NCBI RefSeq assembly: GCF_018729255.1
Contig: NZ_CP076061.1
Coordinates: forward strand, 1,426,001-1,490,000
DNA: 64,000 bases
DNA from: Cupriavidus sp. EM10
GTDB lineage: Bacteria; Pseudomonadota; Gammaproteobacteria; Burkholderiales; Burkholderiaceae
Direction: 5' to 3'
The notes beneath the pieces were generated by a model that made no database searches, was not told the DNA's origin, and saw nothing but the letters and a program-made list of their open reading frames with translations. The translations under genes and the position numbers were made by a program. Numbering within the stretch: the stretch's first letter is position 1; each line of letters begins with the position of its first letter. Below, piece by piece: positions 1 to 64,000 of this stretch.

Positions 1-390
<390 letters not shown>

Positions 391-453
391 CCAGAGGCTT
401 GTGTTCACAAGTCAAGCGTTCACACTTATCGGTTTGTTTGCTGTTACAGCCAA

Positions 454-530
454 GGGTCTGTAGCTCAGGTGGTTAGAGCACCGTCTTGATAAGGCGGGGG
501 TCGTAGGTTCAAGTCCTACCAGACCCACCA
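454..530 (+). tRNA. tRNA-Ile (GAT)
   Basis: A full cloverleaf of 77 bases with encoded CCA end. The acceptor strands GGGTCTG and CAGACCC pair perfectly, the T-loop reads GTTCAAGTC, and the anticodon GAT is at 488-490 in the loop CTTGATAAG. It lies in the 16S-23S spacer, the usual place in proteobacterial rRNA operons. Confidence 0.97.
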
Positions 531-541
531 AGCTTATCGTG

Positions 542-617
542 CGGGGATTAGCTCAGCTGGGAGAGCACCTGCTTTGCAAGCAGGGGGTCGTCGGTTCGAT
601 CCCGTCATCCTCCACCA
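542..617 (+). tRNA. tRNA-Ala (TGC)
   Basis: Spacer tRNA-Ala with anticodon TGC in the loop TTTGCAA and encoded CCA end. The 5' acceptor strand reads CGGGGAT instead of the usual GGGGGAT, so position 1 would be a C facing C72. The sequence GCGGGGATTAG is what remains if one G is lost from the normal run of five. Given the other single-base losses in this window, a sequencing deletion is likelier than a real mismatch. Confidence 0.93.
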
Positions 618-707
618 CTTACCTTGGGGTTGTAGCTAAAGAAAAGCGCTCGCACGAGTGTTTCTCTTTGGCTGTTGCCATCGAGCGCGAATGCAATTCG
701 CCTCGGC

Positions 708-721
708 TGTTCTTTAACAAT
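708..721 (+). promoter_or_regulatory. boxA antitermination element in rRNA spacer
   Basis: TGTTCTTTAACAAT matches the rrn boxA core (E. coli TGCTCTTTAACA) that NusB/NusE bind to keep polymerase reading through rRNA operons. It lies between tRNA-Ala and 23S rRNA, where a second boxA is expected. The rest of the spacer, 618-908, shows no gene. Confidence 0.75.
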
Positions 722-908
722 ATGGGATGTAGTAAAGGTGTCGCGAGGCGTTGATGAGACGCTGCAGTACAAGCGCGATACCGGGTTGTGATTGTATCAA
801 CCAAATGTATTTAAGTGATCGAAAGATGACTTGGAATACGGCACAAACGCGAGAACTCAGACCTGTAGCCAGAGGGTAGGACGGAAACGTTAGACTCACT
901 CGTTATAG

Positions 909-3784
<2,876 letters not shown>

Positions 3785-3905
3785 ATAACCAGTGTGTTTG
3801 ACCTGGTGGGACGACGAGTCCGCGTGTGCCATGTGGCATACAACACAACCCCCTTACTACACCCCGATTCGCCGCGCTGACACCTGTCAGCCCGGCAACC
3901 CCTCA

Positions 3906-4021
3906 TGCCTGGTGACCATAGCGAGTTGGAACCACCCCTTCCCATCCCGAACAGGACCGTGAAACGACTTTGCGCCGATGATAGTGCGGACTACCCGTGT
4001 GAAAGTAGGTCATCGCCAGGC
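3906..4021 (+). rRNA. rrf: 5S ribosomal RNA
   Basis: TGCCTGGTGACCATAGCGAG opens the gene and its end TCGCCAGGCT pairs with it to form helix I. The internal CCCGAAC and GCGCCGATGATAGT segments are standard 5S. Length is about 116 bases. It follows 23S by about 120 bases and precedes the operon terminator. Confidence 0.95.
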
Positions 4022-4033
4022 TCTTATACCCAG

Positions 4034-4066
4034 AACCCCAAGCCCAAAAGCTTGGGGGTTTTGCTT
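4034..4066 (+). terminator. rRNA operon terminator
   Basis: Hairpin AACCCCAAGC / GCTTGGGGGTT with a CCAAAA loop, followed by TTTTGCTTT. It sits just after 5S rRNA and before the GIY-YIG gene. Confidence 0.85.
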
Positions 4067-4138
4067 TGCGCGCACGATTTGTGTTTGGCGTCACCGACGG
4101 TGCAATTGCCGTGGCGCGCGCGTATCATCGGCGCTGAC

Positions 4139-4471
4139 ATGACCGCCGATACGCAAACCTCTGACGACACCAGCCTCGCTGTCGATACCGAAATCGAGAC
4201 TGAAGTGGAGATCGATACCTGCTGGTATCTCTATCTGCTCGAGTGCGAGGGAAATTCCATCTATACCGGTGTGACAACCGACGTCCAGCGCCGCTACGCG
4301 CAGCATGTGGCCGGAATTGGTGCCAAATACACGCGTGCGCGCAAACCAATCCGGCTGCTTGGCTGGTTGGTCTTCCCAAATAAATCAGAAGCGCTCAAGG
4401 CTGAAATCCGGACCAAGCGGATGACCGCGGCACAAAAGCGGGCGATGTGTGTGACACTGCAGCAGACGTAA
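4139..4471 (+). CDS. GIY-YIG nuclease domain protein (YhbQ-like)
   Basis: A 110-residue protein. After about 35 acidic, poorly conserved residues comes a single GIY-YIG domain. WYLYLLEC and SIYTGVTTDVQRR supply the GIY-YIG strands and catalytic Arg, and ARKPIRLLGWLV with a later EALKAE segment (Glu) completes the fold. This is the size and layout of the stand-alone YhbQ/UPF0213 family, proposed nucleases whose exact biological role is unsettled. The ATG at 4139 is chosen because longer in-frame starts run back into the 5S rRNA. It stands alone after the rRNA terminator and converges on ohr. Confidence 0.88.
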   Translation: MTADTQTSDDTSLAVDTEIETEVEIDTCWYLYLLECEGNSIYTGVTTDVQRRYAQHVAGIGAKYTRARKPIRLLGWLVFPNKSEALKAEIRTKRMTAAQKRAMCVTLQQT

Positions 4472-4499
4472 AAAACCGGCCAGAAGGCCGGTTTTTTCT
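4471..4499. terminator. bidirectional terminator between GIY-YIG gene and ohr
   Basis: AAAAAACCGGCC AGAA GGCCGGTTTTTT is a perfect inverted repeat with an A-run on one side and a T-run on the other, so it can terminate both convergent genes. Confidence 0.93.
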
Positions 4500-4517
4500 T
4501 TGCTCGATCAGCGCTAA

Positions 4518-4940
4518 TCAGACCACGATCAGGTTCACGTCGATATTGCCGCGCGTGGCGTTCGAGTACGGGCACACCTGGTGAGCGGCTTCCACCAATT
4601 TCTGGGCGGCTTCCTTCTCCATGCCCGGCAGCGAGATCTTCAGTTCCACCTGGATGCCAAATCCTTGCGGGATCTGGCCGATGCCGACTGCGCCTTCGAT
4701 CTTGGCGTCGGGCGACACGTTGATCTTCTGCTGGCCGGCGACGAAGCGAATCGCGCCCAGGAAACAGGCCGAGTAACCGGCGGCGAACAGCTGCTCCGGA
4801 TTCAGGCCGTTGCCGGCCCCGCCCATTTCCTTCGGTACCGCCAGCTTGACGTCGAGTTGGCCATCCGAGGTCGTGGCGCGGCCGTCGCGGCCACCGGTTG
4901 CGGATGCGTGGGCGGTGTACAGGACTTTTTCCAGTTTCAT
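4518..4940 (-). CDS. ohr: organic hydroperoxide resistance protein Ohr
   Basis: A 140-residue Ohr/OsmC-family thiol peroxidase that reduces organic hydroperoxides, including fatty-acid hydroperoxides, in the cytoplasm. The first catalytic Cys is in GYSACFLGAI and the second in HQVCPYSNATRG, the two hallmark cysteines. The N-terminus MKLEKVLYTAHASATGG is typical. Start at 4940 is set by this alignment and by an AGGAG ribosome site 7 bases upstream; the longer in-frame extension is not Ohr-like. The 62-base gap to the upstream ohrR suggests one ohrR-ohr transcript. Being next to an OhrR-type MarR repressor supports Ohr rather than plain OsmC. Confidence 0.95.
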   Translation of the reverse strand: MKLEKVLYTAHASATGGRDGRATTSDGQLDVKLAVPKEMGGAGNGLNPEQLFAAGYSACFLGAIRFVAGQQKINVSPDAKIEGAVGIGQIPQGFGIQVELKISLPGMEKEAAQKLVEAAHQVCPYSNATRGNIDVNLIVV

Positions 4941-5002
4941 TTGCACTCTCCTAGGGGTGCCCGGGGCGGGCAGCTGTTTCAGGATGCCAGCTGAGCCGGC
5001 AG

Positions 5003-5476
5003 TCAATCTTCCGATCGCGCTGCATCCAGCGTCGAACGTAAGTCATGCAGACGCGATGTCAGTGCCTGGATTTCGTCCACCGAGCACTGCATCGCGCACA
5101 ACAACCTTTCGGGGATGCCCGCGGCGGCGTTGCGCAAGTCGCGGCCGGCATCCGTCAAACTGACCAGCACACGACGCTCGTCGCCGGCGTCGCGACTGCG
5201 GCGCACAAACCCTGCGGCTTCCAACCGCTTCAACAGCGGGGTCAACGTGCCTGAGTCGAGCGTCAGCCGCCCGCCCAATTCCGAAACGCTCACCTCGTCG
5301 TGCTCCCACAGCACGAGCATCACCAGGTACTGCGGATAAGTGAGTCCAAGCTCACCTAAGATCGGCTTGTAGACCTTGGTCATTGCCAGTGACGTCGAGT
5401 ACAGCGCAAAACAGAGCTGCTGATCGAGCTGCAGCCAGTCGTCTGTTTTGGGAGGGTTCGTCGTTTGCATCGTCAT
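5003..5476 (-). CDS. ohrR: MarR-family peroxide-sensing repressor OhrR
   Basis: A 157-residue MarR-family winged-helix repressor. The segment QQLCFALYSTS near residue 22 carries the N-terminal Cys that defines OhrR: its oxidation by organic hydroperoxides releases DNA. The wing-helix segment TLTPLLKRLEAAGFVRR and the following DERRV turn are typical MarR. It is transcribed towards ohr 62 bases downstream. The palindrome at 5491-5505 overlaps its own promoter, so the operon is probably autorepressed and induced by organic peroxide. A second ATG two codons in (5470) is possible. Confidence 0.94.
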   Translation of the reverse strand: MTMQTTNPPKTDDWLQLDQQLCFALYSTSLAMTKVYKPILGELGLTYPQYLVMLVLWEHDEVSVSELGGRLTLDSGTLTPLLKRLEAAGFVRRSRDAGDERRVLVSLTDAGRDLRNAAAGIPERLLCAMQCSVDEIQALTSRLHDLRSTLDAARSED

Positions 5477-5490
5477 GGCTCTATCTTATA

Positions 5491-5505
5491 CACAATTAAA
5501 TTGTG
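5491..5505 (-). promoter_or_regulatory. OhrR operator
   Basis: CACAATTAAATTGTG is a perfect 15-bp palindrome. It lies 15 bases upstream of the ohrR start and next to a possible -10 element TATAAG (5485-5490, minus strand). Known OhrR operators are AATT-centred palindromes of the TACAATT/AATTGTA kind. No second copy is seen between ohrR and ohr. Confidence 0.8.
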
Positions 5506-5689
5506 CGCAAGATAAAGTTTGCATTGGCCCTATAGAGAATAGGGAAAGGCCGTGACAGATCAAAGCCGATCAAAGGCTGACGCCGTACGACCTTCGCACA
5601 ATCCTTAAGTCTGGTTTAAGTGTGGCTGCTTAGGATGATCCTGTCGCGCCTGGAAGCCGGCGCTGTTCACATCCAGAAAGGAAAGCACC

Positions 5690-7146
5690 ATGATTCGCCA
5701 GACCCTTGCACGTACCGCAGTCGGTGTCGCCGCGCTTGCTGCCCTCGCCGGCGGATACACCTATCTTCAAAAGGACGCGATCACGCCTGGTTATGCCGCG
5801 CCCACGCCGGCCGTGGCCACCGCCGCCGCAGTGGCGACGCCGACCGATTTCTCCGGCATCGTCGACCAATTTGGCCCCGCCGTGGTCAACATCAGCGTGA
5901 CGGCCCGCGCCCAGCGTACCTCGGCGCAAGTGCCGTCGGGCATGGACCCGGACGACCCCCTGTTCCAGTTCTTCAAGCGCTTCGGCCCGCAGTTCCAGGG
6001 CCGCAGAGCCAGCAGCCGCAACTGGTGAAGGGGCTGGGCTCGGGCTTCATCGTCAGCCCCGATGGCCTGATCCTGACCAACGCCCACGTGGTCGACAATG
6101 CCACGGAGGTCACCGTCAAGCTGACCGACCGCCGCGAATTCAAGGCCAAGGTGCTGGGTAGCGATCCGCAGAGCGATATCGCCGTAATTCGCATCGACGC
6201 CAAGGACCTGCCGACGGTCAGACTCGGCGATCCGTCCAAGATTCGCGTCGGCGAGCCCGTGCTGGCGATCGGTTCGCCGTACGGTTTCGAGAATACGGTG
6301 ACGGCCGGCATCGTCAGCGCCAAATCGCGTTCGCTGCCCGACGACACCTACGTGCCCTTCATCCAGACCGACGTCGCCGTGAACCCCGGCAACTCGGGTG
6401 GCCCGCTGTTCAACCAGCGCGGCGAGGTCATCGGCATCAACTCGCAGATCTACAGCCAGACCGGTGGCTATCAGGGCCTGTCGTTCGCGATTCCGATCGA
6501 CGTGGCCAAGAAGGTCGAGCAGCAGCTCGTGGCGCATGGCAAGGTCACGCGCGGCCGCCTGGGCATCTCGGTGCAGGAAGTCAACCAGGCGCTGGCGCAG
6601 TCGTTCAAGCTGCCGAAGCCGGCGGGTGCGCTGGTGAATTCGGTGGAACCGGATAGCCCGGCCGCCCAGGCCGGCGTGAAGCCCGGTGACGTGATTGTGC
6701 AGCTCGGCAACGACGTGATCGATCATTCGGGCGATCTGCCCGAGCACGTTGCGGACCTGCAGCCCGGCACCAAGACCGATCTGAAGGTGATCCGCAAGGG
6801 CGATCCGCTGACGCTGAGCGTCAAGATTGGCGCGGTGAAGGAAAGCGCCGTGGCGCAGGGCAAGAGCGGCGGCGAAGCCGGTGGTCGCCTGGGCTTGGCC
6901 GTGCGTCCGCTGACGCCGGCCGAGAAGCGCGACAGCGGCATCGACGGCGGCCTGGTCGTCGTGGACGTGGCAGGCCCGGCGGCGCGCGTCGGCATCCAGC
7001 CCGGCGATGTCATCCTGTCGCTCAACGGCACGCCGATTTCGTCGGCCGAGCAACTGCGTGCGCTGGTGACGAAATCGGGCAAGCAGGTGGCCCTGCTGGT
7101 GCAGCGCGACGACGCGCGGATCTTCATTCCGCTTGACCTCGGTTGA
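5690..7146 (+). CDS. Do-family serine protease HtrA/DegP-like (one frameshift)
   Basis: A periplasmic heat-shock protease/chaperone of the Do family, about 485 residues once restored. An N-terminal signal or anchor (residues 5-25) leads to the trypsin-like domain with His in LTNAHVVD, Asp in SDIAVIRID and Ser in NPGNSGGPLF, then two PDZ domains. The reading frame breaks at about 6000-6002, where FQG should continue with PQSQQPQLVKG; one C missing from GGGCCC explains it exactly. The upstream part starts at 5690 after the ribosome site GAAAGGAAAGC. The complete catalytic triad and PDZ domains argue for an active gene with a sequencing deletion. A hairpin rich in GTATAC lies downstream. Confidence 0.92.
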
Positions 7147-7180
7147 CCTCCGGACCAAGCGGGTTACGATCCGCGAAACA

Positions 7181-7240
7181 CGTATACGACAGGTATACGA
7201 AGGCCGCGCGACGGGCGTATACGTATACGCGTATACGCCC
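7181..7240. repeat. cluster of five GTATAC palindromes with hairpin
   Basis: GTATAC occurs at 7182, 7193, 7217, 7223 and 7231, four of the five within CGTATACG. Arms GGGCGTATAC (7213-7222) and GTATACGCCC (7231-7240) are exact reverse complements around an 8-base loop, so a stable hairpin can form. No T-run follows, so it is not a standard terminator for htrA. The function is unknown. Confidence 0.7.
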
Positions 7241-7389
7241 GCAAACCCTTGCCAGGAGCCGAATTCCGGGCGACAAAACGCCCCAAAGACGCGTTTGAGC
7301 GGGTATCATCTCGACTGCGATGCATGAAGCGTGTGGTGACTCACGTCGCCATTTCAGGTTCTTGCTGAACTGACAGAAGAAGGAAGTCT

Positions 7390-7713
7390 ATGCAGTTGGA
7401 TTTCACCCGCGCCCCCATCTCGCCGGGCACCGATCTGGCGAGGCGCCTGGCGCCCGTTGCCAGAAAGGCGACGCCCCGCCGGCGCAAGAAGGAAGTCCCG
7501 CCCCACTGGGAGCGCGGCTACCGATCCCACTACTACCGTAACGAACGCGGCGACAAACTGGGCGAAGTCCGCTTGTCCGATCGCGGCGACCTGCCCGTGG
7601 TTTATCACTGGGCAGCCGGCAACTATTCCGGCGCCGAGGGTTCGCTCGTGCATGCGCGCGCTCGCGTGGAAGAAACGGTCGGCTTCGGCATGCGCCAGCT
7701 TTCGTTGTTCTGA
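7390..7713 (+). CDS. hypothetical protein, 107 residues
   Basis: I do not recognise this protein. The N-terminal third is very basic (RKATPRRRKKE near residues 30-40), followed by a Tyr/His/Arg-rich stretch ERGYRSHYYRNERGDKLGEV and a short C-terminal part ending MRQLSLF. No signal peptide or membrane segment is visible. The ribosome site AAGAAGGAAG lies 4 bases before the ATG, which supports the start. It is flanked by the htrA hairpin region upstream and a convergent transporter gene downstream, so it appears monocistronic. The basic patch could bind nucleic acid, but that is only a guess. Confidence 0.72.
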   Translation: MQLDFTRAPISPGTDLARRLAPVARKATPRRRKKEVPPHWERGYRSHYYRNERGDKLGEVRLSDRGDLPVVYHWAAGNYSGAEGSLVHARARVEETVGFGMRQLSLF

Positions 7714-7862
7714 AGACGTTGCCCTGAGCAGTTTGTGAACGAACCGCGTGCCTGACGCAGGCATGCATGCTTTCCGCGATGGCACCACCGCCGCCATTGC
7801 CGCGCTGTCGCCAGCGTCCCGGTAGTACCTCCGCAGTTCCTCTCCCGCATTGCAAGTCCGGG

Positions 7863-9440
7863 CTAATCCAGCCGGCGTTGCACAAGCATGAAGCCCGCAG
7901 CCACCAGCGCGATCGCGGCAATCAACCGATAGAGATCCTCGCAGGCAATCAGCCGTGCCTGTTGATCGACGATCGCAGCCATTTGTGCCAATGCGCCCGC
8001 GTGCGCCTGGCCGGCATCGAAGCCGCGTGCGACCAGCAGCGACTGTGCGGTGTGCATCCAGCTTTCGGTTTCGGCCGGACGCTGGCCGATGGCGTGTACC
8101 AGGCTCGTATGCACGGCGAATTGCCGGTTCTGCAGCAGCACCGCGCCCAGCGATGACGCAAACGAGCTGGCAATCTGCCGCACCAGGTTCTTGCTGCGGT
8201 AGCCGTGCGCAAAATCTTCGCCGCTCAGCGTGCGGAAAGTCAGCCCGGCAATCGGGATGATGACCATCACGCCGAACAGGCCCTTGGCGACAAGCCCAGG
8301 CACCAGGGCGGCCGGGGCGATGTCGGGCGGCATGAACGAGAAGAACGCCATGGCAGCGGCCATCAGCAGCAGCCCGGTCACCATCACCGGTTTCTTGTGC
8401 GTGAGCCGGCGCGCCACGCGCAGGTAGATCCAGATGCCGGCCAGGCTGATCAGCGCGGCCAGCGTGTTGAGCCATCCGGTGGTGGCCAGCGGAAAGCGCA
8501 ACGCCTGTTCGGCATAGATCGGAAAGACGTAGCTGCTGAGGTTGCTGATCATGTAGTAGACGAAATACATGGCCAGCCCCGTCATGTAGACAGGTTGCCG
8601 CAGCGCGCGCAGGTGCAGCACCGGCGTGTCGTGGTGCCATTGCTGCCAGAGGAACGCCCCGAGCAAGGCCAGCGCGACCGCGGCCGCCACGCCCACGCGG
8701 AGCGGATGCGAGAAGATGTCGAAGCGCGCCTCGGTCATCGACGCCTGCAGCGTAACGATCGCCACGCCGAACAAGAGCAGCGGCCCCAGCGCAGGCCCTT
8801 CATGGTCGGCCCGGGGTTCGGCATCGGGCAGCAGCAACCAGGTGCCGATGGCGGCCAGCGCGGCGAACGGCAGCACGCCGTAGAAGACGTCCTGCCAGAC
8901 ACCGTGCTCGACGAGTTCGGCGGCAAATGCTGGTGCCATGGCCGATGCGCCAAAGATCCCGAGCATGAAGAAGCGCGACGCGCGTGGCCGGTCGGCCGGC
9001 GTGAACATCAGGTTCACCAGGATGCGGCAACTCGTGAACAGTGCCCCGCCGCCCACGCCTTGCATGAAGCGCGCGACGACCATCTGCGGCAGGCCGGTGC
9101 TGGTGGCCGCCACGACCGTGCCGGACATGAACAGCAGCAGCGACCCAGTCAGGTAATAGCGATAGCCGAAGCGCTGCGCCAGCCATTGCTGCTTCAGAAT
9201 CATCATCATGCTGCCGACCGCGTAGGCGGCCTGCACCAGTGCGAAGCTGCGCGGGTCCGCATCGATGCCGCCGACGATATGGCTCGATGCAAACACGAAC
9301 ATGATGTTTTCGAGAAACTCGACGCCCGTGGTCAGCCCCAGCAGCATCATGACGAGCGTCTGCCGCTGCCGATGACTGAGCAGCCGCAGCCAGCGCACGC
9401 CGGCGCGCAGTCGGTGCCAAGGGCTGGCCTGGGTGCTCAC
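7863..9440 (-). CDS. MFS multidrug efflux transporter, 14-TM DHA2 type
   Basis: A 525-residue inner-membrane major-facilitator protein with about 14 hydrophobic segments, the EmrB/QacA (DHA2) size and layout. RFMQGVGGGALFTSCRILVN resembles the motif C region of drug:proton antiporters. Its start overlaps the end of the upstream marR-type gene by 4 bases, so the two are one operon, as in emrR-emrB arrangements. The MarR protein probably represses it until an antimicrobial or phenolic ligand binds. No membrane-fusion partner gene is next to it. The substrate cannot be inferred. Confidence 0.88.
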   Translation of the reverse strand: MSTQASPWHRLRAGVRWLRLLSHRQRQTLVMMLLGLTTGVEFLENIMFVFASSHIVGGIDADPRSFALVQAAYAVGSMMMILKQQWLAQRFGYRYYLTGSLLLFMSGTVVAATSTGLPQMVVARFMQGVGGGALFTSCRILVNLMFTPADRPRASRFFMLGIFGASAMAPAFAAELVEHGVWQDVFYGVLPFAALAAIGTWLLLPDAEPRADHEGPALGPLLLFGVAIVTLQASMTEARFDIFSHPLRVGVAAAVALALLGAFLWQQWHHDTPVLHLRALRQPVYMTGLAMYFVYYMISNLSSYVFPIYAEQALRFPLATTGWLNTLAALISLAGIWIYLRVARRLTHKKPVMVTGLLLMAAAMAFFSFMPPDIAPAALVPGLVAKGLFGVMVIIPIAGLTFRTLSGEDFAHGYRSKNLVRQIASSFASSLGAVLLQNRQFAVHTSLVHAIGQRPAETESWMHTAQSLLVARGFDAGQAHAGALAQMAAIVDQQARLIACEDLYRLIAAIALVAAGFMLVQRRLD

Positions 9441-9934
9441 GGCTGGCCGGCCTCCAGCGCGGCAAGGTTTTCATGGAGCGCGGCCAGGTCGCGTGTGGCC
9501 GAAGCGAGCCCGGTCTGTCCCAGCGGCGCCCAGGCCTGGCCATAGGCCGCGTGCACGGCGGGCGCTGCCTGCTCCAGCAGAGCATGGGCAGCGGGCGTCA
9601 GCGTCAGTTCCAGGCTGCGGCGGTCGTGTTCGGAGGTCTTGCGCACCACGAGGCCCCTGGCGGACAGGCCATCGATCAGCCGCGTCATCTGCGTGCGCGT
9701 GGCGTCGATCGACATGCCCAGTTCCGACGGCATGGTCGGTTCGCCCGCGTCGATGGCCAGCATGCTGATGACCAGATACTGGCTCAGGTCCAGTTCGAAG
9801 GGCGCCAGCGCGCGCTCGATGTGATGCCGAAGCAACCTTGCTGAGCGCAACAGCAGGCGCGACGCCAGGATCAGATCGCGCGGGGCGTCCGGGTGCTCCG
9901 CGCAAAAGCGGTCGATGCGGCGTTCGAACGACAT
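9437..9934 (-). CDS. MarR-family transcriptional repressor
   Basis: A 165-residue MarR-family regulator starting MSFERRIDRF. The central winged helix includes SIDATRTQMTRLIDGLSARG as recognition region and KTSEHDRRSLELTLT as wing. The start at 9934 is preferred over an upstream one (10012) because a near-perfect palindrome lies directly in front of it (9937-9969); the longer form would put the operator inside the gene. It overlaps the downstream MFS gene by 4 bases and probably controls the operon and itself. No clear ribosome site is visible, so the transcript may have a very short leader. Confidence 0.9.
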   Translation of the reverse strand: MSFERRIDRFCAEHPDAPRDLILASRLLLRSARLLRHHIERALAPFELDLSQYLVISMLAIDAGEPTMPSELGMSIDATRTQMTRLIDGLSARGLVVRKTSEHDRRSLELTLTPAAHALLEQAAPAVHAAYGQAWAPLGQTGLASATRDLAALHENLAALEAGQP

Positions 9935-9936
9935 GG

Positions 9937-9969
9937 TAGTTTCATCGGTAATAGTTACGGATGAAACTA
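9937..9969. promoter_or_regulatory. operator for the MarR-MFS operon
   Basis: A 33-bp palindrome with a single mismatch: TAGTTTCATCGGTAA, centre TAG, then TTACGGATGAAACTA. It lies 2 bases upstream of the marR start codon. Its size suits a MarR dimer, or two dimers. Confidence 0.85.
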
Positions 9970-10033
9970 TATGTGCGCGAGTCCGATCTCGCAAGGCCGA
10001 CAAACCGGACAATCTGGACAGTCAGCGAGACGA

Positions 10034-12060
10034 TCAACTGCGGCGCAGGCTCTGGCCAAGCTCCCGCAACGCCTTGCGCAGCCGGCCGACCGTGCTGGCC
10101 TGCGAACCATCCTGTGTGGCATCGGGGGCGCCATAACGCCATGCCACGTAATTGTCAGTGAACGCTCGCACTGCCACGGCGGCGCGCGGCAACGCGTTTT
10201 CCGCGCGTGCGGCGAAAGCCTGCGGCCCTTCGGCCACGCCGCGTGCGATGCCATGGCGTGCCAGCGTGGCGCAGTACTGCGCGTAGAGCGCCTGGACCGG
10301 ATCGACGCGACGCCGGCGCAGCCACATCGGCAGCAGCGCCGCCAGGCTCAGCAGTGCCATGCCGCCCGCCAGCAGCTGGGGCAATCGGTCGGACAGTCCC
10401 GCCTGCTCCAGCAGCCGATTCTGCTGCCCGCGATCGTATTCGAGCACCCAGCGCTGCCATTTGTAGGTCAGGCCATCGAAGCCCCAGCGCAGGTCGCGCA
10501 GCCATCCCGGTGTGCGGAGTTCGCGCAGTGCCCCAGGTCCTCTCCCGCCAACGCGGCATCCACGCCGCTTTCCACGCGGCTTGGTGCCACGGCGCTGGTG
10601 GGGTCCACGCGGACCCAGCCCCGACCGGGCAGCCAGACCTCCGCCCAGGCGTGGGCATCCGACTGGCGGATGACATAGTGCTTGCCCAGCGGGTTGTACT
10701 CGCCGCCCTGGTAGCCGATCACCACGCGCGCGGGCACGCCGGCGGCACGCATCAGGAACACGAAGCTGCTGGCGTAGTGCTCGCAGAAGCCGCGTTTCGT
10801 GTCGAAGACGAAGCTGTCGACCTGGGCCGTGCCAAGCGTTGGCGGCGACAGCGTGTACGCGAACGGTGCTTCGGCGAACAGCCGCATGGCAGCCTGCACG
10901 CGTTGCGACGGGTCGGGATAACGCGCCATCCAGCCGGCGGCCAGTTCGCGGCTGCGCGGATTGCCATCCGGCAACCTCAGCGACAGTTGCAGCGTGCGCC
11001 GCGTCAGCGGCTGCGGCACGCCCTGCAGCCAGGACTTGGCGCGATAGCGCAGCGGCCGGTCCACCGGGTTTCGTGCGAAGAACTCACCGTCCGCCGAGTG
11101 GCTGGCCGCCAGGCTGTCCGACACGGCCACGCCTCGGTCCAGCAGGTAAAGCCAGGTCTTTTGCGTCGGTTCCAGCGTGACGTTGTACTCGCGCGCGCCG
11201 GCGTCGGCCGGGCCGGCAACCTCGGCGTTGCCTTCACCGCCATCATCGCGCAGGCCGGTTGCCTGCCGCGTCGGCGTATCTTCATCGGGACGCCAGGCCT
11301 GGCCGTCATAGTCCCACAGCACCCGCGCGCGCCAGTAGAGCGCGCTGGCCGGCAGCGGCTCGCCAACGATATCGGCACGGAACGCCACCTCGGGCGAACG
11401 GATCAACTCGCCGATGCTGCCGGGGCGCATCGTGTCGCTGATGCCGGTGCGCCCAACCGGCTCCGATTGCGGCAGGCGCCACAGCGGATGATCCAGCCGG
11501 GGAAACAGCACGAACAGGAACAGCGCCCATGGCAGGCCGAACAGCGCCATGCGGCCCAGCAGCGGCCAGATGGCCAGTCGCCCACGGGCTTCGGGATGAT
11601 GGAACAGCAGCCAGTTGCGCAGGATCCACGCGCCGATGGCCATGCTGTACAGCGCCAGCCAGAATGGCTGATCCTCCAGATACAGCGTCAGCAGCAGATA
11701 GAACGACAACTGCGAGACCAGCGTGGCATCGGCCAGCGCCCGTGTTTCCATCAGCTTGAGGATGACGAACGCGGCCAGCAAAGCCACGCACAGTTCGCGT
11801 CCGAAACTGCCGCCGCCGCGCCACACCAGTGCCGCCGCAATCAGCAACACCAGCATCCCCGCCACGCCGACAATCAGCTTCGATGGCAGCGGCGCCCGCT
11901 GGCGCCATAGCAGCCAGCGCCATGCCAGCAGCAGCACCAGCAGCAGGCTGATGGAAACCGGCAGCGTGCGCGCCTGCGGCGCCAGCACCAGCGCCAGCTG
12001 GCCGATCAGCATGCCGTGTTCCTGGTGGCCCAGCGGTCGGGGCTGCGTCGATGGCTTCAT
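10034..12060 (-). CDS. DUF3488/transglutaminase-like membrane protein (TgpA type, one frameshift)
   Basis: About 675 residues once restored. The N-terminal third holds several transmembrane helices (DUF3488), followed by a periplasmic transglutaminase core and a C-terminal membrane helix and tail. The catalytic triad is visible: Cys in RGFCEHYASSF, His in SDAHAWAEVW and Asp in VRVDPTSAV. This is the layout of Pseudomonas TgpA. The frame breaks at 10531-10534 (CCCC run), after which ALRELRTPGWLRDLRW continues in the correct frame; one lost base explains it. It overlaps the upstream DUF58 gene by 4 bases, and with the MoxR ATPase gene forms the well-known moxR-DUF58-tgpA operon type, whose substrate is unknown. 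Confidence 0.9.
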
Positions 12061-13094
12061 GTCGCGCGCCGCTCCGGCCACAGGGCCAGTGCCTCCAGGC
12101 AGGCACGTCGATGGGCCGCGCCGTGGCCGGGCGGAATCTCCACGCCGGGCAGCCGCAGGCCGAGATCGAACTGGTCGCCGGCCGCCAGCACCCACGCGCA
12201 CAGCCGCGACAGGCGCGCCTCGGTATTCATCGTCGTCGGCAGCGTGTGCCAGTCGATCCAGCATCCCGGCTGCCGCGGCACCTGGCCCGTCCGGCTCAGC
12301 CAGCGGCCGGTGCGCGCGCTGTGCTTCCACGCAATGCGATGCAGCGGGTCACCGGGACGATACTTGCGCAACTGGTCGATGCCGTCGTCCGACGCCACGC
12401 CGATGTCGCCGTCGTCGCTATCGTCGTCGGCCTGGGCCACCAGCGGCAGCGGCGGCGCATGGCGCTCCGGCGCGGGGTAGACACAGGTGGTGAGCGGGAG
12501 GTCCGCATAGCTCCAGACGCGGAACAATCCGAACGGAAAGCGGCTGGAAATGGTGATGCGCGGCAGCGCCAGCCGGCCGCGCCAGGGCGCGTCCATCCGC
12601 ACGGCCAGCACGCCCTGGCCCAGCCCATCCAGCGTCAGCGCCGGCGCGGCTTCGGCCACGCCGCCCGATGCGGGCGTGGCCTCGACGCCGATGCGCGCGC
12701 CGCCATCGTGGTTGGCAACGTGAAGCGAGAACTCCGCGACATCGCCGGCAAATGGCGCCGACACCGGGCCGGCGCAGACCTCCAGGTCCAGCAGGTTGCG
12801 ATAGGCCATCCACATGCACGACATGCCGATGCCGACCAGCAGGAACGTCAGCGCGAATCCCAGGCTGATGTTGTAGTTCAGCGATGTGGTCAGCATGGCC
12901 AGCAGCAGCACGGCAAAGCCGAGGCCGCTGCGGGTGGGAAGGATATAGAGATGGCGCCGGTCCAGCGTGACCAGGCCGTTGACCGGCTTGCGCGGACGGC
13001 GCGGGCGCGGCGTCGCCATGCCTGCCGATGTCGGGCGGCGCGGTTCGGAGGCGCCAGAGGATGCTTGGCCGGGCGCCGTTCGGACACGTGTCAT
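12057..13094 (-). CDS. DUF58 domain membrane protein
   Basis: A 345-residue protein with a basic, Pro-rich N-terminus, two transmembrane helices at about residues 55-100, and the DUF58 core with the signature DQLRKYRPGDPLHRIAWKHSARTG (conserved R-Y-x-x-G-D and I-x-W-x-x-x-A). DUF58 proteins sit next to MoxR ATPases and resemble von Willebrand A proteins; they are thought to act in MoxR-assisted assembly or envelope stress. Here it lies 32 bases after the MoxR gene and overlaps the transglutaminase gene, so all three should be co-transcribed. Confidence 0.9.
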   Translation of the reverse strand: MTRVRTAPGQASSGASEPRRPTSAGMATPRPRRPRKPVNGLVTLDRRHLYILPTRSGLGFAVLLLAMLTTSLNYNISLGFALTFLLVGIGMSCMWMAYRNLLDLEVCAGPVSAPFAGDVAEFSLHVANHDGGARIGVEATPASGGVAEAAPALTLDGLGQGVLAVRMDAPWRGRLALPRITISSRFPFGLFRVWSYADLPLTTCVYPAPERHAPPLPLVAQADDDSDDGDIGVASDDGIDQLRKYRPGDPLHRIAWKHSARTGRWLSRTGQVPRQPGCWIDWHTLPTTMNTEARLSRLCAWVLAAGDQFDLGLRLPGVEIPPGHGAAHRRACLEALALWPERRAT

Positions 13095-13126
13095 GGTGAG
13101 ATGCGCGGTGCGGGCGAGGGCGCGCT

Positions 13127-14038
13127 TCAGGGAATCGCCACGCCCGCCACCAGGCGATCCAGCGACGTATCGGCCTGGCCGGCCGGCAGTAGCCGATGCC
13201 CGGCCACGGCGGCAAACACCGCCTGCACATCTTCGGGCACCACCATGTCCCGTTGGTCCAGCAATGCCCAGGCGCGGGCGCAGGCCAGCAGCGCCAGCCC
13301 GGCGCGCGGCGACAATCCGGCCACGAAGCCCGGTTCCACGCGCGTGGCCTGCACCAGCGCCAGCACGTAGTCAACCAGCGCGGGGCTGGCATAGACGCGG
13401 CTGGCGGCGGCCTGGAGCGCCAGCACCTGCTCGGCGTCCATCACGGCGGAGGTCTCCTGCGCGGTGGTGCCTCCCAGGTAGAGCACACGTTCGAAGGCCG
13501 GGTCCGGATAGCCCAGCGACAGGCGCATGGTGAAGCGGTCGAGCTGCGATTCGGGCAGCGCGTGCGTGCCGATCTGTTCGAGCGGATTCTGCGTGGCGAT
13601 CACGAAGAACGGCGTCGGCAGCGCATGGGTGACGCCGTCGTGCGTCACCTGGTGCTCGGCCATCGCTTCCAGCAACGCACTCTGCGTCTTGGGCGGCGCG
13701 CGGTTGATTTCGTCGGCCAGGACCAGTTGGGCAAATACCGGGCCGCGATGGAAGCGGAAATTTCCGGTGTCGCGCATGTACACCGACACGCCCACCAGGT
13801 CGGCCGGCAGCAGGTCGCTGGTGAACTGCACGCGCTGATACTGCAGCCCCAGGGTTTGCGCCAGCGCATGGGCCAGCGTGGTCTTGCCCACGCCCGGCAC
13901 GTCTTCCAGCAGCAGGTGGCCGCCCGCGAGCATGCAGGCCAGCGCCAGCCGCACCTGGCGCGGCTTGCCCAGCACGATGCGGCCAAGCTGGTTCTGGGCC
14001 TCGGCCAGCGAGGCGGTAATCCGGGGTCTGGCAGTCAC
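13127..14038 (-). CDS. MoxR-family AAA+ ATPase
   Basis: A 303-residue MoxR AAA+ ATPase. Walker A is LEDVPGVGKTTLAHA near residue 50 and Walker B is LVLADEINRAPPKTQ, followed by sensor 1 ATQNPLEQIGTHALPESQLDR. The C-terminal helical lid ends at VAGVAIP. MoxR proteins are chaperone-like ATPases that work with DUF58/VWA partners, which follow here. It is the first gene of a three-gene operon and is divergent from the PhyH dioxygenase gene. The 14039-14308 divergent region shows no recognisable operator. Confidence 0.93.
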   Translation of the reverse strand: MTARPRITASLAEAQNQLGRIVLGKPRQVRLALACMLAGGHLLLEDVPGVGKTTLAHALAQTLGLQYQRVQFTSDLLPADLVGVSVYMRDTGNFRFHRGPVFAQLVLADEINRAPPKTQSALLEAMAEHQVTHDGVTHALPTPFFVIATQNPLEQIGTHALPESQLDRFTMRLSLGYPDPAFERVLYLGGTTAQETSAVMDAEQVLALQAAASRVYASPALVDYVLALVQATRVEPGFVAGLSPRAGLALLACARAWALLDQRDMVVPEDVQAVFAAVAGHRLLPAGQADTSLDRLVAGVAIP

Positions 14039-14308
14039 GTTTGGCGGCCTCGATGGCGGGTTGGCGATGACGTTGCGGGGCGTTTCGGTGTGGCTCGATA
14101 CAGTTCAGTGCAGTTCGGGCTGCAGCAGGGTCCGGCCATTGTAGCGGCGTGCAGGACGCATCGGACAGTGGGTTTCCGCACGGTTGTACGCGCCTGACAG
14201 TACGGGAATGCACCGGAATCGGGCGCGGGGCGCGCCGGATCTCGCCGGTTCTGGCATCATCGACCTGTTGGCACCTTGCCACTTTTCAGAATCGTCTTAG
14301 CCGCTGCA

Positions 14309-15154
14309 ATGACTGCTTCGCAACCGCGCGTGTCTGGCGCGCCTGCTTCACTCGATTTCGATTATTCCGCGCCGCTGGCCGACCAGGCGGCGCTGGCCAG
14401 TCTGGCCCGCGAATTCCACGCGGGCGGCTATATCGTGCTGCGCAACTTTGCCAGCGAGGCCACCTGCGCCGCGCTGGAGGCCGTGACGCGCCAGCATCTG
14501 GCGGCAGCCGTGCCGCCGGTGGAGTTCGAGGCCGACCTCGGATACCCCGGGGCACCGGCCACGCGCCAGGACGCCGGCGGCAATACGGTGCGACGACTGC
14601 GCCAGGCGTACGGGCGCGACGAGGCATTCCGACGCTGGGCCAGCCATCCGCAACTGGTGGCGACGGTCGAGGCGCTGCTGGGCGAGCCCGCGCGCCTGAC
14701 GCTGGCCCACCACAACTGCGTGATGACCAAGCATCCGCACTATGGGAGCCAGACCGGCTGGCATCGCGATACGCGCTACTGGTCGTTCGTGAAGCCGGAC
14801 CTGGTGACCGTGTGGCTGGCGCTGGGCGACGAGGACGAGCGCAACGGCGTGCTGCGCGTGATTCCGGGCTCGCATCGCGCAAAGCTCGATCCCGCGCAAC
14901 TGGACCCTGCCGAATTCCTTGTCGAGGCGCATCCGAACAGTCAGATGCTGCTGAAGGGGGCGATGCCGCTGGCCCTGCATCGCGGCGATGTGCTGTTCTT
15001 CGACAGCCGGTTGTTCCACGCGGCAGGCCGCAACGACTCCGAGGCCGTCAAGCTGTCGGTGGCGCTTGCCTACTTTGGCGCCAGCAACCGGCCGGTCGAC
15101 GGATCGCGTTCGGCCGAGTTCGGTAGTGTGGAGATGCCCCCGGCGGCGCTTTGA
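14309..15154 (+). CDS. phytanoyl-CoA dioxygenase (PhyH) family protein
   Basis: A 281-residue Fe(II)/2-oxoglutarate-dependent dioxygenase of the PhyH family. The iron ligands are the HxD pair in TGWHRDTRYW and the distal His in SRLFHAAGRND, and VLRVIPGSHR is the typical PhyH strand. Substrates in this family range from acyl-CoA to ectoine and small metabolites, so none is assigned. ATG at 14309 is chosen over a TTG eleven codons upstream; neither has a strong ribosome site. It is monocistronic and ends at a clear terminator. Confidence 0.9.
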   Translation: MTASQPRVSGAPASLDFDYSAPLADQAALASLAREFHAGGYIVLRNFASEATCAALEAVTRQHLAAAVPPVEFEADLGYPGAPATRQDAGGNTVRRLRQAYGRDEAFRRWASHPQLVATVEALLGEPARLTLAHHNCVMTKHPHYGSQTGWHRDTRYWSFVKPDLVTVWLALGDEDERNGVLRVIPGSHRAKLDPAQLDPAEFLVEAHPNSQMLLKGAMPLALHRGDVLFFDSRLFHAAGRNDSEAVKLSVALAYFGASNRPVDGSRSAEFGSVEMPPAAL

Positions 15155-15176
15155 TTGCACCGCCGCAGGCAAAAGA

Positions 15177-15206
15177 AAAGCCGCCCGGATCTGGGCGGCT
15201 TTTTCA
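15177..15206. terminator. bidirectional terminator
   Basis: AAAAGCCGCCC GGATCT GGGCGGCTTTTT is a strong hairpin with a T-run on the plus side and an A-run on the other. It separates the PhyH gene from the convergent 55-residue gene. Confidence 0.92.
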
Positions 15207-15231
15207 TGTGCCAGGCGGCTGAGGCGCTGCC

Positions 15232-15399
15232 TTACACGGCCTTGTGGCGCGAGGCGTTGCCGCGGAACAGGGCCAGCAGGTCGGCGAAGCGGAACGGCAG
15301 CAACGGCGTGGCATGACGGACGGCATCACGGCGTGCGAAGTGGCTCAGAAGCTGCTCGCCCACCGGACGGTCGAAGTACGAAGCATCCGGGTAGTTCAT
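15232..15399 (-). CDS. small protein, 55 residues, unknown
   Basis: A short gene read directly from the minus strand: MNYPDASYFDRPVGEQLL at the start, SHFARRDAVRHATPLLPFRF in the middle, and FRGNASRHKAV followed by TAA at the end. The ribosome site is AGGGATTG, and a -10-like TATACT (15433-15438, minus strand) lies about 34 bases upstream. A terminator follows it. It is soluble-looking, with Arg/His-rich and aromatic residues. I do not recognise a family. The TATACT is part of a GTATAC hexamer like those in front of the neighbouring oxygenase-locus genes, so it may belong to the same regulon. Confidence 0.7.
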   Translation of the reverse strand: MNYPDASYFDRPVGEQLLSHFARRDAVRHATPLLPFRFADLLALFRGNASRHKAV

Positions 15400-15429
15400 G
15401 GTCAATCCCTATTGCGGTTAAGAAACGCC

Positions 15430-15443
15430 TACAGTATACACTC
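15430..15443 (-). promoter_or_regulatory. candidate GntR site / -10 of the 55-residue gene
   Basis: CAGTATACACTC contains the GTATAC hexamer at 15434-15439. On the minus strand it gives the -10-like TATACT upstream of the 55-residue gene. The overlap with a -10 element means the palindrome could be coincidental. Confidence 0.4.
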
Positions 15444-15525
15444 TGATGGTGCACTGCGCCATTTCCTGGTGCGCAACAAGGGATTGCCGGATTCGAAGTG
15501 GTGCGTGAATGGTGGGCGTGGCGGA

Positions 15526-16250
15526 TTAGGTGGCCGGCTGTGCGTCAACCGCTACTTCGGCGGCGTTCATCGACTCCACCGCCTTGGCCGCGCTGTAGAC
15601 GTGCCGGGTGGCCAGCAGCGATGCCAGGTCGGCGTCACCGTCGATCACGGCCTGGAGGATCTGGGCGTGCTCGTCCCAATTGAGCCGGGCGCGGTTCACG
15701 TTGGCCGGCGCGAACAGCAGCGCGGTGCGCTCGCGCAGCGACCGCATCATGTCCTGCAGCACGCTGTTGGCGGCGATATTGCCCAGCACCTCGTGAAAAC
15801 GCGAGTTCAGCTCGACAAAGCGCTCGGTCTGGCCGCTATTTACGGCATCGTTGCCTTCCTTGAGCACCTTTTCGAGTTCCTCGATCAGCGCCGGATCGCG
15901 ACGCTGGGCCGCCAGCTTGGCGTTGAGCCCTTCCAGCGTGGCACGCACTTCCACCATTTCCCGCGCGATATTGGGCGACAGCCGCGCCACCGACGCGCCG
16001 CGTCGCGGCTCGATGCGCACCAGCCCTTCGGCCGCCAGCGCGCGCAGCGCCTCGCGCACCGGAATGCGCGATACGCCCAGTTCCAGCGACAGCGTGTTTT
16101 CCACCAGGCGTTCGCCCTGTTCGTACTGGCCGCCCAGGATGCGTTGCCGCAGGGTGTCCGTGACCAGCGCGAACAGGGGGAATGCTGGGCACCCAGGCTT
16201 GCGGCCGGGGTGTCCGGACTCGGCTTCAGGGCAGCGGTGGCGTCGTTCAT
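15526..16250 (-). CDS. GntR-family regulator, FCD type (one frameshift)
   Basis: About 241 residues once restored. The N-terminal winged helix includes ENTLSLELGVSRIPVREALR followed by LAAEGLVRIEPRRGASVA, a classic GntR DNA-binding domain. The all-helical C-terminal FCD ligand domain runs from about residue 100, with metal-ligand-like histidines in NSRFHEVLG and ATRHVYSAA. The frame breaks at the G-run 16176-16180, where GAQHSP should continue with LFALVTDTL; one missing base restores it. It ends the operon-like row of oxygenase-locus genes, 109 bases after the reductase, with its own GTATAC palindrome at 16320-16325. It is the most likely repressor of that locus; FCD proteins usually sense small carboxylates. 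Confidence 0.9.
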
Positions 16251-16313
16251 GATCGGGATCGGCCGTCGGATATCGGTGATGGGCCGCGGTCGAAGGGCCG
16301 CGGCGTGAATGCC

Positions 16314-16331
16314 GCTATTGTATACCGTCAC
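16314..16331 (-). promoter_or_regulatory. candidate GntR operator upstream of gntR
   Basis: TATTGTATACCGTCAC contains GTATAC at 16320-16325. Read on the minus strand, GGTATACAATAGC also contains a good -10 (TACAAT) about 70 bases upstream of the gntR start. A repressor site over the -10 would give autoregulation. Confidence 0.5.
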
Positions 16332-16359
16332 CTCCTGGATGAAGACATAGGGTAGACAT

Positions 16360-17423
16360 CTACCGGCATGCCACCGGTACGATGTCCGGCCCGATCAGCT
16401 TGTTCGGCCTGCCTGGCGGCTCAGCCCCCGCGTGCTGGAACGTGAAGCCATCCGAATACAGGAACGGCGTCTGTGCGCCCAGCACCATGAATGTCTGCTT
16501 GGCGTCGTGGATCATGTTCGGCGATCCGCACAGGTAGATGGCGTGTTCCGACAGGTCGCCCAGATCGGCCGCCACGGCGTCGTGGACGTAGCCACGGCGA
16601 CCCTGCCAGCTGTCGTCGGCGCGTGACAGCACCGGCACGTACTGGAAGTCGTAGAGCCGTTCGCCCCAGGTGGCGATCTCGTCGTGCAGGTAGAGATCGG
16701 CGGCCGAGCGCATGCCCCAGTACAGCCAGACGGGGGGCAGTCCGGGTCATCCATCAGCGATTCCAGCATGCTCTTGATTGGCGCCAGGCCAGTGCCCGTG
16801 GCCACCATCAGCAGTGGCCGATAGTCTTCCTTGCGCAGGCTGAAATTGCCATGCGGCAGTTCCACTTCGAGCCGGTCTCCGGCGCGCAACTGCGGCAGGT
16901 GCGTCGATGTGAAGCGCCCGCCGGCGATCTGCCGCACGTGGAAGTCGACCGTGTTGCCATTCGGTGCCGATGCCATGGAGAAACTGCGATGCGTGCCATC
17001 GTCCAGCAGCACCTTCAGGTACTGGCCCGGCTCGTACACGAAGGGATCGCCGTCGGGCAGCGCCAGGCGCAGGTGCAGCACGTCGGGGCCGAGCGGCGCC
17101 ACCGACAGCACGGTGGCCGTGGCGCGCCGGGCCGGCACTTGCGGCCCCGCCGCGCGTGCGGTGCTGATGACCAGGTCGCCATCGGGCCGCGCCTGGCAAG
17201 CCAGCGCAAAGCCGTCGGCGTGCTCTTCCTCGGTCAGTCCCATCGGAAAATCCTCGTACGAGACCGACCCCTGCACCACGCGCATGCGACAGGTGCCGCA
17301 GCCGCCGAACGTGCATTCGTGCGCCAGTTCCACGCCGCAGCGCAGCGCGGCGTCCAGCACCGATTCACCGGGCGCCACCATGAATACCTGTTGCGTTTCC
17401 GCAATCTCGACCCGATGGGACAT
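16360..17423 (-). CDS. ferredoxin-NAD(P)H oxidoreductase with N-terminal 2Fe-2S domain (one frameshift)
   Basis: About 354 residues once restored. The N-terminal plant-type 2Fe-2S domain has cysteines in HECTFGGCGTCRMR and LACQAR, followed by a flavin-binding barrel (HRSFSMASAP, Arg-x-Tyr/Phe-Ser type) and an NAD(P) domain (MVATGTGLAPIKSM, later IYLCGSPNMI). This is the architecture of electron-transfer components such as BenC or phenol-hydroxylase reductase. The break at the G-run 16732-16737 is repaired by one base, joining DDPDCPP to VWLYWGMRSAADLYL. It lies 15 bases after the GlcG-like gene in the oxygenase operon, so it most likely feeds electrons to the diiron oxidase through the ferredoxins encoded at 23122-24124. 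Confidence 0.9.
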
Positions 17424-17438
17424 GACGATTCCCCTTGC

Positions 17439-17918
17439 TTACTTCTTGATGTCGGCCTGCGCCAGCACGGTCAGGTCTTCGGCGGCCAGCAGGTCGCGCA
17501 GCGCTTCCAGCGCGGCCACGCCGCAGGCGGTGTCCTGCTCGCCATTGCCGCCCGACAGGCCGACGCCGCCGATCACTTCGCCATTGACCACGATCGGGTA
17601 GCCGCCCACGAACACGGCGAACTTGCCTTCGAAGCTCCACTGGATGCCGAACGCTTCATTGCCGGGCAGTGCGGGGCCGTTCGGCGCGGTGTTGAACAGA
17701 TGCGTGGATCGCTTGTGGCCGGCCGCCGTGAACGCCTTGTTCCACGCAATCTGCGGGCCGGTGATGCGCGCACCGTCCATGCGTTCGAGCAGCAGCGGAT
17801 AGCCGCCGTCGTCGACGATGCACACCGATTCCAGCACGCCGATTTCCTCGGCTTTGCGCACGGCCGCGGCCACCATGTGGCGGGCTTCTCTCAGTTCAAG
17901 CTTGATGGCTTTCTTCAT
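17439..17918 (-). CDS. GlcG/HbpS-like heme-binding family protein
   Basis: A 159-residue protein of the GlcG/HbpS (haem-degrading, DUF336) family. It starts MKKAIKLELREARHMVAAAV and ends with the family's Gly-rich segment GEVIGGVGLSGGNGEQDTAC. Family members bind heme or cobalamin-like cofactors, or are found beside catabolic oxidases without a settled role. The ribosome site AAGGAAAC precedes the ATG. It lies between the aldehyde dehydrogenase (44 bases) and the reductase (15 bases), so it is probably co-transcribed. A role as an accessory or chaperone for the oxidase is inference only. Confidence 0.85.
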   Translation of the reverse strand: MKKAIKLELREARHMVAAAVRKAEEIGVLESVCIVDDGGYPLLLERMDGARITGPQIAWNKAFTAAGHKRSTHLFNTAPNGPALPGNEAFGIQWSFEGKFAVFVGGYPIVVNGEVIGGVGLSGGNGEQDTACGVAALEALRDLLAAEDLTVLAQADIKK

Positions 17919-17962
17919 CGTTGTTTCCTTAATTTTTATGCGGATGCCTTGGCTACCTGGAC

Positions 17963-19411
17963 TCAGACGCCCTGATAGACCGTCTTGATCTGCGTGTAGA
18001 ACTCCAGCCCGGCCCGGCCCGATTCGCGGAACGTCGATGTGCTGGAGCGCTTCAGCCCGCCGAACGGCGCGTTGACCAGGTTGCCCGTGGTGGTGCGGTT
18101 GATCTTGACGGTGCCCGATTCGATGTCGCGGGCAAAGTCGTGCATGTAGCGCGGATTGCGCGTGGCGATGGCGGCGGACAGGCCGTATTCGGTGTCGTTG
18201 GCGCGGGCGATGGCGTCGGCGTAGCTGTCCACTTCGATGATCGCCAGCACCGGCCCGAAAATCTCCTCGCGGGCGATGCGCATCGCTTGCGTGACGTCCG
18301 TGAATACGGCCGGCGCCACGTAGTAGCCATTGGCGAAATCGCCATCGGTCAGCTGCTGGCCGCCGCACAGCAGCGTGGCTTCCTGCTTGCCGGCCTCGAT
18401 GTAGCCCAGCACGGTCTGCAGCTGCTTGCGCGTGGCCAGCGGGCCCAGGTCCATGCCCGGCGTCATGCCGCTGCCGATCTTGAGCGTCTTGACCTTGGCC
18501 ACGAGCTTGTCGGTGAAGGCCTGCCTGACCTCGCGCATCACCAGGATGCGGCTGGTGCCGGTGCACGCCTGGCCCGACAGCGACAGGCCGCCCTTGATGG
18601 CCAGGTCCACGGCGCGATCCAGGTCGGCGTCTTCCATCACGATCAGCGGATTCTTGCCGCCCAGTTCCATCTGCGTGCGCGTGGTCATCGGCACGGACTT
18701 GTGGATCTGTTCGCCGGCCTGCGTCGATCCGGTAAACGACACCGCGCGCACGGCACGCGATTCGACGATGGTCGGACCCACTTCGCCAGCGCTGCCGGTC
18801 ACGAAGTTGAGCACGCCCTTGGGGATGCCGGCCTTCACGAAGGCCTCGGCCAGGCGATAGCCCGACAGCGGCGCGTCGGACGACGGCTTGAATACCACGG
18901 TGTTGCCGGTGATCAGCGCCGGCGCGATCTTGCGGGCCGGAATCGACACCGGGAAGTTCCACGGCGAGATCACCGTGACCACGCCCAGCGGCTCGCGCAG
19001 GCTGTAGACCAGCATGTCGGGGTCGTCGTTCGGATAGCTTTCGCCGCTGAAGGTCTGGCCTTCCACGGCGTAGAAGCGCAGCGTCTGGGCCGAACGCATG
19101 ATTTCGTCGCGCGCCAGGTTCAGCGACTTGCCTTCCTCGCGCGTCAGTTCGGCGGCGATGGCATCGGCATTGGCTTCCAGATGGGCGGCGGCGTCGTTGA
19201 GAATCTTGGCGCGCTTGCCGATTGGCGTCTTCTTCCAGCCGTCGAAGGCGGCGGCTGCGGCGGCCACGGCGGCGGCGGCATCGCGGGCGTCGGACGCTGC
19301 GTGGCGGCTGACGATGTCGCGCGTGTCGGCGGGGTTGATGTTGTCGAGCGTGCGGCCGCTTGCGCTATCGCACCATTCGCCGTCGATGTAGTTGCGGTAC
19401 GTCTCGGTCAT
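17963..19411 (-). CDS. NAD(P)-dependent aldehyde dehydrogenase
   Basis: A 482-residue aldehyde dehydrogenase of full family length. Conserved parts are ISPWNFPVSIPARKIAPAL (cofactor and oxyanion region), SFTGSTQAG, general base Glu in QMELGGKNPLI, catalytic Cys in GQACTGTSRILV and EEIFGPVLAI. The N-terminus MTETYRNYIDGEWC resembles succinate-semialdehyde and betaine-aldehyde dehydrogenase groups, so a semialdehyde or amino-aldehyde is plausible. It follows the HDO gene by 95 bases and precedes the GlcG-like gene by 44. In this context it probably oxidises an aldehyde released by the oxygenase. Confidence 0.93.
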   Translation of the reverse strand: MTETYRNYIDGEWCDSASGRTLDNINPADTRDIVSRHAASDARDAAAAVAAAAAAFDGWKKTPIGKRAKILNDAAAHLEANADAIAAELTREEGKSLNLARDEIMRSAQTLRFYAVEGQTFSGESYPNDDPDMLVYSLREPLGVVTVISPWNFPVSIPARKIAPALITGNTVVFKPSSDAPLSGYRLAEAFVKAGIPKGVLNFVTGSAGEVGPTIVESRAVRAVSFTGSTQAGEQIHKSVPMTTRTQMELGGKNPLIVMEDADLDRAVDLAIKGGLSLSGQACTGTSRILVMREVRQAFTDKLVAKVKTLKIGSGMTPGMDLGPLATRKQLQTVLGYIEAGKQEATLLCGGQQLTDGDFANGYYVAPAVFTDVTQAMRIAREEIFGPVLAIIEVDSYADAIARANDTEYGLSAAIATRNPRYMHDFARDIESGTVKINRTTTGNLVNAPFGGLKRSSTSTFRESGRAGLEFYTQIKTVYQGV

Positions 19412-19506
19412 CTTGCGGGGGCCTTGTTCGGGTTCGGAGAGACGCCGGGCCTGCGTCGGGTATGGCGCGGGCCCGGCTTGCCGGAGTCTGTAGCGAGGCG
19501 CCCGGC

Positions 19507-20226
19507 TCAGGCGGCCGCGGCTTCCGGCTTGGTGTCGACGTAGTCGTAGTACAGCGCGGTCGTGTACAGCAGGCGCATCTGGGCGCCGATCTCGCAGATC
19601 TTCAGGCAGCGCTGCTGCAGCTCGGGCGTGTTGGCGTGCTCCAGCACGATCTGGTAGCCGCGCTCGCCGTGGATTTCGTCGGACACGATGTGCAGGTCGA
19701 AGAATTCCACCTCTTCGTCGGTGAAGCCGTACTTCTCGCGCAGCGTCGGGGTTTGCTTGCGGTAGATCGACGGCACCTGCGATTCCAGGCCCACCACCAG
19801 GCCGGCCACGGCCACCACCGGGTCTTCGCGCATGGCCACGGCGTAGCACCAGCTCTGCAGGCCACGCGTGGTGGGCGACATGTTGTCCGGGCTCACCACG
19901 CGTTCGCGCGTGGTGCCGCAGGCCTCGGCAAAGCGGATCAGCAGGTCGGTGTGACGATCGCCGCCGATTTCTTCCTCGTACATGTTGGCCAGCAGGAAGT
20001 CCTTGGCCTCGGTCATGTGGTCCGGCGTGCGGGCATAGATGTAGCCCAGGTAGTCGGCGAACGGGCCCACGTAGTGATAGTGGTTCTCGGCCCAGCGCGC
20101 CAGATGCTCGCGGCTCAGCGTGCCGCTGGCCCATGCCTTGCTGAACGGCGCCTGGTTGGCGCTCTTGCCTTTAATGGCGTTTTCCAGGGCGGCGCGGAAT
20201 TCTTCACGGTTCATCAGTTCGGCCAT
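19507..20226 (-). CDS. heme-oxygenase-like diiron oxidase (HDO; TenA/PqqC fold)
   Basis: A 239-residue all-helical protein of the TenA/PqqC/CADD fold. The six metal ligands of the HDO group can be placed with correct spacing: E85 and H92 in YEEEIGGDRH, E148 in VGLESQVP, then H179, D183 and H186 in DLHIVSDEIHGERG. Chlamydial CADD has E81, H88, E142, H174, D178 and H181. PqqC (cofactor-free) and TenA thiaminases lack this set. HDOs include UndA, BesC and SznF, which use O2 for decarboxylation, C-C cleavage or N-oxygenation. Start at 20226 has the ribosome site AGGAGTC. It is followed by aldehyde dehydrogenase, GlcG-like and reductase genes, and two ferredoxins lie in the divergent unit, giving a complete electron chain. 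The substrate is unknown. Confidence 0.85.
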   Translation of the reverse strand: MAELMNREEFRAALENAIKGKSANQAPFSKAWASGTLSREHLARWAENHYHYVGPFADYLGYIYARTPDHMTEAKDFLLANMYEEEIGGDRHTDLLIRFAEACGTTRERVVSPDNMSPTTRGLQSWCYAVAMREDPVVAVAGLVVGLESQVPSIYRKQTPTLREKYGFTDEEVEFFDLHIVSDEIHGERGYQIVLEHANTPELQQRCLKICEIGAQMRLLYTTALYYDYVDTKPEAAAA

Positions 20227-20264
20227 TTTGGGGACTCCTGTTTGTCTGGCGTTCGGGGTGGAAA

Positions 20265-20287
20265 TGAATTTGTATACTTTCTACAAC
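20265..20287 (-). promoter_or_regulatory. candidate GntR operator upstream of the HDO gene
   Basis: GTATAC at 20272-20277, about 46 bases before the HDO start. On the minus strand the block is TTGTAGAAAGTATACAAATT, which shares TGTAGA-N2-GTATAC-N2-ATT with the site in front of the cyclodeaminase-family gene. It makes the HDO-ALDH-GlcG-reductase row a likely separate transcript. Confidence 0.6.
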
Positions 20288-20341
20288 GTCGTTCAGGCGG
20301 TAAAAAGCCGCATGCAGGCGGCGACTTCAGGTGGTTCGGAA

Positions 20342-21271
20342 TCAGGCGGCAGCGGCCTGCGCAGAATTGATGCGTTGCCAGGCCACGCCGGCCAGTGCCA
20401 CGTCTTCCAGGCCGACACCGACCGACTTGTAGATGACGATGTCGTCGGCATGACGGCGGGCGGCATGGGTGCCATTCAGTACATCGGCCAGTTCGGCGAT
20501 CTTGTCGTCGGGCAGCACGGTTTTGTCCGCCAGCACCAGGTCGCCGGCTTCGCGCAGCGACTGCGGCCGCCATTCGACCACCACGGCGGCGGCGCGCGAC
20601 AGCAGCGTGTCGTCGAGTTCGCGGGTGTGCGGCAGGCTGGAACCGATGGCGGCCACAAAGGTGCCGGGCTTGACGACGGCGCCCGAGAACAGCGGCGTGG
20701 TGGAGCGCGAGGCGGTCACGATGATGTCCGCATCGGCAGCGGCTTCCTCGGGCTGCGCAAAAGTGACCGGAATGCCGCACTGCGCGGCCATGTGCTCGGC
20801 CGCCCCGGCATCGGCATACGGATCGCAGACCAGGATGCGCTTGAGCGGCAATGCGGCCGACAGCTGCAGCGCATGCTGCACGCCCTGCGTGCCCGCGCCG
20901 AACAGCGCCAGCGTTCCGGCGTCGGGGCGCGCCAATTGGCGGGCGGCCAGCACCGTGCAGGCCGCCGTGCGCAGCCGCGTGATGGCGCCTGCGTCGAACG
21001 AGGCCAGCGGCCGTCCGTCAACCGTCGAAAACAGCAGGATGACAAAAGAGAACTGACCGGCGATGGTTGTATACACCTTGGCGCCGGCCACCTGCTGGGC
21101 CGGAATGACCGCGCCCAGCGTGGAGAGCTTCACGCCACCGGCTTCCGTGCGGATCCGTTCCTGCATGGCGGCCTCGCCGCGCCCGAAGCTCTGGAAGGCT
21201 TCGAGCATCGCGGCCTGGGCGTCGGCTGCCGTGACGTGGCGGTCGATCATCGCATCGGTGACATGGAGCAT
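20342..21271 (-). CDS. ornithine cyclodeaminase / mu-crystallin family protein
   Basis: A 309-residue NAD(P)-binding protein of the ornithine cyclodeaminase family. The Rossmann motif is LALFGAGTQGVQHALQ; VTASRSTTPLFSG and FVAAIGSSLPHTRELDD are further family signatures. The family also includes alanine dehydrogenases, ketimine reductases and lysine cyclodeaminases, so the reaction (oxidative deamination or imine reduction) cannot be fixed. Start at 21271 (MLHVTDAMIDRH) gives the usual family length; the upstream in-frame extension lacks similarity. It is divergent from the permease gene and 115 bases upstream of the HDO gene, with operator-like palindromes on both sides. Confidence 0.9.
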   Translation of the reverse strand: MLHVTDAMIDRHVTAADAQAAMLEAFQSFGRGEAAMQERIRTEAGGVKLSTLGAVIPAQQVAGAKVYTTIAGQFSFVILLFSTVDGRPLASFDAGAITRLRTAACTVLAARQLARPDAGTLALFGAGTQGVQHALQLSAALPLKRILVCDPYADAGAAEHMAAQCGIPVTFAQPEEAAADADIIVTASRSTTPLFSGAVVKPGTFVAAIGSSLPHTRELDDTLLSRAAAVVVEWRPQSLREAGDLVLADKTVLPDDKIAELADVLNGTHAARRHADDIVIYKSVGVGLEDVALAGVAWQRINSAQAAAA

Positions 21272-21291
21272 GGCGAGGGCGTCTTGTTGTG

Positions 21292-21314
21292 TAATCGGTA
21301 TACAGTCTACACAT
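21292..21314 (-). promoter_or_regulatory. candidate GntR operator upstream of the cyclodeaminase-family gene
   Basis: GTATAC at 21298-21303. Minus strand: TGTGTAGACTGTATACCGATT, sharing TGTAGA-N2-GTATAC-N2-ATT with the HDO site at 20265-20287. It lies about 27 bases upstream of the start codon. Confidence 0.6.
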
Positions 21315-21468
21315 AGTTCCGAAAAATCCAGAGGGTTTTCCCAGGGCATGCGCTGTGTCCGGGGTGGTGCGAAATGCGCGCAAACCGTGCGCCGTAGCCA
21401 TTCTTCGCACCGATCGGGTGATTTCCCTAAGTTTCGTCGTTTTCGCTTGTTTCGGGCCACCTACGGGA

Positions 21469-21485
21469 TATAGTATACAAAATAG
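21469..21485 (+). promoter_or_regulatory. candidate GntR operator upstream of the permease
   Basis: ATAGTATACAAAATAGC has GTATAC at 21473-21478, about 65 bases before the permease start. GTATACAA followed by ATAGC is also seen at the gntR site on its minus strand. The TATACA inside it could serve as -10. Confidence 0.55.
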
Positions 21486-21542
21486 CAGCACCACAGAATT
21501 CTTATACCGCCCCCACAAGGGCCTCCAGGAAAGGGGAGCCTC

Positions 21543-23081
21543 ATGCAACAAGCTGTTCAGATTGGCCTGGCACATTGGGTGTACCTGCTAGGCGTGGCCG
21601 TGATCGTGTTGACAATGATCCTGCGGGCCAACGTCGTGGTGCCGTCGATCCTTGGCACCTTTCTCGTGATCCTGGCCATCACGGGCAGTCCGATCAGCGC
21701 GCTGGGCGGCATCTTCTCGGCCAGCCTGGTGGCGGCCAAGGAGCTGTTCAACATCTTCCTGGTCATCGCGTTCATGACGGCGCTGCTCAATGCGCTGAAG
21801 ACACTGCGATCCGATATCCGCATGGTCGAGCCGTTCCGCGTGGTGATGAAGAACGGCCATAGCGCCTATTTCATCCTGGCCGGCATTACCTATGTGATCT
21901 CGCTGTTCTTCTGGCCCACGCCGGCCGTGCCGCTGGTGTCGGCCATCCTGCTACCGGCCGCCATCGCCGCCGGCCTGCCGCCGCTGGCCGGGGCCATGGC
22001 CATTGCCATCGCCGGCCAGGGCATGGCGCTGTCGTCGGACTACGTGATCGGCGTGGCGCCCGGTATCAGCGCCAAGGCGGCCGGCGCGGCGGTCAGTGCC
22101 GCCGTGGTGGCCGATCGCGCGCTGATCCTGTCGATCATCACCGGCGCCATTGCGCTGTCGCTGGCCTACCTGTCGATGCGCCGGCATATCGTGCCGGCCA
22201 ACGGCGCCCTGCTGGATCGCTGGCAGGCGCGCGCCACCGGGGCCGACACCGCCGTCGAGGCTACCGGCACGTTCGACAAGGCCGAGATCGCGCGCGGCAC
22301 CTCGCACGAAGAGCCGCTGGCCACCGACGCGAACATCGAGCAGAGCCTGGCCATGGTGGCCCGACGTCGCGTGAAGTGGTCCAAGTTCTTCGCCGTGCTG
22401 ACACCGCTGGCGTTTATCTGCGTGGTGACGCTGATGGTGCTGCCGAAAATCTCGTCGGGCATGCCCGACCTGAAGGGCGGTGCCGCCGCCGCGTTGGTGG
22501 GCGGCGTGGCCGCGCTGCTGATGATGCTGGCCACGCTGGCCGCCGAAGGCCCGCGCCGCATGCTCGACGTGTGCCCCGACCACATCACCGACGGCTTCGT
22601 GTTCGCGTTCAAGGCCATGGGATCGGTGCTGCCGATCGCAGGCTTCTTCTTCGTGGGCGCGGGCGAAACCGCCGCGCAGATCCTGGGCGTGGATGCCGGC
22701 AAGGCGCCGAGCCTGCTGTTCGAACTGATCCAGGCGTACCAGCACATGATTCCGGACAACCACGTGCTGGTGGCGTTCGGCGTGCTGCTGGTGGGCATGA
22801 TCACCGGTATCGACGGATCGGGCTTTGCCGGCCTGCCGCTGACCGGCACGCTGGCCGGTGCGCTGGGCCCCGTGGTGGGATTCGACTCGGCCACGCTGGC
22901 GGCCGTGGGCCAGATGGGCGCGGTGTGGACGGGCGGCGGCACGCTGATCGCCTGGTCGTCGCTGATCGCCGTGGCCGGGTTTGCGCGCGTGCCGGTGCTC
23001 GACGCGGTGCGGGCGTTGCTGCTGCCCGTGCTGGCCGGGCTGTTCGTGTCGACGATCTGCGCCATGTTCCTGTGGCGCTGA
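21543..23081 (+). CDS. multi-pass permease, ion-transporter-superfamily-like
   Basis: A 512-residue protein with about 12 or more hydrophobic segments and a polar loop near residues 235-275. Two inverted-repeat-like re-entrant regions are suggested by LPAAIAAGLPPLAGAMAIAI and, near the C-terminus, GIDGSGFAGLPLTGTLAGAL, as in GntP, CitM or DcuC-type transporters. I cannot place it in a named family with certainty. The ribosome site AGGAAAGGGGAG precedes the ATG. It heads the plus-strand unit permease, ferredoxin, unknown 104-residue protein, ferredoxin. It most probably imports the substrate of the divergent oxygenase operon. Confidence 0.78.
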   Translation: MQQAVQIGLAHWVYLLGVAVIVLTMILRANVVVPSILGTFLVILAITGSPISALGGIFSASLVAAKELFNIFLVIAFMTALLNALKTLRSDIRMVEPFRVVMKNGHSAYFILAGITYVISLFFWPTPAVPLVSAILLPAAIAAGLPPLAGAMAIAIAGQGMALSSDYVIGVAPGISAKAAGAAVSAAVVADRALILSIITGAIALSLAYLSMRRHIVPANGALLDRWQARATGADTAVEATGTFDKAEIARGTSHEEPLATDANIEQSLAMVARRRVKWSKFFAVLTPLAFICVVTLMVLPKISSGMPDLKGGAAAALVGGVAALLMMLATLAAEGPRRMLDVCPDHITDGFVFAFKAMGSVLPIAGFFFVGAGETAAQILGVDAGKAPSLLFELIQAYQHMIPDNHVLVAFGVLLVGMITGIDGSGFAGLPLTGTLAGALGPVVGFDSATLAAVGQMGAVWTGGGTLIAWSSLIAVAGFARVPVLDAVRALLLPVLAGLFVSTICAMFLWR

Positions 23082-23121
23082 GCGAGCCTCTCGAATTCTT
23101 TTCAGATTTAAAGAAATAGCT

Positions 23122-23436
23122 ATGCCGAAAGTCACCTTCCATAAGAACGGCCAGGTCTTCGTCGACGAGGTCAAGCCTGAGACCAATCTCGTCGTGCGCG
23201 CCGGCATCAAGCAGTTTCCGTATCCGAACCTGCGCTACGAATGCGGCATGGGCAAGTGCTCGAAGTGCGCGTGCAAGGTGCTGGCCGGCGCCGAACACCT
23301 GCCGCCGCCCAACTGGAAAGAGAAGAAGCAACTGGGCGACCGGCTGGACCAGGGCTTCCGGCTGGCCTGCCAGATCTGGCTGACGCACGACATCGAGCTG
23401 GAGCAGCCAGAAACGGTGGTCGCGGCATGTTCGTGA
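23122..23436 (+). CDS. 2Fe-2S ferredoxin, first of pair
   Basis: A 104-residue plant-type 2Fe-2S ferredoxin. The cluster ligands are in YECGMGKCSKCACK (C-x4-C-x2-C) and RLACQIW. Start at 23122 gives MPKVTFHKNGQVF and follows the permease by 40 bases. The segment HLPPPNWKEKKQLGDRLDQG between the third and fourth Cys is typical of ferredoxins serving oxygenases. Its last 10 bases overlap the next gene. It probably carries electrons from the reductase encoded at 16360-17423 to the HDO. Confidence 0.93.
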   Translation: MPKVTFHKNGQVFVDEVKPETNLVVRAGIKQFPYPNLRYECGMGKCSKCACKVLAGAEHLPPPNWKEKKQLGDRLDQGFRLACQIWLTHDIELEQPETVVAACS

Positions 23437-23741
23437 TCCTGACCAGCAAGCCGGGCCAGTTCCGCACCGAGGCCGTGCCCGGCGTGGAGCCGCGCGAAAC
23501 GTGGGAATACCTGTTCTACGGCCGGCCCAAGGCGATTTTCGTGATTGCCGAACTGATGGAAACGCAGAAACCGGTGAAGGTGCGCGTGATCGAGGAATCA
23601 GCAGCGCCCGACGCCGACCCCGTGATCAACCACGTGCCGACCAAATTCCTGGAGCGCTTTGACACGCTCGACGCTGCCCACGACGCGCTGCAGAAGCTGG
23701 CGCACTTCGGCAGCATGGATCTTTCGATAAGGAAACAATGA
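23427..23741 (+). CDS. unknown 104-residue protein between two ferredoxins
   Basis: I do not recognise a family. The protein is soluble, starts MFVILTSKPGQFRTEAVPG, has an alternating beta-rich centre (WEYLFYGRPKAIFVIAELM, then VKVRVIEES) and a C-terminal helical part (FDTLDAAHDALQKLAHFGS). There are no cysteines, signal peptide or membrane segment. Translational coupling is tight: it overlaps the upstream ferredoxin by 10 bases and the downstream one by 4 (ATGA). Such coupling suggests a fixed stoichiometry with the ferredoxins, perhaps as a small subunit or coupling protein of the oxygenase system. Confidence 0.8.
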   Translation: MFVILTSKPGQFRTEAVPGVEPRETWEYLFYGRPKAIFVIAELMETQKPVKVRVIEESAAPDADPVINHVPTKFLERFDTLDAAHDALQKLAHFGSMDLSIRKQ

Positions 23742-24124
23742 TGCGGGCCGACACCGAAGCCGATGCCACCGTGACCGAAGACACCCAACCCGCCACCGAC
23801 AGCGGCGCCGCGCCGCAGACGCGCACCGTCGAGATCACGTTCCTGACCAACAGCGGCAAGACCGTGACCGCCCCGGAAAACAGCAATCTGCTGCGCGTAT
23901 CGCTGCGCGAGCAGGGCGGCATCCCGTTCAAATGCGGCGGCGGCATCTGCGGCACCTGCAAGTGCCGGATCGAACAGGGCCTGGAGCACACCGACGCCGT
24001 CAAGCCCAAGGAGCGCAAGCACCTGAACGACGACGACCTGCGCGCCGGCTATCGCATGGCCTGCCAGACATTCATCAAGGGCGACGTGGCGGTGTCGTGG
24101 GAACCGAGGACGGGGCCGCGCTGA
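23738..24124 (+). CDS. 2Fe-2S ferredoxin, second of pair
   Basis: A 128-residue protein. About 30 acidic, low-complexity residues precede a plant-type 2Fe-2S domain with ligands in FKCGGGICGTCKCR and RMACQTFI. It differs from the first ferredoxin, so the two are not recent duplicates and may have different partners or potentials. It starts in an ATGA overlap with the unknown protein and ends 4 bases before the convergent sorB. Confidence 0.93.
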   Translation: MMRADTEADATVTEDTQPATDSGAAPQTRTVEITFLTNSGKTVTAPENSNLLRVSLREQGGIPFKCGGGICGTCKCRIEQGLEHTDAVKPKERKHLNDDDLRAGYRMACQTFIKGDVAVSWEPRTGPR

Positions 24125-24128
24125 GGGG

Positions 24129-24500
24129 CTATTTGGCTGCCGAATTCGACACCCCCTGCGCCTGCTCCGCCCCATAAGTCTTCACCAGATAATCCACGAT
24201 TGCCGGAATGTCCTCGTCCTTGAGCGGTGCGCCGAATGGCTTCTTCATCTTCTTGACCGTGGCATCCCAGTAGGCGCGGGTCGAGGTCGACGGCTGCGTG
24301 GATACGTACTGCGCCGAATGGCAGATCATGCAGTTCTGCAGCGCGAGGTTATAGCCGGGTAACGTGCTGGGTTTGTAGCTGGCGGTCTCCTGGGGCAGCT
24401 TGATTTCCAGCGGGCGGGCATTGGACGCCGCCGATGCCGTACCCGATATGGCGCCGGATGCGCAGGCGATGGCCAGCATCACGATGTGTTGCAGATTCAT
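24129..24500 (-). CDS. sorB: sulfite dehydrogenase cytochrome c subunit SorB
   Basis: A 123-residue periplasmic monoheme cytochrome c. A signal peptide ends near SGTASAAS, the heme motif is QNCMICHSAQY, and the distal Met is probably in WDATVKKMKKPFG. It lies 14 bases downstream of the molybdenum subunit gene, the SorA-SorB arrangement of periplasmic sulfite:cytochrome c oxidoreductase. It accepts electrons from SorA and passes them to the respiratory chain. Confidence 0.9.
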   Translation of the reverse strand: MNLQHIVMLAIACASGAISGTASAASNARPLEIKLPQETASYKPSTLPGYNLALQNCMICHSAQYVSTQPSTSTRAYWDATVKKMKKPFGAPLKDEDIPAIVDYLVKTYGAEQAQGVSNSAAK

Positions 24501-24514
24501 TTTTGGCCCCCGTC

Positions 24515-25762
24515 TCAAACCACCAGCACGCGCGTGGATTCCACGACGTTCCGCATATAGCCGGCCGGATTCCATGTGGCCGTCAGCGGCTGGATTTCTC
24601 CGGACCGGGTTCTGGCGCGCGCCCGCAAATCGAATTCTCCTTTTCTTTGCGGACGGAATGGAATGCTCCATTCGCGGAACGAGTAGCGGCCCAGATCCTT
24701 GCCCAGTTCGGCCGGGCGCCAGCTGGCGCCGCCATCGTCCGAAAATGCGACATCGGCAATGCCCTGGCCGCCATCGAATGCGATGCCCTTTATCACGGCG
24801 GGTTGTCCGGACTGGATAAAGCTGCCCGGCATATGGCTGGTGATAAACGACCGCACATTGAACCGGCCGATGGGCACCGTACTGGCCGGTGCCGTGCCCG
24901 GTGCCACGCAGGCGCAATCATTGGCGGGAATACGATACGCGGGGTTCATCCAGAAGCCTTCGAAAGGCTTGTCGAGGACTTCGATATGCGCAAGGTGCTT
25001 GACCCAGTAAGTGCCGTAGTGACCCGGCACCACCAGCCGTAGCGGATAACCGTTCAGCATCGGCAAGTCCTTGCCGTTCATGGCCCAGGCCAGCATGACT
25101 TCGCCATCCATGGCATGGTCCAGCGGCAACGCCTTGACGAAGTCGGGGCCATTTTCAAGCGGCGGGCGGTCAAGCCCGTCGAAGCTGATCTGTACCGCGC
25201 CGGGTTTGATGCCGGCCTTTTCCAGCACGGTGCGCAGCGGGATGCCAGTCCAGCGCGCATTGCCCATCGCGCCATTGCCAAGCTGGCCGCCATTGACGCG
25301 CGGCGAGAAAAAGCCCCGGCCATTTCCGGAACACTGGTTGACCGCGACGAGTTCCACGGGGGCGCCGAGCTTGCGCAAATCCTGCAGGCTCAGTGACACG
25401 GGATTTGCCACATGGCCGTCGATCTTCAGCCGATAGGTCGATGCGTCGATCGATGTGGGAATGCCGCTCCAGTGATACCGGACGAAAAACGCGTCGTTCG
25501 GCGTAATCACATTTTCGCCAAATACCTCGAATGGGGTTTCGAGTTGCGGCGGGCGGTTGGTCAGCAGGATCAGCGGCCGTTTTTGCGGAAACGCCACCAG
25601 CTCGCGGTGACCATTCTCGAACGGCAAGTCGGTGGTACTGGCGGCGGCAAATGCGCGCGTTGCGGCAAATCCAAGCGATGCCTGCAGTGTCAAGGCGGCG
25701 CCACCCTTCAGCACGCCGCGACGCCGTTGATCGATTTCGCCTCTTGTGGGTTTCCTGGCCAT
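24515..25762 (-). CDS. sorA: sulfite dehydrogenase molybdopterin subunit SorA
   Basis: A 415-residue sulfite-oxidase-family enzyme that oxidises sulfite to sulfate in the periplasm. A twin-arginine signal (DQRRRGVLKGGAALTLQAS) starts the protein. The molybdenum Cys is in AVNQCSGNGRG, and the oxidoreductase core is followed by the Mo-co dimerisation domain (from about residue 300, FITSHMPGSFI). It is the first gene of sorAB. The 244 bases between it and the IclR gene hold no recognisable site. The family includes SoxCD-like enzymes, but the single cytochrome partner and size favour SorA. Confidence 0.92.
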   Translation of the reverse strand: MARKPTRGEIDQRRRGVLKGGAALTLQASLGFAATRAFAAASTTDLPFENGHRELVAFPQKRPLILLTNRPPQLETPFEVFGENVITPNDAFFVRYHWSGIPTSIDASTYRLKIDGHVANPVSLSLQDLRKLGAPVELVAVNQCSGNGRGFFSPRVNGGQLGNGAMGNARWTGIPLRTVLEKAGIKPGAVQISFDGLDRPPLENGPDFVKALPLDHAMDGEVMLAWAMNGKDLPMLNGYPLRLVVPGHYGTYWVKHLAHIEVLDKPFEGFWMNPAYRIPANDCACVAPGTAPASTVPIGRFNVRSFITSHMPGSFIQSGQPAVIKGIAFDGGQGIADVAFSDDGGASWRPAELGKDLGRYSFREWSIPFRPQRKGEFDLRARARTRSGEIQPLTATWNPAGYMRNVVESTRVLVV

Positions 25763-26006
25763 TTTGTCTCCTCGCGGGCAGCCGGGAATCGGCCGCCTTT
25801 TTATAGGTGTCCAGCCGTTGAGCGTAATCCTAGTGCGCCATATCGCCGAAACAAGTTATTTCGCTATGGCTGACCGGAAAATCCGATGTGTGCGATGCGG
25901 GGACGACCGCATCCGGCCCGATTGACGCATGGCTAATCGGCATCGGAAAGCAGAGAGACAGGAAAATGAAGCGAGGATTAAGACGGGCGGGCGGATGGGC
26001 GGCCGC

Positions 26007-26828
26007 TCAGGTCCGCAGACTCACCATGGCCGAAATCTTCTCGGCCGCTTCCAGCAGCGGCGGCAGGAACTTGTCGGACATTTCCTGGGCGCTGGTGCGG
26101 TTGGCCTGGCCGCTGATATTCAGTGCGGCGATGACCTGCCCGGCGCGGTTGCGGATCGGGGCGGCCAGCGAGACCAGGCCTTCTTCCAGTTCCTGATCGT
26201 TCTGTGCCCAACCCCGGGTGCGGATTTCGGCAATCAGCGATTTCAGCGCGGCAATGTCGGTGACGGTGCGGCGCGTGCGCGGCTGCAGGTCCGAGGCGCC
26301 CAGCACGCGGTCGAGTTCGGCGTCGTCGAGCCCGGACAGCAGCACGCGGCCCATCGACGAGCAATAGGCGGGCAGCCGGCTGCCGATCGACAGGTTGATC
26401 GTCATGATCTTGCGGGCCGGCACCCGTAGTACATAAACGATTTCGGTACCGTCGAGCACCGAGATGGAGCAGCTTTCATGGACGGATTGCGATAACGCCT
26501 CCATGACCGGCTCGGCCAGGTTCCAGAACGGCATCGAAGTCAGGTAGGCGAACCCGAGATCGAGGATCTTCGGCGTCAGGCGGAACAGCCGGCCGTCGTT
26601 CTGCACGTAGCCCAGCCCCACCAGCGTCAGAAGGATGCGCCGCGCGCCGGCGCGGGTGAGGCCGCTGGCCTGGGCGATTTCGGTCAGCGTCTGGGCCGGA
26701 TGGCTGGCATCGAACGCGCGGATGACCGACAGGCCACGCGCAAATGACTGCACATAGCTGTCGCTCGGCTTTTCGGTCGAACCGGCAACCGGCGCACGGG
26801 ACGTAGCGGAATCGGCAGGATGCGCCAT
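26007..26828 (-). CDS. IclR-family regulator, PcaR/PobR-like
   Basis: A 273-residue IclR-family regulator. The N-terminal winged helix (SYVQSFARGLSVIRAFDA, then ASGLTRAGARRILLTLVGLGY) is followed by the GAF-like effector domain with RTRGWAQNDQELEEGLVSLA and VIAALNISGQANRTS. These are closest in style to the beta-ketoadipate group (PcaR, PobR, CatR-like). No aromatic pathway gene is adjacent, but pcaIJF lies 29 kb downstream in this window behind a PcaR-like palindrome. Upstream, tandem CGGAAAGG copies (about 26844-26869) may be its own operator. The PcaR assignment is an inference. Confidence 0.85.
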   Translation of the reverse strand: MAHPADSATSRAPVAGSTEKPSDSYVQSFARGLSVIRAFDASHPAQTLTEIAQASGLTRAGARRILLTLVGLGYVQNDGRLFRLTPKILDLGFAYLTSMPFWNLAEPVMEALSQSVHESCSISVLDGTEIVYVLRVPARKIMTINLSIGSRLPAYCSSMGRVLLSGLDDAELDRVLGASDLQPRTRRTVTDIAALKSLIAEIRTRGWAQNDQELEEGLVSLAAPIRNRAGQVIAALNISGQANRTSAQEMSDKFLPPLLEAAEKISAMVSLRT

Positions 26829-27066
26829 GGGTCTGAGGAGTTCGGAAAGGCTCGGAAAGGCCGAAAGGGTAGAGGAAATGTGCCTGCTTTGCCAGTCCGG
26901 AGCAACCTTTACCTTGGCGCGTCGCCCTGTCCGGAACTATCCGTCGCACTGACGAGACGAATCTGTCTATCGCATAATGTGCGGCCGCCCGGCGCGGCAA
27001 ATGCCGCCGACAAGGGGGCGGCGAGGGGCGGCCACGACAACAGTGTCATACAAGGGAATGGGTTCG

Positions 27067-27978
27067 GTGAGCGAGACAATCCAATGGAATGATTGGGAGG
27101 CATTTTGCAGTGTGGTGGAGCAGGGCACGTTCACGGCGGCAGCCGCGGCCCTGGACTGCCCGAAATCGCGTGTCTCGGCGGCGGTGATCCGGCTGGAGAC
27201 CGCCATTGGCGCCAAGCTGCTGGAACGCACCACGCGGCGCATGCGGCTGACCGATGCCGGCGGCGCCGTCTATCGCGACGTCGCGCCGCTGTTCGCCCGG
27301 CTGCGCGAAATCCGCCAGGAGACGCTGGCCCGCGAGGAGCGCGTGCAGGGCATGCTGCGCATCGCCACGCCCTACGAATTCGGTGCGCAGCAGCTTGGCG
27401 GCGTCATCTGCCGCACCCTGGCGGCCCATCCGGCGCTCGATATCACCGTGGAAATCGCCCAGGGACTGGTCGATCCGATCCGCGAGGGCTATGACATCGC
27501 CTTCGTGACCGTGGATACCGACCTGCCCGACTCTGGCACCATCGCGCGCCGCATCTGGAACGTGGAGCGCGGCCTGGTGGCTGCGCCGAGCCTGGCCGCC
27601 AGCCTGCCGGCGCAGATGCAGCCCGAAGACCTGTCCAATATGCCCACGCTGGCCACGCCGGGTGCGTCGGTCTGGGAATTTTCTCGCGACGGACGCCGTG
27701 TGCCGGTGCCCATCCGGCCGCGCATGCAGACCTATAACGCCGAATTGCGCATGCAGGCCGCGCTGGCGGGACTGGGTATCGCCCGGGTGCCGATGACGGC
27801 GGCTGAAACGGAAATCGCGCAAGGCAGGCTGGTGCGGGTGATGCCCGACTATCCGTTGCCACCGCTGCGGGTGTTTGCCTTGCTGCCTGACCGGCGGCTT
27901 CAGCCGCGCAAGGTGCGGGCCTTCATGGAAGCCATCGAATCGATGATGGGGGCAGAACTCGACGCGCTGGGACAGTAG
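27067..27978 (+). CDS. LysR-family transcriptional regulator
   Basis: A LysR-type regulator of about 303 residues. The helix-turn-helix is at the start (FCSVVEQGTFTAAAAALDCPKSRVSAAVIRLE), and the effector domain follows from about residue 90 (RIATPYEFGAQQLGGVI). The GTG at 27067 (SETIQWNDW) is preferred because AAGGGA is 9 bases upstream. An ATG at 27058 has the same site directly abutting it and is less likely. It is divergent from the IclR gene. No obvious target gene is adjacent on the other strand apart from iclR. Confidence 0.88.
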   Translation: MSETIQWNDWEAFCSVVEQGTFTAAAAALDCPKSRVSAAVIRLETAIGAKLLERTTRRMRLTDAGGAVYRDVAPLFARLREIRQETLAREERVQGMLRIATPYEFGAQQLGGVICRTLAAHPALDITVEIAQGLVDPIREGYDIAFVTVDTDLPDSGTIARRIWNVERGLVAAPSLAASLPAQMQPEDLSNMPTLATPGASVWEFSRDGRRVPVPIRPRMQTYNAELRMQAALAGLGIARVPMTAAETEIAQGRLVRVMPDYPLPPLRVFALLPDRRLQPRKVRAFMEAIESMMGAELDALGQ

Positions 27979-28060
27979 CTGGCGCCGATGGGGGTGTGCA
28001 GGGGATGAATCGGGGGGTGAAGGTGGCCCGGCGGAACTGGGGGGAGCATCCCCCGGGCCG

Positions 28061-28087
28061 GCTTCGCCTTTGGGGGAAAGGCGAAGC
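28061..28087. terminator. intergenic hairpin between convergent genes
   Basis: GCTTCGCCTTT, loop GGGGG, then AAAGGCGAAGC: an 11-bp perfect stem between the LysR gene and the repeat protein. A second GC hairpin (GGGGGG AGCAT CCCCC) precedes it at about 28039-28054. There is no T-run, so termination activity is unproven. Confidence 0.55.
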
Positions 28088-28105
28088 GGTACGGCAGGGA
28101 TGGTC

Positions 28106-28378
28106 TTATGCGCCTTCGCTGTAGACGTCGCGCTTCTCGGTGACGCCACGGGCGCCTTCCGAGTACACATCGCGCTTTTCGGTCACCGAGCGGGCACCTT
28201 CCGAGTACACGTCGCGCTTTTCGGTCACGCCACGGGCGCCGTCCAGGTACGGATCGATGGTGCGGCCGATGCTGCCGTCCAGGCGCGACAGGTCCGACAG
28301 GGGTTGGGCAGCTTGAGCGGCGGTGGCGCCGGCCGACAGGCCGATGGCGCAGAGCAGGGAGAGGGCGAGGGTCTTCAT
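28106..28378 (-). CDS. small exported protein with 14-residue tandem repeats
   Basis: A 90-residue protein. A signal peptide (MKTLALSLLCAIGLSAGA, cleavage near AQAA) leads into about 20 residues with SRLDGSIGRTIDP, then three and a half copies of DVYSEGARGVTEKR. The protein stops inside a repeat (DVYSEGA). I do not recognise a family. The exported, charged repeats suggest a periplasmic or surface role. The repeat DNA is nearly identical between copies, so copy number may vary between strains. Confidence 0.82.
   Translation of the reverse strand: MKTLALSLLCAIGLSAGATAAQAAQPLSDLSRLDGSIGRTIDPYLDGARGVTEKRDVYSEGARSVTEKRDVYSEGARGVTEKRDVYSEGA
28112..28279. repeat. 42-bp tandem repeats, 3 copies plus a degenerate fourth
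   Basis: Units begin at 28112, 28154, 28196 and 28238 with an exact period of 42 bases, keeping the 14-residue coding period of the small exported protein. The first three are nearly identical; the fourth (encoding DPYLDGARGVTEKR) has drifted. Confidence 0.9.
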
Positions 28379-28580
28379 GGTTTGTGCTATTCCTACTTAT
28401 TGGCAGAGATCGCGGGTGGTCCCGCGGTGGCTGTAATGTAGGCGTCGGCACGTACCGGAAAAAGGGTAAATCCTCGACAGACTGTCCAGTCACCTGGACA
28501 TTAGGGGTTAACCCTAGCAATACATTTTGTGATACGGTGGCGCCGCCGCCACCGGCCTTCGGTAAGAGGTGAGTGGTTGC

Positions 28581-29131
28581 TTACACTACGCCGCGACTAA
28601 TGCCGGCAATCAGCATCAGCAGGATCTGGGCGATCACGAATAGCACCAGCGGCGACATGTCGAAACCGCCCAGGCGCGGCATCACGCGCTGGATCGGGCG
28701 CAGCAGCGGCGCGGTCAGGTGCCAGATCGGGCCGGCCAGTGGCGATTGCGGGTTGATCCACGACAGCACCGCCATGAGCAGCGTGACCCACATCACCATG
28801 CTGATGCCCCACTTGAGCAGGTTCAGCACGGCCAGGCCCAGGATAACGGGCAGGAAGGCCAGCGGATCGGCATCGAGCACCAGCGCGCGGCAGACCAGGA
28901 AGGCCACGGCGGTCAGGTAGGCGCCCAGCACGGTGGCCCAGTCGATGCCGCCGATGCCGGGGATGATGCGGCGCAACGGCCGCACCAGCCAGTCGGTGAC
29001 CTGGAACACCCCTGCGACACCGGGTTGCGCGATGGCAACCGGGTCAGCTGCATCCACAGGCGCAGCAGCAATGCCATGCCGAAGAGCGTAAAGACGGTAT
29101 CTAGCAGGAAGAGGATGATTTCCGTGAACAT
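28581..29131 (-). CDS. YggT family membrane protein (one frameshift)
   Basis: About 183 residues once restored, with two YggT units: MFTEIILFLLDTVFTLFGMA with LRLWMQLTRLPSRNPVSQ at the N-terminus, and a second at WGISMVMWVTLLMAVLSW with LLRPIQRVMPRLGGFDMSPL. YggT proteins are small integral membrane proteins linked to osmotic stress and cell envelope function. The frame breaks at 29009-29012 (CCCC), where PVSQG should continue with VFQVTDWLVRP; a single missing base explains it. It is divergent from a MarR-family gene. Confidence 0.87.
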
Positions 29132-29273
29132 CGGGCGGATTTCCCTTGAATACGTTAGAGGGCCGACAGGGTGTCGACGACCGCACAGATTCTGCCATAC
29201 CCCGCCGCCGCGCCCCCGTGGAAAATAAGGGTGGAATGCGTGTCAGCGCACCGGGCGCAGGCATGGCACCCCA

Positions 29274-29279
29274 TATAAT
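29274..29279 (+). promoter_or_regulatory. -10 element (TATAAT) before MarR-family gene
   Basis: A consensus TATAAT in CCATATAATGGG, 44 bases before the chosen MarR-family start at 29323. It argues against the upstream in-frame starts as translation starts. Confidence 0.5.
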
Positions 29280-29322
29280 GGGCGCCTTGTCCGATACCGC
29301 ACGCGCAGCCCCTTCCTCGCCC

Positions 29323-29790
29323 ATGCCACGCCCGACCGCTTCCGCGAAGTCTTCGAACGATACCGCCGCATTGAGCAAGCATGACTTCGAGGCGCTGTCC
29401 GATTTCCGGTATCAGTTGCGCCGGTTCCTGCGGTTTTCCGAGGATGCCGCGCAGTCCGAAGGCGTAACGGTGCAGCAATACCTGCTGATGCTCCACATCC
29501 GGGGCACCCGGGACAAGAACTGGGCGTCCGTGGGCGAACTGGCCGAGCGGCTGCAGGCCAAGCAGCATGGCGTGGTGGCGCTGGTCAACCGCTGCGAGGC
29601 GGCCGGACTGGTCTCGCGCCGGATCCATCCCGAAGACCGCCGCGTGGTGCAGATTCACCTGCTGGCCAAGGGCGAGCGGTGTCTGAACCGGCTGGCGGCG
29701 CTGCACCGGGCCGAACTCGAATCGCTGCGCGGCACGTTTCGCGTGGCGCGCATCACGGCCTTCAACGACGACGAGTCCGAACGCGGCTGA
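29323..29790 (+). CDS. MarR-family transcriptional regulator
   Basis: A winged-helix MarR-type regulator of about 155 residues. Conserved parts are GVTVQQYLLMLHI, VGELAERLQAKQHGVVALVN (recognition region), and SRRIHPEDRRVVQIHLLAKG (wing). The start is uncertain: ATG at 29323 (MPRPTASAKSS) is chosen because a TATAAT -10 lies at 29274. In-frame starts at 29263 or 29278 are possible, and none has a strong ribosome site. It is divergent from yggT and upstream of a lipoprotein gene, with 140 bases between. Confidence 0.82.
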   Translation: MPRPTASAKSSNDTAALSKHDFEALSDFRYQLRRFLRFSEDAAQSEGVTVQQYLLMLHIRGTRDKNWASVGELAERLQAKQHGVVALVNRCEAAGLVSRRIHPEDRRVVQIHLLAKGERCLNRLAALHRAELESLRGTFRVARITAFNDDESERG

Positions 29791-29931
29791 GCGCCCGGTG
29801 CGCCAGTCGCGCAGACGCCACCGCCGCGTTACAGGCGGTTACCCATCACAATCTCCGGTGACACCTGCCGACCGGGCGCGGCACTAGACTGCCGCGCATA
29901 TCAACACGCGCACTGTCGCAGGAGCCCCATC

Positions 29932-30684
29932 ATGTCCATCAAGATTCGCCCGGCCGCCCGCATGCTTGCCCTGGCCGCCCTGGCTGCCGGTACGCTGGCG
30001 CTGGTGGGGTGTGCCGCACCCTATGGCGCGGGCTACGGCGATGGCTATGGAACCGGCTACCAGACCGGATACCAGACGGCGGGCTACCAGGGCGCCTACG
30101 GCAATGCCGGATACGGCACGGGCTATGACAATGGATACCAAGCCGGCTATGGCACTTCGGGCACGCAGATCAGCGGCGCGCCGGCGTACCCGCAGCAGTC
30201 GTATCCCCAGCAGTCATATCCCCAGCAGACCCAGCAGCCTGCCTATCCCCGGCAGCCCGGCTACGACCAGTATGGATACCCGCAGCAGGCCCAGGGCAGT
30301 TATGACGGCACGTACGGCAATGGCGCCGCCTACAACGATCCCTACACGGTGCGCTACGGCTGGGTCGAATCGATCGAGCAGGTGGGCGGACAGCCGGCCA
30401 ACGCCAGCGGCGTGGGCGCGGTGCTGGGCGGGGTAGCGGGCGGCCTGCTGGGCCACCAGATCGGCGGCGGGCGCGGCAACACCGTGGCGACCATCGGCGG
30501 CGCGGTGGCCGGTGCGCTGGCCGGCAACGAGGTGGAAAAGCGCACCCACACCACGCCGGCGGCGTTCCGCGTGCGGGTGCGCACCAACGACAACGCCTAT
30601 ATGACGCTGACGCAGGCCAGCCCGTACAACCTGCGCATCGGCGACCGCGTCAAGGTGCAGAACGGCACGGCCGTCCCGTACTGA
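29932..30684 (+). CDS. glycine-zipper outer-membrane lipoprotein
   Basis: A 250-residue lipoprotein. The signal ends in the lipobox LALVGC (Cys near residue 26). It is followed by a long Gly/Tyr/Gln-rich low-complexity stretch (GYQTGYQTAGYQGAYG, then PQQSYPQQSYPQQTQQ), and then the glycine-zipper 2TM domain (GVGAVLGGVAGGLLGHQIGG ... GGAVAGALAGNEVEKR) typical of SlyB/PcpY proteins. The C-terminal DNAYMTLTQASPYNLRIGDR is also family-typical. The ribosome site GCAGGAG supports the start. The Tyr/Gln-rich insert is unusual for SlyB relatives and could be disordered or adhesive. Confidence 0.9.
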   Translation: MSIKIRPAARMLALAALAAGTLALVGCAAPYGAGYGDGYGTGYQTGYQTAGYQGAYGNAGYGTGYDNGYQAGYGTSGTQISGAPAYPQQSYPQQSYPQQTQQPAYPRQPGYDQYGYPQQAQGSYDGTYGNGAAYNDPYTVRYGWVESIEQVGGQPANASGVGAVLGGVAGGLLGHQIGGGRGNTVATIGGAVAGALAGNEVEKRTHTTPAAFRVRVRTNDNAYMTLTQASPYNLRIGDRVKVQNGTAVPY

Positions 30685-30704
30685 CCCCTGCCAGCAGACA
30701 CGCA

Positions 30705-30735
30705 AAAGCCCGGCACGAGTGCCGGGCTTTTTGCT
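30705..30735. terminator. bidirectional terminator
   Basis: AAAAGCCCGGCAC GAGT GCCGGGCTTTTT: a perfect stem with an A-run and a T-run, between the lipoprotein gene and the convergent dienelactone hydrolase gene. Confidence 0.93.
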
Positions 30736-30748
30736 TGGTCTGGCCGAT

Positions 30749-31465
30749 TTACGACAGCGCGTTGGCCAGGAACGTCAGCGCACGGCCATGCGCCAGCGCG
30801 GCCGAGCGCTGGTGATACGACTCGCGCGCCCAGCAGTTGAAGCCGTGGTCGGCCTGGTCGTAGACAAAGACTTCAGTGCCGCGCTTGCCGGCCACTGCCT
30901 GACGCACCTTTTCCACATCGTCCGGCTTGATATGCGCATCGAGCGCGCCGTAGTGAAACTGCACCGGCACGTTGATGGCTGCCGCCTCGTGCAGGTTGTT
31001 CTGGATGCCGCCGCCGTAATACGGCACCGCCGCATCCACCAGCCCGCGCGCCGCGGCCATGTACGACACCAGGCCGCCGAAGCAGTAGCCCACGGCCGCC
31101 ACCTTGCCGCCTTCGCCAATTTCCTTGCGCAGCGCTTCCACCGTGGCGGCGACATCCGACACGGTATCTTCCAGGTTCACGGCCTTGCGCAGTTCCATGG
31201 CCTTTTCCCAGTCCGCGCCGCTGTAGCCCAGCTCCACGCGCGGCGCCGACCGCCAGAAGACGTCCGGGGCCAGCACCACGTAGCCATCGGCCGCGTACTG
31301 GTCGGCCACGCTGCGGATATGTTCGTTGACGCCGAAGATCTCCTGTACCAGCACGATGCCGGGGTTGCCGGCTTTCTTGCCGCCGGGCGGCAGGCTCAGG
31401 TAGGCGTGGAAGCTGCCGTTGGCGGTGTCGATGCGGATCCAGCGGCTGTTGGGCGTGGTGCTCAT
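30749..31465 (-). CDS. dienelactone hydrolase family protein
   Basis: A 238-residue alpha/beta hydrolase of the dienelactone hydrolase family. The nucleophile Cys is in AAVGYCFGGLVSY, Asp in GALDAHIKPDD and His in DQADHGFNCW. Family enzymes open the lactone ring of dienelactones in chloroaromatic degradation, but many homologues have other ester substrates. Start at 31465 gives MSTTPNSRWIRIDTANG, the usual beginning. No chlorocatechol genes are adjacent, so the substrate is open. Confidence 0.9.
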   Translation of the reverse strand: MSTTPNSRWIRIDTANGSFHAYLSLPPGGKKAGNPGIVLVQEIFGVNEHIRSVADQYAADGYVVLAPDVFWRSAPRVELGYSGADWEKAMELRKAVNLEDTVSDVAATVEALRKEIGEGGKVAAVGYCFGGLVSYMAAARGLVDAAVPYYGGGIQNNLHEAAAINVPVQFHYGALDAHIKPDDVEKVRQAVAGKRGTEVFVYDQADHGFNCWARESYHQRSAALAHGRALTFLANALS

Positions 31466-31674
31466 GTCGGAAAACTCCAGGGTTTGTCGGGGAGGGTGCG
31501 GCGACCGCGAAGAGACCGCCAAGTGTGCCACCGCCGTGGCAATCGTGCTGGCGGACCGGCCGGTATCCGACCGCCAAAAAAATATGCCGGCACCCGCGGG
31601 AGGGGTAGCCGGCATGGCGGCCGCGCTTTTCAGCGCGGCGCAGGACTGCTTGACTGACTGTTCATCCGCGCTGC

Positions 31675-32094
31675 CTACCAGCGCATCTGCACATTCTTTT
31701 CACCAGGGCTGACCGTGGCGCGCTTGGACGTGCCCTGGTAGGTGGCCACTACCTGGTACGAGGCACGCGGCCCCTTGATCAGGCAGCGCGGACCCGTCGA
31801 GGTGAACTCGGCCACCTGCTGGCCATCGCGCATGAGCTTCACGTTGACGTCCGACAGAAACTCGCCGCGGCCGCCCTGCGTGAACAGCAGGCCCATGTCG
31901 TACTGCGAAGCCTCGCTGCGCATCTCGGCCTGCTCGTCGGCGGCCACGCCGCCGCACACATAGGTGAACGGGCCGGCCGTGGACGTCTTCATGTCCGCCT
32001 GGGCCGACATCGACATGCCCAGCGCCGCCGCGGCGGCACCGATGGCACACCAGATGCGTACCTGTCGACTGATCGTGGCGTTATGTGTTTGCAT
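31675..32094 (-). CDS. hypothetical exported protein
   Basis: A 139-residue protein with a signal peptide (about 33 residues, ending MSMSAQA-DM). The mature part has two cysteines (FTYVCGGVAA and GPRCLIKGP) that may form a disulfide, and a beta-rich C-terminus (RASYQVVATYQGTSKRATVS). I do not recognise a domain. A strong ribosome site (AGGAGGAAGCG) precedes the ATG at 32094 and fixes the start. It appears monocistronic. Confidence 0.82.
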   Translation of the reverse strand: MQTHNATISRQVRIWCAIGAAAAALGMSMSAQADMKTSTAGPFTYVCGGVAADEQAEMRSEASQYDMGLLFTQGGRGEFLSDVNVKLMRDGQQVAEFTSTGPRCLIKGPRASYQVVATYQGTSKRATVSPGEKNVQMRW

Positions 32095-32374
32095 CGCTTC
32101 CTCCTGCCAGGTTGACGGGATGGCGCGACGCGGTACCAGATGCAGCAAACGGCTGCAGGCCTTGGGGCAGGTTCGGGGCGGGTAATCCGGTACTGAGGCC
32201 TGGACGATGGCCTGTCGCGCATCCTCGGCGCATCTTCGGGATACGTACCTGAAGTACACACCACTGCACCCGGGGCGTCTGTCGGCGTTTGACTGATCTT
32301 CCTGCGGGATCGGACCGGAGGGTGGCCGGAACAGCGGGCAGTTCTGCCCCTATTCGTGCCGGCAGGCGACGAAT

Positions 32375-32402
32375 GAGAGGCGCCGACCACATGGCGCCTC
32401 TC
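32375..32402 (-). terminator. hairpin downstream of the phospholipase-D-like gene
   Basis: GAGAGGCGCC, 8-base loop, GGCGCCTCTC: a perfect 10-bp stem just beyond the minus-strand gene's stop. It has no strong T-run. It is the only structure I see in the 336-base gap 32095-32430. Confidence 0.6.
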
Positions 32403-32430
32403 CAATTTGCGGCAGGCAAGCCGGCGTGGC

Positions 32431-33039
32431 TCAGTACGTCGACGACTTCTCGAAGCGCGTGTGCCAGTTGTCGCTGTATGCCTTGACCACGGCGCTGTCG
32501 CCCCGGATCAGCATGCCGTTCTCGGCGTTCCGTTCCTGGGCCGACTTCGTGAAGTTGAACGACCCCGTGAACACGGCCTGGTCGTCGAACACCATCACCT
32601 TGTTGTGCGCAATGGCAGGTTTGGTGTCGACCACGACCGGAATGCCCGCATTCCTGAGGAAGGTGGCGCTGGTATAGCGCTCCGACGCCTGGCTCTTGTC
32701 GACGATCACCCGCACGTCCACGCCGCGCTGGTGCGCCTCGGCCACGGCCTTGGCAATGGGGGCGCTGGTAAACGAGTAAGCCTGGATCAGCAGCTTGTGG
32801 CGCGTGCGGTGGATGGCGTCGACGATCATGTCCTGGCAGCTCGGGCCGTCCGGGACGAAGCACAGCGTGTAGGTGCTGCCGGTGGCGAACTGGCTGGCCT
32901 GCGCGCGCGGGGTGGTCAGGGCATCGACGGCGCGGTCGAACATCGACGTGGTGCGAGCCTGGGCAGTGCCCATGACCGCCAGCAGGCCGACGATGCCCGC
33001 CGTGGCGAGCCGCCTGCATGGGAGCAAGGAAGAAAACAT
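32431..33039 (-). CDS. phospholipase D-like (Nuc-type) exported protein
   Basis: A 202-residue protein with a signal peptide (GIVGLLAVMGTAQA). It has one PLD motif, AIAHNKVMVFDDQAVFTGSFNFT (His-x-Lys, Asp and the GS-N segment), which makes it a single-domain, dimerising type like the Nuc endonuclease of pKM101 and Salmonella. SCQDMIVDAIHRTRHKLLIQAYS is the N-terminal strand-helix of the fold. It may cleave DNA or phospholipid in the periplasm. It is divergent from dodecin. Confidence 0.88.
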   Translation of the reverse strand: MFSSLLPCRRLATAGIVGLLAVMGTAQARTTSMFDRAVDALTTPRAQASQFATGSTYTLCFVPDGPSCQDMIVDAIHRTRHKLLIQAYSFTSAPIAKAVAEAHQRGVDVRVIVDKSQASERYTSATFLRNAGIPVVVDTKPAIAHNKVMVFDDQAVFTGSFNFTKSAQERNAENGMLIRGDSAVVKAYSDNWHTRFEKSSTY

Positions 33040-33249
33040 CAGGTTACAGGGTGGTGACGGGAATTCGAGGGCAGGCAGCGTAACAGGCCATGCGCCGATC
33101 CCGCAACAGGAAACGCAGCGGCGCCGGCCCGGGGAACTGCCGCGCCGTCTTGGGACTCGACTGACTGGTGCCTATGATGAAGGCATCGTGCCGCGGCGGG
33201 ACATGCTGTGCCGCCGCATCGACCCGCTCACGAACTCCTGGAGGAACGC

Positions 33250-33456
33250 ATGTCCGACCACACCTACAAGCTCGTCGAGATCGTCGGTTCATCCCCCGAC
33301 GGCAGCGACCAGGCCATCCGCAACGCTCTGGCCAAGGCCGGCGAGACCATCAAGCACATCGACTGGTTCGAAGTGGTCGAAACGCGCGGCCATGTCGCGG
33401 ACGGCAAGGTCGGCCACTTCCAGGTGACGCTGAAGATCGGCTTCCGCGTGACCTGA
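33250..33456 (+). CDS. dodecin, flavin-binding storage protein
   Basis: A 68-residue dodecin. The sequence [20 protein letters not shown] and the flavin-stacking Trp in [15 protein letters not shown] match the family, which assembles as hollow dodecamers binding riboflavin or FMN. The ribosome site GGAGGAACGC fixes the start at 33250. It ends 32 bases before the convergent TpsB gene. Confidence 0.95.
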
Positions 33457-33488
33457 CGCGAAAGCCGGCGCTGCCGCCCGGTTGCCGC

Positions 33489-35164
33489 TCAGTCGAACTG
33501 GTACGACCACAGCAGGTTGATGCGCGGCGAGCGGTGGCTGGCGTTGGTCGGCTTGTCGCCCACCGGCTGGGCCACGGAGACGTCCATCGTGTAGAAGCGG
33601 CGGTCCGAGAACCGCAGGCCGATGGCCAGCGACTGCAGCGTGCGGTGCGACAGCGAGATGCTGTTCGAGTACACGCGTGCCATGTCGGCCACCAGGAACG
33701 GCTGCAGCGTCTTCAGGTACGTGAAGTCGACCGTGAACAGCCGGTTCAGCTCCGCCGATGCGCCCCAGCCCTTGTCGCCGGCCACTTCGCCGGCCGGGTA
33801 GCCAAGCCCAAAGAAGCGGCCGCCGAAGCTGATCTGCTCGCTCGATGCCAGCCGGTTGCCGCTGTACTGCCCGGCGGCCGACAGCGCCATGCCGAAGCCC
33901 ATCGGCAGGTCGTTGGCCTGCGACACCAGCAGCCGCGTGCGCCAGAAGCTCAGGTCGTTGAGGTTGTTCTGGCGATCCGCCCCAGTGCATCGAATCCCTT
34001 GTACACACCAAGCGTGGCACTGCGCGTGACGCCCGTGCCGCGCTGCAGGTATGACGCCTCGGCGCTGGCCACGCGCACGCTGGTGGACAGTTCCACCTGC
34101 CGCCCCGCGCCCGGCTGCACGGCCTGCGTGTAGCGTTCGAACTGGTTGTTGGCGTAGAAGCCGCCGGTCAGCGTCAGCGCGTGACGGTTGTTCAGGATCA
34201 CCGGATAGCTCAGCGTGCCGCCCAGCCGTTTGGAATCGTTCACGTAGCGCGATTCGAAGCCGATCGGGGCCAGCGTGCTGTTCTGGGGCACGCCGCGATA
34301 GTGCGAGGCCGTGATCTTCGCCAGCATGCCTTCGGTGCCCAGTGGCTGGGCGTAGGTGGCGGCGTAGTACTCCTCGTTGTCGCGGCCCTTGGGGAACAGC
34401 GTGGAAAACGACAGCTGCTCGCCCAGCGGCGTCAGGCTGTTGGTGGTGGCCGTGGCGATGGCGCGCACGCCCGGCGACATCCATTCGACACCCGTGCCGA
34501 ACGCAAAGGGCTTGCGCTTGACCTCCAGCACCATGTCGCACGCGCCGTCGGTGGTGGTAGGCGGCTGCACGGTGGCGTTGACCTGCATGCCGGGCTGCTG
34601 GGCGAGTACGTTGACGTAGTGCTCGAAGCTCTCCTGGCGCAGCGGGCGGTCCTTCTTCAGCTGCTCGGCGATCTTGCGCAGCCGCCCCTCGGCCGGGCCC
34701 GGCTTGCCCTTCACGGTGATGTTGGCCACGTAGCCTTCCACCACGGTGATCAGCACGTTGCCGTTTTCGAACGATTGCGCGGGCACGAAGGCAAACGACA
34801 GCGGATAGCCGGCGTCCTTGTACATCTGCGTGACGGATTCCGCCGCCTGCAGCAGCTCGGCGACGGTGATCTCGCGATTGGCCAGCGGGCTGAACCTGGC
34901 CGCCACCTGCTCGAACGGCAGCGTCTTCGCGCCCTCGATCTGGAAGTGCCTGGGCGTCAGGCGCGAGGCCAGCAGGTTCTGCAGCGCCGAATCGGGCCGC
35001 TCCACCTGCACGGTGACATTGGACTGGGCCGGCTTGCTGGGCGCGATGCTGGGCAGGGTCTGGGTAGGATCGCCCTGCACCGGGCCGCGTTCGGCGTGGG
35101 ACAGGCCGCTATGGATGACGCCGGCGCTGATCATCAGCGCGGCAACGCGATGGCGTGGTCGCAT
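33489..35164 (-). CDS. two-partner secretion transporter, ShlB/FhaC-type (TpsB; one frameshift)
   Basis: About 558 residues once restored. A signal peptide (MISAGVIHSGLSHA) is followed by POTRA domains (FQIEGAKTLPFEQVAARFSP; VLITVVEGYVANITVKG) and a 16-strand barrel of the Omp85/TpsB type, with the conserved loop-6 region near FGGRFFGLGYPAGEVAGDKG (an RGY-like FGL-x-x-P variant). It ends in aromatic NLLWSYQFD. The frame breaks at 33980-33983 (CCCC); one base restores FDALGADRQNNLNDLSFW. No haemagglutinin-type TpsA partner is next to it. Instead the upstream gene on the same strand, 134 bases away, is a low-complexity lipoprotein. Confidence 0.9.
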
Positions 35165-35298
35165 GGTATTACCCCTCGATGGAAAACTGCATTGCGGCTA
35201 TGAGGTCGCGTGCCACCGGACGGAGGGGATGCCGCTCCCCCGCCGCCCATGGGTGGCCGTGACGCTTTGCTTGGTTTGGGCGCCTTCGCGCCCTGGGT

Positions 35299-36648
35299 CT
35301 AGTGCTTGCCGCCGAGCGCGCCGGTCAGGCCGCCGACGAGTCCGCCGACCAGGCCGGTGACCGGTGCCAGCGGATTGGCCGGCTTGGTGCCGCCCGCCGT
35401 GCCGCCCGTCGATCCACTGCCGGTGGCCGGTGCATTGCCGCCGGTCAGGCCGGCGACGATGCCGGTGACGGGAGCCAGCGGGCTTGCGCCGCTGCCGCCC
35501 GTTGCGCCGCCCAGGCTGCTGGTGATGCCGCTGACCAGTCCCGTCACCGGTGCCAGCGGGCCGCCCGAACCGCCCGTCGCGCCGCCGAGTCCGCCAGTCA
35601 GTCCGCCAGTCAGTCCGCCGATGAGCCCGGTCACCGGTGCCAGCGGGCTGCCTGCGGCGCCGCCGGCCGGGTTGTTCACCACGCCGCCAATCGATGCCAC
35701 CGTGTTGCCGGTACCCGTGACGATGCCGCCGACGCCAGACACCACCGGCGTATTGGTATGGGTCAGTTGCGTGCCGGCCGTGGCCAGTGCGCCGCCCACC
35801 GTCGCCAGCAGGTTGTTGACCGGCTGGCCCAGGCCCGTGGCTGCGCCCAGCGTCTGCGTGCCGTTGGTCAGCGTCGACGTCAGCGGCACGATGGCCTTGC
35901 TGACGCCGCTGGTCAGCTGTTCCACGGGACCGGTCGACAGCGCGGTGCCCAGCTTGCCGCCCAGGTCGTTCACCCCGCCGCCCACTTGCGACACCACGCC
36001 GCCCAGCGGCGTCGTCACGGCAGCCAGCGGCGCCAGCGGGCCGGTGCCCAGGCCGCTGACCGCGCTGCCGGCGTTCGTGACGGCGTTGCCGACCTGGCTG
36101 ACCACGCCGCCGGTGCTGGCCACGGTGGTGCCCACCGGGTTGGCGGCGTTCGGCATGTTGCCCAGGCCCGACTGCACGCCGGTGCCGAGCACGCTGACCG
36201 CGTTGCCAACCGAGGTCACCACGCCTGCCAGGCCGTCCTTGGTCTGCGTCGACACCACGGGCACGTTGGCGTCCTTGATGGCATCGCCCACGCCGCTGAC
36301 CGTGTTGCCCGCGCCGGTAACGATGCCGCCTGCGTTGTTGACGATGGTGCTGGTCGGCGTCAGCGCAGGGGTGGTGCCACCGTTGTTGCCCCCGCCGTTG
36401 TTGTTGTTCCCGCCACCACCGTTGTTGTTGTTCCCACCGCCGCCATTGTTTGCGGTGTCGGTGCCACCCGTGCCACCCGTGCCGCCGGTGCCGGTATTGG
36501 CCGTATTGCTGGCGCCGCCCGAGCTGCCGGTGCCGCTGGTGCCCATCGACGTCGAACCGCTGCCGCTGGCGCAGCCAGCCAGTACCAGCAGGGACCCCAG
36601 CAATGCCGTCACGAAGAACTGCTTCGCGGAATGTTGTTGAGTGCGCAT
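35299..36648 (-). CDS. collagen-like/low-complexity repeat lipoprotein (paralogue A)
   Basis: A 449-residue protein. The signal ends in the lipobox LLVLAGCASG. A Gly/Ser/Thr/Asn-rich linker with TGTGGTGGTGGTDT and NNGGGG runs is followed by a 200-residue domain of VGN/GVG/LGxG repeats (GNAVSVLGTGVQSGLGNMPN, GGKLGTALSTGPVEQLTSG). The C-terminal tail has four copies of PLAPVTG(L/I) separated by Gly-rich spacers. It is a clear paralogue of the divergent gene at 37307. Similar proteins are named collagen-like triple-helix repeat proteins in Burkholderiales; their function is not established. It is upstream of the TpsB gene on the same strand and may be transcribed with it. Confidence 0.83.
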   Translation of the reverse strand: MRTQQHSAKQFFVTALLGSLLVLAGCASGSGSTSMGTSGTGSSGGASNTANTGTGGTGGTGGTDTANNGGGGNNNNGGGGNNNNGGGNNGGTTPALTPTSTIVNNAGGIVTGAGNTVSGVGDAIKDANVPVVSTQTKDGLAGVVTSVGNAVSVLGTGVQSGLGNMPNAANPVGTTVASTGGVVSQVGNAVTNAGSAVSGLGTGPLAPLAAVTTPLGGVVSQVGGGVNDLGGKLGTALSTGPVEQLTSGVSKAIVPLTSTLTNGTQTLGAATGLGQPVNNLLATVGGALATAGTQLTHTNTPVVSGVGGIVTGTGNTVASIGGVVNNPAGGAAGSPLAPVTGLIGGLTGGLTGGLGGATGGSGGPLAPVTGLVSGITSSLGGATGGSGASPLAPVTGIVAGLTGGNAPATGSGSTGGTAGGTKPANPLAPVTGLVGGLVGGLTGALGGKH

Positions 36649-36897
36649 GACCTTTTCCTTTTTGGATTTTCCCGACCCAGGTTCACGTGTGGCGCTTGCC
36701 GATTCTTTCGATGGCTTGCGTGACGTGCCGTGGCTGCGATGTATTGCGCAAGCGGTGTGCCAGTGGCGTCGGCCCTTGCCGGCCAGGCCATTCCAAAGCA
36801 GGGGCGATGCGCGAGAACGTACGCGTGGCAAGGCTTTGCGGCCAACGGATCAAACGCACGCATGAAGCGCGCGGTGCGGGCGCGCCGTGTGTTTCGC

Positions 36898-37035
36898 GTT
36901 ACGCGTTACGTAACGCCGGGTGACATGAGCGGTGACATCGACGACGTAGTGCCCCCTTTCACGGCGGCAGCCGGGCGGCGTTCTCCCGCAGTCCGGCGTA
37001 ACGCCGGCCCGGGAACACGTTACGTAGCACGTAAC
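36898..37035. promoter_or_regulatory. GTTACG/CGTAAC palindromes in divergent promoter region
   Basis: Within the 658-base gap 36649-37306, GCGTTACGTAACGC (36903-36916) is a perfect palindrome preceded by another GTTACG at 36898. GTTACGT-AGC-ACGTAAC (37019-37035) is a second inverted repeat, and CCGGCGTAACGCCGG near 36993-37007 is a third. These repeated cores between two divergent paralogous genes look like operators. No other gene is supported in the gap. Confidence 0.6.
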
Positions 37036-37306
37036 ACGGCGGCGCCATCGCAAGCCGCGCTCCAGGCAGGTTTTCCGTAGCTGGCCCGCGTGCCGCAAAG
37101 CCTTGTGCCGCAACGCATTCCGATCCGGGCCGCGTCGCCCTCCAGCGGTCGTATCGAACATGCGCTTGAGGCTGGCACACCGCTTGCGCTACCGGTCCGC
37201 AGCCACGCCAGAACAACCTGTCGCCGGCCGGGTCACGGCGAAGCGCGTGAACACAGCGGGCGTGAACACAGCGGACTCATACAGAACACACTCAGGAGAT
37301 CAGGAC

Positions 37307-38490
37307 ATGAATGCAACCAAGCAGACGCGCCCCTCAACGTGATGGCGATTGCCTGTGCCGCGACGGTGGCATTGCTGGCGGGCTGTGCCTCGGGCGGTTC
37401 CAGCGGCGGCGCCAACCCGTCCACGCCGTCGACGCCTACCAACCCGGGCACGACGAATCCGCAGCCCACCGCCGAGACCACGCCCACGGGCAAGGTGGTG
37501 GAAGGCGCTGGCAATACCGTGGTGGCCACGGGCAACGCTGTGAGCCAGATTGGCCAGGAGATCAAGGACACCAGCGTGCCGCTGCTGCCGGCCACCGCCA
37601 AGAACGCCACCGGCGACGTGGTGATCCAGACCGGCGAGACCGTGGCCACGCTCGGCGCCGGTGTGCGCGATGGCCTGGGCAAGATCGGCGCGGTCGACAA
37701 CCCGGTGGGCGTGACCGTCGCCAACACCGGCAACGTCGTCACGCAGGCCGGCGCCACGGTGGTCAGCACGGGTAGCCTCGTGAAGGCGCTGGGCGCGGAT
37801 CAGCTGTCGCCGCTGGCGCCGGTGACCACCCCGGTGGGTGGCGTGGTGCAGACCGTGGGAGCAGGCGTGATGACCCTCGGCGGCAAGCTTGGCGAGACGT
37901 TGTCGACCGGTCCGGTCGCACAACTGACGGACAGCACCAGCAAGGCCATCGTGCCGCTGACCACGCAGCTGACCAGCGCCACGCAGACCGTGGGCGCTGC
38001 CACGGGCCTGGGCGCCCCGGTGAACAACCTGCTGACGCAGGTCGGCAGCACGGTGGCCACGGCCGGCAGCATGATCGCCAACACCAACACGCCGATCGTG
38101 TCGCCGCTTGGTGGGGTGGTCAACGAAGCGGGCAAGACCGTGGCCGTGGCAGGCGTACTGCTCAACGGCAATGGCGGCAGCGGCAATCCGCTGGGCGGGC
38201 TGCTGAACAACCTGCCGCTGAACGGCGCGACAGGTGCTCTCGGCGGCGCAGCAGGTGGCACATCGGCCAGCAATCCTCTGGCCCCGGTGACGGGCCTGCT
38301 TGGCTCGCTGGGAGGCGCTGCCGGTGGCACGTCGGGCGGGTCGAATCCGCTGGCGCCGGTGACGAACCTCGTCAGCACGGTAACCGGCGGCCTGACCAGC
38401 GCGGCCAGCGGCGCGACGTCGTCCGGCAGCAGCGGCAGCAATCCGCTGGCGCCCGTCACTGGCCTGCTTGGTGGCCTGACCCGCCAGTGA
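37307..38490 (+). CDS. collagen-like/low-complexity repeat lipoprotein (paralogue B; one frameshift)
   Basis: About 394 residues once restored. The start MNATKQTRP at 37307 has the ribosome site AGGAGATCAGG; the frame breaks at 37330-37333 (CCCC), and one base joins it to LNVMAIACAATVALLAGCASG, which carries the lipobox. The body matches paralogue A closely (GGKLGETLSTGPVAQL, SKAIVPLTTQLTSATQT, GAATGLGAPVNNLL), and the tail again has NPLAPVTGLLG copies. The N-terminal linker is Thr/Pro-rich rather than Asn/Gly-rich. It is transcribed divergently from A and may share its control region. Confidence 0.83.
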
Positions 38491-38658
38491 ACTGAAAAAC
38501 CACGCGGATGAGGTTGGGACTTTCCCTGTCATCCGCCCCGTCTAATTTACGGTGCGCTGTCGTCCTTACCCCGCGCGGCGCATCCTTTTATTTCGTGCCG
38601 TGATGGCTTCCTGCATGACCACGTGCAGGGAGCCGCACGGCACGCCTCGTTTATTGCG

Positions 38659-38772
38659 CGTTCTTTAACAATCTGCAGGCGTTCATCCCGATGGCTGAGG
38701 GGCCTTGCGTTGTTTCAAACGTCTGTCCCACTTTAAGCTGGAACAACCATAGCCCGAACGGGGGGTATGGTT
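38659..38772 (+). promoter_or_regulatory. boxA-like element and hairpin in the flp/tad leader region
   Basis: CGTTCTTTAACAATCTG at 38659-38675 shares 13 identical bases (GTTCTTTAACAAT) with the rRNA-spacer boxA in this same window. Downstream, AACCATA (38745-38751) and TATGGTT (38766-38772) form a hairpin. CTGGAACAACCATAGCC (38738-38754) has GG-N10-GC spacing as in sigma-54 promoters but is otherwise a weak match. The 431-base gap 38491-38921 has no supported gene. Confidence 0.5.
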
Positions 38773-38921
38773 GATACAAGTCATGTCTTATAAATGTTCT
38801 CACCAGCAAAAAAATCACAAAAACGCCACAAGCGCAGTTCAACCAGATGGCAGTCGGATCGGGGTCAGGAAGTATTGCTGGAGGTCCATGCAGGGGTCAC
38901 GCACTTTCGGGAGTGAACATC

Positions 38922-39119
38922 ATGCAAAAGCAACTGGCGCGTCATCGCAACACCCAACGCGGCGCTACCGCTATCGAATACGGCCTGATCGTGGGCCTGA
39001 TCGCACTGGGCATTGTCGTGGGGGCACAGGCCCTGGGCACGGGTCTCGGGGCAGGCTTCAATAGCCTGGCCGGCCGGGTCACCGCGCTGTTCGCCACGAA
39101 CAACGGTGGCGGCAGCTGA
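38922..39119 (+). CDS. flp: Flp-type type IVb pilin
   Basis: A 65-residue Flp/Fap pilin. The short basic leader ends at TQRGATAIEYGLIVGLIALG, which holds the prepilin processing site and the conserved Glu-Tyr of Flp pilins, followed by one hydrophobic helix and a short Gly/Ser tail (NNGGGS). The start at 38922 has GGGAGTG upstream. It is the major pilus subunit exported by the Tad machinery encoded downstream. Confidence 0.93.
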   Translation: MQKQLARHRNTQRGATAIEYGLIVGLIALGIVVGAQALGTGLGAGFNSLAGRVTALFATNNGGGS

Positions 39120-39508
39120 TACCACCCGGCAAACCATTCCACTGACCATCAGGAAGGCAGGAACAGCGTTCGTGCTGCACGCACGGCGCGCTGCATGCTG
39201 ACCTGACGGCTTCATACCATTTTCCGGAGCACCGTGCTGGCAGTCATGCCAGCCGCGGCGGGCGGCTGCGCGCCTGTCGTCAAGCAGTGGCAGAAGCGGC
39301 AGAAGTGGCAGAAGTGGTGGCGGTATGCACTGGCCGCAATACGGACATGGACGGCCGGGCAAGAAGGTAAGAGTGGTTCCAAGTCGCGCATCGTAGTACG
39401 ACACAGCCCGTCGGGCACGCAGCAGCGGGCACCGTGCAGCCATGCCGGTGCCCGCTGTGCGGTGTCGTGTGTCGCCAACGCATGTGCAAGTAGAAAACCG
39501 GGTGAAGC
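39120..39508 (+). other. non-coding gap between flp and tadE
   Basis: I see no convincing gene in this 389-base stretch. At 39283-39319 a 9-bp unit (CAGAAGTGG and close variants) is repeated about four times. An open frame across it lacks a ribosome site and sensible composition. The prepilin peptidase gene often found next to flp is not here. Confidence 0.5.
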
Positions 39509-39970
39509 ATGGCATTACGGGGGAGCGCGAACCGGCGCCGCGCAGGCGGAATGGCCGCGATCGAGTTCGCGATAGTGTTTCCGCTGCTGTTTGCAGTGGT
39601 GCTTGGCATCGTCTACTACGGGATGGTGCTGGCGCTGCAGCAAGTCCTGACGCTCGCCGCCGAGGAAGGTGCGCGGGCTGCCTTGCGTTATCCGCTCACT
39701 TCGAACGGCGGCACGCTTGCCACCACGCTCGCCCAACGTGTCGTCGCCGCTGACCAGGCCGCACGCAGCGCGCTGCCTCCCAATCTTGCCTCGCGCTTCC
39801 CGGCGGGGTCGCTCGCCCAGGCCCTGGCTTGCACGGCGCCGCCCGGCACCCAGTGCGTGCAGGTGGCGCTGAATCTTTCCACGCAAACGATCCTGCCGGC
39901 GGTGCCTTTCGTGCCGGTGCCCGCCTCGCTGACCGGCACCGCCGTGGTCCAGCTTTCTCCCGATACCTGA
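39509..39970 (+). CDS. tadE: TadE-family pseudopilin
   Basis: A 153-residue TadE-like protein. A basic leader (RRRAGGMAAIEFAIVFPLLF) holds the prepilin-like site and the conserved Glu, followed by one membrane helix and an extracytoplasmic part with a pair of cysteines (LACTAPPGTQCVQ). TadE/TadF are minor pseudopilins processed by the Flp prepilin peptidase. It is followed after 4 bases by cpaB, so it heads the assembly operon. Confidence 0.9.
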   Translation: MALRGSANRRRAGGMAAIEFAIVFPLLFAVVLGIVYYGMVLALQQVLTLAAEEGARAALRYPLTSNGGTLATTLAQRVVAADQAARSALPPNLASRFPAGSLAQALACTAPPGTQCVQVALNLSTQTILPAVPFVPVPASLTGTAVVQLSPDT

Positions 39971-39974
39971 AAAC

Positions 39975-40939
39975 ATGAGCAGCAAACAGATACGGATTCT
40001 TGCCACCGTCCTGCTGATCCTGGCCGGACTGCTCGCGCTGCTGGCGTGGCAGGTGGCGCGCCGGCAGGCCATGCCCATGCCCACCGCGCACACGCCGCCC
40101 ACCCACGCCGTGGTGGTCACCACGCGAGCCGTGGAAGCGGGCAAGCCGCTGACGGCTGACGCGCTGGCCGTCATGCAACTGCCGATCGAACCCGCCGGCG
40201 CCTTCCAGGACGCGGCCCGCGTGATTGGCCAGGTGCCCGTGGTGAACCTGGGCAGCAACGTGCCGGTGCTGGAAGGCCAGCTGCTGTCCGGGCTGGCGCG
40301 GCAGATTCCCGAAGGCGACCGCGCGATGGCCGTGTCGGTGGACGAGGCCATCGGCGTGGGCCATCAGGTGCAGCCCGGCGATTTCGTCGACGTGTTCGTG
40401 ATCCTGCGCCGCGACAGCCAGGAAATTGCCGAAAGCCAGACGCGCCTGCTGCTGTCGCGCCTGCGCGTGCTGGCCTATGGCAACGGCAGCGTCAATGAAT
40501 CCCGCAAGGTGCAGGCCGAGCAGATGATGGCCCGCCGCGAAGGCGCCAAGACGGCCGTGCTGTCGGTGCCGGTGGACCAGGTGGGCAAGCTGGCGATGGC
40601 CCAGCAGGCCGGCCGGCTGGTGCTGGCACTGCGCAATCCGACCGATGCGTCGATGCCAAGCGAAGGCATGTTCGCCGATCCGCCGGCCGTGCTGCAGGCC
40701 CGCGCGGGCGTGCCGCCCGAAGCCGAGCGCGCACCGGTGGACAAGGCCGCCGCCGGCATGAGCCTGGCCGGTCTGGTCGGCCAGCCCGGCACTGCAGGCG
40801 CCAACCCGCGCGTGCCGGCGCCGGTCATGCGCGCCACGGCCGCGCCGGCGGCGTCACTGACGGCCTCGGCGCAACGGCGTGAAACCCCGACAACAACGGC
40901 GTGGAAGTGATCCGCGCCGGCAAGCGAGCGATCGAATAG
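39975..40939 (+). CDS. cpaB: Flp pilus assembly protein CpaB/RcpC (one frameshift)
   Basis: About 321 residues once restored. An N-terminal membrane anchor (ILATVLLILAGLLALLAW) is followed by an SAF domain (VVVTTRAVEAGKPLTADALA) and the RcpC/CpaB domain (AMAVSVDEAIGVGHQVQPGDFVDVFVIL). The frame breaks at 40885-40888 (CCCC), causing a false stop at 40908-40910. Restoring one base gives DNNGVEVIRAGKRAIE and a stop at 40937-40939, and VEVIRG-type ends are typical of this family. The protein is thought to support or gate the outer-membrane secretin encoded next. Confidence 0.9.
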
Positions 40940-40952
40940 CGGACGACACGGC

Positions 40953-42394
40953 ATGCCCAACTTGACGACAGACCGTGTGTGGGCGCGAACGCGCCAGATT
41001 GGCCAGCCCCGGGGCGACCACCGAAACCAGCTGAACCGGCGATGGATCGCCATGATGATGGCCGCAGCCCTGGCGACCACCATGGCCACAGTCGCTGCGA
41101 TGCGCCCGGCCATGGCGCAGGACGCCGCGCCATCGGCCGCGCCGCGCACGCTGCGCCTGATGGCCGGCGCGCAGCAGGAGATCAAGCCCGGCGCCGCGCT
41201 GGAACGCGTGGCCGTGGGCAACCCCGCCGTGGCCGATGCACTGCTACTGAAGCAGCGCAACGGATCGCCCACCGTGCTGGTGGTGGCGAAGAAGCCGGGC
41301 GTCACCGACATGATGGTCTGGAGCCGCAACGCGGCACCGGCAACCTACAGCGTGCAGGTCGATGCCGTGGCGCCCGATGCCGATGGCGCGCAGGTAGACA
41401 TGTCTGCCGCCGGCGCCACCATCCGTGGCGAATCGCCCGATGCCGGCGCGGCCGCGCGCACGCAGCAGGCGGCGCGGGCGGCGGTGGCCGGGCCGGACGG
41501 CAAGGGCGGCGTGGTGATAGACCGCTCGGTGGTGCCGGTATCGAACACGGTGCAGGTCGACGTGAAAGTGGTGGAAATCAGCAAGACCGTGCTGAAGGAA
41601 GTGGGGCTCAACTTCGTCAAGAGCAGCGGCGGCTTTACCTTCGGGCAGTTCAGTCCGACGTCGCTGACCAAGACGACGATTGGCCAGCCGCCATCGTTCG
41701 AAGGCACCTTGCCGATCGGCAGCGCGTTCAACCTGGTGGCCGCCTGGGCCAAGGAAGGCATTTTCGCCAACCTGAGCCTGCTGGAAAGCAATGGCTTGGT
41801 CCGCGTGCTGGCCGAACCGAGCCTGGTGGCACTGTCGGGCCAGAGCGCGAGCTTCCTGGCGGGCGGCGAGATCCCGATCCCGGTGCCGCAGGCGCTGGGC
41901 ACCACGACGATCCAGTTCAAGCCGTTCGGTATCGGCCTGACGGTATCGCCGACGGTGCTGTCGAAGTCGCGCATCGCGCTGAAGGTGGCGCCCGAGGCCA
42001 GCGATCTCGATCCGTCGCGCGGCATCAGCATCAACGGGGCGTCGGTGCCGGCCATCGTCACGCGGCGTGCCGATACCACGGTGGAACTTGGCGATGGCGA
42101 GAGCTTCGTGATCGGCGGGCTGGTCAGCCGCAATACGGTCAGCAACGTAAGCAAGGTGCCGTTCCTGGGGATCTGCCCATTCTTGGCAGCTTCTTCAAGA
42201 ACCTGAACTTCCACCAGGAAGACCGCGAACTGATGATCGTGGTCACGCCACGCCTGGTGAAGCCGCTGGCCCGGGATTCCCAGGCGGCGGCAAACGTGGC
42301 CAACGACGGCCGCACGAACGCCAGCCCCAATGTCTGGGGGCGCTTCGTGCTGGGCGAGTACGCAGACCCGACCCTGCCCGGTTTCTCGCGGTAG
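40953..42394 (+). CDS. cpaC: Flp pilus secretin CpaC/RcpA (one frameshift)
   Basis: About 480 residues once restored. After a signal region (residues 30-55) comes the pilus/BON-type N-domain (LRLMAGAQQEIKPGAALERV) and the secretin domain (VQVDVKVVEISKTVLKEVGL, LAEPSLVALSGQSASFLAGG, FVIGGLVSRNTVSNVSKVP). The break at 42167-42170 (GGGG) is repaired by one G and yields the secretin signature VPFLGDLPILGSFFKN, followed by ELMIVVTPRLVKPL. It forms the outer-membrane channel for the Flp pilus. Confidence 0.93.
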
Positions 42395-42403
42395 CGGCAG
42401 CAG

Positions 42404-43654
42404 ATGGAGCAAGTGACGAGGATGGATGCCTTCCTGCTGAATACCCGGCGCGACAGCCTGCGCCACTGGCTGGACCAGGCGCTGGGTGGCGTCGGCACGC
42501 TGGTGGTGGAAGACGGCGCACAGGAAGCCTTTATCGAGCAGATCGGCACTGTCCGGCCTGGGCTGGTGTTCCTCGATTTCGCGGCGGGCCAGGCCGAGAC
42601 CTCGGCGCGGCTGGCCGAACAGGTAGCACGGCTGTTCCCGCACCTGCCGCTGGTGGCGGTGGGCAACGCCGCGGAACCGGACGCCATGCTCGCCGCGCTG
42701 CGTGCCGGCGTGCGCGACTTCATCGACCTGCGCGGCGCGCCGTCGCAGGCCGCCGATGCCGTGCGGCGCCTGATGGTGCCGCGCGCGCAGGTGCGGCCCG
42801 TGGCGCCCACGCACCGGCACGGCAAGATCGTGGCGCTGCTGGGCGCGCGGCCCGGCGTCGGCGTGAGCACGCTGGCGGTGAACCTGGCAGCCAGCGTGCG
42901 CCTGCACGACGCAGGCGGGCCGCCGGCCGAGGTGCTGCTGCTGGACCTGGGCCTGCCCGTGCGCGATGGCGCGCTCTACATGAACGTCGCACCCGAATTC
43001 CACTTCGTCGAGGCCGTGCGCAACCTGCGCCGCTTCGACCAGGTGTTCGTCGATACCGCCCTGGCGCGCCATGCCAGCGGGGTCTCGGTATTGCCGCTGC
43101 CGGCCACGCTGGCCGAACTGCGCGACGTGTCGTTCTCGGAGGCGCTGGCGCTGCTGGACCGTCTGCGGGCGTTCTTCGACCTGCAGGTGATCGACTTGGG
43201 CGGGTTTTCGAATGCCGAGTTCATGTCGCAGATCGTCAAGGCGGCCGATGCCGTGGTGATGGTGGCCGAGCAGAGCGTGGGCGCCATCGTGTCGGCGGCA
43301 GAACTGCTGCACGAGCTGAGGAAGCGCGAGATCGAGCGGCCGGACCTGCACCTGATGGTGTCGCGCTTCGATCCCGAGCTGGGCGTGGACGCGGCGCAGA
43401 TCGCAGAGCGCATCGGCGTGGCATCGGTCGATACGCTGCCTGACCGGCGCGCGGCGCTGGTGCAGGCCGCCAATCGCGGCGCGGTACTGGCCGAAGCCGC
43501 ACCGGCCGACCCCTACGTGCGCGCCGTGGGCGCGCTGACGGAACGGCTGGGCTACCGCAGCGGGCAGGTGTCCGAGCGCGGCATCCTGGCCCGGATCAAG
43601 GAGAAGCTGCCCGAGGCACTGCGCATGGCGCGCGCCGCGCGGGCGGGGAACTGA
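42404..43654 (+). CDS. tadZ: TadZ/CpaE pilus localisation ATPase-like protein
   Basis: A 416-residue protein with an N-terminal receiver-like domain (about residues 1-130) and a C-terminal ParA/MinD-type domain. The deviant Walker motif reads GARPGVGVSTLAVN; the usual second lysine is Val, as seen in many TadZ proteins, so ATP hydrolysis may be absent. QVIDLGGFSNAEFM is the Walker B-like strand. TadZ places the Tad machine at the cell pole. It lies directly upstream of the tadA ATPase gene, which follows after 1 base. Confidence 0.9.
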   Translation: MEQVTRMDAFLLNTRRDSLRHWLDQALGGVGTLVVEDGAQEAFIEQIGTVRPGLVFLDFAAGQAETSARLAEQVARLFPHLPLVAVGNAAEPDAMLAALRAGVRDFIDLRGAPSQAADAVRRLMVPRAQVRPVAPTHRHGKIVALLGARPGVGVSTLAVNLAASVRLHDAGGPPAEVLLLDLGLPVRDGALYMNVAPEFHFVEAVRNLRRFDQVFVDTALARHASGVSVLPLPATLAELRDVSFSEALALLDRLRAFFDLQVIDLGGFSNAEFMSQIVKAADAVVMVAEQSVGAIVSAAELLHELRKREIERPDLHLMVSRFDPELGVDAAQIAERIGVASVDTLPDRRAALVQAANRGAVLAEAAPADPYVRAVGALTERLGYRSGQVSERGILARIKEKLPEALRMARAARAGN

Positions 43655-43655
43655 C

Positions 43656-44971
43656 ATGACCGAAGCGATCGAATTCTCGGATAACGCCGCCGCCCGTTTC
43701 CTGTGTCGCAGGAATTCCACAAGATCAAGGAGGCCGCGCACGAACACCTGCTGACGCGCATCGAGGAGCTTGGCGCCGAATTCGGCCGCTGGACGCGCGC
43801 GGCCATCCAGCGCTTTGTCGACCTGGAGCTGGAAAGCTTCACGCGCCTGCGCCGCATCCCGATCAACGAGGCCGAGCTGCACCAGATTTCCGAGGCGCTG
43901 ACCAAGGAACTGGCCGGCTTCGGCCCGATCGAGGATCTGCTGCACGACGTGGCCGTGGAAGACATCCTCGTGAACGGGCACCTCGACGTCTACGTGTCGC
44001 GGCACGGCGTGCTGGAACGGATTCCGGTGCGCTTTGCCGACAACGGGCACCTGCTGCGCATCGTGCGCCGCATCCTGGCGCCGATTGGCCGGCGCCTGGA
44101 CGAATCGAACCCGATGGTCGATGCGCGCCTGCCCGATGGCGGCCGCATCAACGTGATCATCCCCCCGCTGGCGCTGGCCGGCCCCGTGGTGTCGATCCGC
44201 AAGTTCCGCAAGGACCCGCTGACGCCAGCCGACCTGCAGGCGCTGGGCACCATGAGCCCGGAGATCACCGAACTGCTGGAAGCCGCCGTGCGGGCGCGCT
44301 GCAACATCCTTGTGAGCGGCGGCACGAGTTCGGGCAAGACGTCGCTGCTCAACGCGCTGGCCACGTTCATCCCGAACAGCGAGCGCGTGATCACGATCGA
44401 GGACACGGCGGAACTGGCGCTGAACCATCCGCATGTGGTGCGTCTGGAAAGCCGTCCCGGCGGCTTCGAGGGCACCGGCACCGTGACCATCCGCGACCTG
44501 CTGCGCAACAGCCTGCGGATGCGTCCGGACCGCATCATCGTGGGCGAAGTGCGCGGCGGCGAGGTGCTGGAAATGCTGCAGGCCATGAGCACGGGCCACG
44601 ACGGATCGATGGGCACCATCCACGCCAGCAGCCCGCGCGAGTGCCTGTACAGGCTGGAGATGCTGGCCGGCTTTGCCGGCTTCCAGGGCAGCGAGTCGAG
44701 CCTGCGGCGGCAGATCGCCAATGCCATCGACTTCATCGTGCAGATCGGGCGGCTGTCCAGCGGGCGGCGGCGCATCCTGTCGATTACCGAAGTCACGGGC
44801 CTGGGCGACAACATCATTTCCACGCAGGAGCTGTACCGCTACGAGCCCGTATCCAACGCCGACGGCACCGAGACCGATCGTTGGCAGTCGCTTGGCATCC
44901 TGCCGCATTCGCCCAAGCTGGCGCGCATGCGTCCGGCCAACTTTGCCCTGGACGACCGCTTTGATCTCTAG
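43656..44971 (+). CDS. tadA: Tad secretion ATPase TadA/CpaF (one frameshift)
   Basis: About 438 residues once restored. The start MTEAIEFSDNAAARF at 43656 breaks at 43700-43701; one missing C joins it to PVSQEFHKIKEAAHEHLL. The VirB11/PulE-family core has Walker A SGGTSSGKTSLLNA, the Asp box ITIEDTAELAL, Walker B MRPDRIIVGEVRGGE and the His box STGHDGSMGTIHA. It is the hexameric ATPase that powers Flp pilus assembly. Its end overlaps the tadB start by 11 bases. Confidence 0.95.
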
Positions 44972-45890
44972 CGCCAGCCTGTTCATCGCCACGTTTGCCC
45001 TTGTCCTGCTGGGTCTGGGGCTGCTGATGCTGGCTTCGGCCCGCGGGCGTGCCAACGCCGAGCGCGCCCGCGCCCACCTGGCCGCGCAGACGGAACAGGT
45101 GCGCGCACGCTACGCGCAGGCCGCAGAAGCCGAACCGCCCAGCACCGTGCGCGACCTGCGGCGGCGCTGGGCCGACCTGATGCGCCGTGCCGACATGACG
45201 CCGACGCGCGGCACGTACCTGCGCTGGGGCGTGCCCATGCTGTGCCTGGTGGTGGCGGGCGCGGCGACGGGCGGCGCCATCGGCATGGTGTCGATGCTGG
45301 TGGTGAGCGTGGCCACGGCGTCCTTCCTGATCTGGCTGCGCATCAGCCGGCTCAAGGGAAAGATGCTGCGCCAGCTGCCGGGCTTTCTCGATGGCGTGGT
45401 GCGCCTGATGACGATCGGCAGCAGCGTGCCGGCCGCCTTCCAGAACTCGGTGGCCAATACCGAGCCGCCGTTGCGCCAGTGCCTGGTGCAGGCCATCCAC
45501 CTGCAGCGCGCCGGCAAGGAACTGGACCAGGCTGTGCTGCAGATGGGCCGCGCCTATGACCTGGACGAACTGGTGATCGTGTCGTCGGTGCTGCGGCTGT
45601 CGCAACGCTACGGCGGCCGGGCCGACGTGGTCATGGAGCGCACGGCCGCGTTCATGCGCGACCGCGAGGAAGCGCAGCGCGAACTGATGGCGCTGTCGGC
45701 CGAGACGCGGCTGTCCGCCTGGGTGCTGGGCCTGTTGCCGCTGGTGGTGGCAGGCGGGCTGTTCATGATGAACGCCGGCTACATCATGATGATGTGGAAG
45801 GACCCGACCGGCCGCGCAATGATGCTGAGCGCCGCCGCGCTGGAAGTGGCCGGCATCCTGATGCTGTACCGGCTCGCCAAGTCCATCTAG
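44961..45890 (+). CDS. tadB: Tad inner-membrane platform protein TadB
   Basis: A 309-residue type II secretion F-type membrane protein with an N-terminal helix (SLFIATFALVLLGLGLLMLA), further helices near residues 95-130, the F domain (LRQLPGFLDGVVRLMTIGSS) and C-terminal helices ending MLYRLAKSI. No ATG is available at the expected start; a TTG at 44961, inside the end of tadA, gives MISSASLFIATF and is the best choice. With TadC it forms the platform on which TadA acts. Confidence 0.88.
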   Translation: MISSASLFIATFALVLLGLGLLMLASARGRANAERARAHLAAQTEQVRARYAQAAEAEPPSTVRDLRRRWADLMRRADMTPTRGTYLRWGVPMLCLVVAGAATGGAIGMVSMLVVSVATASFLIWLRISRLKGKMLRQLPGFLDGVVRLMTIGSSVPAAFQNSVANTEPPLRQCLVQAIHLQRAGKELDQAVLQMGRAYDLDELVIVSSVLRLSQRYGGRADVVMERTAAFMRDREEAQRELMALSAETRLSAWVLGLLPLVVAGGLFMMNAGYIMMMWKDPTGRAMMLSAAALEVAGILMLYRLAKSI

Positions 45891-45907
45891 CAGCAGGAGC
45901 CCACGCC

Positions 45908-47035
45908 ATGCAACTGGATGCCACCACCCTGATCTCCGCCAGTCTGGCCGCCGCCGCCATGGCGCTGCTGGTGCTGGCGTGGCCGCTGCTGCGGCAGTGG
46001 CGGCAGCGGCGCGAGGCCGCCCGGACCATCGACGCCGCGCTGCAGCGGCAGGCCGGGCAAGGCGAATCCACGCCGGGGCAGCCGCAGACGACCCCGGCCA
46101 CCGCACCGGCGATGGCCGGGACAGCTACCCCAGCGGCGACCGCTGCCGGATCGGCCTCGCCACAGATGTCGCCACGTGCCGCGGCTGCGGCGGCAGCGCT
46201 GGCGCAGGCGGCACCGCGTGCAGCCACGGCGGCCACGCCGGCGCCAGCCACGCTGCGCGCCAGACTGGGCGCGGCATTCGGCGACCGCTTCAACCAGCGC
46301 TGGCTCGAATCGCGCCTTGGCCGGGCCGTGGTCACCGCCGAGGAACAGCTGCTGCTGGAACAGTGCGGCTTCCACGGCCTGCAGCCGCGCGCGGTGTTCG
46401 GCGGCCTGCGGCTGCTGGTACCGGCCGTGCTGGCGGGCGCCATGCTGCTCTGGCGCATCGATGGATCGACCATGCAGGCGCTGGCCTGGGCCTTCGGCAC
46501 GTTCGCGGCCGCGTACCTGCTGCCAAAGATGGTGCTGCGCCGCTGGGCGCGCAATCGCCAGCGCGAGGTGGCCGAGGAACTGCCGGTGCTGATCGACATG
46601 CTGCGGCTGCTGCAGGGCGTGGGCCTGTCGATCGACCAGAGCCTGCAGGTCATCGTCACCGAGTTCGGCACGATGCTGCGCGTGCTTGGGCCCGAGCTGC
46701 AGCGCGCCAACCAGCAGTTCGCATCGGGCCGCTCGCGCGAGCAGACGCTGCAGCGCATCGGCAAGCTGTTCGACGACGAAGACCTGAAGGGCCTGATCAC
46801 GCTGCTGACCCAGGTGGACAAGCATGGCGGGGCGGTGCAGGAGCCGCTGCGCCAGTTTGGCGAGCGGCTGCAGGTGGCCCGCAAGGCGCGCCTGAAGGAC
46901 AAGATCGGCAGGCTGACCGTGAAGATGACCGGCGTGATGGTGGTGAGCCTGCTGCCGGTACTGCTGATCCTGACGGCGGGACCGGGCTTCCTGGGCGTGA
47001 TCCGGATGCTGGCCCGCATGAATGGAGGATTTTGA
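45908..47035 (+). CDS. tadC: Tad inner-membrane platform protein TadC
   Basis: A 375-residue F-type platform protein, longer than most TadC because of an Ala/Thr/Pro-rich linker at about residues 45-115 after the first helix. The core has helices near LLVPAVLAGAMLLW and LAWAFGTFAAAYLL, the F domain (AEELPVLIDMLRLLQGVGLS) and a C-terminal helix (MVVSLLPVLLILTAGPGF). The ribosome site GCAGGAG and ATG at 45908 are clear. The stop overlaps the tadD start (TGATG). Confidence 0.9.
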   Translation: MQLDATTLISASLAAAAMALLVLAWPLLRQWRQRREAARTIDAALQRQAGQGESTPGQPQTTPATAPAMAGTATPAATAAGSASPQMSPRAAAAAAALAQAAPRAATAATPAPATLRARLGAAFGDRFNQRWLESRLGRAVVTAEEQLLLEQCGFHGLQPRAVFGGLRLLVPAVLAGAMLLWRIDGSTMQALAWAFGTFAAAYLLPKMVLRRWARNRQREVAEELPVLIDMLRLLQGVGLSIDQSLQVIVTEFGTMLRVLGPELQRANQQFASGRSREQTLQRIGKLFDDEDLKGLITLLTQVDKHGGAVQEPLRQFGERLQVARKARLKDKIGRLTVKMTGVMVVSLLPVLLILTAGPGFLGVIRMLARMNGGF

Positions 47036-47892
47036 TGACACGGCTATCCATCCCGCTGCTGGCTGGCCCGCTCGCGGTGGCCATCGCGCTGCTGGGCGGC
47101 TGCACCAGTACGCCCAACAGCGCCGAAGCCATGGCACGCCAGGCCGATGCACAGATCGAGCTGGCCAAGCTGCAGGACAAGGCGGCCCGGGCCGAGTACA
47201 ACGACCAGAACGTGTACCTGGGCCTGATCGGCAAGATGCAGCAGGAAGGCATGTACTACGCGTCGCTGGCCCATATCGACGCGTTCCAGCAGAAATACGG
47301 CACCAGCACCGCGTTGCAGATCCTGCGCGCCGACGCGCTGCGCGAAACCGGCCAGGACGACGCGGCGCTGCAGGCCTACCGCGACCTGCTGAACACCGAT
47401 CGCGCGTCCCGCGCCCGCCACGGCATCGGCCTGGTACTGGGCCGACAGGGCGACTTCATGCGCGCGGCCGTGGAACTGCGGCAGGCCGCCGCGCTGGAGC
47501 CGGTCAACGCGCAGGTGGCCAATGACCTGGGCTATGCACTGATGCGCGGCGGCGCGTTGCAGGACGCGCGCGTGCCCGTGATGCAGGCCCTGGAGCTGGA
47601 CGCCAACAATCCGCGCGTCATCAGCAATGCCGTGGTGTGGATGCTGGCCACCGGCAAGCGCAGCGAGGCCAACGCCATGATGCAGCGCGCGGCAATGCCG
47701 GAAGCCACGCGCACCGCCATCCGCAAGGAAGCGGACCGCGTGACGCGCGCGGCCCAGTTGCGCGACAAGACGGCGCCGCGCGGCAACGCCGCGTCGCATC
47801 CGGCGGCGAACCCCGCTGTGTCCACCGCAACCCCCAACGCCAGCGCATCCACCACGCAATCGGTGGCGCTCAACGCAGGAGCCAGACCATGA
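47035..47892 (+). CDS. tadD: TadD TPR lipoprotein
   Basis: A 285-residue lipoprotein. The lipobox is ALLGGCTS near residue 22, and TPR repeats run through about residues 60-220 (LADADALRE-type helices such as LRADALRETGQDDAALQAYR and PVNAQVANDLGYALMRGG). The C-terminus is an Ala/Ser/Thr/Pro-rich tail without structure. TadD is needed for outer-membrane steps of Flp pilus assembly. It starts in a TGATG overlap with tadC and overlaps the next gene by 4 bases. Confidence 0.9.
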   Translation: MTRLSIPLLAGPLAVAIALLGGCTSTPNSAEAMARQADAQIELAKLQDKAARAEYNDQNVYLGLIGKMQQEGMYYASLAHIDAFQQKYGTSTALQILRADALRETGQDDAALQAYRDLLNTDRASRARHGIGLVLGRQGDFMRAAVELRQAAALEPVNAQVANDLGYALMRGGALQDARVPVMQALELDANNPRVISNAVVWMLATGKRSEANAMMQRAAMPEATRTAIRKEADRVTRAAQLRDKTAPRGNAASHPAANPAVSTATPNASASTTQSVALNAGARP

Positions 47893-48209
47893 TCCGATCC
47901 CTGTTCGCGCCGGGCCTGGCGCTACTGGTGGCATTTTCCGCGCCTGCCATCGCCCAGCAGCCGCCAGCAACCACCGGGGTGCGGCCCAGCCAGGTTGAGG
48001 TGGGCGACACCACGCGCAGCCTGCTCGATATCCAGCGCAATGGCTCGCAGGCCGGCCCGATGCTGCCGCTGACCGGCGACCAGGCCACGCTGGGCTACGC
48101 GCGGTACATGCGCAGCTTCGAGCATCCGCTGCCCGAGTTCTTCTCGACGATTTCCACCGGCAGCCCGCTGCGAGGCGGCGCGGGCAGCCAGCCGGTGAAC
48201 GGACAGTAA
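47889..48209 (+). CDS. DUF3613-type small exported protein of the tad operon
   Basis: A 106-residue protein with a signal peptide (ALLVAFSAPAIAQQ). The mature part contains the segment TTRSLLDIQRNGSQAGPMLP and GYARYMRSFEHPLPEFF, which match DUF3613 proteins found only beside betaproteobacterial tad genes as far as I know. The function is unknown; an accessory periplasmic role in pilus assembly is likely from context. It is coupled to tadD (ATGA overlap) and followed after 9 bases by tadG. Confidence 0.82.
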   Translation: MIRSLFAPGLALLVAFSAPAIAQQPPATTGVRPSQVEVGDTTRSLLDIQRNGSQAGPMLPLTGDQATLGYARYMRSFEHPLPEFFSTISTGSPLRGGAGSQPVNGQ

Positions 48210-48218
48210 CGGGCCGCC

Positions 48219-49940
48219 ATGCCGCGCCGGGTTGATCTCCATCGACAGCGGGGCGCCGTCAGCCTGCTGGCTGGCGTGCTGATCGCCACCGTGGCCGTCG
48301 GGGCCCTGGTGTCGATCGACGTCGGCTTCGTGTTCTACAGCCAGCGGCAATTGCAGAAGTCGGTGGACCTGGCCGCGCTGTCCGGCGCCCAGCAGCTCAA
48401 GCGGGCCGATGACCTGCCAACGACCACGGCCAACGTGATGGCGTCGGTGACGGCGGCGGCCAGCCAGAACGGCTACCCCGGCGCGGTCAGCCCCGATTGC
48501 GGCGACGTGGCAGCCGGCGCTGCCGACGGCATGCGCACCTGCCTGGGCGTGTGGGACCCGTCCGATGCCGTGAATGGCGATGGCGTGCGGCACTTCAACG
48601 CGGCGTACAACACCGCTACGCTGTCGCCCAACGCGGTGCGCGTGCAGGCATCGCTGACCGTGCCGCTGCTGTTCGTGCTGCCCGGCGGCACGTCGCGGCA
48701 ACTGCACGCGGAAGCCATCGCGGCCGGCAGCCCGCCGGTGGCGTCGTTCTCGCTGGGGAGCGGGTTGCTGGACCTCAATACGGCCAGCGGCATGCTGGGG
48801 CTGTTGCTTGGCAACACCGTGAACCTCTCGGTGGCCGACTGGAACGGGCTCGCCAATGCCAACGTCACGCTGGAGCAATTGCGGCTCCAGCTTGGCGCCG
48901 GGACGGTCGACCAGTTGCTGAATACGACGTTGTCGATCCAGGACTTCTATGCGCTGGTGCTCAACGCGGCAGGGCGACAGGCGCTACTGGGCGCGGCGCT
49001 GGGCAGCCCGGCCACCCAGCTCGGGCTCAACGGCATCGGCACGCGGCTGAACCTGGCGCAGATGCTCGATCTGGGCGTGCTGACGCCGGCGGCCTCGTCG
49101 GCGGCCGAGGTTGGCCTGAATGTGGCGTCGCTGCTCACCACGGCCGCGTACGTGGCGCGCGGTACCAGTGCCGTGGCATTGAACGTTCCCGGTCTCAACC
49201 TCGCCACCCCGCTGGGCAATACGAAGGCCGTGGCCTCGCTCACGGTAATCGATCCGCCCAGAGTGGCGGTGGGCCCCGCAAGGCAGCTTGCAAACGGTAC
49301 CTGGCGCACCACCGCGACCACCGCGCAGGTTGGATTGAATCTCGTCGTGCAATCGAAGCTGAACGTGCTGGGCCTGGTCTCCGCCGACGTCAACCTGCCG
49401 GTGCTGGTACGGGCGGCGCAAGCCACCGGCAACCTGACCGCCCTGCAGTGCGCGGCAACCCCCGCGCAGCGGCGGGCCACCATCAATGTCTCCACCAGGC
49501 TGCTGAACGCGTGCCTGAGCCAGAATGGCCGCGAATGCGTGCCGCCCGGCAGTTATGCACTGGCCACGCTTTCGCTGTTGTCGGGCCTGGGCACGGCCAG
49601 GCTGATGAGCAATCCCGTGGCGCCCAATGCGGCGTTGAACGCCGGCAGCGACTTTGTGCTGGCACCGGGCGACAAGGCCAGCACATCGTCGCCCGTGGCC
49701 ATCCAGCAGACGGTGGACAACCTTGCCACCAGCCTGCGGCCATCGTTCGACCTGGACCTCTTCAAGAGCCTCGGCCTCAGTCTCCAGCCGGGAGACCTGC
49801 TGGCCGATGTGCTGGCGCCGGTGGGGACACTGCTGGGAACCGTGCTGAACTGGTTGCTGGCCACCCTTGGCATCGACATCGCAAACGCCACCGTCTGGCT
49901 CAACGGCGTGGACTGCAACAACGCCGAACTTGTGTATTGA
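48219..49940 (+). CDS. tadG: TadG-like pilus assembly protein
   Basis: A 573-residue protein. The N-terminal Tad domain has a basic leader and membrane helix (RQRGAVSLLAGVLIATVAVG) followed by FYSQRQLQKSVDLAALSGAQ, the usual TadG start. The large extracytoplasmic part is Asn/Leu/Ala-rich and beta-rich with a few cysteines near the C-terminus (ALQCAATP, NACLSQNGRECVPPG, GVDCNNAELVY). TadG is thought to anchor or cap the pilus. It ends 9 bases before the sigma-54 activator gene. Confidence 0.87.
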   Translation: MPRRVDLHRQRGAVSLLAGVLIATVAVGALVSIDVGFVFYSQRQLQKSVDLAALSGAQQLKRADDLPTTTANVMASVTAAASQNGYPGAVSPDCGDVAAGAADGMRTCLGVWDPSDAVNGDGVRHFNAAYNTATLSPNAVRVQASLTVPLLFVLPGGTSRQLHAEAIAAGSPPVASFSLGSGLLDLNTASGMLGLLLGNTVNLSVADWNGLANANVTLEQLRLQLGAGTVDQLLNTTLSIQDFYALVLNAAGRQALLGAALGSPATQLGLNGIGTRLNLAQMLDLGVLTPAASSAAEVGLNVASLLTTAAYVARGTSAVALNVPGLNLATPLGNTKAVASLTVIDPPRVAVGPARQLANGTWRTTATTAQVGLNLVVQSKLNVLGLVSADVNLPVLVRAAQATGNLTALQCAATPAQRRATINVSTRLLNACLSQNGRECVPPGSYALATLSLLSGLGTARLMSNPVAPNAALNAGSDFVLAPGDKASTSSPVAIQQTVDNLATSLRPSFDLDLFKSLGLSLQPGDLLADVLAPVGTLLGTVLNWLLATLGIDIANATVWLNGVDCNNAELVY

Positions 49941-49949
49941 ACGAACATC

Positions 49950-51314
49950 ATGAAAGCAGAGCGCTGGGCCTACGAGAGCCTTGAAATCTATGTGTGGGAA
50001 GGCCAGTACGAGATTGCCGACCGCGTGGCGCGCTTCCTGACGCCGCTGGGTGCCGAGGTGATCCGTGCCGGCGCGCTCGATGCGCTGCCGAACGAATCAC
50101 GCGTGAAGCCGTGCATTGCCGTGATCAGCGCCTCGGCGATCGGCTCGGCCAAGTTCACGCTGGACTGGGAAGCCGCGCACGGCATGCCCGTGATCTGGGT
50201 GGGCGCGCCCGACCGCGAGACAGATCCGGGCCGTTTTCCGCCCGAGTATGCGTACATCCTGCCGCACGACTTCAATGGCAGCGACCTGCGCAACCAGATT
50301 GCCAAGCTGATGCCCCAGCTGCTGGCCGCCGGCGAGGCGCGCCCGGACGTGGACGACCTCGTGGCCGGGTCGCCCGCCATGCAGGAACTGCTGGAACAGG
50401 TGGAGACCTTCGCCAACTTCGACAGCAACGTGATGCTGTACGGCGAGACGGGCGCGGGCAAGGAGCGCATCGCGCGGCTGTTCCACGAGCGCAATGCCCA
50501 GTATGGCAAGGGCCCGTTCGTTGCCGTGAACTGCGGGGCGATTCCCGACGGACTGTTCGAGTCGCAGTTCTTCGGCCACGCCAAGGGCGCCTTCACCGGC
50601 GCCATGTTTGCGCACCGGGGCTTCTTCGAGCAGGCCACCGGGGGCACGCTGTTCCTGGACGAAATCGGCGACCTGCCGCTGTTCCAGCAGGTGAAGCTGC
50701 TGCGCGTGCTGGAGGAAAACGCGCTGACGCGGCTGGGTTCGACGCTGGCCGTGAAGTTGGATTTCCGGCTGGTGGCGGCCACCAACAAGGACCTGCGCGA
50801 AGCGGTGCGCGAAGGCCGGTTCCGCGCCGACCTGTATTTCCGGCTGGCGGTGATCGAGCTGCGCATTCCCAGCCTGGAGGACCGCGGCCCTGCCGACAAG
50901 GTGGGCCTGCTGCAATCGTTCCTGCGGCACATGATGGGCCCGGCCGCCTACGACGCGCTGCCGCCGATGCCGGACTGGCTCAAGGGCGCGGTCGGCACGG
51001 CGTTCTTTGTTGGCAATGTGCGCGAACTGCGCAACCTGGCCGAGCGCGTGGGTATCACGGCGCGGCAATACGGCGGCTGGGACGAGGATCGTATCCGCCC
51101 GCTGTTCCGGGGCCTGCGGCCGGGCGCCTTCGACGGCACCGAACGCGCCGATCCGCGCGGCGATGCCGAAGAGCGCCGCCGCATCATCGCCGCGCTCGAT
51201 GCCAATGGGTGGCGCCGCCAGGATACGGCGGCGTGCCTGGGCATCAGCCGCAAGGTGCTGTGGGAAAAGATGCGCAAGTTCCAGATTGCCGACAGCGAAG
51301 CGGAGCCCGTCTGA
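49950..51314 (+). CDS. sigma-54-dependent activator at the end of the tad operon
   Basis: A 454-residue enhancer-binding protein. The N-terminal domain (about residues 1-125, [19 protein letters not shown]) is receiver-like but I see no phospho-acceptor Asp pocket; it recalls the atypical receivers of VpsR and FleQ. The AAA+ core has Walker [28 protein letters not shown] with the sigma-54 loop GAFTGA, and Walker [12 protein letters not shown]. The Fis-type helix-turn-helix is [20 protein letters not shown]. Position suggests control of pilus genes, with c-di-GMP or a partner protein rather than phosphorylation as the signal; this is inference. Confidence 0.9.
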
Positions 51315-51400
51315 GCGCCGGCTGCCGGCACGGGGACGTTATGATGCGGGACCGCGCGGCCAGGCCGTGCACTACGCGCCACCGCGCCGAAGGACCCGAA

Positions 51401-52546
51401 TTGCGTTTTCTCCACACCGCCGACTGGCATCTGGGTCGGCTTTTCCATGCCCGCAGCCTGCTCGACGACCAGGCGCACGTGCTCGACCAGTTCGTGGCGC
51501 TGGTGCGCGACGTCCGGCCCGATGCCGTGCTGATTGCCGGCGACGTGTACGACCGCGCGGTGCCGCCGCCCGAGGCCGTGGCGTTGCTGGACGACGTACT
51601 CGCGCGCATCGTGGTGGAGGCCGGCGTGCCGGTGGTGATGATCGCGGGCAACCACGACAGCGCGCAGCGGCTCGATTTCGGTGCACGGCTGCTGTCCGCC
51701 CGGGGACTGCACGTGGCGGGGCGCACGGGGCCAGAGACCGCCTGCGTGACGCTTCACGACGATCATGGCGAGGTGCGCATCTATGCCTTGCCGTATGCGG
51801 AACCGGCCGTGGTGCGCGATGCGCTTGGCGTCGACCTGTCATCGCACGAAGCCGCGCTGGGCGCGCAGCTGGACGCGATCCGGGCCAGCCATCCGGCCGG
51901 CGTGCGCGCCGTGGCGGTGGGGCATGCCTTCGTGGTGGGCGGCGCGGTCAGCGAATCGGAGCGGCCGTTGTCGGTGGGCGGCAGCGGCGCGGTCGGGGCG
52001 GGCCTGTTCCACGGCTTCGACTTCGTCGCGCTGGGTCACCTGCACCGGCCGCAGACCATCGGCGAGCGGATCCACTATTCGGGGTCGCTGCTCAAGTATT
52101 CGCTGTCGGAAGCCGATCACCACAAGACCGTGTCGCTGGTCGAACTGGACGAAAAGGGCGCCGTGTGCATCGAGCCCATCGCCCTGCGCCCGCGCCGCGA
52201 CCTGCGCATCCTGACCGGCGACCTGGCCGGGCTGGTGCAAGCGGGCATGGCCGACGCGCGCCGCGACGACTATGTCTATGCGGTGCTGACCGATACCGGC
52301 GCACTGCTGGACCCGATGGCGCGGCTGCGCGAGGCGTACCCGAACGCGCTGGCGATCGAACGGGCCATCCTGGCGCGCAACGGCCAGGCGGGCGAAGCCG
52401 GCCGCCGCATGCGCGAGCTGGACACCGGCAGTCTGTTTGCAAACTTCTTCCGCGAAGTGGCTGACGCGGACCTGGACGGCGACCAACGCCGCGCACTGGA
52501 CCAACTTCTGGCCGGCATGCAGGCTTCGGAAAGGGAATCGGCATGA
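51401..52546 (+). CDS. sbcD: exonuclease SbcD
   Basis: A 381-residue Mre11-family nuclease. Metal-binding motifs are LHTADWHLGR, IAGDVYDRA, MIAGNHDSAQR, AVGHAFV and ALGHLHRPQ, followed by YSGSLLKYSLSE. It starts with TTG at 51401 (MRFLHTADWHLG), with GAAGGA 6 bases upstream; no ATG is nearby. SbcCD cuts hairpins and DNA ends, limiting palindromes and helping repair. Its stop overlaps the sbcC start (ATGA). Confidence 0.95.
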   Translation: MRFLHTADWHLGRLFHARSLLDDQAHVLDQFVALVRDVRPDAVLIAGDVYDRAVPPPEAVALLDDVLARIVVEAGVPVVMIAGNHDSAQRLDFGARLLSARGLHVAGRTGPETACVTLHDDHGEVRIYALPYAEPAVVRDALGVDLSSHEAALGAQLDAIRASHPAGVRAVAVGHAFVVGGAVSESERPLSVGGSGAVGAGLFHGFDFVALGHLHRPQTIGERIHYSGSLLKYSLSEADHHKTVSLVELDEKGAVCIEPIALRPRRDLRILTGDLAGLVQAGMADARRDDYVYAVLTDTGALLDPMARLREAYPNALAIERAILARNGQAGEAGRRMRELDTGSLFANFFREVADADLDGDQRRALDQLLAGMQASERESA

Positions 52547-55500
52547 AACCGCTGTACCTGAAGTTGCAGGCTTTCGGTCCGTTCGCCGCCTCCGAGACCA
52601 TCGATTTCACCAGGCTCGGCGACCAGGCATTCTTCCTGATCCACGGACCCACGGGCGCTGGCAAGACCACGCTGCTCGATGCCATCTGCTATGCGCTCTA
52701 TGGCGACACGTCGGGCGGCGAGCGCAGCGCGCAGGACATGCGCAGCGCCAACGCCGACCCGGCGCTGCGCACCGAGGTCACGCTCGAATTCAGCCTGGGG
52801 GCGATGCACTACCGCGTGACGCGCTCGCCCACGCAAGACCGCCCAGCCAGCGGGCGGCCGGCGGCTTCGTCAAGGAAGCCGCCAAGGCGCAGCTGGACGT
52901 GATGCTGGACGACGCCTGGAAAAGCCACGCCAGCCAGCCCGGGCGCGTCAGCGACGCCGTGCGCGACCTGCTGGGCTTCGACAGCGCGCAGTTCCGGCAG
53001 GTCATCGTGCTGCCGCAGGGCCGCTTCCGCGAGCTGCTGACCGCCGATTCGCGCGCCCGGCAGGGCATCCTGGAGCGGCTGTTCCATACCGAGCTGTACC
53101 GGCGCGTGGAAGAGCAGCTCAAGGAGCAGGCCGCCGGCATCCGGCGCGAGGCCGAGGAAATCGCGCTGCGCCGCAAGACGCTGCTGGAGCAGCACCAGCT
53201 GGTGTCGATCGACGCCATGACCGAGCGCATCGACGCGCTGCAGGCCACGCTGACCGAACTGCTGCGCCGCGAGGATGTGGCGCGCGCCGACAGCGAGGCC
53301 GCGCAGGCGTCGCTGCGCAAGGGCGAACTCGAACACACCCAGATCAAGGCCTGGCGCGAAGCCGAGGGCGCCCATGCGATGCTGACCGCCAAGGTTGCCG
53401 CCGTGGATGCGGACCGCATGCGGCTGCAGGCGGCGCGCCGCGCGGCGCAGGTCACCCCGGCCGTGCAGCAGTTGCAGGCTGCACGGCAGGATCTGGCCAG
53501 GGTGCGCGCTGCCCAGGCGCAGGCCGAGATATCGGCCACGCGGGCCGCGCAGACGGCGGAGACCGCCGCCCGTGCGCTGCGCGCCGAGCAGTCGCGCCAG
53601 GAAGCCCGGGCCGCCGCGCAACGCACGGTGACCCGGCTCGAACACCTGCTGCCGCAGGCCCGCAAGCTGGGCGTGCTGCGCAACGCCGTGGCGCAGGCCG
53701 GCACCACGCTGGCCATGGCCCAGTCGGCATGCACGGCGAGGATCGATGCGTTTCAGGCGGCCACCGCGTCGCTCAAGGCACTGGAGGCCGATTTCGAGCA
53801 GGCGCGGCTGGGTGCAGCAGGCCTGCAGGCGCTGCAGTTGCGGCTGGAGCAGGCCCGCGAGCGCGCCGCGCGTATCGCGCGCTGCCGCCAGATCGAAGCC
53901 GAACTTGGGCCGTTGCGTACCGCGCTGGCTTCCAGCGAAGCGCAGCAGCGCATCGCCACCGGGGCGCGCGATGCGGCGCGCGTGGCCATGCGCCAGGCCG
54001 AGGTGGACTGGCGCCACGGCCAGGCCGCACGGCTGGCCGGCAGCGTGAAGCGCGGCGAGCCGTGCCCGGTCTGCGGCGGCAAGGATCATCCGGCGCTGGC
54101 GCAGCAGACGCTGGCGCTGGTCAGCGACGACGATCTCGATGCCGCGCGGCTGGCGCTGCAGCACGCCGAGGACGCGCTGGCCGAAGCCACCGCCGGCCAT
54201 CAGCAGGCCGACGCCCGGGTGGCGCAATGGCAGGCCCGGCTGGCCGATTTGGCCCAAGCGGCCGGCGAGGGCGCTGCGGGGACGGCAGCGGCGCAGGCGC
54301 TCGATGCGGAGATCGCCGCGCTGGCCGACGCCGCACGCCAGGCCGAACTCGCCGGCAAGCGGGCCGAAACGCTGGCAGCGCAGGTCGCCAAGGCACGCAC
54401 GGCACGCGAGACGGCCGAGGCTTCGGCCCAGGCCGCCGACACCGCCGCCCGTGCTGCCGGGCAGGAACATGCACGGCTCGATGGCGAGTGGCGGGCCGCG
54501 TGCGAGCAGGTGCCCGAGGATTCGCGCGATCCCGATGCGATCACCGCCGCGCTGGAAGCCGCCCGCCGCGAGGCTGGCGCGCTCGAAGCCGCGCTGCAGG
54601 CCGCACAGGGCGCCGAGCGCGACGCCGTGGCCCTGCAGGCGGCAACGGCGGCCGCGCTGGCTTCCGCGCGCGACAACGTCGCCCAGGCCGATGCCCGTGT
54701 CACCGAGCGCGAAGCCGCGCTGGCCGACGCCATGCGCGCCGCCGCCTTCGATCACGACGACGCCTATCTGGCCGCGTGCCTGCCACCCGACGACATCGCC
54801 ACGCTGGACGATGCCATCCGCGCCTTCGACGTCGAACTGGCGCGCGCTGCCGAATGGCACGCCCGCACTGCCGCCATCGCCCAGGCGCTGCAGTTGCCCG
54901 ACATGCCGGCGCTGCTGGCCACGCGCGACCAGGCCGCCGTGAAGCTTGAAGCCGCCATCCGCGAACGCAGCGAACTGGCGGCGGTGCGTGACGCGCTGCT
55001 GCAATGCCGGGGCCAGGTGGAATCGCTGGCTGCCGAGGGGCGGGAGGTGGAAACGCGCTACGCGGTGCTGGGCCGCCTTTCCGAGGTGGCCAACGGCAAC
55101 AATCCGCGCCGCATGACGTTCCAGCGCTTTGTGCTGGCGACGCTGCTCGATGAGGTGCTGGAGGCGGCGTCGCTGCGCCTGCTGCGCATGAGCCGGGGCC
55201 GCTACGCGCTGCAGCGCGTGCGCGAGCTGGGCGACCAGCGCATGGCCGGCGGGCTGGACCTGGAGGTGTTCGACCACGACACCGGCGCCACGCGCCCGGC
55301 CAACACGCTTTCGGGTGGCGAAGGCTTCCTGGCCTCGCTATCCTTGGCGCTGGGACTGGCCGACGTGGTGCAGTCGCGCGCCGGCGGCATCCAGCTCGAC
55401 ACGCTGTTCGTGGACGAGGGATTCGGCACGCTGGATCCGGAAAGCCTCGACTTCGCCATCCGCACCCTGCTGGACCTGCAGCAGACCGGCCGGCTGGTCG

Positions 55501-55601
55501 GCATCATTTCGCACGTGGCGGAACTGCGCGAGCGGATCGATGTGCGGCTGGAGGTACGCCCCGGCGTCAGCGGCAGCCAGGCGGTGCTGCGGCTTCCCTA
55601 G
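52543..55601 (+). CDS. sbcC: exonuclease SbcC, Rad50-like ATPase (one frameshift)
   Basis: About 1019 residues once restored. N-terminal Walker A is IHGPTGAGKTTLLDA. Long Ala/Gln/Arg-rich coiled-coil arms flank the zinc hook CPVCGGKDHP near the middle. The C-terminal half-site has the signature ANTLSGGEGFLASLSLALGL and Walker B LDTLFVDEGFGTLDPESLD. The break at 52842-52844 (CCC) is repaired by one C and yields TQDRPSQRAAGGFVKEAAKA. Together with SbcD it forms the SMC-like nuclease complex. Everything outside the break is intact, so it is unlikely to be a real pseudogene. Confidence 0.94.
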
Positions 55602-55720
55602 CGGGTCGGCCAATTGGCGCGTGGACCGAGGGCGATGACCGATTATCGCCCGCCACGCGCGGCCCCTTATTGACCCTGTTTTGACGCCGGGTGTAACCTT
55701 TGTTCATTCTGCGAATTGGG

Positions 55721-55735
55721 GTTCGTATAGCGAAC
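55721..55735 (+). promoter_or_regulatory. PcaR/IclR-type operator upstream of pcaIJF
   Basis: GTTCG-TATAG-CGAAC is a perfect 15-bp inverted repeat. It has the same GTTCG-N5-CGxAC design that I recall for the Pseudomonas PcaR site. It is the only strong site I see in the 358-base gap 55602-55959, about 225 bases before the pcaI start. A possible -35/-10 pair (TTCATT, 17 bases, TATAGC) overlaps it. Confidence 0.65.
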
Positions 55736-55959
55736 ATCGCTCACCGACCCGATCCGCCGACCATCACAGAAGCCGCCGCAAGACGGCTCATCAAGACAAC
55801 TGCAAGATTGTGGACCCTGTCCCGATGTCGTCACCGCGCCCAGCGCGGGCCGGCAGCGCGGGACGCCCGTCCGAGCAGTCTGCCGGAGACATCTTTGCGT
55901 GCCGCCCCTCTTGCGGCCGGTCCCGGTGCGATGCCGGACCCTTCCGTACTGGAACGCAA

Positions 55960-56643
55960 GTGATCAACAAGCTATATGACTCGGTGGAAGCGGCAGTGGC
56001 CGGCATCCACGACGGCGCCACGATTCTGATCGGCGGCTTTGGCCTGGCTGGCATGCCGGCGGAACTGATCGACGCCGTGATCGCCCAGGGCGCGCGTGAC
56101 CTGACCATCGTCAACAACAACGCCGGCAATGGCGACACGGGCCTGGCGGCACTGTTGAAGACCAAGCGCGTGCGCAAGATCATTTGCTCGTTCCCGCGGC
56201 AGGTGGATTCGTATGTGTTCGATTCGCTGTACCACGCTGGCGAAATCGAGCTGGAACTGGTACCCCAGGGCAACCTGGCCGAGCGCATCCGCGCCGCCGG
56301 CGCCGGCATCGGCGGCTTCTTCACGCGTACGGCCTACGGCACGCCGCTGGCCGAAGGCAAGGAAACGCGCATCATCGATGGCCAGGGCTATGTGTTCGAA
56401 AAGCCGATCCACGCCGACTTCGCGCTGATCAAGGCCGATACGGCCGACCGCTGGGGCAACCTCACGTACCGCAAGACCGCGCGCAACTTCGGCCCGATCA
56501 TGGCCATGGCTGCCAAGTGCGCCATCGTGCAGGTCAGCAACGTCGTCGAACTGGGCGACATGAACCCCGAGCACATCGTCACGCCGGGCCTGTTCGTCAA
56601 GCGTGTGGTCAAGGTTGGCGGCTCGGCTGCCAAGGCCGCCTGA
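55960..56643 (+). CDS. pcaI: 3-oxoadipate CoA-transferase subunit A
   Basis: A 227-residue alpha subunit of a class I CoA-transferase. It starts with GTG (MINKLYDSVEAAVAGIHDGA) and contains ILIGGFGLAGMPAELIDAV and NNNAGNGDTGLAALL, typical of PcaI/ScoA. The neighbouring beta subunit and beta-ketoadipyl-CoA thiolase point to 3-oxoadipate as substrate: succinyl-CoA plus 3-oxoadipate gives 3-oxoadipyl-CoA and succinate. It is first of pcaIJF. Acetoacetate transferase (ScoA) is the main alternative. Confidence 0.92.
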   Translation: MINKLYDSVEAAVAGIHDGATILIGGFGLAGMPAELIDAVIAQGARDLTIVNNNAGNGDTGLAALLKTKRVRKIICSFPRQVDSYVFDSLYHAGEIELELVPQGNLAERIRAAGAGIGGFFTRTAYGTPLAEGKETRIIDGQGYVFEKPIHADFALIKADTADRWGNLTYRKTARNFGPIMAMAAKCAIVQVSNVVELGDMNPEHIVTPGLFVKRVVKVGGSAAKAA

Positions 56644-56663
56644 GTCGCAGAAGGAGAAACAAC

Positions 56664-57311
56664 ATGCAACGCCTGACCCGCGACCAGATGGCCGCCCGTG
56701 TGGCCAAAGACATTCCGGACGGTGCCGTGGTGAACCTCGGCATCGGCCTGCCCACGCTGGTGGGCAACCACCTGCCCGCCGACAAGGAAATCCTGCTGCA
56801 CAGCGAAAACGGCCTGCTCGGCATGGGCCCCGCCCCGGCAGCCGGTGAAGAAGACGGCGACCTGATCAACGCCGGCAAGCAGCCCGTGACGATCAAGGCC
56901 GGCGGCTCGTATTTCCACCACGCCGATTCGTTTGCGATGATGCGCGGCGGCCACCTGGACTACTGCGTGCTGGGCGGCTTCCAGGTGTCGGAGAAGGGCG
57001 ACCTGGCCAACTGGCATACCGGTGCCCCGGGCGCCATTCCCGCCGTGGGCGGGGCGATGGACCTGGCCATCGGCGCCAAGCAGGTGTTCGTGATGATGGA
57101 ACACCTGACCAAGCAGGGCGAGAGCAAGATCGTGCCCGAGTGCACCTATCCGCTGACCGGCATCGGCTGCGTCACGCGCATCTACACCGACCTGGCCACC
57201 ATTGACGTGACGCCGGACGGCCTGGTCGCCCGCGATCTCGCGGAAGGCCTGTCCTTCGAAGAACTGCAACGCCTGACCGGCGTGCCCCTGAAGCAGACGC
57301 AAGCCGCCTGA
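56664..57311 (+). CDS. pcaJ: 3-oxoadipate CoA-transferase subunit B
   Basis: A 215-residue beta subunit. The catalytic Glu is in LLHSENGLLGMGPAP, and the N-terminal VNLGIGLPTLVGNHLP and C-terminal LAEGLSFEELQRLTGVPLK are family-typical. The ribosome site AAGGAG is 7 bases upstream. It follows pcaI by 20 bases and precedes pcaF by 28, so the three genes form one transcript. Confidence 0.94.
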   Translation: MQRLTRDQMAARVAKDIPDGAVVNLGIGLPTLVGNHLPADKEILLHSENGLLGMGPAPAAGEEDGDLINAGKQPVTIKAGGSYFHHADSFAMMRGGHLDYCVLGGFQVSEKGDLANWHTGAPGAIPAVGGAMDLAIGAKQVFVMMEHLTKQGESKIVPECTYPLTGIGCVTRIYTDLATIDVTPDGLVARDLAEGLSFEELQRLTGVPLKQTQAA

Positions 57312-57339
57312 TCCACCACCCACACGAGCGAGACAGAAC

Positions 57340-58541
57340 ATGAGCGACGCATTTATCGTTGACGCCATCCGTACCCCATCGGCCGTTACGGCGGCAGCCT
57401 GTCGGGCGTGCGCGCCGACGACCTGGGCGCGGTGCCCCTGAAGGCGCTGATGGCACGCAATGCCGGCCTGGACTGGTCGGCCATCGACGACGTGATCTAC
57501 GGCAACGCCAACCAGGCTGGCGAGGACAACCGCAACGTGGCGCGCATGTCGTTGCTGCTGGCCGGCCTGCCGGACGCCGTGCCGGGTGCCACGATCAACC
57601 GCCTGTGCGGTTCGGGCATGGACGCCACGGGCACTGCCGCGCGCGCGATCAAGTCGGGCGAGACCAACCTGATGATCTCGGGCGGCGTGGAAAGCATGAG
57701 CCGCGCCCCGTTCGTGATGGGCAAGGCCACCTCGGCGTTCTCGCGCCAGGCTGAAATCTTCGACACCACCATCGGCTGGCGCTTCATCAACCCGGCGATG
57801 CGTGCCGCCTACGGCGTGGACTCGATGCCCGAGACCGCCGAAAACGTGGCCACCGACTACAAGATCAGCCGCGAAGACCAGGACCTGATGGCGCTGCGCA
57901 GCCAGGAAAAGGCTTCGCGCGCACAGGCCGACGGCACGCTGGCCCAGGAAATCACAGCCGTCACGATTCCGCAAAAGAAGGGCGACCCGATCGTGGTCGA
58001 CCGCGACGAGCACCCGCGCGCCACCAGCATGGAAGCGCTGGCCAAGCTGCGCGGCGTGGTGCGTCCGGACGGCACCGTGACAGCCGGTAACGCATCGGGC
58101 GTGAACGACGGCGCCTGCGCGATCCTGCTGGCCAGCGAAGCGGGCCTGAAGCAGCACAACCTGAAGCCGCGTGCCCGCATCGTCGGCATGGCCACGGCCG
58201 GCGTGGCGCCGCGCGTGATGGGCATCGGCCCGGCACCGGCCACGCAGAAGCTGATGAAGCAGCTGGGCATGTCGCTGGACCAGATCGACGTGATCGAGCT
58301 GAACGAAGCATTCGCCGCGCAAGGCCTGGCGGTGCTGCGCCAGCTGGGCATCGCCGACGACGACAAGCGCGTGAACCCGAACGGCGGCGCGATCGCCCTG
58401 GGCCACCCGCTGGGCATGAGCGGCGCTCGCCTGGTGACGACGGCGCTGTACCAGCTGGAGCGCACCAACGGCCGCTTCGCGCTGTGCACGATGTGCATCG
58501 GCGTGGGCCAGGGTATCGCCATGGTGATCGAGCGGGTTTGA
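57340..58541 (+). CDS. pcaF: 3-oxoadipyl-CoA thiolase (one frameshift)
   Basis: Exactly 400 residues once restored, the usual PcaF length. It starts MSDAFIVDAIRTP at 57340 and breaks at 57374-57377 (CCCC); one C gives IGRYGGSLSGVRADDL. Active-site residues are Cys in INRLCGSGMDATG, His in GGAIALGHPLGMSGAR and Cys in ALCTMCIGVGQG. It splits 3-oxoadipyl-CoA into succinyl-CoA and acetyl-CoA, the last step of the beta-ketoadipate pathway. The earlier pca genes are not in this window. Confidence 0.94.
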
Positions 58542-58562
58542 TGGGCTGAAGCTGCGCCGTCC

Positions 58563-58689
58563 GCTCCCCTCTCCCGCTTGCGGGAGAGGGGTTGGGGTGA
58601 GGGCAAGCGGTTCAAATTGACACAAGTCGCAGCTTGAACCTCACCGCCCTCACCCCCGCCCCTCTCCCACTTGCGCGGGAGAGGGGAGA
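58563..58689. repeat. REP/REPIN-like inverted repeat pair
   Basis: Two GC-rich hairpins in opposite orientation: CCCCTCTCCCGC-TTGC-GGGAGAGGGG followed by GTTGGGGTGAGGGC, and about 40 bases later GCCCTCACCCCCGCCCCTCT followed by CCCACTTGCGCGGGAGAGGG. This CCCTCTCCC/GTGAGGG element is a common dispersed intergenic repeat in proteobacteria. It fills much of the 343-base gap after pcaF and could also end its transcript. The remaining bases to 58884 show no gene. Confidence 0.8.
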
Positions 58690-58884
58690 AAAGCCTGGCG
58701 TACGGCAGGTCAATTCATCAACCGCTTAATTTCCCTTGCTTCCCGCCGTTAATACGGTTGGGAAGTTTCAGTGGTGTCTCTTCCCCAACGAGGTAGAGCA
58801 TTGCGGCCAGGCCGACGGGCTCGCCGGTCTAGCCGCATCTTTTTCTGACTGACCCGGTTTTGTACGCCGGTGCGGAGTTTTGAG

Positions 58885-59615
58885 ATGTCCCTTCCCGTTG
58901 CCACCCTTGTCACCGGCGCCAGTTCCGGCATTGGTCGTGCGATTGCCGAAATGCTGCTCGCCGATGGCGTGACCCGTGTGATCAACGTCGACTATGCAGA
59001 ACCGACGTGGTCGCATCCGAACCTGAGCTTCTTCCAGGCCGACCTGACCAATGCCGACGCCACGCGCGCGGTGGCGGAGCAGGTGACCTCGCAGTTCGCG
59101 GTGACCCGGCTCGTCAATAACGCCGGCGCCACGCGTCCCGGCACGGCCGACACGGCCACCGCCGCGGATCTCGATTACGTCGTGGGCCTGACGCTGCAGG
59201 CCACGATGCTGCTGACCCAGGCCTGCCTGCCCGCCATGCGCGCGGCCGGCTTTGGCCGCATTGTCAACATGGCCTCGCGCGCGGCGCTGGGCAAGCCCGA
59301 GCGCGTGGTGTATTCCGCGGCCAAGGCGGGGCTGGTTGGCATGACCCGAACGCTGGCGATGGAGCTGGGCGGCGACGGCATCACCGTCAACGCCGTGGCA
59401 CCGGGTCCCATCGCCACCGAGCTGTTCCGAAAGAGCAATCCGGAGGGCAGCGAACAGACACGGCGTATCCTGGCAATCATCGCCGTGAAAAGAATGGGAA
59501 CGCCGGAAGACGTGGCGCGTGCCTCGCTGTTCTTCCTCGCCCCGAGAATGGTTTCGTGACGGGACAGGTGCTGTACGTCTGCGGCGGAACCACGCTGGGG
59601 GTGGCGCCCGTATAA
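58885..59615 (+). CDS. short-chain dehydrogenase/reductase (one frameshift)
   Basis: About 243 residues once restored. The cofactor motif is LVTGASSGIGRAI, followed by NNAGATRPG, catalytic Ser near NMASRAALG, YSAAKAGLVG (Tyr-x3-Lys) and VNAVAPGPIATELF. The break at 59540-59543 (CCCC) causes a false stop; one C restores APENGFVTGQVLYVCGG, the standard SDR end, with a stop at 59613-59615. The ribosome site GGAG supports the start. It is followed by a Bug-type binding protein on the same strand, so both may serve uptake and oxidation of a carboxylic or hydroxy acid. The substrate is unknown. Confidence 0.88.
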
Positions 59616-59720
59616 AGTTGCCCGCCCCAAGGCACGGGGTGGAATAGCGATACACAAGCATTGCGTCCGCGGCGCTCACAAGGTTCGCCAGCGGGCGTGC
59701 ATCAATTCCTGGAGCACAAG

Positions 59721-60725
59721 ATGAGCATCACCAATCAAACCTCGAAGGCGCGCAGACGCCTGCTGGCCGCTGGCGTGGCAATGGCCGCCGGCTTCGCCGT
59801 CATGACCGGCGCTCAGGCGCAGGGCAACTACCCGACCAAGCCGATCACGATGATCGTGCCGTTCTCGGCCGGTGGCACCACCGACATCCTGGCCCGCATC
59901 GTCAGCCTGCAACTGGGCAAGGCGCTGGGCCAGCCGGTGGTGGTGGACAACCGTCCGGGCGCCGGTGGCAACATCGGCGCGTCGCTGGCCGCCAAGGCGC
60001 AGGGCGACGGCTACACGCTGTTCATGGGTACCATCGGCACGCACGCAATCAACCAGTCGCTGTACTCGAAGCTGCCGTACGACCCGGTCAAGGATTTCGC
60101 GCCGATCACGCGCGTGGCCATGGTGCCGAACATCGTCGTGGTGAACCCCAAGGTGCCGGTGCACAACATCAAGGAACTGATCGCCTACGTGAAGGCGAAC
60201 CCGGACAAGCTGTCGTACGGTTCGTCGGGCAGCGGTTCGTCGATGCACCTGTCGGGCGAGCTGTTCAACTCGATGACGGGCCTGCACATCCAGCACATCC
60301 CGTACAAGGGCAGTGCTCCGGCCGTGAACGACCTGCTGGGCAACCAGATCGGCCTGATGTTCGACAACATGCCGTCGTCGTACCCGCACGTGAAGGCCGG
60401 CAAGCTGCGCGCCATCGCCGTGACGTCGGGCAAGCGCTCGCCGGCCCTGCCGGACGTGCCGACCGTGGCCGAAGCCGGCGTGCCTGGCTATGAAGCCACG
60501 TCGTGGTTCGCGCTGTACGCCACCGGCGGCACGCCGCAGCCGATCGTCGACCGCCTGAACGCCGAAGTGGTCAAGATCCTGGCCATGCCGGAAGTGAAGA
60601 AGCAGATGGCCGAGCAAGGCGCCGAGCCGAACCCGGAAAAGCCGGCCCAGCTGGCCGCTTTCATGAAGTCCGAAACCGCCAAGTGGGCCAAGGTGGTGAA
60701 GGCTTCGGGCGCCACGGTGGACTGA
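59721..60725 (+). CDS. Bug/TctC-family tripartite tricarboxylate-type binding protein
   Basis: A 334-residue periplasmic binding protein. The signal peptide ends in VMTGAQAQG. The mature part starts NYPTKPITMIVPFSAGGTTD and contains VVVDNRPGAGGNIGA and the ligand loop GTIGTHAINQSLY, the hallmarks of Bug proteins, which are hugely expanded in Burkholderiales. Ligands are usually carboxylates. No TctAB membrane genes are adjacent, which is normal for orphan Bug proteins. The ribosome site GGAG supports the start at 59721. Confidence 0.94.
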   Translation: MSITNQTSKARRRLLAAGVAMAAGFAVMTGAQAQGNYPTKPITMIVPFSAGGTTDILARIVSLQLGKALGQPVVVDNRPGAGGNIGASLAAKAQGDGYTLFMGTIGTHAINQSLYSKLPYDPVKDFAPITRVAMVPNIVVVNPKVPVHNIKELIAYVKANPDKLSYGSSGSGSSMHLSGELFNSMTGLHIQHIPYKGSAPAVNDLLGNQIGLMFDNMPSSYPHVKAGKLRAIAVTSGKRSPALPDVPTVAEAGVPGYEATSWFALYATGGTPQPIVDRLNAEVVKILAMPEVKKQMAEQGAEPNPEKPAQLAAFMKSETAKWAKVVKASGATVD

Positions 60726-60759
60726 TCGCCAGCGCTGTCGCGTAGACCCTCAGTACTGG

Positions 60760-60797
60760 AACCGGCCACGGGCGCCTGCCCGGCGGCCGGTTTTTTA
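60760..60797 (+). terminator. terminator after the Bug gene
   Basis: ACCGGCC and GGCCGGT arms with an internal GGGC/GCCC pairing, followed by TTTTTTATTG. A classical Rho-independent terminator 35 bases after the stop. Confidence 0.9.
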
Positions 60798-60900
60798 TTG
60801 TCCGCGCGAAAGAAAAAGAAAACGCCCGCGAGGGTATCGCGGGCGCAAATCCCAGGTCCACGGAGGACAGGAGGAGACAAGCTGCAGCTTCGGCGGGCAA

Positions 60901-61116
60901 TCAGGTCAGGCTGTACTTGACGACCTGCTCCTCGACGCCGACGAAGCGCACCAGCTGGCGCAGGCCGCTGGCGTATTCCTTGATATGGTGGCCGTCGGGG
61001 GTATCCGGCAGCCGGTAGTAGATCGGGGCCGTCCCGGCACGCGCGCGAGCCGCGCTGACGGACGCCGACATCTCGCCCCCAGCCGAGCCTTCAAAGATTT
61101 CCGGTCTAGCGTTCAT
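60901..61116 (-). CDS. hypothetical protein, 71 residues
   Basis: A small soluble protein starting MNARPEIFEGSAGGEMSAS. The C-terminal half (TPDGHHIKEYASGLRQLVRF, then VGVEEQVVKYSLT) looks like one helix with a following strand. I do not recognise a family. GGGAG lies 7 bases upstream of the ATG at 61116, which supports this start over a longer frame. It is divergent from the PadR-family gene; the terminator of the Bug gene lies downstream. Confidence 0.7.
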   Translation of the reverse strand: MNARPEIFEGSAGGEMSASVSAARARAGTAPIYYRLPDTPDGHHIKEYASGLRQLVRFVGVEEQVVKYSLT

Positions 61117-61250
61117 CGACAACTCCCAGAGACACATGGCGCTGAACGTTGGGCCGGCAAGGAAAAGGCGCGCGCATGCGGATGGCAATGTCTGGAATGT
61201 ATTGCAGGCGATCGCGAAAAGCCATTTCGAATTTTTTACATCAGTTTCAG

Positions 61251-61269
61251 GACAATTGATCGAATTGTC
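61251..61269. promoter_or_regulatory. palindrome in the divergent region before the PadR gene
   Basis: GACAATT-GATCG-AATTGTC is a perfect inverted repeat in an AT-rich part of the 341-base gap 61117-61457. It lies between the 71-residue gene and the PadR-family gene and may be an operator for either. Nothing else is seen in the gap. Confidence 0.6.
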
Positions 61270-61457
61270 ATATTTAGGATTCCCTTGGGCCGGTCGATAT
61301 CCGGGTGGTGACCCTGCGCGGTATCGGCCCAACGGGCGTTGCAAGGGTTAACGGCATGACGCGCCCCGACTTGCGCGCTACCATAACGTCACCCTGATCA
61401 TTCCCGGCACAAGGCAGCAACGTTCGTGCCAACCCCGGTCCACCAATTCCACGGCGA

Positions 61458-62048
61458 ATGTCCACCCAGCACGCGCTCCTGATTTCCCTGATCGAAAAGC
61501 CATCGTCGGGCTACGACCTGGCGCGCCGTTTCGACAAATCCATCGGCTATTTCTGGCACGCCACGCACCAGCAGATCTACCGCGAACTGGGGCGGATGGC
61601 CGAAATGGGCTGGATTGCGGCCGAGGACGGCAGCCGGGATCAGGCGCACGCGGCCACCCAGGCCAACGCGCCCGACGGCGTGGCGGTGGAAAAAAAGAAC
61701 CGCAAGAAGGTGTATTACGTGCTGCCGGCCGGCCGCGACGAGCTGGTGCGATGGGTGCTGTCGCCCAGCGGCGGGCTGGACCAGCGTGAGGAAATTCTGG
61801 TCAAGCTACGTGCAGATGCTGCAATCGGCCCGCTTGGGCTGGACCAGGAAATGGGGCGCCTGATTGCCTTGCATGAGGATCGGCTGGCGCTCTATCGCGA
61901 CATCGAGAGCAAGGATTTCGGCGGCACGCTAGACCGGCGCCAGCAGATCCAGTACGCGTTGCTGCGGCGGGGCATCCGGTTCCAGGAGGACTGGGTGAAA
62001 TGGGGGCGGGACTTGATGCCGCTGCTGGAGAAGCCCAGCGAGGGCTAG
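61458..62048 (+). CDS. PadR-family transcriptional regulator
   Basis: A 196-residue PadR regulator of the longer, two-domain kind. The N-terminal winged helix is ALLISLIEKPSSGYDLARRF with IGYFWHATHQQIYRELGRM, and the C-terminal dimerisation helices run from about residue 105 to the end. The wing segment KKNRKKVYYVLPAGRDEL is typical. PadR proteins often repress phenolic-acid decarboxylases or efflux genes. The convergent nitronate monooxygenase gene lies 79 bases away; no PadR target is evident. Confidence 0.9.
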   Translation: MSTQHALLISLIEKPSSGYDLARRFDKSIGYFWHATHQQIYRELGRMAEMGWIAAEDGSRDQAHAATQANAPDGVAVEKKNRKKVYYVLPAGRDELVRWVLSPSGGLDQREEILVKLRADAAIGPLGLDQEMGRLIALHEDRLALYRDIESKDFGGTLDRRQQIQYALLRRGIRFQEDWVKWGRDLMPLLEKPSEG

Positions 62049-62127
62049 CGGCAGATGCCGCCTCCCGGCACGGTGGGAACCGGCGGGAGAGCGGCAACAA
62101 AGCGTAACTACATCAGAAAAACGCCAA

Positions 62128-63117
62128 TCAGGCGACGCTGGCGGCGTGCGCGGCGGCTTCGGCCGGGGCCAGGCCCAGGCGGCGACGCGCCAGCGCGTAC
62201 TCTTCCACGAAACGGCGGACCAGCTCGGCGGCCGGCACCACGCGCTTGATGGCGCCCACGCCCTGGCCGGCGCCCCAGATGTCCTTCCAGGGCTTGACGC
62301 GTGTCGAGCCAAAGTTCATGGCCGTGGCATCCGACGTCGGCAGCGCTTCCGGGTCCAGGCCCGAACGCACGATGCTTTCGCGCAGGTAGTTGCCGTGCAC
62401 CCCCGTGAACAGGTTGGAATAGATGATGTCGTCGGCGTTGCTGTCGACGATCATCTGCTTGTAGGCGTCCTGGGCGTTGGCTTCCAGCGTGGCGATGAAG
62501 GCCGAGCCGATATAGGCCAGGTCCGCGCCGGCGGCCTGGGCGGCCAGCACCGCATCGCCGCTGGCGATGGCGCCGGACAGCAGCAGCGGACCATCGAACC
62601 ATTCGCGGATCTCGTGCAGCAGCGCGAACGGCGACAGCGTTCCGGCGTGGCCGCCAGCCCCGGCCGCCACGGCGATCAGGCCGTCGGCGCCCTTGTCGAT
62701 GGCCTTGCGGGCAAAGGTGTTGTTGATGACGTCGTGCAGCACGATGCCGCCGTACGAATGCACCGCATCGTTGACCTCCACGCGCGCGCCCAGCGACGTG
62801 ATGACGATGGGCACCTTGTAGCGCACGCACATTTCCAGGTCGTGTTCGAGCCGGTCATTGGACTTGTGCACGATCTGGTTGACCGCGAACGGCGCGGCCG
62901 GGCGGTCGGGGTGCCTGGCATCGTGCTCCGCCAGTTCGGTGGTGATGCGGTCCAGCCATTCCTCCAGCTTCTCGGCCGGGCGCGCGTTCAGCGCCGGGAA
63001 CGATCCCACCACGCCGGCCTTGCACTGCGCGACGACCAGATCGGGATTGGAAATGATGAACAGCGGCGAGCAGACGGCCGGCAGCGACAGGTTTTGCAGC
63101 AGGGCGGGAATGGCCAT
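62128..63117 (-). CDS. nitronate monooxygenase (2-nitropropane dioxygenase family)
   Basis: A 329-residue FMN-binding TIM-barrel enzyme. The start MAIPALLQNLSLPAVCSPLF and the segments VAAGAGGHAGTLSPFALL (with the catalytic His) and LLLSGAIASGDAVLAAQAAG are typical of class II nitronate monooxygenases, which detoxify propionate 3-nitronate and similar compounds. The ribosome site AAGGAACCG supports the start at 63117. It is divergent from the recombinase-like gene, with two copies of TGCAAC-N2-GTTGCA in between. Confidence 0.9.
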   Translation of the reverse strand: MAIPALLQNLSLPAVCSPLFIISNPDLVVAQCKAGVVGSFPALNARPAEKLEEWLDRITTELAEHDARHPDRPAAPFAVNQIVHKSNDRLEHDLEMCVRYKVPIVITSLGARVEVNDAVHSYGGIVLHDVINNTFARKAIDKGADGLIAVAAGAGGHAGTLSPFALLHEIREWFDGPLLLSGAIASGDAVLAAQAAGADLAYIGSAFIATLEANAQDAYKQMIVDSNADDIIYSNLFTGVHGNYLRESIVRSGLDPEALPTSDATAMNFGSTRVKPWKDIWGAGQGVGAIKRVVPAAELVRRFVEEYALARRRLGLAPAEAAAHAASVA

Positions 63118-63185
63118 GACGGTTCCTTCGGATGTGAGCAAACGAAATCAACGATTCGGTCGAGCCCATGCAAAGGCGGCAAACT

Positions 63186-63250
63186 ATGCAACCAGTTGCA
63201 TGATGGATGGCAAGGTAACACGTTCGCGGGGCCGCCTGCAACGGGTTGCA
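63186..63250. promoter_or_regulatory. twin palindromes TGCAAC-N2-GTTGCA
   Basis: ATGCAAC-CA-GTTGCAT at 63186-63201 and TGCAAC-GG-GTTGCA at 63237-63250, with centres 50 bases apart. Both lie upstream of the nitronate monooxygenase gene on its promoter side and before the recombinase-like gene. Repetition of the same core makes a dimeric repressor or activator site likely. Confidence 0.7.
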
Positions 63251-63365
63251 ATGACTATTTGCGGCACTGCCGCAGCGTCCAGTGGCGCATTGTCTACAAT
63301 GGGCGCAATGCCTTATATCCATTGCCCATATCCATAGCCTTGAAGCCGATGCAGGAGATGAAGTG

Positions 63366-64000
63366 GTGACTCACCCCGCGATCGACACCGGCCGCCCGGC
63401 CGACAGGGCGCAGCCGGTGTCCGACGACCTGTTCGACGCCGACCTGGCTGCCTGGTACCGGCAGCCGGAGCGCGCGTTCGATGGCTGGCTGGCGCGGCAC
63501 GGTTTTCGTCCCGGCACCGCCATCGTCTATCGCGCGATGTGGGGCAAGCTGCTGCGCTGGTCGGGCGAACAGGGCCTGCCGCCGCTGAAATGGTCGGCCG
63601 CCCAGATCGGCGCGTTTCTCGATGCGCAGCATCTCCACAAGCGTCACCGCTATCGATACGCCCGGCTGATAGAGCGGATATTCCATCATCTGGCTACTCT
63701 GCAACAGAATCTGCACAATCCGGCCAGCCAGGCGGTCAAGGCGCATATGGCCGACGGAGAAAACGATCCCACCGCATTTTTGCTGCCGGGCGAGCGCGAC
63801 CTGCTGGTGGCCCGGATCCTGGCGCCGCAGCCCGAGATTCCGCCAGGCAAGGAGGCCCGCGCCGACATGTCGCCGACGGCATGGAAGCGCGCCCGCGACG
63901 TGGCACTGCTTGCCGTGCTATTGGGCGGGGGCCTGAAAGTGGCGGAGGTGCGCGCGCTGCGGCTGGATGCGCTGGCCGGCATCGAGGATGGCGCGATGGC
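63366..64000 (+). CDS. tyrosine recombinase/integrase-like protein, 5' part
   Basis: An open frame from GTG at 63366 (AGGAG 8 bases upstream; an adjacent GTG at 63363 is also possible) runs off the window after 211 codons. The N-terminal part (WYRQPERAFDGWLARHGF, LKWSAAQIGAFLDAQHLHKR) resembles the helical core-binding domain of phage-type integrases. RDVALLAVLLGGGLKVAEVRALRL matches the first helices of the catalytic domain (the LLLxTGLRxSEL region). Here Lys stands where the catalytic Arg is expected (GGGLKVAEV), which is odd and may mean a divergent or inactive member. The catalytic C-terminus is outside the window. Confidence 0.65.
   Translation, partial: MTHPAIDTGRPADRAQPVSDDLFDADLAAWYRQPERAFDGWLARHGFRPGTAIVYRAMWGKLLRWSGEQGLPPLKWSAAQIGAFLDAQHLHKRHRYRYARLIERIFHHLATLQQNLHNPASQAVKAHMADGENDPTAFLLPGERDLLVARILAPQPEIPPGKEARADMSPTAWKRARDVALLAVLLGGGLKVAEVRALRLDALAGIEDGAM

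Follow-up and report, generated by a model that had tools for sequence, protein, structure and literature searches.

A conserved gene set around a heme-oxygenase-like diiron oxidase in Cupriavidus sp. EM10, with two ferredoxins, a reductase, and a candidate protein effector

What does a heme-oxygenase-like diiron oxidase (HDO) do when its gene lies among those for two ferredoxins, a reductase, a permease, and an aldehyde dehydrogenase (ALDH)? The question is raised by a locus at positions 15,526 to 24,124 of the window, the whole 64-kb stretch of Cupriavidus sp. EM10 DNA analyzed here (NZ_CP076061.1; 1,426,001 to 1,490,000). The initial annotation had interpreted the locus as a complete uptake and degradation pathway, and this interpretation is partly supported, since the HDO has a dedicated electron chain, forms its own clade, and belongs to a conserved gene set; the sequence bears out the HDO, electron chain, permease, ALDH, and regulator but not the cyclodeaminase step. 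We consider it rather probable that this locus serves the regulated catabolism of a small organic anion and that its key enzyme is a multicomponent HDO oxygenase. It is from gene context only that we infer the catabolic purpose, and the gene set, shared among soil bacteria, probably serves the breakdown of an organic acid.

Gene set, conservation, and shared promoter motif

The neighbors listed in the initial annotation are all present. On the reverse strand, the gene for the 239-amino-acid HDO (19507 to 20226; Pfam Haem_oxygenas_2, PF14518, 132 bits) is accompanied by those for an ornithine-cyclodeaminase/mu-crystallin family protein (OCD; 20342 to 21271; PF02423, 160 bits; the start codon is our choice), ALDH (17963 to 19411; PF00171, 550 bits), a DUF336/HbpS-GlcG-like protein (17439 to 17918; PF03928, 115 bits), a BenC-type reductase with 2Fe-2S, FAD, and NAD domains (16360 to 17423; frame broken in this genome), and an FCD-type GntR family regulator (15526 to 16257; FCD and GntR domains on 15529 to 16104; start-codon ORF, 15526 to 16104). 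The forward strand encodes a permease with an ion-transporter-superfamily fold (TRAP-M/DASS/ArsB/NaS1-like; 21543 to 23081), 2Fe-2S ferredoxin 1 (FD1; 23122 to 23436; PF00111), a small unknown protein of 103 amino acids (UNK; 23430 to 23741), and 2Fe-2S ferredoxin 2 (FD2; 23738 to 24124; PF00111).

Conservation was counted in 69 well-flanked loci, i.e., the best 80 of 495 confirmed relatives minus 11 short ones; weaker matches were left out by identity and coverage thresholds. The joint conservation anticipated by the initial annotation was found: HDO, FD1, UNK, FD2, DUF336, and GntR occur together in all 69 of these loci from the best 80 of 495 relatives, and all nine core genes occur in 61. 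The set is found in 20 arrangements, each of which keeps the order FD1-UNK-FD2, and median identity across the same 69 loci is 92% for HDO and 49% for UNK. Cupriavidus metallidurans CH34 has the HDO at 99%. In this sample of the best 80 of 495, ALDH was seen in 66 of the 69 loci and undetected in 3, the permease was seen in 63 and undetected in 6, and the N-terminal part of the reductase was undetected in 4; other genes may therefore fill the roles of these three where they are missing. The OCD gene, present in only 42 of the 69 loci (best 80 of 495) and not found in the 21 loci of the Achromobacter-type arrangement, is accessory and outside the conserved core, so that the cyclodeaminase step of the proposed pathway is unsupported and cannot be counted as a necessary one.

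Among more distant relatives, L090 (HDO identity, 45 to 48%) keeps HDO, DUF336, and GntR, and no match to FD1, UNK, FD2, or ALDH was found in 19.9 kb of this locus, so related HDO chemistry may do without these four. Locus L092 (HDO identity, 76%) keeps HDO, FD1, UNK, and FD2 with a different ALDH (33%), and no match to DUF336, GntR, OCD, or the permease was found there. Remote HDOs (28 to 37%; L105 to L111) showed no FD1, UNK, FD2, or DUF336 match in tblastn searches with the known queries and thus are not members of this system. By our reading of their ORFs, the surroundings of L105 to L111 resemble isochorismatases, racemases, short-chain dehydrogenases/reductases (SDRs), and UbiD-like genes. 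The initial annotation had taken the locus to be undescribed, and no published pathway with the same gene set was found in searches of the open-licence literature, a scope in which a subscription paper could be missed.

The 8-mer TTGTATAC occurs four times in the window (0.14 copies expected), all four inside the locus. Operator-like copies lie upstream of the genes for GntR (16318 to 16325, forward strand), HDO (20270 to 20277, forward strand), and the permease (21473 to 21480, reverse strand). A looser operator-like sequence, GTATACAGTCTAC, is directly upstream of OCD (21298 to 21310, forward strand), by our own reading and without a chance estimate. In 64 of 83 loci, a TTGTATAC-type site lies in the 200 bp before the HDO gene. 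GntR is predicted to bind the motif, and it would repress the promoters of GntR, HDO, OCD, and the permease through such sites.

Placement of the HDO among known families

The six metal ligands stated in the initial annotation (E85, H92, E148, H179, D183, and H186) were recovered exactly, and all six are invariant in 95 of 95 aligned clade rows, some of which represent one gene fetched twice. By this ligand pattern, the 239-amino-acid protein is an HDO. Whether it forms its own clade, a point raised in the initial annotation, was addressed with a tree of 43 of the 127 rows collected (loci L119 to L122 and L125, with no usable tblastn match, are missing from it), in which the HDO clade is separate from both PqqC and the CADD/PabS p-aminobenzoate (pABA) synthases with a support of 100/100. 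The only Pfam matches of the HDO are PF14518 and PF03070.

Proteins of the CADD/PabS type gave the best PDB matches and the best-scoring NCBIfam model (TIGR04305; 98 bits, cutoff 200). The self-sacrificing pABA synthases CADD and NePabS share the six-ligand pattern (5 of 5 PabS rows), and their sacrificial residues are given as Tyr27/25 and Lys152/159 in the relevant part of PMC11965152. The sacrificial Tyr and Lys are kept in 5 of 5 PabS rows of the same alignment, whereas Ser29, Gln158, and Trp45 stand at the positions of the sacrificial Tyr, the Lys, and the second Tyr, respectively, in 95 of 95 HDO clade rows. The score below the cutoff, the replaced sacrificial residues, and the separate clade rule out a CADD/PabS identity.

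With PqqC and TenA, whose work on PQQ and thiazole is described as metal independent in passages of a 2026 review (PMC13108848), the HDO has only family-level similarity (PF03070) in common. Database names for this HDO include both PqqC and TenA. The PqqC rows lack the HDO ligand set and differ in active-site residues; for rows L123 and L124, the PqqC label is ours, based on residues and on placement beside the annotated PqqC L126. A PqqC identity is excluded by score (53 of 240 bits), residues, and clade, and that of a TenA thiaminase II is excluded by score (TIGR04306; 15.7 bits, cutoff 130).

Predicted pathway, electron supply, and the small protein UNK

The permease had no Pfam match, and its top Foldseek match is an isethionate TRAP transporter; from the fold shared with organic-anion transporters, uptake of an organic anion is probable. 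After import of such an anion, the HDO would cleave the substrate oxidatively with release of an aldehyde, which ALDH would convert to an acid. The best NCBIfam model for ALDH is alpha-ketoglutaric semialdehyde dehydrogenase, with a score (564 bits) below the cutoff of 770. Solved relatives of the DUF336 protein include EfgA, NahX, and a cobalamin adenosyltransferase chain, and the protein is a candidate aldehyde-binding or iron-binding partner that could bind or sense the aldehyde or handle iron. The formaldehyde sensor EfgA is likewise of the DUF336 family; unlike the locus protein, it is described, in the part of PMC8153426 used here, without a conserved genomic context.

A substrate that is a carboxylate or amino compound, which hydrolases encoded nearby would free from an amide or ester and which would involve no sulfur, stands in our view at about even chances. 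Hydrolase genes near 30 of the 69 loci from the best 80 of 495 relatives (amidase, 20; isochorismatase-type hydrolase, 8; gamma-glutamyltransferase type, 7) would fit catabolism, an alpha/beta hydrolase is annotated in Caballeronia, an ORF in L092 resembles one by our reading, and the characterized HDOs mainly take fatty or amino acids according to section 4 of the review (PMC13108848, in part). However, the hydrolase types vary by lineage, lie about 1.5 to 9.4 kb away, and may be flanking genes; 39 of the 69 loci (best 80 of 495) have none of the three types nearby, and the frequent TauE gene described below would be left unexplained.

The dimetal site of the HDO would receive its electrons from NAD(P)H, relayed by the BenC-type reductase and then by the pair of 2Fe-2S ferredoxins, and this supply would let the enzyme turn over repeatedly. 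The FD1 motif (CX4CX2C...C) is intact in 78 of 78 aligned homologues and the cysteine motif of FD2 in 77 of 77, and that of the reductase is present in 72 of 74. The 2Fe-2S/flavin reductase proposed in the initial annotation was recovered in its domains but not as a single open frame: in the window it is split into ORFs 16512 to 17423 and 16360 to 16713, and the two pieces, searched apart, contain the Fer2, FAD_binding_6, and NAD_binding_1 domains of a BenC-type reductase, with BenC as the top NCBIfam model for the N-terminal piece (149 bits, cutoff 430). The N-terminal part of GntR is also out of frame, with a break near 16180 relative to four relatives. Single-base length differences were seen at both breaks in 4 of 4 close relatives compared with the window, and the breaks are either strain-specific decay or sequencing errors.

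The initial annotation knew of no HDO with a dedicated ferredoxin pair and reductase in its gene cluster. For the reductase, this novelty fails because a 2026 paper (PMC13185094) describes MboA/MboB, the HDO of mangotoxin synthesis with its reductase. In that system too, an HDO of the 3-His/3-carboxylate type shares its gene cluster with a dedicated NAD(P)H-flavin-2Fe-2S reductase, but MboA/MboB is a biosynthetic tripeptide acetylenase in a cluster of six mbo genes, and neither a pair of ferredoxins nor a small partner protein is named in the portion of the account cited here (PMC13185094).

We think that UNK, which the initial annotation listed but did not single out, is the most informative part of the locus. 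Bacterial multicomponent monooxygenases (MMO, phenol hydroxylase, and T4MO) consist of an oxygenase, a ferredoxin, a reductase, and a small separate protein, and the locus has components of the same kinds. Their oxygenase is a ferritin-fold diiron hydroxylase, whereas that of the locus is an HDO. UNK had no Pfam match at an E value of ≤0.001, and thus no MmoB/DmpM match such as their effectors have, no NCBIfam family, and no clear PDB fold match. A classical multicomponent monooxygenase is ruled out, since neither ferritin-fold hydroxylase subunits nor an effector of the MmoB/DmpM family was found by Pfam.

Of 299 genomes, 61 have this HDO; exactly these 61 have UNK, in each case on the contig of the HDO. 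Among 337 genomes of another class, that of genome G287, 11 had an HDO match; UNK was found in only the one with a clade HDO and was absent from the ten with remote HDOs. This co-occurrence makes UNK a candidate protein effector, although it can stem from inheritance as a unit and by itself is no proof of contact. UNK would bind the HDO and gate or couple its activation of O2, in the manner of MmoB/DmpM-type effectors on ferritin-fold monooxygenases. The HDOs studied so far are said to need no protein effector in the review passages cited (PMC13108848). UNK could instead be an assembly or scaffold protein that, for example, holds the ferredoxins together or loads iron into an HDO that would still be catabolic; we take this as a serious possibility but lean somewhat against it. 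In 20 of 20 arrangements (best 80 of 495 relatives), the UNK gene is flanked by those of the two ferredoxins, an order that ties it to them but does not identify its binding partner, and the metal sites of HDOs are called labile (PMC13108848, section 4, in part), but the UNK searches returned no chaperone or scaffold link by sequence or fold.

Sulfonate and biosynthetic readings and wider meaning

An organosulfonate substrate, cleaved by the HDO at the C-S bond into an aldehyde and sulfite, with sulfite exported by TauE/SafE or oxidized by a sulfite dehydrogenase, appears unlikely. It would account for the TauE/SafE-family gene within 5 kb of HDO in 50 of the 69 loci (best 80 of 495; Pfam), against a background of 8 TauE match rows across the entire genome of origin, and for the isethionate transporter match of the permease. 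The sulfite dehydrogenase SorA, above its curated cutoff beside the locus in the window (671 bits; NF052245 cutoff, 600) and in one Achromobacter locus, was found in 19 of these 69 loci and an NMT1-like ABC binding protein in 8 (best 80 of 495). However, TauE proteins are a broad family, none of the TauE matches of the genome of origin is at the locus, and the amidase-type and other hydrolases near 30 of the 69 loci (best 80 of 495) speak for a precursor of the amide or ester type. Furthermore, among the 36 Cupriavidus genomes with HDO that were in both the HDO and SorA searches (20 further genomes of the SorA search are outside this comparison), SorA was present in 25, with no match in 11, and was near HDO in only 4, so that sulfite or sulfonate was demoted from the main reading to a rival. 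A cytochrome-c-like gene and SorA adjoin the locus both in the window and in Achromobacter.

That the locus makes or detoxifies a compound instead of feeding the cell, in line with the presentation of HDOs as biosynthetic enzymes in parts of the 2026 review (PMC13108848), is improbable. The permease (63 of 69 loci; best 80 of 495), the regulator of the GntR-FCD type, the ALDH, hydrolases that vary, and genes that are often reshuffled are features that catabolic loci usually have.

The number of validated HDOs is put at about a dozen (PMC13108848, section 4, in part), and MboA/MboB is offered as perhaps the first dedicated pair. We propose only tentatively, and with some doubt, that the five components of the present locus (HDO, UNK, two ferredoxins, and reductase) constitute the first HDO system to serve catabolism and, likewise for the first time, one in which a protein effector acts on an HDO. 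If this is true, the heme-oxygenase fold would carry a reinvention of the bacterial multicomponent monooxygenase plan, in which a new family of small proteins takes the place of MmoB/DmpM. The locus bears on the question of how an HDO whose cluster is labile keeps up many turnovers. Because the HDO is kept with its ferredoxin pair, reductase, and UNK across 20 arrangements, both the substrate degraded and the control of HDOs by partner proteins become directly testable.

Conservation of the gene set

The locus of the heme-oxygenase-like diiron oxidase (HDO), which lies on contig 2 of the four contigs of the 6.66-Mb host genome, is real and conserved. The ORFs and domain matches of the window bore out the coordinates (15526 to 24124) assigned to it in the initial annotation. 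One unit, on the minus strand, contains genes for an ornithine-cyclodeaminase (OCD) family protein, the 239-amino-acid HDO (19507 to 20226), an aldehyde dehydrogenase (ALDH), an HbpS/GlcG-like DUF336 protein, a BenC-type reductase, and a GntR protein; the divergent unit encodes a permease, the 2Fe-2S ferredoxin FD1, the 103-amino-acid protein UNK (23430 to 23741, plus strand), and a second 2Fe-2S ferredoxin, FD2. A PhyH-family oxygenase gene (14276 to 15151, plus strand), which the closest Cupriavidus loci share at high identity, adjoins the GntR gene, and a SorA sulfite dehydrogenase gene (24132 to 25762, minus strand; 671 bits, above the curated cut-off of 600), accompanied by a weak cytochrome c match, adjoins FD2. 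SorA was found near the HDO in 19 of 69 loci, 15 of them from Achromobacter. Outside the locus, five GTATAC hexamers occur within 55 bases (7182 to 7236).

The best 80 of 495 confirmed relatives were compared, and 69 of these loci, many supplied by two genera, were flanked by 8 kb or more on either side. HDO, FD1, UNK, FD2, DUF336, and GntR were present in 69/69 loci, ALDH in 66, the two reductase pieces in 65 and 66, the permease in 63, OCD in 42, and the complete nine-gene core in 61. Since the 80 loci are the closest relatives, these fractions apply to this HDO clade alone. Median identities to the window were 92% for HDO, 82% for DUF336, 78% for both FD1 and ALDH, 77% for the permease, 74% for FD2, 66% for GntR, 58% for the N-terminal reductase piece, and 49% for UNK. 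Genera represented include Cupriavidus, Achromobacter, Paraburkholderia, Variovorax, and Noviherbaspirillum, together with Azospirillum, Belnapia, and Crenalkalicoccus. The 69 loci show 20 arrangements differing in order, orientation, or content, and the order FD1-UNK-FD2 is unchanged in all 20.

Two HDO copies per locus were seen in L028 (5900 to 10700), genome G673 (contig 2), and genome G652 (contig 15; locus L093). Those of L028 are identical in the tree, one lying beside ALDH-DUF336-reductase and the other beside FD1-UNK-FD2. The variant locus L092 (5660 to 12758; HDO identity, 76%) combines a different ALDH with a GMC oxidoreductase and a separate flavin reductase, and searches there for DUF336, GntR, and the permease gave no match.

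Identity of the HDO

The six ligands named in the initial annotation (E85, H92, E148, H179, D183, and H186) were correct and are kept in 95/95 aligned clade rows (at least 75% identity; certain rows are one gene fetched twice). The same ligands occur in all remote HDO and PabS (self-sacrificing pABA synthase) rows listed, and the set is missing from all four PqqC-type rows. In a 43-row tree, 21 rows of this system form one clade (support, 100/100), with the PabS and PqqC rows placed in other clades; the ligands and separate clade rule out a PqqC identity. A pABA synthase shares the six ligands with the window HDO clade but carries sacrificial residues that the clade lacks: at the positions described in PMC11965152, 95/95 clade rows have Ser29 and Gln158 where CADD/NePabS has its sacrificial Tyr and Lys, and Trp45 in place of a further essential Tyr, whereas Tyr, Tyr, and Lys are present in 5/5 PabS rows. 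Together with the separate clade, these replacements rule out that identity. Judged by ligands, replaced residues, and tree, the window protein is thus an HDO rather than a pABA synthase, PqqC, or TenA.

Among the matches listed, the nearest named loci, from Ralstonia sp. 25mfcol4.1 and Cupriavidus sp. U2, have 100% HDO identity. In the tree, the window HDO is placed among copies from Variovorax, Hydrogenophaga, Verticiella, and Oxalobacteraceae (support, 93/97, under the star threshold) and apart from those of C. necator and C. basilensis, which suggests transfer. In a single genome, locus L111 (3221 to 9530) holds three remote HDO paralogues in ~6.3 kb.

Broken reading frames and a shared motif

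The GntR and reductase genes look broken in the window genome, whose frames were left unrepaired in the analysis. The reductase gene is divided over two frames, and the GntR N terminus sits in a different frame from the rest. Compared with each of four close relatives (L002 to L005), the window is 1 base shorter near 16180 in GntR and near both 16430 and 16735 in the reductase gene; L002 has intact frames of 334 (reductase) and 268 (GntR) amino acids. All three shortages fall inside a span of 600 bp in the broken-frame stretch (15900 to 17423), a concentration compatible with either decay or a local sequencing problem.

Four copies of the motif TTGTATAC lie in the window, against 0.14 expected. 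One stands upstream of each of the GntR, HDO, and permease genes and the fourth inside OCD; a looser copy lies directly upstream of OCD. The motif was present no more than 200 bp upstream of HDO in 64 of the 83 loci examined and absent there from 19, including L074, L076, and L092. The 1,615 kb searched contained 167 copies, 68 of which fell within the 16.6 kb of HDO-upstream stretches. The HDO-upstream stretch of the remote locus L090 (HDO, DUF336, and GntR only) also contains the full palindrome, TTGTATACAA. This distribution indicates that the two divergent units probably form a single regulon, with GntR as the candidate binder of the sites.

UNK and the putative redox partners of the HDO

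Among 299 genomes of the family, HDO (E value, ≤1e-20) and UNK (E value, ≤1e-6) were each found in 61, and these were the same 61 genomes, with both genes always on one contig and ≤8.1 kb apart, start to start. In the class of genome G287 (337 genomes), HDO matched in 11 and UNK in G287 alone, where HDO identity is 88%; the ten other HDOs, without UNK, show 30% to 48% identity. UNK had no match in Pfam or NCBIfam, and its confidently predicted fold (pLDDT, 91.5) had no clear match in the PDB. A 2Fe-2S ferredoxin was rejected, as cysteines are absent from 25 of 43 aligned sequences and never exceed three. Three homologues (P0125, P0140, and P0148) are labelled ferredoxin in databases; the family lacks the ferredoxin cysteines. 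Linkage to a single oxygenase clade and a position between two ferredoxin genes are the profile expected of an effector or coupling protein, and UNK may tentatively be regarded as an effector of the HDO.

A 2026 review (PMC13108848) presents HDOs as natural-product biosynthesis enzymes, describes their clusters as labile, and states that the HDOs studied need no protein effector. In PMC13185094, MboA/MboB is described as possibly the first HDO and dedicated redox partner to be characterized; an HDO with its own reductase thus already has one precedent. The window locus, however, also has a ferredoxin pair and UNK, and the literature searched yielded neither a precedent for a ferredoxin pair plus a small partner of matching occurrence with an HDO nor a description of this locus. 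The most likely reading, which we consider fairly probable, is that the HDO acts as a multicomponent oxygenase within a locus serving the catabolism of an organic anion.
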